From Bacteroidota bacterium (GTDB lineage Bacteria > Bacteroidota > Bacteroidia > Palsa-948), in assembly GCA_016213405.1 (NCBI GenBank), contig JACRAM010000028.1, forward strand, positions 1 through 40,923: a DNA stretch of 40,923 nt. The letters are read 5' to 3'. A program made the position numbers and the translations under genes. Below, one piece after another: positions 1 to 40,923 of this stretch. Under the pieces are notes generated by a model. That model was not told the origin of the DNA. It saw only the letters and a list, made by a program, of their open reading frames with translations, and did no database searches. Position 1 is the stretch's first letter; each line of letters begins with the position of its first letter.

Positions 1-7
1 AATCTCA

Positions 8-76
8 AATTCCAAGTACCAAGAACCAAGAAAAAACTTTTGGGGCTTTGGACTTGGTTCTTGGTTCTTGGGACTT
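8..76. repeat. Inverted heptamer-type repeat, large hairpin
   Basis: Left arm (about 8-30) carries CCAAGTA, CCAAGAA and CCAAG units. Right arm (about 53-76) carries the complement, CTTGGTT, CTTGGTT, CTTGGGA. The arms can pair over about 23 bp with few mismatches around a 22-nt loop. It lies upstream of the first gene and could end transcription from outside the window. It belongs to the 7-bp array class seen repeatedly here. Confidence 0.7.
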
Positions 77-168
77 AAATGTTCGAGAATGTTCATCTAT
101 TTTTTAAAGTGCTTTGAATCAATTGTATTTGCACCGGATAAAAAATAATAACCAAAACAATAACAACA

Positions 169-831
169 ATGAAACGAAAACTTTTTTTATGTGTGAGCAT
201 GCTGTGTATTGCAGTATGCCTATGCGCCCAAACTTTTAATTACAGTTTTACGCAAAGCGCGGGCAGTTACCAATCCCTCACGGGAGCAACCACTGCTGCA
301 AACAGTAATACATGGAGCGGCAGCGGGTATAAAATTCCTATCGGCTTTGCATTTAATTTTGCAGGCAAAAGTTTTGATACGCTCACCCTCACTTCCAACG
401 GGCTTTTGCTTTTTGGCAATGACAACAAAAGAGCCATTGCCACCTTCAAGGGAATAATGCCTGTGAAGGATAGCACAGGCGCGTGGTCTTCCTTATTATA
501 TAAGACAGAAAGCGGCATCTTGAAAATAGAATATAAAAACTGCGGTTTCGGAATGAACAGCCCCGACCTGTTCAACTTTCAGGTATGGCTCAGCCAAAGC
601 GGAAACAAAGTGGAGTTTCATACAGGCAGCACCACGTTATCAACTCTGCAGGATTCACTCATCATGCCGATTGTCGGATTAATAAATCCCTCAATGGACA
701 AAACCAACAACGGCTATTTGCTCACCGGAAATCCATCTCAAGCCAATGCGGAAACAGCAGGTGCAGGAGATTTAAAATACATCATCAGGGTTCCTGATGC
801 AAATACAGTTTATACACTCACACCTCAGTAA
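169..831 (+). CDS. Secreted beta-sandwich protein of unknown function
   Basis: A 220-residue protein with a clear signal peptide: Lys/Arg at residues 2-4, a hydrophobic core, and probable cleavage after CLCAQ near residue 21. The mature part is rich in Ser, Thr, Gly and Asn. The pattern YSFTQSAGSYQSLTGAT followed by PIGFAFNFAGKSFDTLTLTSNG resembles the N-terminal beta-sandwich module that I recall in many Bacteroidetes extracellular T9SS proteins. Here it stands alone, with no recognisable T9SS C-terminal domain, so it may be exported to the periplasm only or be a truncated relative. It is followed by a palindrome and then a large T9SS cargo gene in the same direction. No enzyme motif was seen. 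Confidence 0.75.
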   Translation: MKRKLFLCVSMLCIAVCLCAQTFNYSFTQSAGSYQSLTGATTAANSNTWSGSGYKIPIGFAFNFAGKSFDTLTLTSNGLLLFGNDNKRAIATFKGIMPVKDSTGAWSSLLYKTESGILKIEYKNCGFGMNSPDLFNFQVWLSQSGNKVEFHTGSTTLSTLQDSLIMPIVGLINPSMDKTNNGYLLTGNPSQANAETAGAGDLKYIIRVPDANTVYTLTPQ

Positions 832-833
832 TA

Positions 834-867
834 AGCCCCCTCCTGACCTCCCCCATTGGGGGAGGAA
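834..867. repeat. AGCCCCCT-type palindrome (intergenic copy)
   Basis: The unit starts AGCCCCCTCC and contains a perfect 8-bp stem: CCTCCCCC (847-854), loop ATT, GGGGGAGG (858-865). It starts three bases after the stop codon of the upstream gene. Related copies lie inside the GT-C gene (13834 and 14025) and purA (28493). Here it could act as a weak terminator. Confidence 0.8.
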
Positions 868-903
868 AAGAAAAAAACCATCAACAAATAAAAAATACTT
901 ATC

Positions 904-3900
904 ATGAAAAAAATATTTTCACTTCTCGCAGCAGTTTGCATCACAGCAAATCTTTTTTCCACTAACAGGTATTGGGTGGGAGCTACCAGCAGTTGGAACA
1001 CTGCATCAAACTGGTCAACTATTTCTGGTGGAGGAGGCAGTTCAGGAGTCCCAGGTTCAACGGATGCAGCCATTTTCGATGGTGGAGGAACGGCTAATTG
1101 CAGCACTGATGCAAACGTAAATGTGGCAGGCATTAATGTGCAGTCGGGCTACTCGGGAACTATTACGCAGGGAGCCGGCTATACAATTACGGTTGGAACC
1201 GGCAACGCTGTATTTTCAGGCGGAACTTTTTCAGGAGGCAACAGCGCCATTACTTTTAACGGAACGTTCACACTTTCGGGCACAAATTTTATAAGCACAA
1301 GCGGAACAATAACATTCGGAAACAACTATACTTTTTCAAGCGGCACTTTTACGCATAATAGCGGATTGGCGCTTTTTAAATATCAGCTTACTATCACCGG
1401 TTCCACCACATTTAATAATTTAACTTTTAACAACCAATGCTCTTGTTCCGGCAATTTCACCCTTGCTGCGGGCACAACGCTTACGGTTGACAGCAAGCTG
1501 ACAATATCCGGATCAAACATCTGGCAGCTTTTTGGAGGAACCATTGATGTGAAAGGAGATATTGATTTACTGAACACCCTCTCAGCCGGAAGCGGAAGTT
1601 CAACGATTATTAATATCATTGGAACCGGCAATCAGATTATGACCGGGCAAAGCACGGGACCAAAATGCGCCCTGCCACCGGTCAATGTCAATAAAGCATC
1701 GGGGACGCTTTATTTAAATAATACCGTCACTACCTGCGGAGTGTGGACCAATACTGCCGGAACTGTGGATGCTGCAACCTACGGAGCTACTTTGTATTTT
1801 AATCTTCAGCGCGCTTCTCATACCGTAACCGGAAGCATGACGCTCAACCACGTCATTGTTTCTAACACTTCCACCATTACCAGAACACTCACACTGAGTG
1901 CCGGAACTACTTTAACGGTGAACGGAACATTCACTTTGAGCGGAGACCACGCCATTGTGTTATCAGGCGGCAATATAGATGCCTATGGAGATGTTACCGT
2001 AACCAATACAGGAGGAAGCGGGGGAGGCGGCTCCAACGTGCTTACCATAAAAGGCAACGCCAATCAAGCGTTTACCGGCTCAGGGATTGCAGGCACAGGG
2101 CGTTTGCCCAATGTTGTGATTGACAAAAACGGCAACACGCTCATTCTTTTAAGCATTATTTCTGTTGACAGGGGTTGGACATATACCGCAGGCACGGTTA
2201 ACCCGGGCACTTCAGTTGTTGCATTTACCGGCTCATACAATACCGATGGAGAAAATGCAACTCCCACCATCATGAGTTTTTACGATGTGTATGTTTTTTC
2301 AGGCACCCGCACCCTCACAGGCGCGTTTGATGTTGACCATGATTTAACAGTTTACTCAGGCGCAACGCTTGAGCAAAACTCAACCACTCCAAGAGCCATT
2401 TATATTGGGCGTAATTGGGATGATAACGGAGCATATAATACAAGAGGTGCGGAAGTTACTTTTAATGGCAGTGGAGCGCAAACTTTAACAAAACTCCCTT
2501 CCGGTGCGGAAACTTTTGAGAAGGTGGTTATAAATAAATCTTCCAATCAAGTCAATCTGAGTGCGCCCATAGTTATCAATAATTATTTGACACTTACCAG
2601 CGGCAACATTTCTTCCAGCACTACCAATTATGTAAAATTGATTGACAATGCAATAATAACCGTTGGCAGTGGTTCAGCATCTTCATTTGTTGATGGCTAT
2701 GTGCGCAAAGTAGGAAATGATATATTTACATTTCCAATGGGAAAAGGCACAAGCAACTATCATCCTGTTTCTATCAGCGCGCCATGCAGTACAAATGCAG
2801 AATTTTCTGCGCAGTATTTTAATTCCAATCAGGGATACGGAAGCACTTTAGATGCCTCCATTACAAATTTAAGCAACTGTGAATACTGGATTGTAGATAG
2901 AGAAGTGGGTTCATGTAATGTATATGTAACGCTTGAATGGAACGCTAACTCATGCCTGATTTCTTCCCCTATACAGAATATGCAGGTGGCAAGATGGAAC
3001 AGCGGAACTTCGCAGTGGGATAATCACGGCAGCAGCAATACTACAGGAAATACCACCAATGGAACGGTTACTACCTGCACAGCAGTAAGCACATTCAGCC
3101 CTTTCACATTGGCTCAATGCAATGCTAATTGCACGAGCGCAAGCCCTGCGGTGAGCGCATCGCCTTCCACCATCTGCTCAGGTCAGAGTTCCACACTTTG
3201 CGCAAGCGGTGGTTCTTCTTATTCATGGAATACAGGCGCAACTACTTCCTGCATTACCGTTTCGCCTACAACGACAACAACCTACAGCGTTACCGTTTCA
3301 GACGGATGTTTGTTTTCAACTACATTAACCGTAACAGTTACCTATAATTCTGCTTCTCCACCCACAGCAAACGCAGGATCAGATGTTCAGGTGGAAGACC
3401 CTGCAACTTGTCAGGGCGCTCAGCCCGTTCAAATTGGTTCGGCACAGGTGGGCAGCAATACTTATTTATGGACTGCCTCTGACCCGACTGCACTGAATTA
3501 TCTGAACCCGGGGGCTACAGATCCTGACCCTTTTTTGAGTTATTATAATCCGGGACCCTATGGTACATATAATGTAACAATGACTGTTACAGTAACAGAC
3601 CCAAGCACCGGTTGTTTAAATTGGGATGACCTGGCAGTGACTTTTGCCGCCTGCAGAATGGGGCATTGGGATACAACAACATCCGTTTCAAATGCGATTG
3701 AAAATAAAATAGAAATATTCCCTAACCCTGCTGCTGATTTTATAAATATTATAGTGCAGATTGGCGAAAAGGAAAGCGCATCAGTGGAGTTCTATGATAT
3801 GATTGGGAATAAAATCCTCCCCGTTCAACTATTTCATGATAGTGACTCAAAAACAATTTCTTTTACTGAAATTAATAAAGGGATTTATTTCTATAAAATA

Positions 3901-3951
3901 AAAATAAACGGTGAAAATTATAAAACAGGTAAACTCGTAATTGCTCGTTGA
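904..3951 (+). CDS. Large T9SS cargo protein with Ser/Thr/Gly-rich repeats
   Basis: A 1015-residue surface or secreted protein. Residues 1-20 form a signal peptide. The segment NRYWVGATSSWNTASNWS starts an N-terminal region typical of Bacteroidetes adhesin-like proteins. Residues of about 60-600 are repetitive beta-strand sequence rich in Gly, Ser, Thr and Asn (TLTVNGTFTLSG-like blocks), suggesting a parallel beta-helix. Residues of about 740-830 look like an immunoglobulin-like domain (SPSTICSGQSSTLCASGGSSYSW), followed by a PKD-like region. The last 75 residues are a type A T9SS sorting domain: IFPNPAADFINI, FYDMIGNKI, and a terminal KTGKLVIAR. Its TGA stop overlaps the ATG of the next T9SS gene (TGATG), so the two are probably translated together. 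Ligand or activity is unknown. Confidence 0.85.
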   Translation: MKKIFSLLAAVCITANLFSTNRYWVGATSSWNTASNWSTISGGGGSSGVPGSTDAAIFDGGGTANCSTDANVNVAGINVQSGYSGTITQGAGYTITVGTGNAVFSGGTFSGGNSAITFNGTFTLSGTNFISTSGTITFGNNYTFSSGTFTHNSGLALFKYQLTITGSTTFNNLTFNNQCSCSGNFTLAAGTTLTVDSKLTISGSNIWQLFGGTIDVKGDIDLLNTLSAGSGSSTIINIIGTGNQIMTGQSTGPKCALPPVNVNKASGTLYLNNTVTTCGVWTNTAGTVDAATYGATLYFNLQRASHTVTGSMTLNHVIVSNTSTITRTLTLSAGTTLTVNGTFTLSGDHAIVLSGGNIDAYGDVTVTNTGGSGGGGSNVLTIKGNANQAFTGSGIAGTGRLPNVVIDKNGNTLILLSIISVDRGWTYTAGTVNPGTSVVAFTGSYNTDGENATPTIMSFYDVYVFSGTRTLTGAFDVDHDLTVYSGATLEQNSTTPRAIYIGRNWDDNGAYNTRGAEVTFNGSGAQTLTKLPSGAETFEKVVINKSSNQVNLSAPIVINNYLTLTSGNISSSTTNYVKLIDNAIITVGSGSASSFVDGYVRKVGNDIFTFPMGKGTSNYHPVSISAPCSTNAEFSAQYFNSNQGYGSTLDASITNLSNCEYWIVDREVGSCNVYVTLEWNANSCLISSPIQNMQVARWNSGTSQWDNHGSSNTTGNTTNGTVTTCTAVSTFSPFTLAQCNANCTSASPAVSASPSTICSGQSSTLCASGGSSYSWNTGATTSCITVSPTTTTTYSVTVSDGCLFSTTLTVTVTYNSASPPTANAGSDVQVEDPATCQGAQPVQIGSAQVGSNTYLWTASDPTALNYLNPGATDPDPFLSYYNPGPYGTYNVTMTVTVTDPSTGCLNWDDLAVTFAACRMGHWDTTTSVSNAIENKIEIFPNPAADFINIIVQIGEKESASVEFYDMIGNKILPVQLFHDSDSKTISFTEINKGIYFYKIKINGENYKTGKLVIAR

Positions 3952-5360
3952 TGAAAAAAAATCTATATAGCATAGTTTGTGGTATTTTTCTTTGTTCATC
4001 TGTTTTTTCACAGGTGGTTTCTTCAGGGAGATTTCATTCACTTTTTACTTGCAACATAGGTAGTGCAAAAAGTGCTGGGCTTAATCTCACTGGGCAGTTA
4101 GGGGATGGAACTACCGCAAACAAATTATCTCCTGTGCAGGTTAGCGGATTTACTGCTAATATTATGGCTGTTAGTGGGGGTAAAAATCACTCTTTATTTT
4201 TAAAGAATGATGGCACTGTCTGGGCTTGCGGATATAATAATTATGGCCAGTTAGGAGATGGCACAAATACTCAACGAAATTCTCCCGTACAGGTAAGTGG
4301 GCTTACAGGTATAACTGCCATAGCTAACAAAGAGAATCATTCTCTTTTTTTAAAAAGTGACAGCACGGTTTGGGCTTGCGGGTTTAATGCTTCGGGGGTA
4401 TTAGGTGATGGAACAACCGTAGATAAATCAACCCCTGTGCAGGTGAGCGGGCTTACTGGTATTATCGCTATTGCAGCGGGAGGTGACCATTCTATTTTCC
4501 TGAAAAGTGATGGTACTGTATGGGCTTGTGGAAATAATACCCAATGGCAGATTGGGGATGGAACAGGTATAACCAGAACCACACCAGTGCAGGTAAGTGG
4601 GCTTACTGGTATTATCGCAATTACAACGGGATATTATCATTCCCTTTTTCTAAAAAGTGACGGCACGGTGTGGGCTTCCGGATCTAACAATGGCACATAT
4701 GGAGATGGAAATATTAATAGCAGTCCCGTGCCGGTGCAATCGCTGATTACAGGTGTTATCGCAATAGGCGCAGGAACTGGTGGTTATTCTCTTTTTGTAA
4801 AAAATGATGGCACCGTTTGGGGAAGCGGTGCGAACAGCTATGGGCAGCTTGGAAATGGAAATACAACTGATGTAACCACTCCTGTGCAGGCAAGCGGGCT
4901 TGCAAATATCATTGCTGCCACAGGAGGAAATGCTTTTTCTCTTTTTGTTAAAAACGATGGCACGGTTTGGGCATGCGGGCAAAACAGTTATGGGCAATTA
5001 GGTATAGGAAATATGACCGAGCAGCACACGCCTGTTCAGATAACAAGTTTATGCTCGGTGGTGGGGGTGGAGGAGCAGCAGTGGCAGGAGGAGGCAGGAG
5101 AAATACAGGTTTATCCAAATCCCACGAGCGGGCTGTTTAATGTGCAGATGAGTAAATTAGCCAACCTGCCCGTTCCGCAGGCGGGTGTGCAGATGAACAG
5201 CATAGAAGTTTATAATGTATTTGGAGAATGTATTCATCAGCATATCAGCACATCCGCACATCCGCACATTGACTTAAGCGAAGCGCCCGAAGGAATTTAT
5301 TTTGTAAAGATTGAAACAGCGCAAGGCATAGTGAGCAAGAAGGTGGTGGTGGCGAGGTAA
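3951..5360 (+). CDS. RCC1-repeat beta-propeller protein with T9SS sorting domain
   Basis: I chose the ATG at 3951 over the TTG one codon earlier, because the ATG overlaps the upstream stop and starts a good signal peptide (MKKNLYSIVCGIFLCSS, then VFSQ). The body has about seven RCC1-type repeats of about 50 residues with the recurring pattern HSLFLKNDGTVWACG, then GQLGDGT and PVQVSGL, which predicts a seven-bladed propeller. The C-terminus is a T9SS sorting domain: VYPNPTSGLFNV, IEVYNVFGE, and terminal KKVVVAR. Within that domain the segment NLPVPQAGVQ is encoded by a palindrome at 5164-5186 and looks inserted. Bacterial RCC1 proteins are often secreted, but the substrate or partner cannot be told here. 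Confidence 0.88.
   Translation: MKKNLYSIVCGIFLCSSVFSQVVSSGRFHSLFTCNIGSAKSAGLNLTGQLGDGTTANKLSPVQVSGFTANIMAVSGGKNHSLFLKNDGTVWACGYNNYGQLGDGTNTQRNSPVQVSGLTGITAIANKENHSLFLKSDSTVWACGFNASGVLGDGTTVDKSTPVQVSGLTGIIAIAAGGDHSIFLKSDGTVWACGNNTQWQIGDGTGITRTTPVQVSGLTGIIAITTGYYHSLFLKSDGTVWASGSNNGTYGDGNINSSPVPVQSLITGVIAIGAGTGGYSLFVKNDGTVWGSGANSYGQLGNGNTTDVTTPVQASGLANIIAATGGNAFSLFVKNDGTVWACGQNSYGQLGIGNMTEQHTPVQITSLCSVVGVEEQQWQEEAGEIQVYPNPTSGLFNVQMSKLANLPVPQAGVQMNSIEVYNVFGECIHQHISTSAHPHIDLSEAPEGIYFVKIETAQGIVSKKVVVAR
5164..5186. repeat. Palindrome inside T9SS sorting domain
   Basis: ACCTGCC (5164-5170) pairs with GGCGGGT (5180-5186), with one G-T wobble, around a 9-nt loop. It encodes part of NLPVPQAGVQ between two conserved strands of the sorting domain. 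The reading frame is kept. Confidence 0.6.
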
Positions 5361-5361
5361 A

Positions 5362-5391
5362 CCCCGTAGGATACAAAGTTATCCAACGGGG
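5362..5391. repeat. CCCGTAGGA-type palindrome between convergent genes
   Basis: CCCCGTAGGATA (5362-5373) pairs with TATCCAACGGGG (5380-5391), a 12-bp stem with one mismatch. It sits in the 35-bp gap between two convergent genes and could serve as a bidirectional terminator. A close relative is found in frame in the recA N-terminus (16321-16344). Confidence 0.8.
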
Positions 5392-5395
5392 TAAA

Positions 5396-6718
5396 TCAAT
5401 ACCTCCACGAGTTAAACCTTTTCATGCCAATCAACTGGTCGTAATTGCTGCTGATGGGTTTATGGTAAACATAAATCACATAATCATTTTCGGTTTCGTA
5501 ATGCGTGCCTTCAATAAAAGCTTCATCGCCTGATTTTTCGTTGTCTTTCAGATAAACGTATTCGTAGTTGTAATAACCCTGCTTCACGTAAAGCGTTGCT
5601 TCGTACTGAGATAAAATTTTATTGTAATGCATTTTGTATTCGTTGGAATATTTCCAGTCAGTGAGCCCGCCAAAAACATAAATGCTTCCCTCTTCAACAG
5701 GTTTATCCATCGGCAGCGTAAAATGCACATACACATACTCGGCTTCGGTTTCGCTGGCGGAGGGAGAACTTTCCTGCCGCGTGATTTTATATTTTCCGTC
5801 AATGTCCTTATCCGATAGGTATTGAAAAAAGTTTCTGCGCTTGCCCGGAAAAAGATACACATGATAGTTCAGCGAATCGCTGGCAATATATTTTACATAC
5901 TCAGAATTCCACCGTAAGCTTTTGATGTCAAAGTTCCTGAACTCGTTTCCTCCCGGAAAAACATTGTCGTTATCATAATCATACGTAAGTTCATTGTCTT
6001 TTACAAAGAGCGGCTTTAGTTTGGTGATGGCATTGTCCCATCGGTCGTTCTGCATCAGCACCACTTTTAAATCCTGATACGGACTGGCGATTTGATAGCC
6101 GGGAGTCTGAATGGAGAAATCAATTTCCTGTTTATAGTTGTAATCATTCACAATAGTGGCGTGATGAATGTCAGGAATGATGTTCACGCGCTCATCCAGC
6201 ACCATGAATCTTCTTGTGATAATAAGATCGTTCTGGTCGTAATCCTTAAAAACTTTCAGAAGGTAATTTCCTGATTTGGATGGCTTGAGATTTTCTGTAG
6301 GGAAAAGTAATTCGTAATGCACGTATTTCTGAATAGTGTTTCTGGAATACTGGTAATCGTTGATGTTGTCGTCAAAAAAACCGCTGATGTATTCTGTCTG
6401 CAAAAGGCGGTCGCTCGGATTCCAGCTCGCATCACAATGAATGATGGTGAAGTGGTAGTTTTTTGATTCTGCATCCAAATCGTCAAACGAAAGTCTGAGT
6501 TTATCGGTGGAGCCGAGTTTGATGACAGGCGCTGTGAACTCCCAGTCATCTTTCTGCAACTGAACGGTGCGTATGTTTTTCTTGTAAACGAAATTATCGT
6601 AGCGAATGAAATCCGAATTGTAATATTGAGAAGTATCCTGTGCAAAACATGTAAAATGTAAAATGGCAAATGGCAGATGTAAATACAAAACTATTAACCA
6701 AATATTTTTTGCTTTCAT
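5396..6718 (-). CDS. Type IX secretion system plug-domain protein (DUF5103 family)
   Basis: A 440-residue protein with a signal peptide ending near FAQ (residue 27). The mature sequence matches the DUF5103 / T9SS plug family as I know it: an N-terminal FIRYDNFVYKKNIRTVQL strand, ITRRFMVLDERVNI in the middle, and a C-terminal VYVHFTLPMDKPVEEGSIYVFGG beta-sandwich ending RFNSWR. The family's plug protein blocks the SprA translocon channel from the periplasmic side. The gene is last in a three-gene minus-strand operon. The hydrophobic core of the signal peptide (LHLPFAILHFTC) is encoded by five tandem heptamers. Family assignment is firm; the exact T9SS role is inferred from the family. Confidence 0.85.
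   Translation of the reverse strand: MKAKNIWLIVLYLHLPFAILHFTCFAQDTSQYYNSDFIRYDNFVYKKNIRTVQLQKDDWEFTAPVIKLGSTDKLRLSFDDLDAESKNYHFTIIHCDASWNPSDRLLQTEYISGFFDDNINDYQYSRNTIQKYVHYELLFPTENLKPSKSGNYLLKVFKDYDQNDLIITRRFMVLDERVNIIPDIHHATIVNDYNYKQEIDFSIQTPGYQIASPYQDLKVVLMQNDRWDNAITKLKPLFVKDNELTYDYDNDNVFPGGNEFRNFDIKSLRWNSEYVKYIASDSLNYHVYLFPGKRRNFFQYLSDKDIDGKYKITRQESSPSASETEAEYVYVHFTLPMDKPVEEGSIYVFGGLTDWKYSNEYKMHYNKILSQYEATLYVKQGYYNYEYVYLKDNEKSGDEAFIEGTHYETENDYVIYVYHKPISSNYDQLIGMKRFNSWRY
6649..6683. repeat. Heptamer array inside a signal peptide
   Basis: Five 7-bp units on the plus strand: ATGTAAA, ATGTAAA, ATGGCAA, ATGGCAG, ATGTAAA. They encode residues of about 13-23 of the plug protein's signal peptide on the minus strand. 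The same heptamers flank the four-helix-bundle gene at 34674 and 35094. Confidence 0.85.
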
Positions 6719-6725
6719 TTTTTTT

Positions 6726-6744
6726 CTCCCTTTAGGGCAGGGGT
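6726..6744. repeat. Small palindromic repeat supplying a stop codon
   Basis: On the minus strand this reads CCCCTGCCC, TAAA, GGGAG, with CCC and GGG pairing around TTTA on the plus strand. It encodes the final PLP residues and TAA stop of the truncated LTA-synthase-like gene. It resembles the G/C-rich palindromes elsewhere in the window, but only weakly. Confidence 0.45.
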
Positions 6745-7442
6745 TCTTTTTCTATTTCTTCCACTCCCAGAAACGCCATGTGTCCAAGATGCCATACGGG
6801 GTTAACGCTCACATGGTCTAAGAATTTTGTTTCAGAAAAGCAGGCGGACGTTTCGTTGATGGGCATTTGTTGAGTTCCTCCTCTCATGGTGAAAAACACG
6901 ATGGGGAAAATAATGGGAGGGATGATCAGCTTATACATCATTTTACCGGTGGAGTAGGGTATCACCATCAGTATCATTACGCGGAAAAGCAGAACAAAAG
7001 CAGCAATACCCGCCATTACGCCAAGTCCTGTTGCAATAAGTTCAAATGTATTGAGGTAAGGAAATATTTTTGCAGGAGAGAGAAGATAATGGAAGGTGTT
7101 ATAGTTGATCAGCGCGTTCCATTCTCCGTACATGGCGATGTTTGAAATGCATACTATCGTAATGGCTGAAATAAGAGCGATGTTGTAAAAATGATTGGTG
7201 CGGTTTATAAAATTTTTTTTCACAAACTGCTGAATTGCCCACAGGATTAGCGGGATGGCAATCAAGTAGGCAATGGTGGCTGCATCCATCCGAAAAGAAT
7301 AAACAAAAACCATTAATGCCTCAGAAAATTTTCCGTCAGGGATTTTGCTCGGATAACTGATAAGGAAAATAATTCTGTACAGCGTAAAAAAAACAAGCCA
7401 GTACAGTGCGAGCTTAGCAAAATATATCAGACTTCTGAGCAT
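6732..7442 (-). pseudogene. Truncated LTA-synthase/sulfatase-family membrane protein (membrane part only)
   Basis: The 236 residues form about five transmembrane helices, then MRGGTQQMPINETSACFS and VNPVWHLGHM. That linker is typical of Bacteroidetes LTA-synthase-family proteins, where it precedes an alkaline-phosphatase-like catalytic domain of roughly 400 residues. Here the protein stops 12 residues later, so the catalytic Thr and metal site are missing. The stop codon lies in a small palindrome and the plug-protein gene starts 13 bp on, so no hidden catalytic domain remains nearby. The upstream DUF2807 gene overlaps its start (TGATG). Either a decayed gene or a retained membrane stub; the undisturbed membrane region leaves the second option open. 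Confidence 0.7.
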
Positions 7443-8182
7443 CAGTTCAGCCGGATTAATTTTCCGTTTCCTGTTCCTTTCACGCTGGCAGCAGGGTTTC
7501 CTGAATAATAAACATCACCTTCCCAGTCAATCGTTAGGGCAAGAGATTGTTTCGCGTTGAGGTATTCATTGCCCGATGCTTTTGAATAAGACCAGGTGAA
7601 GTCGGTTTCCAGATCTTCGCAGTGCAAATATCCTTCTCCGGTATGATAAATCCCCATCAAAGAAGATGTTCCGTGAAGAGTTACATCTGAAGTAGTGCCC
7701 AGATGATTGAAAACAACATGGGCGTTCAGCCAAAGTTCAACATCACCGGATTCGTTGGTAAGAATATCAAGCGTGTCGCATGAAATAATTCCATTGCTGC
7801 TTATCTTTCCGCTGCCGTGATGTGAAATATATCGCAGCGAAGGAATGGTTACATAGACAGTAAGAGTTCCTTTTTTATAGCTGCGGGACCAATTGCATTT
7901 GTTGTCATTATCAATATGAAGTTCACCGTTTATAACTTCCGTTTTTACCAGCGGAATTAAATTTTCCCCGCCTTCCACTTTTACTTCCTGTAAATTTCCC
8001 TGCGTTATAAATACGTTCACATTGTCTTTAAGATAAATTTTTGTAAAAGGAGGCAGTTCGCGTATCACAGAAGTTTTTTCACCGGTGCGCTTAAGCATAT
8101 CCCACCTGTTTTCTTTCTTGCAGGAAAAGAACAATAATAAGAAAATAAAACAGAAAATGATTCTGAAATATGCTTTCATCAT
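7442..8182 (-). CDS. DUF2807 (GIN-domain) lipoprotein
   Basis: The start is taken at the ATG pair at 8182/8179, since the upstream extension (MDLCECFYLRLLL) spoils the signal peptide. The sequence then reads MMKAYFRIIFCFIFLLLFFSC, a type II signal peptide with lipobox FFSC. The rest alternates strands, with IYLKDNVNVFITQG, VKVEGGENLIPLVKTEV and a repetitive DILTNESGDVELW region. This is the beta-helix pattern of DUF2807 'head GIN' proteins, probably a cell-surface or periplasmic adhesin-like fold of unknown role. It is first in the minus-strand operon with the truncated LTA-like gene and the T9SS plug gene. Confidence 0.8.
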   Translation of the reverse strand: MMKAYFRIIFCFIFLLLFFSCKKENRWDMLKRTGEKTSVIRELPPFTKIYLKDNVNVFITQGNLQEVKVEGGENLIPLVKTEVINGELHIDNDNKCNWSRSYKKGTLTVYVTIPSLRYISHHGSGKISSNGIISCDTLDILTNESGDVELWLNAHVVFNHLGTTSDVTLHGTSSLMGIYHTGEGYLHCEDLETDFTWSYSKASGNEYLNAKQSLALTIDWEGDVYYSGNPAASVKGTGNGKLIRLN

Positions 8183-8237
8183 AAGAAGGAGGCGAAGGTA
8201 AAAACATTCACATAAATCCACAATTCTTATTTCTCAC

Positions 8238-8245
8238 TACATTTG
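8238..8245 (+). promoter_or_regulatory. Bacteroidetes -7 promoter box TACATTTG
   Basis: Matches the TAnnTTTG consensus of the Bacteroidetes housekeeping sigma factor, 10 bp before the ATG at 8256. The transcript would be nearly leaderless. No convincing -33 box was seen. Confidence 0.5.
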
Positions 8246-8255
8246 ACAGGTAAAG

Positions 8256-10403
8256 ATGAAAAAAATAAAACTCCCGCATCCGCTTATCCTTATTGTGGGA
8301 ATTGGTTTTCTCCTCTACGCCCGTTCGCTTTCATTTGATTACACCAACTTTGACGACAATTCTCTCATTCAGGATAACCAGAATTATATTTCAGACATTT
8401 CAAATCTTGCCGATGCGTTCAGAAAAACAGTTTTCATTACCGGCTCAGATGTTTTTTACCGCCCTGTGGAAACGGTCTGGTTCATGCTCAACGCCCAATT
8501 TGGCGGAACCAATCTTTTCGTCTATCATCTTTCGGCTTTGCTTCTTCATTTTCTTGCAGTGTATTTTGTTTTTCTTTTACTCAGGCGATTTAATAATTCA
8601 GAAGAAGTTTCTCTTTTTCTTTCTCTGATATTTTTGGTTCACCCCGTGCTTACGCAGGCGGTTGTTTGGGTGCCGGGAGTGGTGGATATTCTGACAACGG
8701 TTTTTTCTGTCAGCGCTTTTCTTTTCTTTTTAAATTTCATTAAATCCCGGAAGAGAAAACATTTTGTATTGCACATTTTGTTTTTTGCTTTGGCTCTTTA
8801 TACAAAGGAGATTTCCATAGGAATAATTGTGGTCTGTCTCTTTTATCTTCATTTCATTGAAAAAGAAAAATTAGTTTCATACAATAAGAAAGTTTTTCTT
8901 GCCGGCTGGCTGGTTGTATCTGCCGTATGGTTTATGATGCGCGATGCTGCTTTGCAGAGCCAGCAAGGCAAAGGAGTAAGTTCAATGATTTCGTCCGTTG
9001 CAGAAAACCTCACGGGCTTTATTCTGTATATCGGAAAGATTCTTTTGCCCTTCAATCTTTCTGTAATGCCTGTGATGAAAGACAATACTTTTATTTTCGG
9101 AATCATTGCATTGGCAATTATCATCGGAGTAGTCTTTATTTCAAAAGAAAGAAAATCAAACTGGATTTTGTTTTCTGTTATCTGGTTCGTGATTTTTCTT
9201 TTGCCTACATTTATCCGAACCAGTGAATTCCGCGTTCATCAGTTTTATGAGCACCGTATGTATTTGCCGATGGTTGGGTTTTTACTTCTTGCCACACAGG
9301 TTGACTGGATTAAAAACTTCTCTTCTGAAAAGACAATCTGTAGAATCTCTGCTCCGGCTATTTTGCTTTTCTTTTTCATGCTCACGTTCAGGCACGAGAA
9401 AACCTTCAGCGATACCAAATTATTTCTTGATAATGCAATTGCCACTGCACCCAATTCCTCTCTTGCTCACCGAAACATGGGAATTTATTTTCAGGATATG
9501 GATGACAAAACCGGGCATAAAGAAAAATCTTTTTTAGAAAATGCCGCTGAGGAGTACAAAAAGTCATTGGGATTAAATCCTAATGAAAATGATTTGCATA
9601 ACAACCTTGGCGTGATTTATGACACATGGGGCAAAAAGGATTTGGCAGAGAAGGAATATCTGGCAGAAACAAAATCGAACCCTGCCAACAGTCAGGCGTG
9701 GCACAATATGGGAGTGATTTGCGCTGAAAGAAATGAAAATGAAAAAGCAGAAATATATTTTAAGAAGGCGATTGAATTGCATCCTGCCGCCAGCACGTAT
9801 CAGCAGTTAGCGCTTCTTTATAAAAAAACGGGAAGGAAGCAGGAGTTTGAAAAAATTGTTTCCATGCTTCAGAACGCGCAACAGGGAACACAAAATTCTC
9901 AAAATAATCTTACAGTTCCCAATCAAGCGATTCCAACAGATGCTGCTTCGCTCGGAAGGCAATTAATGCAACAAGGCAAGCTTCAGGAAGCTGAAAAAGT
10001 TTTCCTGAAAGAACTTTCTACTGACTCGTTGAACAAAGTCGTTCTGTTCAATCTCGGACTCATTTATTATTCTTCCAAGCGATTGCCCGATGCGGAAAAT
10101 GTTTGGAGAAAAGCTGTTCATATAGATTCTACCTACACCGATGCATATAATAACCTTGCTATCTGCCTTGCCCAGCAGGGAAAGAATTCTGAAGCTGAAA
10201 TTGTTTTGAAGAAATTAGTTTCTTCCAACCCTGATTATGCTGACGGGTATTTCAACCTAGCTAACTTTTATGCCCGCAACGGCAGAGATGATAATGCGCT
10301 TGTGTATGTGAATGTGCTGAAGAAAAGAGGAATCACAAAAGAGCAGTTTGCACAGAGAGGAATTAAGCTGAGTGCTGAGCTTGAAAAAATATTTGATAAA
10401 TAA
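8256..10403 (+). CDS. TMTC-like GT-C membrane protein with C-terminal TPRs
   Basis: A 715-residue protein. Residues of about 1-385 contain roughly ten transmembrane helices, with the first external loop SFDYTNFDDNSLIQDN carrying acidic residues, followed by FYRPVETVWFMLNAQFGG and LSALLLHF. This layout is that of TMTC-type GT-C mannosyltransferase homologues widespread in bacteria. Residues of about 400-710 hold at least six TPR units (LHNNLGVIYDTWGKKDLAEKEY, AWHNMGVICAERNENEKAE, AYNNLAICLAQQGKNSEAE). It may transfer a sugar from a lipid carrier to an exported protein, with the TPRs binding the acceptor; this is inference. The next GT-C-like gene starts 6 bp downstream, so they form an operon. 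Confidence 0.75.
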   Translation: MKKIKLPHPLILIVGIGFLLYARSLSFDYTNFDDNSLIQDNQNYISDISNLADAFRKTVFITGSDVFYRPVETVWFMLNAQFGGTNLFVYHLSALLLHFLAVYFVFLLLRRFNNSEEVSLFLSLIFLVHPVLTQAVVWVPGVVDILTTVFSVSAFLFFLNFIKSRKRKHFVLHILFFALALYTKEISIGIIVVCLFYLHFIEKEKLVSYNKKVFLAGWLVVSAVWFMMRDAALQSQQGKGVSSMISSVAENLTGFILYIGKILLPFNLSVMPVMKDNTFIFGIIALAIIIGVVFISKERKSNWILFSVIWFVIFLLPTFIRTSEFRVHQFYEHRMYLPMVGFLLLATQVDWIKNFSSEKTICRISAPAILLFFFMLTFRHEKTFSDTKLFLDNAIATAPNSSLAHRNMGIYFQDMDDKTGHKEKSFLENAAEEYKKSLGLNPNENDLHNNLGVIYDTWGKKDLAEKEYLAETKSNPANSQAWHNMGVICAERNENEKAEIYFKKAIELHPAASTYQQLALLYKKTGRKQEFEKIVSMLQNAQQGTQNSQNNLTVPNQAIPTDAASLGRQLMQQGKLQEAEKVFLKELSTDSLNKVVLFNLGLIYYSSKRLPDAENVWRKAVHIDSTYTDAYNNLAICLAQQGKNSEAEIVLKKLVSSNPDYADGYFNLANFYARNGRDDNALVYVNVLKKRGITKEQFAQRGIKLSAELEKIFDK

Positions 10404-10409
10404 AATCCA

Positions 10410-12143
10410 ATGAAACGTTCCCTGATTGCTTGCTGGCTGGCGGTTCTTGTATTGCTGACCTACAGAATTTCATACATGAAACTTGATTCTAAGGAACCAT
10501 TCGTTGTAACAACATGGGATGCCTTAGGATATTATTTTTATCTGCCATCGGCATTTATTTACCACGATGCTTCTGAATTAAAATGGTTTTCGAAAATTGA
10601 CAGCGCCTATTCTGTATCGGGCGGACAGTTGTATCAGGCAGGAAAATCAAAGAACGGAAATTATGTTTTTAATTATCTGAGTGGCGTTGCCATTCTTCAA
10701 GCTCCGTTTTTTTTAACGGCTCATGCAGTTGCAGGCATTGCAGGATATGCCCGTGACGGATTTTCTCCTCCCTATCAATACGCCATTGCTTTCAGTGCAA
10801 TTATTTATTGCGTGTTAGGAATTTTCCTTCTCAGAAAAATACTGCTGAATTATTTTGATGACGCAACCACCGCTGTAACATTATTGCTCTTGTTGCTTGC
10901 AAGCAATTTTGTTCAATACGTTTCAATAGATGGAGCCATGAGCCACAGTTATATTTTTTCCATGTATGTGCTGGTACTTTATGCTGCCATGAAGTGGCAT
11001 GAAAAACCTGCAGTTCGCTGGGCTTGTATAACCGGATTCATAATCGGGTTAGCCACCATCTCCCGTCCTACTGAATTAATTATCCTGTTCATTCCGCTAT
11101 TGTGGGGTTTGCAGACTAAAGAATCATCAAAGCAAAAATGGGATTCAGTGAAGGCAAATAAGAGCCATATCGTTTATGCAGCATTATGCGGGTTTATAGG
11201 TGTGCTTCCTCAAATGATATACTGGAAGATCACATCCGGCTCATTCATTTATGATGTGGGAAGCAAGTGGGATTTTCTGTCTCCGCATTTCAGGGTTTTA
11301 TTCGGCTGGGAAAAAGGTTGGTTTATTTACACGCCTGTAACGGTTTTATTTGTAGCGGGATTATTTTTTATGAAAAAATTTCCTTTCCGTAAATCTGTAA
11401 TCACTTTTTGTTTATTGAATATATGGGTAATAACTGCATGGCACGATTGGCGGTATGGAGCCAGCTATTCCTGCCGCGCTTTAGTTGAAAGCTATCCGGT
11501 ATTTGCACTCGCGCTGGGTACGTTTATTCAGAAAATTAATTTTTCAAGGTGGAAATATGCCTTTTATGCAGTTGGATGTTATTTGATTTTTGTCAACCTG
11601 TTTCAGATTGTGCAATATAACAGCACCCTTCTTCATTACAATGACATGAACCGGAAATATTATTCAGGCATTTATTTGAATATGCATCCTTCGCCTTTTG
11701 ATATGAGTTTGCTTGATACGGATGAAATGCTTACTGATGAAAGCAATTACCAGAAAATCATTTTAGCGAATGCAGACAGTATAAGCAACATTGCTCTCGA
11801 ACCCTATGCGTCTTCCTCTTTATTCGAAACAAAAATCTCAACTGCCGAAACGAAAAATAATAATCACGAAGACTGGATTAAAATTGAAGCGACTATTACT
11901 ATCCGCAAAGGCACGTGGGGATGTTTTATAAATTCAGAACTTCAGACGGGCGATTCAATCAAGCACGATAAGGTAAGACTGCAAAATGCAATAAGTAGTC
12001 CGGGTAAGGATAACGAATACGGATTTTATGTGAAGGTGCCTGAATATTTCAGGCAAAGCATATTCAGATTATCCATTTATTCCCCATGCGAACTGGAGGG
12101 AGAAATAAAAAAGATGAAAGTAACCCGTTTAACGAGCCGGTAA
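10410..12143 (+). CDS. Multi-pass GT-C-like membrane protein
   Basis: 577 residues with about ten hydrophobic helices up to residue 420 and a soluble C-terminal domain (about 430-577) that should face the periplasm. After the first helix comes FVVTTWDALGYYFYLPSAF, an acidic first-loop motif in the place where GT-C glycosyltransferases carry the catalytic Asp. Later it has ISRPTELIILFIPLLWG and GWEKGWFIYTPV. The organisation suggests a dolichyl- or polyprenyl-phosphate-sugar dependent glycosyltransferase, family 39-like, but no specific family motif confirms it. It is probably co-transcribed with the TMTC-like gene just upstream. The acceptor is unknown. Confidence 0.65.
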   Translation: MKRSLIACWLAVLVLLTYRISYMKLDSKEPFVVTTWDALGYYFYLPSAFIYHDASELKWFSKIDSAYSVSGGQLYQAGKSKNGNYVFNYLSGVAILQAPFFLTAHAVAGIAGYARDGFSPPYQYAIAFSAIIYCVLGIFLLRKILLNYFDDATTAVTLLLLLLASNFVQYVSIDGAMSHSYIFSMYVLVLYAAMKWHEKPAVRWACITGFIIGLATISRPTELIILFIPLLWGLQTKESSKQKWDSVKANKSHIVYAALCGFIGVLPQMIYWKITSGSFIYDVGSKWDFLSPHFRVLFGWEKGWFIYTPVTVLFVAGLFFMKKFPFRKSVITFCLLNIWVITAWHDWRYGASYSCRALVESYPVFALALGTFIQKINFSRWKYAFYAVGCYLIFVNLFQIVQYNSTLLHYNDMNRKYYSGIYLNMHPSPFDMSLLDTDEMLTDESNYQKIILANADSISNIALEPYASSSLFETKISTAETKNNNHEDWIKIEATITIRKGTWGCFINSELQTGDSIKHDKVRLQNAISSPGKDNEYGFYVKVPEYFRQSIFRLSIYSPCELEGEIKKMKVTRLTSR

Positions 12144-12151
12144 TAAAATCC

Positions 12152-13255
12152 TCAAAACTTATATCCAATTCCGAACTCAACATTTTCAGCAGTTGCCCAG
12201 TGAGTTTTCAGCGTGTAATTGATGATGAAGTGTTGGGTTGCCTGATAGCGGATTCCGATCCGGTGGTAAAGAGGTCCCTTTACAGTTGTCTTTGAAAAAA
12301 CATACGCTCCCATTTCAAGCGGGAGAGAAAACTTTCCAACCACAAGTTCGTAGCCAAAGCGTAAACCCAACTGCAGGTTATTAAGTTTATTGCTTGTATC
12401 AAAAAGAGTATCGCGTTCCGCTGTGGCAAGGTTTTTCATTTCGTAAAAGGCATCTGCTCCCATGCAGAAGCGCGATTTTTCTGAAACAGTTTTCCATTCA
12501 GTTGCATAGACAGAATAAGCCGCATATTTTTTTCCATCGGGCGCACTTGCTTCATTCTGTCCTGCCGCGGCAATGATTGTAAAAAAATATTTCTGCTTCA
12601 GGGTATCAGGTTTCACAGCTTGTATTATCGCTGATTGCTGATTTTTGTTTTCTGATTTCTTAAAACTGATTCCCACATTCACCGTGGCAATGTTTATTCC
12701 CAGATTCGGCATCGTCCACGCTCCATTCGACAGGTGAGAAAGCCCGATACCCGTTTCCATTCTCATGTTTTTTGCAGGATAAAAAACAGAATTCAACTTA
12801 AGATTGATAAAAGCATTGAGAAGCGAACCGTTGATATTATTTTTGTGATTGTCAATGCGGTTATAGGGCTTTGTAATGAGGCCGATTCCATCGCTTGCCC
12901 GAATATAAAGCTTGAACTTTCTATCGGGATTGAGCGGAAAATTTACAAATGGAAAAATTCCAATTGCCTGTCCGAGTTGTTCGGCATTTCCCAGATCGGC
13001 AAAATAAAGACCTAAACCCTTTTCCGGATTTTTATAAACCTGTTCCCATCGCTTTGCTCCGTTTGTTTGCAGAATAAAGTTCAATTCTCCTGCCGGAACG
13101 TGGCTCTTGATGAGATATTCCATATTGCGGTGATGCGGAATGATGAAGCCATAGTGCGCGTTCAGATTGACATAAAGTTTTTTCCCGGGAAGTGTATCCT
13201 GGCAGAATAAAGCATAAGAAATTAAAATAAAGAATATGGTAATGATTCTTTTCAC
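12152..13255 (-). CDS. PagL-like acyloxyacyl hydrolase (lipid A deacylase family)
   Basis: A 367-residue outer-membrane protein with signal peptide ISYALFCQ. Residues 25-200 are a beta-barrel with the PagL-type motif HLSNGA at 174-179, in which His174 and Ser176 match the catalytic His and Ser of the family. The Glu of the Pseudomonas triad is not evident; the equivalent stretch reads PNLGIN, which I recall as usual in Bacteroidetes relatives. The last 160 residues (YFFTIIAAAGQNEA to the final GIGYKF) form a second stretch of strands. Activity would remove the 3-O-acyl chain from lipid A. It is transcribed divergently from the GT-C gene at 13301. Confidence 0.75.
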   Translation of the reverse strand: MKRIITIFFILISYALFCQDTLPGKKLYVNLNAHYGFIIPHHRNMEYLIKSHVPAGELNFILQTNGAKRWEQVYKNPEKGLGLYFADLGNAEQLGQAIGIFPFVNFPLNPDRKFKLYIRASDGIGLITKPYNRIDNHKNNINGSLLNAFINLKLNSVFYPAKNMRMETGIGLSHLSNGAWTMPNLGINIATVNVGISFKKSENKNQQSAIIQAVKPDTLKQKYFFTIIAAAGQNEASAPDGKKYAAYSVYATEWKTVSEKSRFCMGADAFYEMKNLATAERDTLFDTSNKLNNLQLGLRFGYELVVGKFSLPLEMGAYVFSKTTVKGPLYHRIGIRYQATQHFIINYTLKTHWATAENVEFGIGYKF

Positions 13256-13269
13256 TTGAGGGATTTATG

Positions 13270-13277
13270 CAAAACTA
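13270..13277 (-). promoter_or_regulatory. Bacteroidetes -7 box TAGTTTTG for the PagL-like gene
   Basis: On the minus strand this reads TAGTTTTG, fitting TAnnTTTG, 15 bp before the ATG at 13255. It pairs with a plus-strand box at 13288 to make a compact divergent promoter. Confidence 0.45.
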
Positions 13278-13287
13278 AAAATATCTC

Positions 13288-13295
13288 TATGTTTG
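13288..13295 (+). promoter_or_regulatory. Bacteroidetes -7 box TATGTTTG
   Basis: TATGTTTG fits TAnnTTTG. It overlaps the ATG at 13289, which argues for translation starting at the ATG at 13301 instead, as a near-leaderless transcript. Confidence 0.4.
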
Positions 13296-13300
13296 CACGA

Positions 13301-15046
13301 ATGAAAAAGGATATAAAGAAAAAGAAACATTCGTCCGTTCTTCCATCGCCTTCTTCCGCAAAGAAAAGAACAGAAACTACTTCGGCATTTTCACAATTCA
13401 TTGCGAGTAACAATTTTTATTTTCTGCTTCTTGCCGTTCTTGTATTGCTTGTTTCAAGTATCCGCTGGAGATTAGCCGGAATGCCTCTGGAACGGGATGA
13501 AGGCGAGTACGCTTATTTCGGGCATTTGATTTTGAAAGGCATTCCTCCCTATAGCGAAGCATACAACATGAAACTTCCGGGCATTTATTACATGTATGCC
13601 CTCATCATGGCAGTTTTCGGAGAATCATTTAAAGGCATTCACATCGGGCTTTTAATCATGAATGCAGGAACCATGCTTCTTTTGTTCAGCGCATTCAAAC
13701 GGTTTTTTAATCCTATGACCGGACTCATCACAGCTGGATTCTATGGATTGATGGCTATAACATTTAACGTTTTGGGTTTTGCAGCGCACGCCACACACTT
13801 TGCTGTGTTTTATGTTGCGCTGAGTTTGTTCTTAGCCCCCTTTAATTCCCCCGAAGGGGGAAAACAGCAGTCCAGCAGGAACATTCGGATTTTTCTTTTT
13901 GGTATTTCACTTGGCTTTGCGTTTCTTATGAAACAGCAGGCAGTATATTTTATACTGTTCGGTGGAATTGTTTTTGTTTCTTTTGAAGTTATTAATGCAG
14001 GAGGACTAAAATCTTTTTTTAAATCCACCCTTCGGGGGGTTAGGGGGGCTGTCCTTTTTTCTCTTGGAGTGTTTGTTCCTTATCTGCTGGTGGTGCTTAT
14101 CATGCTTGCATCGGGTACTTTTGATAAGTTCTGGTTCTGGACAGTTCAATATGCAAGCAAGTATGCTTCCGGTCTTCCCTGGTCGCAGGGAAAAGATCTG
14201 CTCGACATGACCTTTGCGCCTATCTGGACTGAGTTCAAATGGATATGGATACTGGCAATTGCAGGATGTGTTGTCGTTTTGCTTCCTGCTTTCTCCATGA
14301 AACAAAAAATACTGGCAATCGCATTTGCCGTGTTTGCGGCATTGGCAACCACTCCCGGATTTTATTTCCGCCAGCATTATTTTATTGTTGCGCTTCCTGC
14401 CGCTGCGCTGCTGGCTTCCATCGCTCTTGATTATGCAGGAAGATGGACTGCTGAAAAAATAAAGATCAAACTGATTGGTATTTTATTTCCGCTGATTGTT
14501 TTTGCATTCCTGTACAACAACATCGTTACAAAATCAAAATTCTTTTACGCAGATGAAGACCCTGTGGCGCTTTGCAAAGCCATTTATGGAACAAACCCGT
14601 TTGTTGAATCGGTAGAGATTGCAAACTATATAAAAGCCAATTCTTCCGATACAGATAAGATTGCCGTGCTGGGTTCTGAGCCGCAGATTCCTTTTTACGC
14701 GAACCGGAAATCAGCCACCGGACATATTTATACCTATGGCTTGATGGAGATTCACGAGTACAATTTAAAGATGCAGGAAGAAATGATCGCTGAAATTGAA
14801 AAAGCAAAACCCCTGTTCCTTGTGTTTTGCAATGTTCCGTTCTCATGGTTGAGCAAACCAAATTCACCCATGAAAATATTTGAATGGTATAATAAATACG
14901 CAACAGAGAATTATAACATTGTCGGGTTAGTGGATATTCCCGACCAGGGACCCAGCAGTTATTACTGGAACGCAGATGCGCAGCGCCAGCCAAAGAACAA
15001 GAACTCTGTTTGGGTGTTTAAGAGGAAGGAGAAAATCACACAATGA
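13301..15046 (+). CDS. GT-C glycosyltransferase, family 39-like, with two repeat-derived loops
   Basis: Multi-pass membrane protein of about 581 residues. After a Lys-rich start and one helix comes MPLERDEGEYAYFG, the acidic first-loop motif of ArnT/PMT-like GT-C enzymes, then YNMKLPGIYYMYALIMAVFG, typical of the family. About ten helices follow, then a soluble C-terminal domain. It probably uses a polyprenyl-phosphate sugar; the acceptor is unknown. Alternative starts are a TTG at 13256 and an ATG at 13289; 13301 was chosen because a promoter box overlaps 13289. Two loops (APFNSPEGGK and KSTLRGVRG) are encoded by an inverted pair of palindromic repeats. Its stop overlaps the nth start (ATGA). 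Confidence 0.8.
   Translation: MKKDIKKKKHSSVLPSPSSAKKRTETTSAFSQFIASNNFYFLLLAVLVLLVSSIRWRLAGMPLERDEGEYAYFGHLILKGIPPYSEAYNMKLPGIYYMYALIMAVFGESFKGIHIGLLIMNAGTMLLLFSAFKRFFNPMTGLITAGFYGLMAITFNVLGFAAHATHFAVFYVALSLFLAPFNSPEGGKQQSSRNIRIFLFGISLGFAFLMKQQAVYFILFGGIVFVSFEVINAGGLKSFFKSTLRGVRGAVLFSLGVFVPYLLVVLIMLASGTFDKFWFWTVQYASKYASGLPWSQGKDLLDMTFAPIWTEFKWIWILAIAGCVVVLLPAFSMKQKILAIAFAVFAALATTPGFYFRQHYFIVALPAAALLASIALDYAGRWTAEKIKIKLIGILFPLIVFAFLYNNIVTKSKFFYADEDPVALCKAIYGTNPFVESVEIANYIKANSSDTDKIAVLGSEPQIPFYANRKSATGHIYTYGLMEIHEYNLKMQEEMIAEIEKAKPLFLVFCNVPFSWLSKPNSPMKIFEWYNKYATENYNIVGLVDIPDQGPSSYYWNADAQRQPKNKNSVWVFKRKEKITQ
13834..13863. repeat. AGCCCCCT-type palindrome inside the GT-C gene (forward copy)
   Basis: AGCCCCCTTTAA, then a perfect 7-bp stem: TTCCCCC (13846-13852), loop GAA, GGGGGAA (13856-13862). 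It encodes LAPFNSPEGGK in a loop between helices. Confidence 0.85.
14025..14050. repeat. AGCCCCCT-type palindrome inside the GT-C gene (reverse copy)
   Basis: The complement reads AGCCCCCCTAAC, CCCCCGAAGGGTGG. CCACCC (14025-14030) pairs with GGGGGG (14034-14039), with one mismatch. It is inverted relative to the copy at 13834 and encodes TLRGVRGA. Confidence 0.8.
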
Positions 15047-15693
15047 TTCGCAAACAACGCTTTGAAAATATAATTGATTACTTCAGCACACACATGCCTG
15101 CTGCTGCAACTGAGTTGGAATACACCAATCCTTATGAGCTTATTGTTTCTACCATTCTTTCTGCCCAGTGCACCGATAAGCGCGTGAACATGACCACGCC
15201 CGCGCTGTTTAAAAAATTCCCTACTGTTCAATCTCTTTCTAAATCATCTCCTGAAAAGGTTTTTCCTTTTATCAAAAGTATTTCTTATCCCAACAACAAA
15301 TCAAGGCATCTGGTAGGCATGGCTAAACTGCTGGTGAAAGATTTTGGCGGTGTGGTTCCTTCTGATGTAAATGAATTAGTGAGACTTCCCGGTGTGGGAA
15401 GAAAAACCGCTAATGTTGTCGCTTCTGTTGTTTACCACAAACCCACCATGGCAGTTGATACGCATGTGTTCAGGGTTTCTGCAAGAATAGGATTAACGGT
15501 GAACGCAAAAAATCCTTTTCAAACCGAAATGCAATTGGTGAAATACATTCCAGAGAATAAAGTTGCCATAGCGCATCACTGGCTGATTCTGCACGGAAGG
15601 TATGTGTGTGTGGCAAGAAATCCTAAGTGCGCTGAGTGCGGAATAAAAGAGTTTTGCAAATTTTATGGGAACAAAAAATCTTTCAACAACTGA
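15043..15693 (+). CDS. nth: Endonuclease III (DNA glycosylase/AP lyase)
   Basis: 216 residues, the normal size for Nth. It removes oxidised pyrimidines and cleaves the abasic site in base-excision repair. The helix-hairpin-helix LPGVGRKTANVV includes the catalytic Lys121; Asp139 in VDTHVFRVSARIGL is the second catalytic residue. The C-terminal [4Fe-4S] cluster has Cys189, Cys196, Cys199 and Cys205 in the standard C-x6-C-x2-C-x5-C spacing. The ATG overlaps the stop of the glycosyltransferase gene by 4 bp, so it is translationally coupled to it without an obvious functional link. Confidence 0.97.
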   Translation: MIRKQRFENIIDYFSTHMPAAATELEYTNPYELIVSTILSAQCTDKRVNMTTPALFKKFPTVQSLSKSSPEKVFPFIKSISYPNNKSRHLVGMAKLLVKDFGGVVPSDVNELVRLPGVGRKTANVVASVVYHKPTMAVDTHVFRVSARIGLTVNAKNPFQTEMQLVKYIPENKVAIAHHWLILHGRYVCVARNPKCAECGIKEFCKFYGNKKSFNN

Positions 15694-15694
15694 C

Positions 15695-15715
15695 CCTTAT
15701 ACCTTATGCCTTATA
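15695..15715. repeat. Tandem heptamers CCTTATA
   Basis: Three units CCTTATA, CCTTATG, CCTTATA, followed by CC and a T-run, directly after the nth stop codon. Part of the 7-bp array class. Confidence 0.8.
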
Positions 15716-15726
15716 CCTTTTTTAAT

Positions 15727-15734
15727 TAGGTTTG
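15727..15734 (+). promoter_or_regulatory. Bacteroidetes -7 box TAGGTTTG before the peroxiredoxin gene
   Basis: TAGGTTTG fits TAnnTTTG and lies 32 bp before the ATG at 15766. The palindrome at 15737-15754 would then overlap the transcript start, placing a hairpin at the 5' end of the mRNA. Confidence 0.45.
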
Positions 15735-15736
15735 CC

Positions 15737-15754
15737 CCGAAGGGACTCCTTCGG
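15737..15754. repeat. CCGAAGG-GACT-CCTTCGG palindrome
   Basis: A perfect 7-bp stem, CCGAAGG (15737-15743) and CCTTCGG (15748-15754), with loop GACT. A copy differing at two bases lies in the cupin gene at 37370-37387. Confidence 0.8.
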
Positions 15755-15765
15755 AGCCTCCCTAA

Positions 15766-16275
15766 ATGCTAAAGCTATTTAAGAACATGGTTAAGAACAC
15801 GCATTCCACACGATTAAAAGAAGGAGACAAAGCCCCTGATTTTTCATTTGTGAATTCTGATGGCGCAACCGTTTCGCTGAAAGATCTGAAAGGGAAAAAA
15901 GTAATTCTTTATTTCTATCCGAAAGACGATACTCCCGGCTGTACGGCTGAATCATGCAACCTTCGCGATAATTATTCTTCGCTGAAAAGAAAAGGATACG
16001 AAGTGATTGGAGTAAGCAAAGACGATGAAAAGTCTCACGGCAAGTTCATTAAGAAATTTAAACTTCCCTTTGCTTTGATCCCTGATACCGGCAAGGAAAT
16101 CATTAAGGACTACGATGTATGGGGAAAGAAAACTTTCATGGGAAAAACTTTTGACGGAATCATCCGCACTACATTTGTGATTGATGAAAAAGGAAAGATC
16201 GAAAAAATAATTCGGAAAGTAGATACTAAAAATCATACGGAGCAAATCTCAGAAACTAATTCAGTAACTCAATAA
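15766..16275 (+). CDS. bcp: Thiol peroxidase, BCP/PrxQ-type peroxiredoxin
   Basis: A 169-residue thioredoxin-fold peroxidase that reduces hydrogen peroxide and organic peroxides using thioredoxin. GDKAPDFSFVNSDG opens the fold; PKDDTPGCTAESCNLRD holds the peroxidatic Cys59 and resolving Cys64, spaced five residues apart as in PrxQ. The ATG at 15787 (MVKNTHSTRLKEGD) is an equally good start. The usual family C-terminus, KVDTKNHTEQI, is followed by SETNSVTQ, and the last five of these residues are encoded by octamer repeats running past the stop codon, so the tail was probably rewritten by repeat growth. The gene lies between nth and recA. Confidence 0.93.
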   Translation: MLKLFKNMVKNTHSTRLKEGDKAPDFSFVNSDGATVSLKDLKGKKVILYFYPKDDTPGCTAESCNLRDNYSSLKRKGYEVIGVSKDDEKSHGKFIKKFKLPFALIPDTGKEIIKDYDVWGKKTFMGKTFDGIIRTTFVIDEKGKIEKIIRKVDTKNHTEQISETNSVTQ

Positions 16276-16290
16276 CTCAACAATTCAATA
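16259..16290. repeat. Tandem octamers at the bcp stop codon
   Basis: Four 8-bp units: ATTCAGTA, ACTCAATA, ACTCAACA, ATTCAATA. The first two include the last codons and the TAA stop of bcp. Confidence 0.75.
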
Positions 16291-16299
16291 AATTTTATC

Positions 16300-17379
16300 A
16301 TGGCAAAAGAAGCAGTAAATCCCGTAGGACGAACGTCCAACGGGATAAAAGAAAAAGAATCTCATAAAGAGATCAAACCGGAAGTGAACAAAGAAAAATT
16401 GAAAGCGCTCCAGCTCACCATTGACAAACTGGAGAAAGCTTATGGCAAAGGCACCATTATGAAAATGGGAGTAGATGAAGTGATACAAAAAGTAGATGCG
16501 ATACCAACCGGTTCGCTCGGATTGGATGTAGCGCTTGGTGTGGGTGGTTTGCCCCGCGGAAGAGTCATTGAAATCTATGGTCCTGAATCATCAGGAAAAA
16601 CTACGCTCTCGCTCCACGCGATTGCAGAAGCGCAGAAGTTAGGAGGCATTGCAGCGTTTGTGGATGCTGAACATGCATTTGACAGAACGTATGCGAAAAA
16701 ACTCGGAGTGAATCTGGAAGACCTTCTTATTTCACAACCCGATAACGGAGAACAGGCGCTGGAGATTACTGAAAACCTGATTCGTTCGGGTGCGATTGAT
16801 ATTATCGTAATTGATTCGGTTGCGGCACTCACACCAAAAGCGGAAATTGAAGGAGAGATGGGAGATTCAAAAATGGGATTGCACGCAAGGTTGATGTCGC
16901 AGGCGATGAGAAAACTTACCGGCACTATCAGCAAAACAAAATGCTGCGTGATTTTTATTAACCAGCTTCGTGAAAAAATAGGAGTGATGTTCGGCAATCC
17001 TGAAACAACTACAGGCGGAAACGCGTTGAAGTTCTACGCTTCAGTACGTTTAGACATTCGCAGAATCGGACAGATAAAAGAAGGCGATGAAGTGATTGGC
17101 AACCGCGCGAAAGTTAAAGTGGCAAAAAACAAAGTTGCTCCTCCGTTCCGGCTTGCTGAATTTGATATTCTTTTCGGAAAAGGAATTTCCAAAGTGGGCG
17201 AGATCATTGACATCGGTGTTCTGCATAACATCATTCAGAAAAGCGGTTCATGGTTTTCTTATGAAGGAACAAAACTCGGACAAGGACGCGATGCTGTGAA
17301 GCAGGTGTTTGATGATAATCCGGAACTTGCAGACGAGATAGAAAAGAAAATTAAAGAAGTGCTTATTAAAGAAGCATAA
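16300..17379 (+). CDS. recA: RecA recombinase with repeat-derived N-terminal insert
   Basis: 359 residues. RecA forms ATP-dependent filaments on single-stranded DNA for homologous recombination and triggers LexA cleavage. Walker A GPESSGKT is at 94-101; [10 protein letters not shown] gives Walker B, and [36 protein letters not shown] covers loop L2 and the core. The N-terminal part before [27 protein letters not shown] is about 28 residues longer than in E. coli. Residues 8-15 (PVGRTSNG) are exactly encoded by a 24-bp palindrome that has a relative at 5362. The enzyme core looks intact. The TPR lipoprotein gene follows after 2 bp. Confidence 0.97.
16321..16344. repeat. CCCGTAGGA-type palindrome in frame in recA
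   Basis: CCCGTAGGACG (16321-16331) pairs with CGTCCAACGGG (16334-16344) around loop AA, an 11-bp stem with one mismatch. It is 24 bp (eight codons) and encodes PVGRTSNG. Confidence 0.85.
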
Positions 17380-17381
17380 GT

Positions 17382-18437
17382 ATGTCGTCATTGCGAGCGA
17401 AGCGAAGCAATCTTTTTTTACTGTTTACTGTTTACTGTTTGCTGTTTACTGTTTTTTTTTCTTCCTGCGGAAATGGCAATGAAGGACAACTTCCCACAGT
17501 AGCAAACGACTCACTTCCTGCTGATGTAGCCGCCATCAATCAGAAAATAAACAGCGACCGAAACAATGCTGATTTGTATTTTCAGCGGGCGAAAGCGTAC
17601 TTTTCTCACAAGGATATGGAACACGCTATCAGCGACATGAACATTGTTTTGAAAATTGACAGCACAAAACCCGATTACTATATTTTTATTTCAGATTTAT
17701 ATTTCACGCAAAACAAAACACGTGATACGCGCGATGCGCTGAGAAAAGCAGTAGCTGTAGATTCAACAAATGCCGGAGCGCTGATGAAGTACAGTCAGTT
17801 ATTTTATCTGCTTCGAAAATATGACACAGCCACCATTTTCATTAACAGGAGCATTCATTTCAACAACTCAAATCCGGTTGCTTATTTTCAAAAAGGAATG
17901 ATTCTGAAAGAATGGGGAGATACGGCAAATGCGATTTTAAACTTTCAGAATGCCATTGTGTTTGATCAGAAATACTATGATGCATATATGCAGTTGGGGA
18001 TTTTATTCTCTCTGAAACAGAATTCATTGGCGCTTGGATATTTTAATAACGCGTTGCTGATTAAGCCAAAAAGCACAGAAGCGTTATATGGCAAAGCAAA
18101 ATTTATGCAGGATATAAAAGAATACGACAAAGCCATTCAGGAATATGATTCACTGCTTGTGATTTCTCCTGAACATCAGGACGCTACTTTTAATATTGGA
18201 GCTATTTTGTATGAACAGAAAAAATATGACGAGGCTATGCAAAAGTTTGATTTAATAATCAAGCGGGATGCAAATTTTTATCGCGGATATTACGGGAGAG
18301 GCAGGTGTTATGAAGCAAAAGGAGAAAAACAAAAAGCGATGGATGATTATAAATATTGCCTCGCGCTCAAACCTGATTATGATTTAGCCGCCATTCAATT
18401 AGATGTTATTGGTAGAAAAGCAGGGAAGAAAATGTAA
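17382..18437 (+). CDS. TPR lipoprotein with repeat-built signal peptide
   Basis: 351 residues. Residues 1-30 form a lipoprotein signal peptide with lipobox FFSSC. Seven or so TPR units follow (ADLYFQRAKAYFSHKDMEHAISDMN, PVAYFQKGMILKEWGDTANAILNF, AYMQLGILFSLKQ, YRGYYGRGRCYEAKGEKQKAMDDY), so it is probably a periplasmic or surface scaffold. The start codon and basic region (MSSLRAKRSNL) come from the TCATTGCGAGCGAAGCG repeat, and the hydrophobic region (LFTVYCLLFTV) from five TTTACTG-type heptamers. No other in-frame ATG lies before the first TPR, so the repeat seems to provide the true start. The gene starts 2 bp after recA. Its specific role is unknown. Confidence 0.85.
   Translation: MSSLRAKRSNLFLLFTVYCLLFTVFFSSCGNGNEGQLPTVANDSLPADVAAINQKINSDRNNADLYFQRAKAYFSHKDMEHAISDMNIVLKIDSTKPDYYIFISDLYFTQNKTRDTRDALRKAVAVDSTNAGALMKYSQLFYLLRKYDTATIFINRSIHFNNSNPVAYFQKGMILKEWGDTANAILNFQNAIVFDQKYYDAYMQLGILFSLKQNSLALGYFNNALLIKPKSTEALYGKAKFMQDIKEYDKAIQEYDSLLVISPEHQDATFNIGAILYEQKKYDEAMQKFDLIIKRDANFYRGYYGRGRCYEAKGEKQKAMDDYKYCLALKPDYDLAAIQLDVIGRKAGKKM
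17386..17412. repeat. CGTCATTGCGAG...GAAGCAATC repeat
   Basis: ATTGC and GCAAT form the outer stem around GAGCGAAGCGAA. This kind of repeat is common in bacterial genomes and often appears as an SSLRAKRSNL peptide. Here it forms the start of a lipoprotein gene. Confidence 0.8.
17417..17451. repeat. TTTACTG heptamer array in a signal peptide
   Basis: Five units: TTTACTG three times, TTTGCTG, TTTACTG, then a T-run. Encodes the hydrophobic core of the TPR lipoprotein's signal peptide. The same unit occurs at 29635-29655. Confidence 0.9.
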
Positions 18438-18524
18438 AAATATTTCTCTGCAAAACCTGTCCGGTCTTTTGTGATTTTTCAAACCTGTTTTTCTTTAAAG
18501 TTTAATAAAGTCTTTTGGAGTAAG

Positions 18525-19925
18525 TTAGTTTTTCATTCTTTTCCCATCCTTAAACTTCACCACAAAACAATCCTTAAAACCCTTTGATTGCATTTCGCTG
18601 CGATACTTCATTGCCTGCTCAATTGTTTTGAATTCGCCCGCGGTGTATTTGTAAAAAGCGCCATCCTGATACTCGCCTACATCTTTCAGTCCTTTGAATT
18701 TATCAGATAGCAGGGGAACGCGGGTGCCGGCTGACATGAACTGAACTTTGTAAATGATTTGTTCGTTGCCAGTTGTTAGTTGCCCGTTGTTTGCCGAATC
18801 TTTTTTAATAATCACTTCTGACTTCTTAGCTGAATCTATTTTAACAGGTGGTAGCATTTTGTTTTTTGGAAAAGTATCTTTAGGAGCAATTTCAATTTCA
18901 TTCTCAATTATCGGTTCTTTTCTAATCTGAACAGAATCTTTCTTTGGTTCTGTTATTCCTTGCCCTTTGCCTTCTGGTTCTTTTATTTTTGAACTGTCTT
19001 TCTGCGGAATAAAAGGCGGAGCGGTTTCAATGTCATCTTCATACTTCACAAGTTTTCCTTCCACTTCATCCTTGTATTGGCGGAATGCACTGAAGATGGC
19101 GCGTGCCATGTTATCCTGTCCTTTTTCTGAACTTGCAAAATTTTCTGACTGTGTGTTTGAAAGAAATTCTGTTTCAATGAGCACGCTTGGCATAGTTGTT
19201 CTCCAAAGCACAAGAAAACCGGCTTGCTGAACTCCTTTGTCAATTCGCCCTGCTTTTTCTTTCACATTCTTCTGAATCTTTGACGCAAAGTTTAAACTCT
19301 GTTTCAGATAGGCATTCTGCTGCATAGTTAAAAGTATGTAGCCTGTTTCGCTGTTCGGATCAAATCCGTCATAGCGTTTCTGATAATTTTTTTCCAAGAG
19401 TATTGATTCGTTCTCACGCTTTGCCACATTCAGGTTGGCATTTGTTTTATGCAAGCCCATCACATACGTTTCGGTTCCGAATATTTCCTCGTTGCAGATT
19501 TTTTGTTTTGTTTTTTTGATATACGAACAGGCAGTATTACAATGAATGCAGATGAATAAGTCAGCTTTGTTTTTATTAGCGATGGCGGCTCGCTCATCCA
19601 GTTCTATAAATACATCTGTGCTTCGTGTATACACAACTTTTACATCAGGAATTTTTTCCTGAATATATTTTCCAAGTTTAAGCGCAATGCCAAGCGCGAT
19701 GTCTTTTTCCTGTGACGTGGTGATGCCAAGGCATCCCGGATCTTTTCCTCCGTGACCGGCATCAATCACCACTGTTTTTATTCCGAAGAGATAGGCGCCT
19801 GCTGCAAAAGAAATTGTTTTGTTAAAATTTGTTAAAGAGTTGCTTTCTGGCGTAACTTTTGGTGTAGAAGACACGCCTATCAATGAAGTAAATACAATAA
19901 GAAATATGGAGAAGCGTTTGTTCAT
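18525..19925 (-). CDS. N-acetylmuramoyl-L-alanine amidase with SPOR-like C-terminus
   Basis: 466 residues, exported. Amidase_3 domain, residues of about 50-275: VVIDAGHGGKDPG (zinc ligand His58), Glu73 in SQEKDIALG, His128 in FICIHCNTA, and Glu251 in PSVLIETEFLSN, matching the zinc and catalytic residues of the AmiA/B/C type. It splits the amide bond between MurNAc and the peptide stem, as needed for cell separation. A linker rich in Lys, Glu and Pro (about 285-385) leads to a C-terminal segment (IIYKVQFMSAGTRVPL, YQDGAFYKYTAGEFKTIEQA) resembling the SPOR domain that binds denuded glycan at the septum. It diverges from the lptD-like gene. Confidence 0.92.
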   Translation of the reverse strand: MNKRFSIFLIVFTSLIGVSSTPKVTPESNSLTNFNKTISFAAGAYLFGIKTVVIDAGHGGKDPGCLGITTSQEKDIALGIALKLGKYIQEKIPDVKVVYTRSTDVFIELDERAAIANKNKADLFICIHCNTACSYIKKTKQKICNEEIFGTETYVMGLHKTNANLNVAKRENESILLEKNYQKRYDGFDPNSETGYILLTMQQNAYLKQSLNFASKIQKNVKEKAGRIDKGVQQAGFLVLWRTTMPSVLIETEFLSNTQSENFASSEKGQDNMARAIFSAFRQYKDEVEGKLVKYEDDIETAPPFIPQKDSSKIKEPEGKGQGITEPKKDSVQIRKEPIIENEIEIAPKDTFPKNKMLPPVKIDSAKKSEVIIKKDSANNGQLTTGNEQIIYKVQFMSAGTRVPLLSDKFKGLKDVGEYQDGAFYKYTAGEFKTIEQAMKYRSEMQSKGFKDCFVVKFKDGKRMKN

Positions 19926-19931
19926 GTAATT

Positions 19932-19997
19932 GTTAGTGGTCAGTTGTCAGTAGCCGGTTGTTAAAATGCAACGGGCAACGAGTAACTATCAACTGAC
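19932..19997. repeat. Inverted pair of heptamer arrays between divergent genes
   Basis: Left arm GTTAGTG, GTCAGTT, GTCAGTA, GCCGGTT (19932-19959). Right arm AACGGGC, AACGAGT, AACTATC, AACTGAC (19970-19997). The arms are roughly complementary. It lies in the 5' leader of the amidase gene if the -7 box at 20024 is used. Confidence 0.75.
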
Positions 19998-20023
19998 TTT
20001 TTTATTTAGTTTTACCTAAAGAA

Positions 20024-20031
20024 CAAATTTA
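20024..20031 (-). promoter_or_regulatory. Bacteroidetes -7 box TAAATTTG for the amidase gene
   Basis: On the minus strand it reads TAAATTTG, fitting TAnnTTTG, about 100 bp before the amidase ATG at 19925. The leader would contain the inverted heptamer arrays. Confidence 0.35.
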
Positions 20032-20044
20032 CGTTAGAAGAAGG

Positions 20045-22597
20045 ATGCTTAAAACCGGCACATCTGTTTTTTTCACCATAGCAATGTTAATTTCCATTGT
20101 ATTTGTTTTATTTCTTTCTGAAGCATCGTTTGCTCAGGATTCAATTTCTAAACCTTCTCCTAATTCAGGCATAAAATCAAAAGTAGTTTATAATTCGCGT
20201 GATTCAGTGCGTTTTGATGTAAAGAATCAAAAAGTGTTCCTGTTTGGTGATGCAGATGTAAAGTATGAAGATATGGAATTGCATGCTGATTACATTGAGT
20301 TTGACATGGCTGATAATATTGCATTTGCCAGAGGTGGAAGAGACAGTGCAGGAAAAGCGATTGCTGACAGCGCTGGAATGCCTGTTGGCGACCCGGTATT
20401 TTCTGACGGAGAAAAAAGTTTTGACGCAAAAGAAATCACGTACAACTTTGAAACTAAAAAAGGAAAAATCAGGGAAGTGACCACGCAGGAAGGAGAAGCG
20501 TTCATTCACGCGAAAGATGCGAAAAAAGATACAGGGGATGTTTACTACATCAAAAATGGAAGATACACTACCTGTGATTTAGTGGACCCGCACTTTTATA
20601 TCAAATCAACAAAACTTAAAATCATTCCTGACGATAAAATAATTTCTGGTCCCGCTTATCTGGTGATTGCTGATATGCCAACTCCTCTTGCTCTTCCGTT
20701 TGGAGTGTTTCCAAATAAAACTGGAAGGAAGTCAGGAATTCTGATTCCGTTTTATGGAGAATCCAACCTTGGATATTTTTTAAAAGAGGGAGGTTACTAT
20801 TTTGGGATCAGCGATTATTTTGATTTGGCTTTGAGAGGTGATTTTTATTCGAAAGGAAGTTATGGAGTAAAGGCGCACACGAATTATGAAAGACGATATA
20901 AGTATAGTGGAAATCTGGGAATAAGTTTTTCGGATATTCAAATCAGTGAAAAAGAATTTCCGGATTACAGGAACACGCAGGATTTTTTTGTGAAGTGGCA
21001 GCATGCGCAGGACGCTAAAAAAAATCCTACTTCAAGATTTTCGGCAAATGTGAACGCGGGAAGCAGCACGTATCAAACTTTTAATTCCAATACTGCAAAT
21101 GAATATCTTACCAACACGTTTCAGTCAAATATTGCGTGGAATAAATCATGGCAGGGAAAACCCTATGCTCTTTCCATGAACATGTCGCACAGCCAGAATA
21201 CTCTTCAAAAAACAGTGGATGTAACTTTGCCCGAAGCGGCTTTTTCAGTGGCGCGCCAATATCCGTTTAAGCGGAAAGAGCAGATTGGAAAACCCAATGT
21301 GCTTGAGAAGATAGGAACCAGTTTCTCATTGAATGCGAGAAATCAAATCAGTTCTCCTGAAAAAGATTTATTCAAGGAATCTTCTCTTCAAAAATTTCGC
21401 AATGGATTGAGAGCAACTGTTCCCATCAGTACTTCGCAAAATCTTGGTCCGCTGATTTTTACTCCTTCAGTTAATCTATCCGGGCGGGGATATTTTCAGA
21501 CAATCAGAAAGCATTTTGATGTCAGTGACAGCAGTTTAGTGACAGATACGCTGCACAGATTTGCCGGTGTGTATGATTGGAATGCAGCGCTTGCCATGAG
21601 CACAAAACTTTACGGAATGTATTTATTTAAAAGAGGAAGAGTGAAAGCGATTCGGCATGTAATCACACCCAACGCGTCTTTGAGTTACAGACCTGATTTC
21701 AGCCAGGAGCAGTATAATTATTATCACTATGTGCAGACCAGTATTGCAGGAGATTCGGTTTTGTATTCCATCTTTCAGAATGGAATTTATGAATCGCCTG
21801 ATCAGGGAAAATCCGGATTTGTTAATTTCTCTCTGAATAATAATTTAGAAATGAAAGTTCGCCCGTCAAAAAAAGATACTTCCACGCAAGACAAAAAAAT
21901 TATGCTTATTGAGAACTTAAGTATTGCTTCATCTTACAACCTTGCTGCCGAACATTACAACTGGTCAGATATCAATGTGACAGGCAGTACAAGGCTTTTT
22001 AAAATAGTTAACATCACACTAAGTGGAATTCTTGACCCTTATGCGTATGATTCAACGCTCAATAGAAGAGTAGAGCGATTTGAATTTCGTGAAACGGGAA
22101 ACATGGCACGCCTCACATCAGCTGCATTTTCACTCAGCACTAGTTTGAGAAGTTTAATGAAGAAAAATACAGAAGATAAAAATAAGAAGACAAATACAAA
22201 GGGAATTAAACAAAATGAAGACGAACTCAATTATATTATGTCTCATCCTGATTATTATGTTGACTTCTCTGTGCCATGGAATCTTTCTTTTAACTACAAT
22301 GTCATTTACACAAAACCCGATACACTTAAAACCATCACGCAGTCATTTACTTTTAATGGAGATTTAAGTGTAACAGAAAAGTGGAAGATCGGCTTTCAGT
22401 CAGGATTCGACATAGTGAAAAAAGATTTTACTTTTACATCGCTGAACATTTACCGAGATATGCACTGCTGGGAAATGCATTTTGACTGGGTTCCTTTCGG
22501 ATTGAGAAAGAGTTACATGCTGAGCGTGGCGGTGAAAGCAAGCGTGCTGCAGGATTTGAAACTCAGCAGAAAACGGGAGTGGTATGATTATAATTAA
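20045..22597 (+). CDS. LptD-like LPS-assembly outer-membrane protein
   Basis: 850 residues. A signal peptide of about 30 residues (up to ASFAQ) is followed by an OstA/LptA-like beta-jellyroll: DSVRFDVKNQKVFLFGDADVKYED and ELHADYIEFDM, in which the strands alternate as in LptA. GRYTTCDLVDPHFYIKS and the GPAYLVIADMPTPLALPFGVFP segment match the family hinge before the barrel. From about residue 250 to the end lies a long beta-barrel of many short aromatic-ended strands. In the Lpt pathway LptD with LptE inserts LPS into the outer leaflet. The Cys pattern needed for the disulfide rearrangement in E. coli LptD is not evident, which is usual for distant relatives. Confidence 0.85.
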   Translation: MLKTGTSVFFTIAMLISIVFVLFLSEASFAQDSISKPSPNSGIKSKVVYNSRDSVRFDVKNQKVFLFGDADVKYEDMELHADYIEFDMADNIAFARGGRDSAGKAIADSAGMPVGDPVFSDGEKSFDAKEITYNFETKKGKIREVTTQEGEAFIHAKDAKKDTGDVYYIKNGRYTTCDLVDPHFYIKSTKLKIIPDDKIISGPAYLVIADMPTPLALPFGVFPNKTGRKSGILIPFYGESNLGYFLKEGGYYFGISDYFDLALRGDFYSKGSYGVKAHTNYERRYKYSGNLGISFSDIQISEKEFPDYRNTQDFFVKWQHAQDAKKNPTSRFSANVNAGSSTYQTFNSNTANEYLTNTFQSNIAWNKSWQGKPYALSMNMSHSQNTLQKTVDVTLPEAAFSVARQYPFKRKEQIGKPNVLEKIGTSFSLNARNQISSPEKDLFKESSLQKFRNGLRATVPISTSQNLGPLIFTPSVNLSGRGYFQTIRKHFDVSDSSLVTDTLHRFAGVYDWNAALAMSTKLYGMYLFKRGRVKAIRHVITPNASLSYRPDFSQEQYNYYHYVQTSIAGDSVLYSIFQNGIYESPDQGKSGFVNFSLNNNLEMKVRPSKKDTSTQDKKIMLIENLSIASSYNLAAEHYNWSDINVTGSTRLFKIVNITLSGILDPYAYDSTLNRRVERFEFRETGNMARLTSAAFSLSTSLRSLMKKNTEDKNKKTNTKGIKQNEDELNYIMSHPDYYVDFSVPWNLSFNYNVIYTKPDTLKTITQSFTFNGDLSVTEKWKIGFQSGFDIVKKDFTFTSLNIYRDMHCWEMHFDWVPFGLRKSYMLSVAVKASVLQDLKLSRKREWYDYN

Positions 22598-22639
22598 ATC
22601 AAAAGTTTTTAAGTCACAAGTCAAAAGTTAAATACACCT

Positions 22640-24013
22640 ATGAAACAAATTACTCTCTTTGTCACTTTCTCACTCTCTTACTTTCTCACTTTCTCACAAA
22701 CGCCCGACAGCGTTGTGATTAAAAAAATATCCGATGAAATTTTTGTGAGCGGAGAGTGCTACAGGAATGTGGAATATTTATCCAAAAAAATCGGCTCTCG
22801 TCTTTCGGGTTCATCTGGCGCAGAAAAAGCAGTTCAATGGACTTTTGAAAAAATGAAGAGTTATGGTTTTGATACAGTCTATCTTCAGGAAGTGATGGTT
22901 CCGCATTGGGTGAGAGGAGAGAAAGAAAAGGCAAAAGTGGTAAGTCAAAATTCAAAAGCGGAGACAGAGGTAGACATAGTTGCTTTAGGTGGAAGCATTG
23001 CAACGCCCAAAGAGGGATTAACAGCAGAAATTGTTGAAGTAAAAGATTTTGACGAACTCAAAAAGTTGGGTGAGAAAGGAGTGAAAGGGAAAATTGTTTT
23101 CTATAATCATCCGTTTGATGTGAAGATGATTATTCCTTTCCAGATGTATGGCGAAGCGGGGAAATATCGTTTTATTGGAGCTTCAGAAGCGGCAAGGTAC
23201 GGAGCGGTTGGCAGTGTGGTTCGCTCCATGACAAATTATATTGACGATTATCCGCATACAGGCGCAATGGGTTACAACGATTCACTTTTGAAAATTCCGG
23301 CATGCGCCATCAGCACACTGGATGCAGAATGGCTTTCGCAAGAGTTAAAGAAAGATGGCAAGGCAAAATTTTTCATGAAGATGAATTGCCAAACGCTGCC
23401 TGATGTGAAATCGTATAATGTGATTGGAGAAATGCGGGGCAGCGAACATCCTGAAGAAATAATCACTGTGGGAGGGCATCTCGATTCATGGGATTTGGCA
23501 GAAGGAGCCAGCGATGACGGAACGGGTGTGATGCAGAGTTTGGAAGCAGTACGCGTGTTAAAACAAATCGGTATAAAGCCCAAGCACACCATTCGCGCGG
23601 TGATGTTCATGAATGAAGAGAATGGAGGCAAGGGAGGAGAAGAATATGCAAAGCAGGCGCTGTTAAAAAAGGAAAAACATATTTGCGCGCTTGAATCAGA
23701 TGCAGGCGGATTTACTCCGCGGGGAATTACGCTCAGCATGACCGATGAAAAAAAAGCAGCGGTGCAGAAGTGGAAAGATTATTTTCTGCCCTATGGCGCT
23801 TATGATTTTTCGCACAAAGGCGGAGGTTCAGATATTGGTCCGCTTGGAAAACAAAACTGCCCGCTGATGGGATTAAGCCCCGATAACCAGCGCTACTTTA
23901 TTATTCACCACACGGCACGCGATACGTTTGAACAGGTGAACAAACGCGAACTTGAACTGGGCGCTATTGTGATGACGATGATGGTATATCTGGTGAGCGA
24001 GTACGGGCTTTAG
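22640..24013 (+). CDS. M28-family zinc metallopeptidase
   Basis: A 457-residue exported aminopeptidase/carboxypeptidase-Q-like enzyme. A PA-like insert lies at about 120-240 (EVKDFDELKKLGEKGVKGKIVFYNHPF). Zinc-site motifs in order: VGGHLDSWD (His280), GASDDGTGV, FMNEENGGKG (general base and ligand Glu), ALESDAGG, and the final His in IIHHTARDTFE. All ligands look present. The signal peptide ends near FSQ; its hydrophobic core FVTFSLSYFLTFS is encoded by four CTTTCTCA octamers. Its stop codon overlaps the stop of the convergent symporter gene by 4 bp, so transcripts of the two genes overlap. Confidence 0.9.
   Translation: MKQITLFVTFSLSYFLTFSQTPDSVVIKKISDEIFVSGECYRNVEYLSKKIGSRLSGSSGAEKAVQWTFEKMKSYGFDTVYLQEVMVPHWVRGEKEKAKVVSQNSKAETEVDIVALGGSIATPKEGLTAEIVEVKDFDELKKLGEKGVKGKIVFYNHPFDVKMIIPFQMYGEAGKYRFIGASEAARYGAVGSVVRSMTNYIDDYPHTGAMGYNDSLLKIPACAISTLDAEWLSQELKKDGKAKFFMKMNCQTLPDVKSYNVIGEMRGSEHPEEIITVGGHLDSWDLAEGASDDGTGVMQSLEAVRVLKQIGIKPKHTIRAVMFMNEENGGKGGEEYAKQALLKKEKHICALESDAGGFTPRGITLSMTDEKKAAVQKWKDYFLPYGAYDFSHKGGGSDIGPLGKQNCPLMGLSPDNQRYFIIHHTARDTFEQVNKRELELGAIVMTMMVYLVSEYGL
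22665..22696. repeat. CTTTCTCA octamer array in a signal peptide
   Basis: Four units: CTTTCTCA, CTCTCTTA, CTTTCTCA, CTTTCTCA. Encodes the hydrophobic core of the M28 peptidase signal peptide. Confidence 0.85.
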
Positions 24014-25503
24014 GATTTAATTTCTTTTTTTCCTATTGCGTATAATCCTGCAAACGTAAGCACTCCGTTCACAATCAGCAGTTCATTGCCGAAGAGGTAG
24101 CCGTTGAAAAGCGTTTTTGAATTTGCATCAAGCAGATAGCAGAGAACAGGGGAGAGCAAACAGATTACCGGAACCAATTTATCCTGCACATTTCTTTTGG
24201 TAAGTATTCCGAAGAAAAATAATCCGAGCAAGGGTCCGTAGGTGTAGTTGGCTACTTTGAAAAGCTGGCGGATTACCGCTTCATCATTTATCATTCTGAA
24301 AATTACAATCACAAGCAGAAGAAGAATGGCAAAGCAGATGTGGACGATCTTTCGGATAAAAACTTTGCGAGCTTCTGCCCTCTCCCTTTCTCCCTCTCCC
24401 ACGGGGAGAGGGTTGGGGTGAGGGCGTTCGAAGTTCAAAAAATCAATGCAGAAGGATGCGGTGAGTGCGGTGAGGGCGCCATCAGCGCTGGGGTAGGCGG
24501 CAGAAATTAATCCGATAATGAAAAACAGTGCAGACAGTGTTCCGAGATGCTGAAGCGCGATGATGGGGAACAAATCATCGGTGGTTCGCTCGGGAACGGA
24601 AATGCCTTTTGTGGTAATGAAGAGATAAAGGAGCGCGCCAAGGCAGAGAAAAATAAAATTCACCAATACAAGAATGAAACTGAACGTGAGCATATTTTTT
24701 TTTGCTTCGCCAATGTTTTTGCAGGAAATATTTTTCTGCATCATTTCCTGGTCCAAGCCCGTCATGGCAATGGCGATGAACATTCCTCCAAAGAAATGTT
24801 TCGGGAAAAATGTTTTCGCCTGCCAGTCGCTCACTACGATTTTCGAGTAAACTGAATCTTTGATGGCAGTTACCATATCTCCAAAACCAAAATCTAATTG
24901 CCGGCAAATCAAAATAACAGAAAGCACGAGAGAGAGAAGCATGAAAGTGGTTTGCAGAGAATCTGTCCACACAATTGTTTTTACTCCGCCTTTGAATGTG
25001 TAAGCAAGAATCAGCATAATGAAAATGCCGGTGGTGACAGCGAACGGAACACCCCACGCATCAAAAACAAAAATCTGCAATACGTTTACCACAATGAACA
25101 ACCGGAAGGAAGCACCGATGGTTCTTGATAAAATAAAAAAGAATGCACCTGTTTTATACGAATAAGTTCCCAAACGATTTTTGAGATAAGAATAAATAGA
25201 AGTGAGATTTAACCTGTAATAAAGCGGAAGCAGGACAAAAGCAATCACAAAATACCCAAGCAGATATCCAAGCACCATCTGAAAATAAGAGAATGCTCCT
25301 TTGCTCACATCACCGGGCACGCTCATAAAGGTGACTCCGCTCAGCGAAGCGCCTATCATTCCGTAAGCAACGATAAACCACTTGCTGGAACGGTTGCCTA
25401 TGAAAAAACTTTTGTTATCGGCATTTTTCGCAGTGAAATATGTTATAGCGAATAATACCACAGTGTAAATTCCAACACAAGTGAGAATCAATACAGGGCT
25501 CAT
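24010..25503 (-). CDS. Sodium:solute symporter (SSS family)
   Basis: A 497-residue inner-membrane transporter with about 13 helices. Typical SSS features: YFTAKNADNKSFFIGNRSSKWFIVAYGMIGASLSGVTFMSVPG near the start, WTDSLQTTFMLLSLVLSV in the middle, and FFIIGLISAAYPSADGALTALTASFCIDF, which holds the conserved Ser/Thr segment of the sodium site. It couples sodium entry to uptake of a sugar, amino acid or similar solute; the substrate is not readable. A cytoplasmic loop (RPHPNPLPVGEGE and following, residues of about 360-375) is encoded by a palindromic repeat. The long upstream gap holds TAATGAC repeats and the 21-bp array. Confidence 0.92.
   Translation of the reverse strand: MSPVLILTCVGIYTVVLFAITYFTAKNADNKSFFIGNRSSKWFIVAYGMIGASLSGVTFMSVPGDVSKGAFSYFQMVLGYLLGYFVIAFVLLPLYYRLNLTSIYSYLKNRLGTYSYKTGAFFFILSRTIGASFRLFIVVNVLQIFVFDAWGVPFAVTTGIFIMLILAYTFKGGVKTIVWTDSLQTTFMLLSLVLSVILICRQLDFGFGDMVTAIKDSVYSKIVVSDWQAKTFFPKHFFGGMFIAIAMTGLDQEMMQKNISCKNIGEAKKNMLTFSFILVLVNFIFLCLGALLYLFITTKGISVPERTTDDLFPIIALQHLGTLSALFFIIGLISAAYPSADGALTALTASFCIDFLNFERPHPNPLPVGEGERERAEARKVFIRKIVHICFAILLLLVIVIFRMINDEAVIRQLFKVANYTYGPLLGLFFFGILTKRNVQDKLVPVICLLSPVLCYLLDANSKTLFNGYLFGNELLIVNGVLTFAGLYAIGKKEIKS
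24377..24425. repeat. CCCTCTCCC palindrome (HPNPLPxGEGE-type) in the symporter gene
   Basis: CCCTCTCCC (24392-24400) pairs perfectly with GGGAGAGGG (24404-24412) around ACG, within a longer C-rich/G-rich unit. It encodes PHPNPLPVGEGERERAE. This is a widespread type of bacterial repeat that I have seen annotated as a HPNPLPEGEG peptide. Confidence 0.88.
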
Positions 25504-25519
25504 GCTGCAAAGGAAAAAC

Positions 25520-25547
25520 TAATGACTAATGACTAATGACTAATGAC
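25520..25547. repeat. Four perfect TAATGAC heptamers
   Basis: Four identical 7-bp units, starting 16 bp upstream of the symporter ATG. Confidence 0.9.
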
Positions 25548-25694
25548 TCGCCTTCTTTGAACAGAGTTGTTGACAGAGGAGAAGTGCTCGGGATGGGAAT
25601 TGAACCAAAGACACCTTTTTACATAGTAGTTTCAATAGGAAAAAACATATATGCAACAGTTCGTATTGTTCAAGCAAAAGCAACTGATGGATAA
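25536..25694 (+). CDS. Possible 52-residue ORF, low confidence
   Basis: ATG inside the TAATGAC array, stop TAA inside the 21-bp array. The translation begins MTNDSPSLNRVVDRGEV and continues LGMGIEPKTPFYIVVSIGK to NIYATVRIVQAKATDG. The middle looks protein-like (VVSIGKNIYATVRIV is strand-like), but there is no known family and no promoter or ribosome site. It may be the decayed N-terminal part of a gene whose 3' half became the 21-bp array. Confidence 0.25.
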   Translation: MTNDSPSLNRVVDRGEVLGMGIEPKTPFYIVVSIGKNIYATVRIVQAKATDG

Positions 25695-25880
25695 GCGAAA
25701 GTTAAAATCGCATGAACGAAAGTTAATGTTGTGTAAACAACAGTTATTATTCTATAAACGATTGTTAATGTCATAGAAGCAATAGTTAATGTTGTGTAAG
25801 CAAAAGTAAATGATGAATGAACAACATTTAATGTTGGATAAGCAAAAGCAAATGTTCACCCAAGCATTTTTGAGTTTGGA
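25650..25880. repeat. Degenerate 21-bp tandem array, 10-11 units
   Basis: Units start at 25650, 25671, 25692, 25713, 25734, 25755, 25776, 25797, 25818, 25839 and weakly 25860, with no length change. The consensus is TAAGCAAAAG followed by TTAATGTTGTG. Units share the CAAAAGTTAATG core but differ at several positions each. A weak earlier unit may lie at 25629. 21 bp is two helical turns or seven codons. Confidence 0.88.
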
Positions 25881-26082
25881 CGATGGAATTCAATAACTCG
25901 TCTAAAAGTTTGTTAAAAACAGTTGCAAATTCATGTTATGAATTACCTTTCACAAATTAACTGGTACAATCTGAAAGTTAACCACAAGGAGCAAAAGACA
26001 TCTTTTTGGGACAGTTTTTCGCTTGATGATTGAGTCTTGTGCGCCCAAGCAGGACAAACAACAAAAGATAAAATACATTTCG

Positions 26083-26090
26083 TATCTTTG
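26083..26090 (+). promoter_or_regulatory. Bacteroidetes -7 box TATCTTTG
   Basis: Fits TAnnTTTG and lies 48 bp before the ATG at 26139. It probably drives the T9SS cargo gene. No clear -33 element was seen. Confidence 0.55.
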
Positions 26091-26138
26091 GACAATTACG
26101 TATATGTGGAACATTTCTCATAACGCTTCAAAATCAAG

Positions 26139-28250
26139 ATGAAAAATATTTTATCATTTTTATTGATTTTGATTATTCACTGCGAAGTTTTTGCTCAGTG
26201 GATACAATGTAACGGTCCTTTGGGAGGGGATATAACGTGCTTGTCGCAAAACAATGTAACAAATACAATTTTCGCAGGTTCAAATGCAAGTGGCTTATTT
26301 AGGTATAAAAACTCTGTTGGACACTGGGAGAATCTACTAAATGTATTACCCCACGCAAGAATAAGTGAAGTAGCCGTACTGGATTCAGTAGTTTTTGTTT
26401 CTTCACTTTACGATGGACTTTTCAAGTCCAATAACGATGGTAATACATGGAACAAGATTACGGTAGATACTTCAACTTTTTTTTATTCGTCTCATACTGA
26501 TAATCTCTTTTCTAACGACAGTTTAATATTAGTTACAAAATATGCAAAAGCTTATAAGTCAAATAACTTTGGTGCAACTTTTACTCAAATACCACCAAGC
26601 ATTCCAGATACTGCAAATTACATTATTGATATTATCATGCAAGGAACAAGACTGTTTACTTTAAGTTCCTCTATAGCCAATGGAAACACAATTTATTTCA
26701 CCGATGACATGGGGCAAACTTGGCAAACACCCGCCACAAGTATTCCATCAAGCGCGCTTTATGGGATGTGGACAGGCTTCAGAATATTCGGGAATAATAT
26801 ATATGCGTTCGGACAAAACTATATTTATCTTTCTCAGGATAATGGGGTAAATTGGACGAATATAACTCCATCAGGGATTACCGGAAGTTTTAATGATATT
26901 TATGTTTCTTCAGATACCGTTCTTTTAGCAACTGTTTTTTCGGGAACATATTTTTCAGTTGATTCAGGAAACTCATATCAGCAATCTTTTATTGGTTTAC
27001 CATTGCAAAAAATAGAATCTAGACGTTTCTTAAAAAGCAATCTTCATAGCATAGTCCTTTCAACTGCTCTTGGAGTTTTTAATACAAACAATTCGGGTAC
27101 TACTTGGAACGATTTTAATAATGGACTTATTGCCTGTAATACCTACAACATATGTACGGGTAATAATCAACTCTTTGCTGGCACGATGATGCAAGGTATT
27201 TTCTCATCGATAGATGGTGGCAATACTTGGCTTAGAAAAAGTAACGGTCTTGAAAATTATAATCATTTTAGATTAATTCAAGATATGATTTATTTAGGAA
27301 GCAGGTTAATTGCTGGTACTGACAATGGGGTTTACTATTCAAACAATAATGGAAATTCATGGATTCAAAATTCCAGTGGCCTAACTAATGAAATATTGCA
27401 TTTTACTTATAGCCAAGGAAAATTATATGCTGGCACTGTAAGTGGAATTTATTATTCCATTGATTCGGCAACTACCTGGAATAAAATCACGAGCGGCCCA
27501 AGTTGCATGGTGCCAGTTCTGCTTGTTGACGATAGTTTAATAATATGTGAAAATGCTTGTTATCCAATTATTCCACCATACTTTACAACTGAAATTAAAA
27601 GGTCGGTCAATTACGGAGCATCCTTTTCTACGGTTAATTCATCGTACGAGTTCGTTGATATTGAAAAATTAGATTCTATGATTATTGCAGCTAATCAATA
27701 TGCATACTTAGTGAAATCTTTTGATAATGGGATTACATGGAATATTGATTCAACTTTTGTGCAATCAGCAATAACCGATATCTATATTGCTGATTCGAAG
27801 TTTATTTTTTTAGGCACCGACAGTGGTAAAATTTATTTCTCAAATGATACAGGCGTAACATGGACTAATATAACAGGTAACTTTCAAGGTATTTCAAGCA
27901 GATTTTTAAAAATTGGCAATACTTTATTTATCTCATCAACCAATTCTGGGGTTTGGAAAGGGGACATAACTAATCTTTTGGGAATTCAGACAAATTCCAT
28001 TAATAACATTTTTCTTATTTATCCAAATCCCTTTTATTCCTCGACAACTTTGCAAACAGACAATTCTTTACACAACGCAACCCTCACAGTTTACAATTGT
28101 TTCGGGCAGATGGTAAAGCAACTGAAAAACATTAATGGGCAGATGGTCACTCTCTCCCGTGACAATCTCGCAAGCGGACTGTATTTCGTTCGGCTGACAG
28201 AAGACAGCAAAGTAATTGTAGCAGACAAATTAATAATTACGGATAACTGA
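26139..28250 (+). CDS. T9SS cargo protein with Asp-box (BNR/sortilin-like) repeats
   Basis: 703 residues with signal peptide ending VFAQ (about residue 19). The body repeats the Asp-box pattern S-x-D/N-x-G-x-T/S-W: SNNDGNTWNKIT, STDDMGQTWQ-like, SIDGGNTWLRKSNGL, SNNNGNSWIQNSSGL, SIDSATTWNKIT, SNDTGVTWTNIT. This predicts one or two beta-propellers as in sortilin and sialidase-like proteins, without evident catalytic residues. The C-terminus (LIYPNPFYSSTTLQT, LTVYNCFGQMVKQL, SGLYFVRLTEDSKVIVADKLII) is a T9SS sorting domain. The protein is probably exposed on, or released from, the cell surface. It is preceded by a TATCTTTG box and the repeat-rich gap. Confidence 0.87.
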   Translation: MKNILSFLLILIIHCEVFAQWIQCNGPLGGDITCLSQNNVTNTIFAGSNASGLFRYKNSVGHWENLLNVLPHARISEVAVLDSVVFVSSLYDGLFKSNNDGNTWNKITVDTSTFFYSSHTDNLFSNDSLILVTKYAKAYKSNNFGATFTQIPPSIPDTANYIIDIIMQGTRLFTLSSSIANGNTIYFTDDMGQTWQTPATSIPSSALYGMWTGFRIFGNNIYAFGQNYIYLSQDNGVNWTNITPSGITGSFNDIYVSSDTVLLATVFSGTYFSVDSGNSYQQSFIGLPLQKIESRRFLKSNLHSIVLSTALGVFNTNNSGTTWNDFNNGLIACNTYNICTGNNQLFAGTMMQGIFSSIDGGNTWLRKSNGLENYNHFRLIQDMIYLGSRLIAGTDNGVYYSNNNGNSWIQNSSGLTNEILHFTYSQGKLYAGTVSGIYYSIDSATTWNKITSGPSCMVPVLLVDDSLIICENACYPIIPPYFTTEIKRSVNYGASFSTVNSSYEFVDIEKLDSMIIAANQYAYLVKSFDNGITWNIDSTFVQSAITDIYIADSKFIFLGTDSGKIYFSNDTGVTWTNITGNFQGISSRFLKIGNTLFISSTNSGVWKGDITNLLGIQTNSINNIFLIYPNPFYSSTTLQTDNSLHNATLTVYNCFGQMVKQLKNINGQMVTLSRDNLASGLYFVRLTEDSKVIVADKLIITDN

Positions 28251-28269
28251 GTTATGTCTTAGTGATGTC

Positions 28270-29562
28270 TTAAGCCGGCACTCCCTTCCTCTGAATAATC
28301 TGCTTTCGGTCAGGTCCAACAGAAATCATGGTGATGGGCACTTTAATTTCTTTCTCTATAAAGTTGATGTAATCTTCTAACTGCGTTGGAATATTATTTC
28401 CCACATCACGGCAATCAGATTTCCATCCTTTAAAATCTTTATAGATAGGAGAGAGAGGGTGAGAGGTTAAATCGTAAGGAAGAAAATCTATTAGCCCCCC
28501 TCCATCTCCCCCCGAAGGGGGGAGGGAATAATGCGTGCACACTTTTATTATATCTAAATCGGCAAGCACATCTGCTTTCATCATAATTAATTCTGTAACT
28601 CCGCTGATGGCTACAGCATATCTCAACGCGGGCAGATCAAGCCATCCGCATCTTCTTGGCCTGCCTGTTGTGGAACCAAATTCATTTCCTGCTTTGCGGA
28701 GCGCTTCACCTATTGCATCATCCAGTTCAGTAGGAAAGGGGCCGCTTCCCACCCGTGTGGAATACGCTTTGAAGATGCCAAGCACTTTTCCGATTCTATT
28801 CGGAGCGATTCCTAAGCCCGTGCAGGCACCGGCACAAACGGTGTTGGATGAAGTAACAAAAGGATAAGAACCGAAATCAATATCGAGCAATGAACCTTGC
28901 GCGCCTTCTGCGAGAACAGATTTTTTTTCTTCGAAGGCATCGTGCAGATATTTTTCGCTTTCAATGCATTTGAATTGCTTGATGGTTTCTATTCCGTCAA
29001 ACCAGGCGGGTTCATGTTCTTTCAAATCGTATTTAAAATCATACAATCCAAGAAGCTGCTTGTGTTTCTCTACAAGAAAATCATATTTCTTTTTGAAGCC
29101 GGGAGAAAAAATATCTCCGATGCGCAAACCGTTTCTCCCTGTTTTGTCCATGTAAGCCGGACCAATTCCGCGAAGAGTTGAACCGATTTTTTCTTTACCC
29201 TTTGCCGCTTCACTGGCAGCATCAAGCAAACGATGGGTGGGAAGAATGAGATGAGCGCGCTTTGAAATGAAAAGATTTTTTCGTGGCTGTACGTTAAGAT
29301 TTTCCAGCGCAAGAATTTCTTTTTTGAAAACCATGGGGTCAATCACTACCCCGTTACCGATAATGTTTACAATGCGTTCATGAAAAATTCCTGATGGAAT
29401 CAGATGAAGCACGTGCTTCATTCCGTTAAACTCAAGCGTGTGGCCTGCATTGGGTCCGCCCTGAAAACGAGCTACAATATCATACTTGGGAGCAATGACA
29501 TCAACAATTTTTCCTTTGCCTTCGTCTCCCCATTGAAGACCCAATAAAACATCTGCTTTCAT
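28270..29562 (-). CDS. purA: Adenylosuccinate synthetase with repeat-derived loop
   Basis: 430 residues, a normal length. PurA joins IMP and aspartate using GTP, the first committed step to AMP. Evident motifs: LLGLQWGDEGKGKIVD (P-loop and catalytic Asp), GGPNAGHTLEF, IGSTLRGIGPAYMDKTGRNGLR, VLAEGAQGSLLDIDFGSYPFVTSSNT, and TTGRPRRCGWLDLPALRYAV. Near residue 345, VCTHY is followed by SLPPSGGDGGG, encoded by a palindromic repeat, before LIDFLPYDL. Relatives have a short loop here, so about 10 residues look inserted away from the active site. The gene is followed upstream (minus sense) by a large inverted heptamer array. Confidence 0.96.
   Translation of the reverse strand: MKADVLLGLQWGDEGKGKIVDVIAPKYDIVARFQGGPNAGHTLEFNGMKHVLHLIPSGIFHERIVNIIGNGVVIDPMVFKKEILALENLNVQPRKNLFISKRAHLILPTHRLLDAASEAAKGKEKIGSTLRGIGPAYMDKTGRNGLRIGDIFSPGFKKKYDFLVEKHKQLLGLYDFKYDLKEHEPAWFDGIETIKQFKCIESEKYLHDAFEEKKSVLAEGAQGSLLDIDFGSYPFVTSSNTVCAGACTGLGIAPNRIGKVLGIFKAYSTRVGSGPFPTELDDAIGEALRKAGNEFGSTTGRPRRCGWLDLPALRYAVAISGVTELIMMKADVLADLDIIKVCTHYSLPPSGGDGGGLIDFLPYDLTSHPLSPIYKDFKGWKSDCRDVGNNIPTQLEDYINFIEKEIKVPITMISVGPDRKQIIQRKGVPA
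28493..28527. repeat. AGCCCCCT-type palindrome in purA
   Basis: AGCCCCCCTCCAT, then CTCCCCCC (28506-28513), loop GAA, GGGGGGAG (28517-28524), a perfect 8-bp stem. Same family as 834, 13834 and 14025. Encodes LPPSGGDGGG on the minus strand. Confidence 0.88.
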
Positions 29563-29566
29563 TTTT

Positions 29567-29660
29567 CAGTAAACAGTAATCAGTAAACAATAAACAATAG
29601 ACAATAAACAACAGACAATATTGGCTGTTGTTTGTTTACTGCCTACTGTTTACTGCCTAC
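29567..29660. repeat. Large inverted heptamer array between purA and histone-like gene
   Basis: Left arm: CAGTAAA, CAGTAAT, CAGTAAA, CAATAAA, CAATAGA, CAATAAA, CAACAGA, CAATATT (29567-29622). Right arm: TTTACTG, CCTACTG, TTTACTG, CCTAC (29635-29660) preceded by GGCTGTTGTTTG. The arms can fold into a long hairpin in the purA leader. Confidence 0.88.
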
Positions 29661-29669
29661 TTATTTCTC

Positions 29670-29852
29670 TTACGCGTCCTTGCGGGTAGCGCGGATTTCC
29701 TGCACTTCGTTGCGCATATCCTGACAGGCTTTTTTCACATCCTGAAGGTGTTTGCGAACGCGTGTTCCGGCTGCGTTGTTGCCGTTGTAAAATTTCAGAG
29801 TGTCGGTCTCCATTCCAGCGACCAGCGCTTTGAGTGTTTCGTACTTTTGCAT
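29670..29852 (-). CDS. Histone H1-like DNA-binding protein
   Basis: A 60-residue, Lys/Arg-rich, largely helical protein. MQKYETLKALVAGMETDTLKFY, then the conserved NAAGTRVRKHLQDVKKACQ and a final QEIRATRKDA match the small histone H1-like proteins of Bacteroidetes, related to chlamydial Hc1. These are thought to bind DNA non-specifically and help compact the nucleoid. The ATG has no clear upstream -7 box. The SPT-like gene ends 27 bp upstream on the same strand, so they may share a transcript. The gene lies directly beside the large inverted heptamer array. Confidence 0.85.
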   Translation of the reverse strand: MQKYETLKALVAGMETDTLKFYNGNNAAGTRVRKHLQDVKKACQDMRNEVQEIRATRKDA

Positions 29853-29879
29853 AGTGTTAATTGTTATTGGTTGTTGTTA

Positions 29880-31127
29880 TTAGATTATTGCAGCGATTTT
29901 TTCTGATTGGAATTCTCCCTTTTCAAGCTTAAGCTTCATTTTCGAAAAACATTCTATTGTGTAACGTACGTCTTCAAGAGAATGAGCAGCCGTTGGAATA
30001 ATTCGTAATATCATCATTCCTTTCGGAATTACCGGATACACAACAATAGAACAGAAGATGTTATATTTTTCCCTGAGTTCAACTACAAGATTAGTTGCTT
30101 CAGGGACCGAACCTTTCATATAAACAGGAGTTACGCAGGAGTTTGTATCGCCAATATCAAATCCTGCTTTCCTTAATCCGTTTTGCAATGCGCTTGTAAT
30201 CGTCCAGAGTTTTTCTCTGTATTCAGGGTGGTTTCGCATCAGTTCAAGCCGTTTCAATGCTCCAACTACCATGGGCATGGGTAAGGATTTCGCGTAAATC
30301 TGCGAGCGCATGTTATAGCGTAAATATTCTACAATATTTTCATCCGTTGCAATGAAACCGCCTATCAAAGCAAATGCTTTTGCAAAAGTTCCGAAGTAAA
30401 TATCAATTCCATCCTGACATCCTTGATCTTCTCCTGTTCCGCCACCATTTTTCCCCATTACTCCAATGCCGTGAGCATCATCAACAAACAAACGAAATTT
30501 GTATTTCTTTTTCAAATCAACAATCTCTTTTAGTTTTCCCTGATCACCGCGCATTCCGAAAACGCCTTCAGTAATAACGAGAATGGCACCGCCTGTTTCT
30601 TCCGCTATTTTTGTTGCGCGCTCCAATTGCTTTTCAAGATTTGGAATATCGTTGTGCGTGAATGCAAATCTTTTTCCGAGATGAAGGCGGGCTCCGTCTA
30701 CAATGCAGGCATGTGACTCTGCATCATAAACAATTACATCGCGCCTGTCAACCAATGCATCAATGGCAGAAACCATTGCCTGATAGCCATAATTTACAAG
30801 AATAGAATCCTGCTTTTTTACAAAATCAGAAAGTTCGTTTTCTAATTGTTCATGAAAATTTGAGTTTCCTGACATCATTCGGGCGCCCATGGGAAGGGCA
30901 AGTCCGTATTTTTCAGATGCTTCCTTATCTGTTTTTCTAACTTCAGGATGATTGGCTAGTCCAAGATAATTATTCAAACTCCATACAAGTTTTTCTTTTC
31001 CACGAAAAATCATATGGCTGCCTATTTCTCCTTCAAGTTTTGGGAAAGCAAAATAACCATGCGCTTCTTTTGCGTATTGTCCGATTGAACCTCGATTTTC
31101 TTTTATTTTATCAAATAAATCTTTCAT
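29880..31127 (-). CDS. Serine palmitoyltransferase-like PLP enzyme (alpha-oxoamine synthase family)
   Basis: 415 residues. PLP fold type I: NNYLGLANHPEV, GARMMSGNSNFHEQLENELSDFV, FVDDAHGIGVMG (Asp216 and His219 contact PLP), and the Schiff-base Lys250 in FGTFAKAFALIGGFIA. The family also contains 2-amino-3-ketobutyrate CoA ligase and AONS. The opening GYFAFPKLEGEIGSHMIFRGKEKLVWSLNNY resembles the Bacteroidetes enzymes described as serine palmitoyltransferase, which begin sphingolipid synthesis from serine and palmitoyl-CoA. Sphingolipids are characteristic of many Bacteroidetes, which supports this call, but other substrates are not excluded. No other sphingolipid gene is visible in the window. 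Confidence 0.8.
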   Translation of the reverse strand: MKDLFDKIKENRGSIGQYAKEAHGYFAFPKLEGEIGSHMIFRGKEKLVWSLNNYLGLANHPEVRKTDKEASEKYGLALPMGARMMSGNSNFHEQLENELSDFVKKQDSILVNYGYQAMVSAIDALVDRRDVIVYDAESHACIVDGARLHLGKRFAFTHNDIPNLEKQLERATKIAEETGGAILVITEGVFGMRGDQGKLKEIVDLKKKYKFRLFVDDAHGIGVMGKNGGGTGEDQGCQDGIDIYFGTFAKAFALIGGFIATDENIVEYLRYNMRSQIYAKSLPMPMVVGALKRLELMRNHPEYREKLWTITSALQNGLRKAGFDIGDTNSCVTPVYMKGSVPEATNLVVELREKYNIFCSIVVYPVIPKGMMILRIIPTAAHSLEDVRYTIECFSKMKLKLEKGEFQSEKIAAII

Positions 31128-31199
31128 ATTTCAGTTATGATGCTGTAAAACTACAAATTTTTACAATAATAGCATATTCCAATATATCAACTAAAAATC

Positions 31200-31207
31200 T
31201 ATCTTTG
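31200..31207 (+). promoter_or_regulatory. Bacteroidetes -7 box TATCTTTG before bamD
   Basis: Strong TAnnTTTG match, 26 bp before the ATG at 31233. It is likely to drive bamD-rpoZ and perhaps coaBC-porD. Confidence 0.6.
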
Positions 31208-31232
31208 CGTCCATTTTGTTGAAAACTTTGAA

Positions 31233-32063
31233 ATGAGATTAACAGGATTAAAATACCGATTTTCTTTTTACAGCTTGTTTTTCGCAAGTTGCTTTCTTTT
31301 GCTTTCATCGTGCAGTGATTATAACCGCTTGCTCAAGAGCACTGACTACAACAAAAAATATGATGCTGCAATAAAATATTATGAAAATAAAGAATACACA
31401 AAAGCCCTTGCTTTGCTTGAAGAATTAGTGAGTGTTTACCGCGGAACAAACAAAGCGGAAAAAATCATGTACGACTATGCCTACGCAACCTATTCAACTG
31501 GCGACTATCTTTTAGCAGGATATCATTTTAATAATTTTGTAAAAACATTTTCTACGAGCGATAAAGCAGAAGAGTGCGCCTTTATGTATGCTTACTGTTA
31601 TTATCTGGAATCTCCAAAGTATAGTTTAGATCAGACCGATACAAAAAATGCCATAAAGGAATTGCAATTCTTTATCAATAAATATCCCGATAGCAAAAGA
31701 AAAGACGAATGCAATGAACTGATTACAAAACTCAGGGCAAAGCTCGAACAAAAATATTACGAAATTTCAAAAAAGTATTTTTTTATTGATGATTACAAAG
31801 CATCAATTGTTTCTTTTGAAAATGTTCTGAAAGATTATCCGGACACTAAATACAGAGAAGAAATTATGTACCTGATTGTGAAAGCAAATTATGCGTATGC
31901 CTCTAAAAGCATAGAAAGCAAAAAAGCGGAGAGATTGAAATCAACTGTGACCGCGTATAATAAATTTACAAGCTATTATCCTGATAACAGCAAATACGAA
32001 AAGGAGACAGAAGGATACTTTCTCAATGCCAAAAAACAACTTGAAAATTTTCCTAAACAATAA
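31233..32063 (+). CDS. bamD: Outer membrane assembly lipoprotein BamD
   Basis: 276 residues. Signal peptide with lipobox LLSSC, acylated Cys27. Helical TPR-like repeats: YDAAIKYYENKEYTKALALLEELV, YLLAGYHFNNFVKTFSTSDKAEECAFMYAYCYY, NAIKELQFFINKYPDSKRKDECNELI, and a final YNKFTSYYPDNSKYEKETEGY. This is the typical BamD pattern, with SPDS/PDNSK turns between repeats. BamD works with BamA to fold beta-barrel proteins into the outer membrane, so it would serve the LptD-like and PagL-like barrels in this window. Gene order bamD-rpoZ-coaBC-porD is a conserved Bacteroidetes cluster. Confidence 0.95.
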   Translation: MRLTGLKYRFSFYSLFFASCFLLLSSCSDYNRLLKSTDYNKKYDAAIKYYENKEYTKALALLEELVSVYRGTNKAEKIMYDYAYATYSTGDYLLAGYHFNNFVKTFSTSDKAEECAFMYAYCYYLESPKYSLDQTDTKNAIKELQFFINKYPDSKRKDECNELITKLRAKLEQKYYEISKKYFFIDDYKASIVSFENVLKDYPDTKYREEIMYLIVKANYAYASKSIESKKAERLKSTVTAYNKFTSYYPDNSKYEKETEGYFLNAKKQLENFPKQ

Positions 32064-32079
32064 ATAAATAAACTCTATC

Positions 32080-32412
32080 ATGGATTACAAAAAATCACTC
32101 GCTGAAACAAACACCGTTACTCGTGATCTTCGCGCTTTCGAAGCAAAAACAGGCAATTTGTATGAATCAACTGTGGTGGTTGCAAAACGCGCTAACCAAA
32201 TTAACCAGGAAGTGAAAGAAGAACTCACCAACAAACTTGCTGAGTTTGCTTCGCATACTGATAACCTTGAAGAAATTTTTGAGAACCGCGAGCAAATTGA
32301 AGTATCCAAATACTACGAGCGTTTGCCTAAGCCACACGCCATTGCTATTCAGGAATTCATGGATGATAAAATCTATTACAGGAATCCTTCGAAGGGCTCT
32401 AAGAGTTTCTAA
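32080..32412 (+). CDS. rpoZ: RNA polymerase omega-type subunit (RpoZ/Rpb6-like)
   Basis: A 110-residue protein, small and charged. MDYKKSLAETNTVTRDLRAFEAKTGNLYESTVVVAKRANQINQEVKEEL, then FENREQIEVSKYYERLPKPHAIAIQEFMDDKIYYRNP, matches the Bacteroidetes omega family, longer than in E. coli. The omega subunit folds against beta-prime and helps polymerase assembly. It sits in the expected place, 16 bp after bamD and before coaBC. An inverted heptamer array separates it from coaBC. Confidence 0.9.
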   Translation: MDYKKSLAETNTVTRDLRAFEAKTGNLYESTVVVAKRANQINQEVKEELTNKLAEFASHTDNLEEIFENREQIEVSKYYERLPKPHAIAIQEFMDDKIYYRNPSKGSKSF

Positions 32413-32415
32413 AGA

Positions 32416-32482
32416 AGTTAATGGTTAATCGTTAGTTGTTATTCGGGAATGTTACGGTTAACTATTAACGATTAACAATTTC
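32416..32482. repeat. Inverted heptamer arrays abutting the coaBC start
   Basis: Left arm AGTTAAT, GGTTAAT, CGTTAGT, TGTTATT (32416-32443). Right arm CGGTTAA, CTATTAA, CGATTAA, CAATTTC (32455-32482), ending at the base before the coaBC ATG. The arms are largely complementary and could hide the start region in a hairpin. Confidence 0.82.
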
Positions 32483-33724
32483 ATGCTTGCAGGAAAAAAT
32501 ATTCTTCTCGGAGTTACAGGCAGCATTGCCGCCTACAAGAGTGCATTTCTCATAAGGCTGTTAGTCAAAGCAGGCGCCAAGGTGAAAGTGGTGGTGACTC
32601 CCGCTTCTAAAGATTTTATAACGCCACTCACTCTTTCCACGCTTTCAAAAAATCCTGTTTACTCAGAATTTATTTCCAACCAACAGGGAGAGTGGAACAA
32701 TCATGTTGATCTTGCGATGTGGGCAGATTATATTCTGATTGCTCCTGCTACTGCAAATACAATGGCGAAAATGGCAAACGGCATTTGCGATAATCTTTTG
32801 CTGGCTGTTTATCTTTCAGCTAAATCTCCTGTTGTAATTGCACCTGCTATGGATTTGGATATGTATCAGCATCCGACAACGAAAGAGAATCTTAAGAAAC
32901 TAAAAACATTCGGAAATATTATTATTCCTGCCGACACAGGCGAACTTGCCAGCGGACTGGAAGGCGAAGGCAGAATGGCAGAACCCGAAGCGATCGTTCA
33001 GTTTCTTTCTGAACATATAAAAAAAAAGTCCCCGCTAAGCGGTAAAAAAGCGCTCGTTACAGCCGGACCTACTTACGAAGCCATTGACCCTGTACGTTTC
33101 ATCGGAAATCATTCATCCGGGAAAATGGGCTTTGAAATTGCCGAGCAACTGGCGAAGAGTGGGGCAGAGGTAACGTTAGTGTGCGGACCAAATGCTCTCT
33201 CATCAAAAAATAATTCCATTAAAAGAATTGATATTACTTCAGCAGATGAAATGCATCAACAGTGCATGAAGAGTTCAAAACATTCAGATATTATTGTGAT
33301 GTCAGCAGCCGTGGCAGATTTTAAACCAAAGGTTACGGTTACGGTTAAGGTTAAGAAAGAAGAGGGGAAATTTAACTCAATTGAATTATTTCCTACTAAA
33401 GATATTCTTGCTGATCTCGGGAAAAGAAAGAACGGAAGTCTGCTGGTTGGATTTGCGCTGGAAACCGAAAATGAAATTCAAAACGCTAAAAAGAAACTAC
33501 ACAATAAAAACCTCGACTTCATCGTTCTCAACTCGCCATCAGACACAACAGGGTTTACGCACGATACAAACAAAATAACTATCATCGGAAGCCCATCTCC
33601 AACTCTTCCCCAAGGGAAGAGAGCAAAAGGCAAAAAAGAAATAATTGTTAAAAGATTTGAATTAATGACTAAAGTAGAATGTGCAAATATTATTGTAAAT
33701 GAAATTATTAATCATCTAAAATAA
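32483..33724 (+). CDS. coaBC: Bifunctional phosphopantothenoylcysteine decarboxylase/synthase
   Basis: 413 residues, two domains, for steps two and three of CoA synthesis from pantothenate: CoaB ligates cysteine, CoaC decarboxylates. The N-terminal flavoprotein CoaC half has VTGSIAAYKS, catalytic His74 in NNHVDLA, APATANTMAKMANG, and SGLEGEGRMAEP. In E. coli that last motif holds a Cys; here it is Ser, which I recall as frequent in Bacteroidetes. The CoaB half starts near residue 185 with KKALVTAGPTYEAIDPVRFIGNHSSGKMG and ends about 413. A late segment, SPSPTLPQGKRAKGKK, is encoded by a palindrome at 33589 and looks inserted. The stop overlaps the porD ATG (TAATG). Confidence 0.95.
   Translation: MLAGKNILLGVTGSIAAYKSAFLIRLLVKAGAKVKVVVTPASKDFITPLTLSTLSKNPVYSEFISNQQGEWNNHVDLAMWADYILIAPATANTMAKMANGICDNLLLAVYLSAKSPVVIAPAMDLDMYQHPTTKENLKKLKTFGNIIIPADTGELASGLEGEGRMAEPEAIVQFLSEHIKKKSPLSGKKALVTAGPTYEAIDPVRFIGNHSSGKMGFEIAEQLAKSGAEVTLVCGPNALSSKNNSIKRIDITSADEMHQQCMKSSKHSDIIVMSAAVADFKPKVTVTVKVKKEEGKFNSIELFPTKDILADLGKRKNGSLLVGFALETENEIQNAKKKLHNKNLDFIVLNSPSDTTGFTHDTNKITIIGSPSPTLPQGKRAKGKKEIIVKRFELMTKVECANIIVNEIINHLK
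33589..33626. repeat. CTTCCC-type palindrome in coaBC (forward copy)
   Basis: AAGCCCATCTCC, then CTCTTCCC (33603-33610), loop CAA, GGGAAGAG (33614-33621), a perfect 8-bp stem. Encodes the SPTLPQGKRA segment. Its inverted partner lies at 33778-33811 in porD. Confidence 0.85.
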
Positions 33725-34668
33725 TGTCAACCAGAAAGAAGATATTTTTATTTTGCAATAGTATCGCATTGTTTTTTCTCCCTTCCCTTTGGGAAGGGAA
33801 GGGGATGGGCTTTTGTTTCGCCCAGGAACTCAATTGTTCCGTGCAGGTAATTTCTCCGCAGTTGAATAACTCTGCTGACAAAAAAATACTCCAAACGCTT
33901 CAGCAGTCCATTTTTGAATTCATGAATAACCGCAAATGGACGAACGATGTTTTTCAGCAGGATGAGCGGATTGAGTGCAGCGTGGTGATTACCATTACAG
34001 CAAAATCATCTGATGTGTTTGATGGAAGCATACAAGTGCAGGCGCGCAGGCCTGTTTACAAATCCTCGTACAATTCTCTTTTGTTAAACGTGCTGGATAA
34101 AAATCTTTCTTTCAGGTATGTGGAGTACCAGCCGCTGGAATTTGTAGAAAATACTTTTACAGCCAATCTCACCTCCGTTCTCGCCTATTATGCCAACGTA
34201 ATAATCGGAGCTGATTACGACAGTTTTTCTTTGGAAGGCGGAACGCCCTACTATCAGAAAGCCCAGGCCATTGTTTCGAATGCGCAGAGCGCCTCTGAAA
34301 AAGGATGGAAGTTTAATGAAGACGACCATAACCGCTATTGGATTGTAGAAAATATTCTGAACTCTACTTTCAAGCCGCTTCGCGAGTGCATGTATAAATA
34401 TCACCGTACGGGCTTTGATGCGATGGCGGAGGATTTGATAACAGGGAGAGCCACTGTGCTTTCTTCGCTTGAACTTCTGAAAAAGGTTTACGATTCAAAA
34501 CCCAACTCCTACAGTTTAACGCTGTTCTTTCTTGCCAAAGCCGATGAAATTGTAAACCTTTTCACGCTTGCGGAGCCAGCCGAGAAAACAAAACTACTTG
34601 CACTGGTAAATGAAATTGATCCCGCCAACAACACCAAGTACAACAAGATTAATCAGAGCAAGGAGTGA
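33724..34668 (+). CDS. porD: Type IX secretion system protein PorD (DUF4835)
   Basis: 314 residues. The mature region, beginning QELNCSVQVISPQLNNSADKKILQTLQQSIFEFMNNRKWT, is the DUF4835/PorD family signature, followed by FDGSIQVQARRPVYKSSYNSLLLNVLD and a helical C-terminal half. NCBI-style naming links it to the T9SS, but the precise role is poorly known. The normal signal peptide seems interrupted: FLFCNSIALFF and FCFAQ are separated by LPSLWEGKGMG, encoded by a palindrome at 33778. A shorter hydrophobic core remains on either side, so export may be affected. It overlaps coaBC by one base. Confidence 0.85.
   Translation: MSTRKKIFLFCNSIALFFLPSLWEGKGMGFCFAQELNCSVQVISPQLNNSADKKILQTLQQSIFEFMNNRKWTNDVFQQDERIECSVVITITAKSSDVFDGSIQVQARRPVYKSSYNSLLLNVLDKNLSFRYVEYQPLEFVENTFTANLTSVLAYYANVIIGADYDSFSLEGGTPYYQKAQAIVSNAQSASEKGWKFNEDDHNRYWIVENILNSTFKPLRECMYKYHRTGFDAMAEDLITGRATVLSSLELLKKVYDSKPNSYSLTLFFLAKADEIVNLFTLAEPAEKTKLLALVNEIDPANNTKYNKINQSKE
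33778..33811. repeat. CTTCCC-type palindrome in porD (reverse copy)
   Basis: CCCTTCCC (33780-33787), loop TTT, GGGAAGGG (33791-33798), a perfect 8-bp stem, then GGGGATGGGCT. The complement begins AGCCCATCCCC, matching the coaBC copy in the opposite direction. Confidence 0.85.
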
Positions 34669-34673
34669 TTTTC

Positions 34674-34708
34674 ATGTAAGATGTAAGAGGGCAGATGGCA
34701 AATGGCAG
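34674..34708. repeat. Heptamer array, left flank of the four-helix-bundle gene
   Basis: Five units: ATGTAAG, ATGTAAG, AGGGCAG, ATGGCAA, ATGGCAG. It ends 8 bp before the 3' end of the minus-strand gene. Confidence 0.9.
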
Positions 34709-34716
34709 AATTTATA

Positions 34717-35088
34717 TTAACGATTTGGATTTTCTGTTGAGGATTTTTTAATCGAGCCAAATATTTTCTTTAACTCTATACCTTCATTAATGAATTCTAC
34801 AAAATCTTTTATATATTTTTCTTCAGGATATAATTCTTTCAATACTCTTAGCCAATAAACACTTTCTCTGGATTCACGATAGCAGATGGAAATTTTGTTT
34901 GCGAAATCTCTTTTTGAAATAGCTCCCTGTGCTTCTTCGTAATTCGAGCCAATGGATAGCCCGGCTCTTGCTAATTGACCTTTTGGAATCCGATAGATGT
35001 AATCATCGGGAAGCGTTTTTAGAAATTTCAAAATTCTTACTCCGAAGCGAAAAGTTCTATCTAAGAGTTCCTGTGTTTTTGGATTCAT
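34717..35088 (-). CDS. Four-helix-bundle protein (S23/IVP family)
   Basis: A 123-residue helical protein: LLDRTFRFGVRILKFLKTLP, then the family signature IPKGQLARAGLSIGSNYEEAQGA and KISICYRESRESVYWLRVLKELY. This is the 23S rRNA intervening-sequence-type protein family, found both in rRNA insertions and as stand-alone genes. No catalytic site is known. Here it lies between porD and the peptide transporter, not in rRNA, and is closely framed by two heptamer arrays in inverted orientation. Its function is not known; the framing suggests that the gene and arrays may form one mobile or formerly mobile unit. Confidence 0.9.
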   Translation of the reverse strand: MNPKTQELLDRTFRFGVRILKFLKTLPDDYIYRIPKGQLARAGLSIGSNYEEAQGAISKRDFANKISICYRESRESVYWLRVLKELYPEEKYIKDFVEFINEGIELKKIFGSIKKSSTENPNR

Positions 35089-35093
35089 GTTAA

Positions 35094-35135
35094 ATCGCCT
35101 TTCCCCTCTGCCCTTTGCCCTCTTACATTTTACAT
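35094..35135. repeat. Heptamer array, right flank of the four-helix-bundle gene (inverted)
   Basis: Six units: ATCGCCT, TTCCCCT, CTGCCCT, TTGCCCT, CTTACAT, TTTACAT. The complement gives ATGTAAA, ATGTAAG, AGGGCAA, AGGGCAG, matching the left array in reverse. It ends 5 bp before the transporter's stop codon. Confidence 0.9.
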
Positions 35136-35139
35136 CACA

Positions 35140-36813
35140 TTACCTCACTCCATGCATCATCTTCTTCAGCATAGGTGTCAGTGCAAAAAGCAGTGACCCT
35201 GCAACACCGCATAAGATTACGAATACCAAAAAGAATTCGAAAAGATTGTGAATGGTGAATCCGGCAAATACTGGATAGTTGATACTGATCTTGCTTTCAG
35301 ACATTTTTGCTAATTGGTCAGCGCTGAGCGTGACCGTTTTGTCCAACACCGCCTGCAAATCAATACCCAAGTCTTTTGCTTTTACAAACTGTTCGCCAGT
35401 CGCTGGTAATATTGAACCGAGTGTTCCGGCTAATGCATAACCCGATGCGTTTGACAAAAAGAATACCCCGTACAACAAAGAAGCAAACCGTTTAGGCGCA
35501 AGTTTGCCTACTAATGACAATCCTATAGGAGATAAGCACAATTCGCCTAATGTTTGGATCAAATAAAGAAGTATGAGCCACTTGATAGCAAGCATGCCGC
35601 TTGTGCCAAGGTCTTTTACATTGAACGCTATAATGAGATAACTCAATGCGATCATAAACAATCCGATGGACTGCTTGACCGGAGAGAGTGGTTCTCTTCC
35701 CTTTGCTCTGAGTTTGTCCCACAGAATGCTGAAAGGCACTGCGAGCATAACCACAAATATCCCGTTGAATATTTGAATCATTGATGCGGGCATTTGCCAG
35801 CCAAATAAAAATGTTCTGTCTGTTTGATTATCTGCAATAAAGGTTAATGAAGAACCTGCTTGTTCGAATGCCGCCCAGAAGAAAATAATGAAAAAGGATA
35901 TTGTATAAATGACCAGAATCCGGTCGCGCTCAATTTTGGTCAGTGAACTATCAGAAATAATTAATCCGGCAAGTGTAAGACCACTGGCATAGATAAGGGA
36001 GTAAATATAATTCTGACCGAATACAAAATGAATTGTACATCCCAATCCGATAAATGCGAGTGCTGCAATCACCTGAGCTGTAACAGAGAATTTTGCCTTC
36101 TGTGATTCACCTTCTTCAAAATCAGAAGAAATACTCTTTGATGGCAGGTCACCAAGCGGTCTTCCTTCAGGGGAGACAACATATTTATCTTTAAGAAAGA
36201 AAAAAGTAATCGTTCCTAAAATCATGGCGCATCCTGCGGCAAGAAATCCCCATTTGAATACATAAACATCTCTCACTCCGGCAGCATCCACATGATCGCC
36301 TACCATAGGACAAATAAATTGTCCTAACAAAGCACCCAAATTGATGCCCATATAGAAAATGGTGAAAGCTGAATCCAGTTTACTCTTTTCCTGTTTCGGA
36401 TAAAGACTGCCCACCATGCTCGAGATGTTAGGTTTAAACATTCCGTTACCCAAAATAATTATACCCAAGGCAATATAGAGCAAGGTTCTGGCAAGTTCCA
36501 GATTACCGCCAAAAATAGAGGCACTGGTAAACAGCAGTAACTGACCAATTGCCATTAAAGAACCGCCAAGCATTATGCAATAGCGGTTTCCGAGAAACCT
36601 GTCGGAAATAAATCCGCCCAGCATGGGAGTGAGATAACACAAACCTAAAAATCCTCCATATATAATTGAAGATTGTTCCTTGCTCATCATGAGCGCGCTT
36701 ACGATGAAAAGCGTGAGCACTGCACGCATTCCGTAAAAATTGAAACGCTCCCACATCTCTGTGGCGAACAGAACAAAAAGTCCTTTGGGGTGTCCTTGTT
36801 TTACTTCAGTCAT
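35140..36813 (-). CDS. POT/PTR-family proton-dependent peptide transporter
   Basis: A 557-residue MFS transporter with about 14 helices. The start, GHPKGLFVLFATEMWERFNFYGMRAVLTLFIV, contains the E-x-x-E-R-F-x-Y-Y-type motif of POT transporters (proton and peptide binding), here EMWERFNFYG. YGGFLGLCYLTPMLGGFISDRFLGNRYCIMLGG is the MFS loop A region, and FTIFYMGINLGALLGQFICPMVG is the second POT signature. It takes up di- and tripeptides with protons. The extra helices and soluble loop around residue 205-235 are usual for the bacterial POT subgroup. An inverted heptamer-type array lies upstream. Confidence 0.93.
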   Translation of the reverse strand: MTEVKQGHPKGLFVLFATEMWERFNFYGMRAVLTLFIVSALMMSKEQSSIIYGGFLGLCYLTPMLGGFISDRFLGNRYCIMLGGSLMAIGQLLLFTSASIFGGNLELARTLLYIALGIIILGNGMFKPNISSMVGSLYPKQEKSKLDSAFTIFYMGINLGALLGQFICPMVGDHVDAAGVRDVYVFKWGFLAAGCAMILGTITFFFLKDKYVVSPEGRPLGDLPSKSISSDFEEGESQKAKFSVTAQVIAALAFIGLGCTIHFVFGQNYIYSLIYASGLTLAGLIISDSSLTKIERDRILVIYTISFFIIFFWAAFEQAGSSLTFIADNQTDRTFLFGWQMPASMIQIFNGIFVVMLAVPFSILWDKLRAKGREPLSPVKQSIGLFMIALSYLIIAFNVKDLGTSGMLAIKWLILLYLIQTLGELCLSPIGLSLVGKLAPKRFASLLYGVFFLSNASGYALAGTLGSILPATGEQFVKAKDLGIDLQAVLDKTVTLSADQLAKMSESKISINYPVFAGFTIHNLFEFFLVFVILCGVAGSLLFALTPMLKKMMHGVR

Positions 36814-36816
36814 AAT

Positions 36817-36930
36817 TTAGTCAATTAAGTTGATTAGGTAATTGAGTTGATTAAGTTAACTGAGGTGAATAGACTGATTTAGATTTTGAACTTAATTAAC
36901 TCAATCAACCATTTACCCAATTAACTAATC
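36817..36930. repeat. Inverted AT-rich heptamer-type arrays between divergent genes
   Basis: The left part (36817-36862) repeats TTGATTA/AGTTGAT-like units, the right part (36888-36930) repeats AATTAAC/TCAATCA/ACCATTT. They are mostly complementary and lie between the transporter and cupin genes. About 100 bp with no gene follows. Confidence 0.7.
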
Positions 36931-37002
36931 ACGGGCGAATATAGGAAAATACCTTTTAGACCATCATTGCGGATAGTTGAAGCAGTTGCATATATAACAT
37001 TA

Positions 37003-37010
37003 TACATTTG
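37003..37010 (+). promoter_or_regulatory. Bacteroidetes -7 box TACATTTG before the cupin gene
   Basis: Fits TAnnTTTG, 29 bp before the ATG at 37039. It probably drives the cupin-racemase pair. Confidence 0.5.
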
Positions 37011-37038
37011 CAATTGAATCAGAGTTAAAAATTATACT

Positions 37039-37410
37039 ATGCACATTCCTTTTCAGCTTACAGACTGGGAAAACATTCCTGCTGCAGAATACAAAGGAGA
37101 AACCGGAGTTGCGTACTGGAAGACGCTTCAGTTCGGAGGATTGAGAATACGAATGGTGGAGTATTCAAAGAACTACAAAGCAGACCACTGGTGCGAGAAA
37201 GGGCATATCATTTATTGCATAGAAGGAGAAATGGATACGGAACTTTCTGATGGAAGAATAATTAAATTATCCAAAGGAATGACCTATCAGGTGTCGGATG
37301 AATTAAGTTCTCACCGCACCCGTTCTGTTAATGGCGTTAAACTTTTTATTGTGGATGGGGATTTTTTGTCCGAGAGGACTCCTTCGGAGAAACTAAAAGA
37401 TAACTTGTGA
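37039..37410 (+). CDS. DHCW-type cupin-fold protein
   Basis: A 123-residue single-domain cupin. The core RMVEYSKNYKADHWCEKGHIIYCIEGEMDTELSDGRIIKLSKGMTYQVSDELSSHR gives the two cupin motifs; DHWC followed by KGH is the motif that names the family, with His residues likely to bind a metal. No substrate is known. The last residues, LSERTPSEKLKDNL, are partly encoded by a palindrome (37370-37387) and probably rewrote the tail. The stop overlaps the GTG start of the racemase gene (GTGA), so the two are translationally coupled and may act together. Confidence 0.82.
   Translation: MHIPFQLTDWENIPAAEYKGETGVAYWKTLQFGGLRIRMVEYSKNYKADHWCEKGHIIYCIEGEMDTELSDGRIIKLSKGMTYQVSDELSSHRTRSVNGVKLFIVDGDFLSERTPSEKLKDNL
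37370..37387. repeat. CCGAAGG-type palindrome in the cupin C-terminus
   Basis: CCGAGAGG, ACT, CCTTCGG. Differs at two bases from the copy at 15737, which weakens the stem. Encodes part of SERTPSEK. Confidence 0.7.
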
Positions 37411-38099
37411 AAACGTTAGGACTCATAGGAGGAACCAGCTGGGTATCCACCATTGATTATTACCGATACATCAATCAGATGGTGAATGAAAAATTAGGCG
37501 GAGTGAGTTCCGCAAAACTTTTTCTTTATTCGCTGGATATGGAAGTGCTTCTGAAATTCGGCAGCGCCAACGACTGGAAAGGGCTGGCAGGTTTTCTTTC
37601 TGATGTGGCAAAGAAATTAGAAACCGCTGGAGCCGAAGCAATAGTTATCTGCGCCAACACGCCTCACATAGCTGCGGATATTGTTCAGCAGAACATTAAA
37701 ATACCCCTCCTTCACATTGCGGATGAAACCGCGAAAGAAATTGTAAGGCACAGAATAAAAACAGTCGGGCTTCTCGGAACAAAGATTACCATGGAGCATG
37801 TATTTTTCAAGACACGCCTTTTGAGATACGGAATTAAAACGTTAATTCCCGCTGCTGAAACTGACAGGGAATTTATTCACACCACTATTTTTTCTGAATT
37901 GGGAAAAGGAATCTTTAAAGAAGAAACGAAGAAAAAATACATGGAGATAATTTCTAAACTTCAGTCGGGTGGGGCAGAGGGAGTCATTCTCGGATGCACT
38001 GAAATTCCCATGCTTATCAAACCGGAAGATTGCGCAATAAAAACTTTTGACACTACATTAATTCACGCAAAAGCAGCGGTAGATTTTATATTTTCATAA
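37407..38099 (+). CDS. Aspartate/glutamate racemase family protein
   Basis: 230 residues. The GTG start is favoured by the 4-bp overlap with the cupin stop. MKTLGLIGGTSWVSTIDYYRYIN is the RacX/YgeA-type opening; the catalytic Cys pair is in IVICANTPHIAAD and VILGCTEIPMLI, both intact. HIADETAKEIVRHRIKTVGLLGTKITM is the domain linker. It interconverts L- and D-forms of Asp, Glu or a related amino acid without a cofactor; substrate is unclear, as this subgroup is broad. The coupled cupin may bind a related metabolite, but that is a guess. Confidence 0.9.
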   Translation: MKTLGLIGGTSWVSTIDYYRYINQMVNEKLGGVSSAKLFLYSLDMEVLLKFGSANDWKGLAGFLSDVAKKLETAGAEAIVICANTPHIAADIVQQNIKIPLLHIADETAKEIVRHRIKTVGLLGTKITMEHVFFKTRLLRYGIKTLIPAAETDREFIHTTIFSELGKGIFKEETKKKYMEIISKLQSGGAEGVILGCTEIPMLIKPEDCAIKTFDTTLIHAKAAVDFIFS

Positions 38100-38149
38100 T
38101 CTCCAATCGAATGGTAACCAAGCCACAAAACATTAATGGCAATTACAAA

Positions 38150-38815
38150 ATGACGCGACAACTTCTTGCGACACTGACAACGCTGACAATTGCCCTGACT
38201 GCTTTCGGACAGTATGATATCGGAATTTCTGAAAATGGAGGACTGAGTAAAATACATACAGATTTTTCCTCAAAAGATCAAAGAGTAACTAATGACTTGA
38301 GATTCTCGGGGAATGCCGGACTATTTTATGATTATCATTTCAATAATAAGTCTTCCATTGAGACAGGATTTTTATTCATGCAAATTGCAGGAAAAGAAAA
38401 TCATATCAAGGATACCTACGACCCCACAGGAACCTTAGTTATGACATCTTACGATGAATTTTACAGACACATTTCTTATATAGGACTACCAATACAGTAC
38501 GGACTAAAACTTAAAAAATTCACTTTACGCATCGGAGGACAAGTTTCATCTGCTTTTGCTAATAAGGAACGAAACGAAAGGTATACCGTGTCTATACACA
38601 ATTATTCACCACCACACTCCGTGACATTTGACAAATTGAACATAGATAATTACGACTTTGGTATAAATGGTGGACTACTTTTCAATTTAAATGACAACTG
38701 GGCAATTGAGACAACATACTACTACGGTCTAAACAACATTTATAAAAACAGTAACTATAACTGGACAGTTAGACAAATGGCAATTGGGTTGCGGTACACA
38801 TTGAAAGACAAGTGA
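38150..38815 (+). CDS. Outer-membrane beta-barrel protein
   Basis: I chose the ATG at 38150 because MTRQLLATLTTLTIALTAFGQ is a normal signal peptide; the upstream 13-residue extension is not. The mature 200 residues alternate hydrophobic and polar residues in strands ending in aromatics: LRFSGNAGLFYDYHFNNKSSIETGFLFMQIAG, HISYIGLPIQYGLKLKKFTLRIGGQVSSAF, and the final VRQMAIGLRYTLKDK. This is the eight-stranded 'outer membrane beta-barrel' (porin-like, PF13568-type) family common in Bacteroidetes. No known ligand. It follows the racemase gene by 50 bp and may be in the same unit. Confidence 0.8.
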   Translation: MTRQLLATLTTLTIALTAFGQYDIGISENGGLSKIHTDFSSKDQRVTNDLRFSGNAGLFYDYHFNNKSSIETGFLFMQIAGKENHIKDTYDPTGTLVMTSYDEFYRHISYIGLPIQYGLKLKKFTLRIGGQVSSAFANKERNERYTVSIHNYSPPHSVTFDKLNIDNYDFGINGGLLFNLNDNWAIETTYYYGLNNIYKNSNYNWTVRQMAIGLRYTLKDK

Positions 38816-38871
38816 AATAGAAAAGAAATAAATGCCATTAACATCGCATTTCATAATAAATATCCAATCGC

Positions 38872-39696
38872 ATGATAACACAAAACCAACTTATCGTAAT
38901 ATGGGTATTCGTTTTATGCGGGTTTCTTCTGCCTGTATTATTTTTTCTTTTCTATCATTTTAAAATCCAGCGCCTGCGCTTTATGCCCGTGCTGACGGGG
39001 GCAGTTGTTTTCTTTTTATTCGCTATGGTGCTGGAGCAACTTCAGCATTTTTTTATTTTGAAATACAATGCAACTACGATGCAGTTTTTTTCCAACCCCT
39101 GGCGCTATGCAGTTTACGGATGCTTGTCGGCTGCGCTCTATGAAGAAACAGGAAGGCTGATCGCATTCAAATCGGTTCTTAAGCGTTTCAGAAAGCCTGC
39201 TGACGGAATTGCTTTTGGTTTCGGGCACGGAGGAATTGAATTCATGATTATTGGCGGGCTGGGCGCAGTGAGTTCGCTCGTCATCGCTTACATGATCAGG
39301 AACGGAACCTTTGACGCAATGATTCACCTGAAAGGAGTTTCTGCGGAACAAGCCAGTACAATTAAAGAGGGCATTACGAGTGTTGGCGCATCCAATGTAC
39401 TGATGGGAATTGGCGAGCGTATTTTAGCCATGCTGCTGCAGATAGGAATGAGCGTGATCGTTTTTTATTCTGTGTTCAGCGGGAAAATTAAATTTTATTT
39501 TCTTGCGCTTGCCCTTCATGCATCCATGGATTTTTTTGCGGCACTCGCGCAGAAGGGAATAATCAGTCCTGCCTGGATGGTGGAAATAATTCTGATTGTG
39601 TTTGTAATTATTGCTTTGCTTCTGGCGCGCGGATTTGTGAAAAAAATGAGAGAAGCGGAAAAGAATCAATTTAGTCAGGACAGTCCCTCCGCTTAG
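38872..39696 (+). CDS. YhfC-family membrane protease (glutamic intramembrane protease type)
   Basis: A 274-residue protein with about eight transmembrane helices. It has the ABI/CPBP-like protease motifs: ALYEETGRLIAFK (Glu91, Glu92 and Arg95), GFGHGGIEFMIIGGLGA (His119), and LALALHASMDFFA (His216). These match the YhfC family. The family is linked to intramembrane glutamic proteases, but substrate and role are unknown. The last residues SQDSPSA and the TAG stop are encoded by a palindrome at 39682-39701, so the tail may have been rewritten by it. Confidence 0.8.
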   Translation: MITQNQLIVIWVFVLCGFLLPVLFFLFYHFKIQRLRFMPVLTGAVVFFLFAMVLEQLQHFFILKYNATTMQFFSNPWRYAVYGCLSAALYEETGRLIAFKSVLKRFRKPADGIAFGFGHGGIEFMIIGGLGAVSSLVIAYMIRNGTFDAMIHLKGVSAEQASTIKEGITSVGASNVLMGIGERILAMLLQIGMSVIVFYSVFSGKIKFYFLALALHASMDFFAALAQKGIISPAWMVEIILIVFVIIALLLARGFVKKMREAEKNQFSQDSPSA

Positions 39697-39701
39697 GGAC
39701 T
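39682..39701. repeat. Palindrome over the stop of the YhfC-type gene
   Basis: AGTCCCT (39682-39688), loop CCGCTT, AGGGACT (39695-39701), a perfect 7-bp stem containing the TAG stop codon. Lies between convergent genes and could also act as a terminator. Confidence 0.75.
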
Positions 39702-39716
39702 CTGCCGGGAAGCACG

Positions 39717-39923
39717 TTATTTTGCAATCGCCTTTTTCAGCTTCCTTATCTTTTGCATCTGCCTTATAATAATGTAAAGCATTCCGATAAACACCAGCGG
39801 CTCAATGATGCAGAATACCCATATGTTGATTTCATTATAACTGATTCCGAAAAGGTGCGCGCCTTTTAAGAGAATGTGCACGCACCAGTCGAAAAGCCCA
39901 TTGATGAAATTATTCCAGCTCAT
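39717..39923 (-). CDS. Small membrane protein of unknown function
   Basis: 68 residues. An amphipathic N-terminal region (FINGLFDWCVHILLKGAHLFGIS) is followed by one clear transmembrane segment (IWVFCIIEPLVFIGMLYIIIRQ) and a basic tail (KIRKLKKAIAK), so the C-terminus should face the cytoplasm. No family recognised. A TATCTTTG box lies upstream on the minus strand at 40049-40056. The reading frame and hydrophobic profile argue for a real gene, but with limited certainty. Confidence 0.6.
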   Translation of the reverse strand: MSWNNFINGLFDWCVHILLKGAHLFGISYNEINIWVFCIIEPLVFIGMLYIIIRQMQKIRKLKKAIAK

Positions 39924-40274
39924 TATTTATTTTTTTCATTCGTAACTACTCAGCGCCTTTCTTCTTCTTTCATTATTCCATCGAAGTACGCCACCGAAGT
40001 ACGAAGAAAACCTACGAACTTACGAATTACGAATTCGCAAAATTGATGCAAAGATAACCAAAGGGAATAACACCCGCACTCTCAAATAGATAAATAGGAA
40101 TCCGATTAGGTGGGTATAGTTCCAAACAGGTCGGTTTTGAGGGATTTTGTTACCCCCATGTTACTCGGTTTTTTTCAAGGGTTCACGAAGGTTCAAGAAC
40201 CAAGTGAAAGCCTTTCGGTTCGCCTATAATTGCGGACTGAAGGGCAATGTCAAACCCTTTAAAACCTAAAAACA
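39924..40274. other. 351-bp gap before the integrase gene
   Basis: No gene found. It holds CGAAGTACG and TACGAA-type short repeats (39995-40040), a minus-strand -7 box (40049), and GGTTCAAGAACC, a perfect palindrome at 40190-40201. No tRNA was seen. If an attachment site exists it is more likely beyond the window. Confidence 0.6.
40049..40056 (-). promoter_or_regulatory. Bacteroidetes -7 box TATCTTTG (minus strand)
   Basis: Reads TATCTTTG on the minus strand, about 125 bp before the ATG at 39923. It may drive the small membrane protein gene. Confidence 0.45.
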
Positions 40275-40923
40275 ATGGGAGTCTATTTAAGAGAAAAAAA
40301 ATTGGGAGGCGGTCAGGTATCCTACTACTTGGATATTTACTACAACAAATCCCGTTGGTATGAATTCTTAGAAATCCGTACCAACAAAAATCATCCATCC
40401 GCGCAGGACAAAGAAAAAAAACGGCTCGCGCAGGAAATCCGAGCGAAGCGCGAGAATGAATTAATCGTTCAGGACAACGGACTTATTGATAAGAGCAAGA
40501 AGAAAGCAAACTTTGTAGCGTGGTATGAAAACTATATAAACGCGAAACCGAGAACGAACACGCACAGGTCATCATCGCTCGCGCATCTGAAAAATTATAT
40601 GGGAAGTCGTCCGCTTCCTTTTACCGCATTAAATCCGCAATGGATAAAAGAGTTTACAAATTATCTTTTGAAAAAAATGAGCAATAATACTGCACGTTGC
40701 TATTTGATGGATATGTTTACAGCATTGGAAGATGCAGTTCGGCAAGATATTATTCCATTCAATCCTTTCCGCAAAATTGAAAAGCATGAAAGAATCCGTC
40801 AGCAGAATGTTTTCAGACAAGCGTTCACATTGGAGCAACTTCAAATTCTTTCCGATACACCCTGCAAGATTCATCCACAAATCAAGCAAGCCTATTTATT
40901 CAGTTGCTTTACCGGATTAAGAT
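40275..40923 (+). CDS. Tyrosine recombinase/integrase, partial (3' end beyond window)
   Basis: The ATG at 40275 opens a frame that runs for 216 codons to the window edge without a stop. The N-terminal part (YYLDIYYNKSRWYEFLEI, then a basic KKRLAQEIRAKRENELI) is an arm-type DNA-binding domain. Residues of about 75-180 form the SAM-like core-binding domain (FVAWYENYINAKPRTNTHRSS, NNTARCYLMDMFTALEDAVRQ). The last residues, LFSCFTGLR, contain the first catalytic Arg of the tyrosine recombinase family. The catalytic His and Tyr lie outside. Such enzymes insert and excise phages and integrative elements in Bacteroidetes, so an element probably begins here. Confidence 0.92.
   Translation, partial: MGVYLREKKLGGGQVSYYLDIYYNKSRWYEFLEIRTNKNHPSAQDKEKKRLAQEIRAKRENELIVQDNGLIDKSKKKANFVAWYENYINAKPRTNTHRSSSLAHLKNYMGSRPLPFTALNPQWIKEFTNYLLKKMSNNTARCYLMDMFTALEDAVRQDIIPFNPFRKIEKHERIRQQNVFRQAFTLEQLQILSDTPCKIHPQIKQAYLFSCFTGLR

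Follow-up and report, generated by a model that had tools for sequence, protein, structure and literature searches.

To our knowledge, no function has been assigned to the S23/IVP protein family, structures of which have been solved since 2006, and we know of no catalytic or nuclease activity in an IVP protein. RAYT proteins, which accompany REP palindromes, are HuH transposase-like nucleases, and Avd proteins are pentamers that bind nucleic acid. The intervening sequences (IVSs) of 23S rRNA genes lie in hairpins, and Xcc0516, an IVP protein of known structure, is a toroidal homopentamer (PMC4990558). Heptameric simple-sequence repeats have been described in Xanthomonas (GGGAATC), Nostoc (GGGGA(C/T)T) and Beggiatoaceae (TAACTGA) (PMC4692102, PMC4679880); those of Xanthomonas are orphans, often form inverted pairs, and mostly comprise four units (PMC4692102). 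Neither of these two papers names an associated protein, or contains S23 or intervening sequences in its text, and a literature search for IVP together with heptamer or tandem repeats found no publication that links them, subscription journals being poorly covered.

In the stretch of DNA analysed here (‘the window’; 40,923 nucleotides), an IVP/S23-family gene, encoding a four-helix bundle of 123 amino acids, occupies positions 34717..35088 of the minus strand and is framed by two arrays of heptamers. The left arm (34674..34708, plus strand; arm alignment and TRF) comprises five units, ATGTAAG ATGTAAG AGGGCAG ATGGCAA ATGGCAG. The right arm (35098..35139, minus strand; arm alignment) comprises six, inverted with respect to the left and reading TGTGATG TAAAATG TAAGAGG GCAAAGG GCAGAGG GGAAAGG on the minus strand. 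Gene and arms together form a cassette (34669..35139) bounded by the stop codons of two genes that converge on it, a DUF4835/porD-like gene (33724-34668, plus strand) and a gene for a POT transporter (35140-36813, minus strand). The left arm is 5 bp past the porD stop codon and 8 bp from the 3' end of the IVP gene; the right is 9 bp from the IVP start codon and flush against the stop codon of the transporter. A sequence-only reading of the window had proposed that arrays of five and six units, in opposite orientation, flank an S23/IVP-type gene, and this proves correct: the arms form an inverted repeat of 32 nt with 5 mismatches, and their score of 22 was reached by none of 20,000 shuffles. 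Of the two gene-to-array distances it gave, 8 bp holds at one end, but the other, at the start codon, is 9 bp rather than 5 bp. When flanks were compared between IVP loci, the window arm pair (score 27) exceeded all of the ~2,000 mismatched pairs. The inverted-array frame around the gene is confirmed as real, and as one case of a general architecture. A gene-less array of the same vocabulary (ATGTAAA, ATGGCAA, ATGGCAG) lies at 6645..6683 on the plus strand of the window, and no Rfam match was found in the window.

The gene belongs to its family. It matches PF05635 (23S_rRNA_IVP) at 5.9e-14 (52.6 bits; curated cut-off 33.8) and TIGR02436 (‘four helix bundle protein’) at 4.5e-20 (71.9 bits; cut-off 24). 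An AlphaFold2 model of the protein has four helices (pLDDT 92.1), and Foldseek matches this model to BT_0352 (2rld; TM 0.77-0.79) and Xcc0516 (2gsc; TM 0.67-0.76), entries with five chains each, and also to Avd of diversity-generating retroelements (4dwl, 8ub7). Among the Pfam-scanned neighbours of the gene at 26-41 kb there is no transposase, recombinase or reverse transcriptase. Pairs of close IVP copies have low dN, and dN/dS is 0.05-0.10 where it can be computed; for close copies within one genome, dS is about 1 or saturated. With synonymous sites at or near saturation and dN still low, purifying selection on the protein is strong. Judged by this divergence, the copies within one genome are old, and recent jumps were not caught.

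The genome from which the window comes (G000; 3.65 Mb) has 23 PF05635 genes. Its six congeners have 2-14 each and genomes of other families 1-12, and at least one was present in all 20 related genomes searched. We surveyed the flanks of 79 IVP genes from the seven congeneric genomes, scoring each upstream flank against the reverse complement of the downstream flank, with a threshold of at least 18, and compared them with the flanks of control genes. Inverted flanks reached the threshold at 65% of the IVP genes of G000 and 61% of those in the genus, and at 1.6% of the 613 other G000 genes that served as controls. The consensus heptamers of the two arms were alike, allowing for rotation and one change, at 35 of the 79 loci, versus 2.1% of mismatched arm pairs; arms of the same heptamer in direct orientation occurred at only three. 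The mean self-match of aligned arms peaks at periods 7 and 14 (0.50-0.53; most other periods give about 0.27). The median arm alignment spans 33 nt, and arrays of six units are far fewer than arrays of five (7 vs 34). The unit order common to both arms is only weakly conserved. A minority of IVP arms have 8-bp units, and some loci have no recognisable arms, or have them in direct orientation. One IVP copy with clear arms (L020; G000:C69:17324-17614) carries two in-frame stops and is a decaying cassette. An AATACR motif, considered as a further part of the element, precedes the start codon at 30 of the 79 loci in this genus and at 1 of 77 elsewhere, and was rejected as a general component.

The sequence-only reading had raised the idea of a mobile cassette edged by arrays, to be checked by seeking copies at other sites and porD-transporter junctions without one, and to be refuted if relatives kept the gene at the same place without arrays. 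Copies there are, most of the 23 genes of G000 having inverted arrays of their own. In five congeners (G001; G002, on two contigs; G003; G004; G005), porD is followed by a POT gene across a gap of 80-130 bp that contains neither gene nor array; in the sixth (G006), a different gene lies downstream of porD. Because the junction is empty in five congeners, the window cassette is lineage-specific. The refuting arrangement was not seen. The idea, with gene and arms moving together, is supported by this insertion/absence polymorphism and by same-heptamer paralogues at unrelated sites, but no transposition event was observed.

Elsewhere, the orthologous junction is empty for about ten other IVP insertions, and several empty sites have no hairpin whatever. 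In the nuo operon, one junction occurs in three states: with a cassette (GTAGGCA) in G000, with a gene-less hairpin drawn from that vocabulary in G003, and empty in G002. At another junction of the operon, G002 and G003 have cassettes belonging to one clade, and G000 and G004 have none. Cassettes are intergenic and flush with stop codons, and leave genes unbroken. No target-site duplication was evident by eye between occupied and empty sites, which have diverged. In each of two operons, IVP cassettes of different congeners occupy adjacent junctions, as if by local hopping: L002 and L113 in one that looks by eye like a fatty-acid oxidation operon, and L005, L095 and L106 in nuo.

The heptamer ‘word’ of a cassette follows the lineage of its protein. 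Among IVP proteins at least 60% identical, 58% of pairs have a heptamer in common, as do 43% of those without a shared flanking gene, versus about 3% of unrelated pairs. Sharing between non-syntenic pairs at least 40% identical exceeds chance (permutation p 0.001), and 77 further loci, drawn independently from GTDB species, give p 0.003 for non-syntenic pairs at least 60% identical; these permutations ignore phylogeny, and the p-values are indicative only. Across genera, the heptamer is common to 23-50% of related IVP pairs versus 6%. Thus ATTTAGG goes with a clade marked by MxKEELKKRT (L021, L022, L112, L131), AAGTTCC with one marked by EYKRDLKERL (L019, L122, L134), AATTGAY with one marked by KENVIKDKSYQFA (L098, L108, L127), and GTTTACG with L007 and L008. 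Dispersed paralogues in one genome can bear the same word (L021 and L022, ATTTAGG; L007 and L008, GTTTACG). A classical IS or MITE, with one terminal inverted repeat for all copies, was rejected, the heptamer varying between IVP lineages.

The explanation that we judge probable, though far from settled, is that the window feature is an autonomous copy of a transposase-less, REPIN/RAYT-like element, the lineage-specific ends of which are recognised by a ring of IVP subunits; both the binding and mobility in action are inferred. Such an element would have two parts, each of them observed here: one gene for an S23/IVP four-helix-bundle protein, and a pair of arms, each of about 4-6 heptamers, in opposite orientation. 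The protein would form a pentameric ring (solved for Xcc0516, inferred for the window protein) specific for the heptamers found in its lineage. That the ring reads about five of them, plausibly one unit per subunit, is an inference suggested by the ~33-nt arms, the drop in array length after five units, and the co-variation of protein and heptamer. The gene-plus-arms unit, and shorter gene-less hairpins of the same word, would spread into intergenic gaps beside stop codons, a step for which presence/absence and dispersed copies are in evidence. Since the cassette encodes no nuclease, and the scanned neighbours include no transposase or reverse transcriptase, copying would need host enzymes, which may act on the hairpin formed by the arms to copy and insert the DNA. 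The IVSs of 23S rRNA would, by the same inference, be an rRNA-borne branch of these elements. Weighing against this account are the lack of a known catalytic activity or a neighbouring transposase, the age of the copies, the absence of an evident target-site duplication, the loose link of gene-less array counts to resident IVP genes, the loci with missing, direct or 8-bp-unit arms, and the weak conservation of unit order.

Could the arrays instead be regulatory? They might be RNA or DNA binding sites for IVP at gene ends, affecting mRNA stability or expression, with the arms serving autoregulation and the cassette moving by ordinary recombination only. The arms do lie between stop and start codons, the window cassette transcript folds with its two arms paired (z -3.5), and the structural relative Avd acts in an RNA-protein complex. 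Strong purifying selection on the protein, and its co-variation with the heptamer, likewise speak for such a regulator. Regulation alone, however, leaves unexplained the 23 dispersed copies, the lineage-specific insertion, and the same-word gene-less hairpin found at the very junction that a cassette occupies in another congener. Nor did G-U wobble asymmetry reveal a signature of selection for a sense-strand RNA stem (136 vs 180). We consider this account unlikely, but not so weak that it can be ignored.

Most arrays have no gene. A census of 800 kb of G000 found 127 arrays of period 7, versus 4-42 for periods 5, 6 and 8-11; 121 gene-less arrays were counted, outnumbering IVP loci about ten to one, and many form hairpins whose arms are separated by a few tens of bp. 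Their words match the arms of the genome's own IVP genes exactly in 25.6% of cases, the corresponding figures being 4.2% when the words are letter-shuffled and 13.5% when as many IVP words are taken from other genomes. The commonest gene-less word, AGATGGC, is that of the window gene. Just two of the words, that of the window gene and GTTTAC, reach their highest count in the genome with the matching IVP. A strict tie between resident IVP and gene-less array number was rejected, as it fails for AAGTYCC and AATTGAY: G006 has 15 matches to AAGTYCC and no such IVP, and G004 has the IVP and one match. Gene-less array counts are tied only loosely to the resident IVP of the same word. Within the window, gene-less hairpins lie at 29566-29660 (TAAACAG/CTGTTTA type) and 32417-32480 (GTTAATC/GATTAAC). 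Other repeats there are an inverted pair of heptamers at 10-76 (CCAAGAA/TTCTTGG), arrays at 17414-17455 (TTTACTG, five units) and 25514-25550 (ACTAATG, four units), and, inside a 636-bp intergenic region, a degenerate tandem array of 6.5 copies at 25721-25856, the 21-bp unit of which (AGTTAATGTTGTATAAACAAC) is three heptamers long. Another palindromic intergenic repeat family in the genus (cccctctctacttggtagagagggg, ctccccattggggagg), unrelated to the heptamers, occurs in L240 after porD, at about 4080-4200 of L119, and at G000:C125:111400-111490.

This abundance invites the view that the arrays came first: hairpins would arise independently of IVP, by replication slippage or templated hairpin repair, and IVP genes would later enter their loops, as they do in the helices of 23S rRNA. 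The ten-to-one excess of gene-less arrays, the presence of arrays in genomes without a matching IVP, and the location of 23S IVSs in hairpins (PMC4990558) all fit. A pre-existing local hairpin would not, however, predict that the same heptamer comes with related IVPs at unrelated sites, and several empty sites have no hairpin from which to begin; we hold this order of events to be less credible again. That the frames are merely ordinary intergenic DNA—terminators and chance repeats beside a stable host gene, gene-end inverted repeats being common in bacteria—is excluded by the controls for all practical purposes, period 7 standing far above other periods, control genes lacking the frame, and the gene being missing from the porD-POT junction in congeners.

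The architecture extends beyond this genus. On cyanobacterial plasmids, IVP genes lie within inverted heptamer frames (Nostoc, AGTAGGG; Calothrix, GGTGTAG; Geminocystis, GGGAARA; and Stanieria), and such frames also occur at IVP genes in Patescibacteria, Atribacterota, Clostridia, Selenomonadales, Geobacter and other Proteobacteria. A genome picked for its Xanthomonas-type GGGAATC arrays has one IVP gene; it is framed by inverted GGGAATC arrays and lies between accB- and accC-like sequence (neighbours named by eye). On a plasmid of Pseudanabaena galeata (L150, 801-1160), an IVP gene stands between cas6 and cas4; its heptamer arrays (AAAAGCT/AAAAGCC) are long, and direct rather than inverted. 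The CRISPR-linked 23S rRNA IVP hits listed in PMC10910872 may be explained by cassette insertion. A wider form of the proposal is that IVP cassettes are a widespread class of mobile element without a transposase, their heptamer arrays being read by a pentameric ring protein, with one word per lineage; that most bacterial heptameric simple-sequence repeats, those of Xanthomonas and Nostoc and related STRR-type repeats included, are their gene-less offspring; and that 23S IVSs are their rRNA-borne branch. This we put forward tentatively, and would sooner doubt than assert. It would join the orphan S23/IVP family to the orphan heptamer repeats of intergenic DNA, over-represented in many bacteria and until now without a maker. 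The correspondence between protein and heptamer gives each IVP protein a predicted target sequence, with many independent pairs; if it holds, it would amount to a new recognition code and reveal a new route by which short DNA enters the gaps between genes.

A few of the 613 control genes were themselves strongly framed, and two of these encode GxxExxY proteins (TIGR04256, PF13366; PD-(D/E)XK superfamily), at G000:C125:115815-116213 (plus strand) and G000:C68:42215-42607 (minus strand). G000 has 11 copies, and congeneric genomes have 2-11 each. Inverted arms scored at least 18 at 32% of the 28 loci tested, with motifs of ACGAATT, GCAAAGA and CGCAGAGAA types spaced 8-11 bp apart, not 7. GxxExxY proteins are another orphan family, framed much as IVP is, and perhaps one with a nuclease.

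How, then, do IVP cassettes compare with the systems with which we began? Diversity-generating retroelements share a fold, the structure search placing Avd with the window protein; Avd, however, acts with a reverse transcriptase and template and variable repeats, and this identity was rejected since the neighbours scanned at 26-41 kb include no reverse transcriptase. Heptameric simple-sequence repeats share the intergenic 7-bp arrays, often in inverted pairs. The likeness to REPIN/RAYT systems is one of organisation: one gene with inverted short repeats, many gene-less paired intergenic copies, and a repeat type tied to protein lineage (see PMC3116915). One defining feature of those systems is present here too: the repeat that frames the gene in inverted copies also occurs on its own. 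Identity with RAYT (HuH/Y1 transposase-related) was rejected, the IVP protein matching PF05635 only and having a four-helix-bundle fold; the cassette differs in that bundle, which has no known nuclease activity, and in its 7-bp arrays. The 23S rRNA IVSs of Leptospira, Coxiella and Brucella resemble it in encoding a PF05635 protein inside inverted repeats, in a total length of about 430-470 bp, in sporadic distribution, and in old suggestions of mobility (PMC4990558). Unlike them, the window cassette does not lie in a 23S rRNA helix but between protein genes (porD-like and POT), and its repeats are heptamer arrays; IVP cassettes differ further in their many copies per genome, gene-less relatives and lineage-specific heptamers. 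Among known systems, the nearest to the IVP cassette is the IVP element of 23S rRNA, here in a free-standing form and with an organisation like that of REPIN/RAYT.
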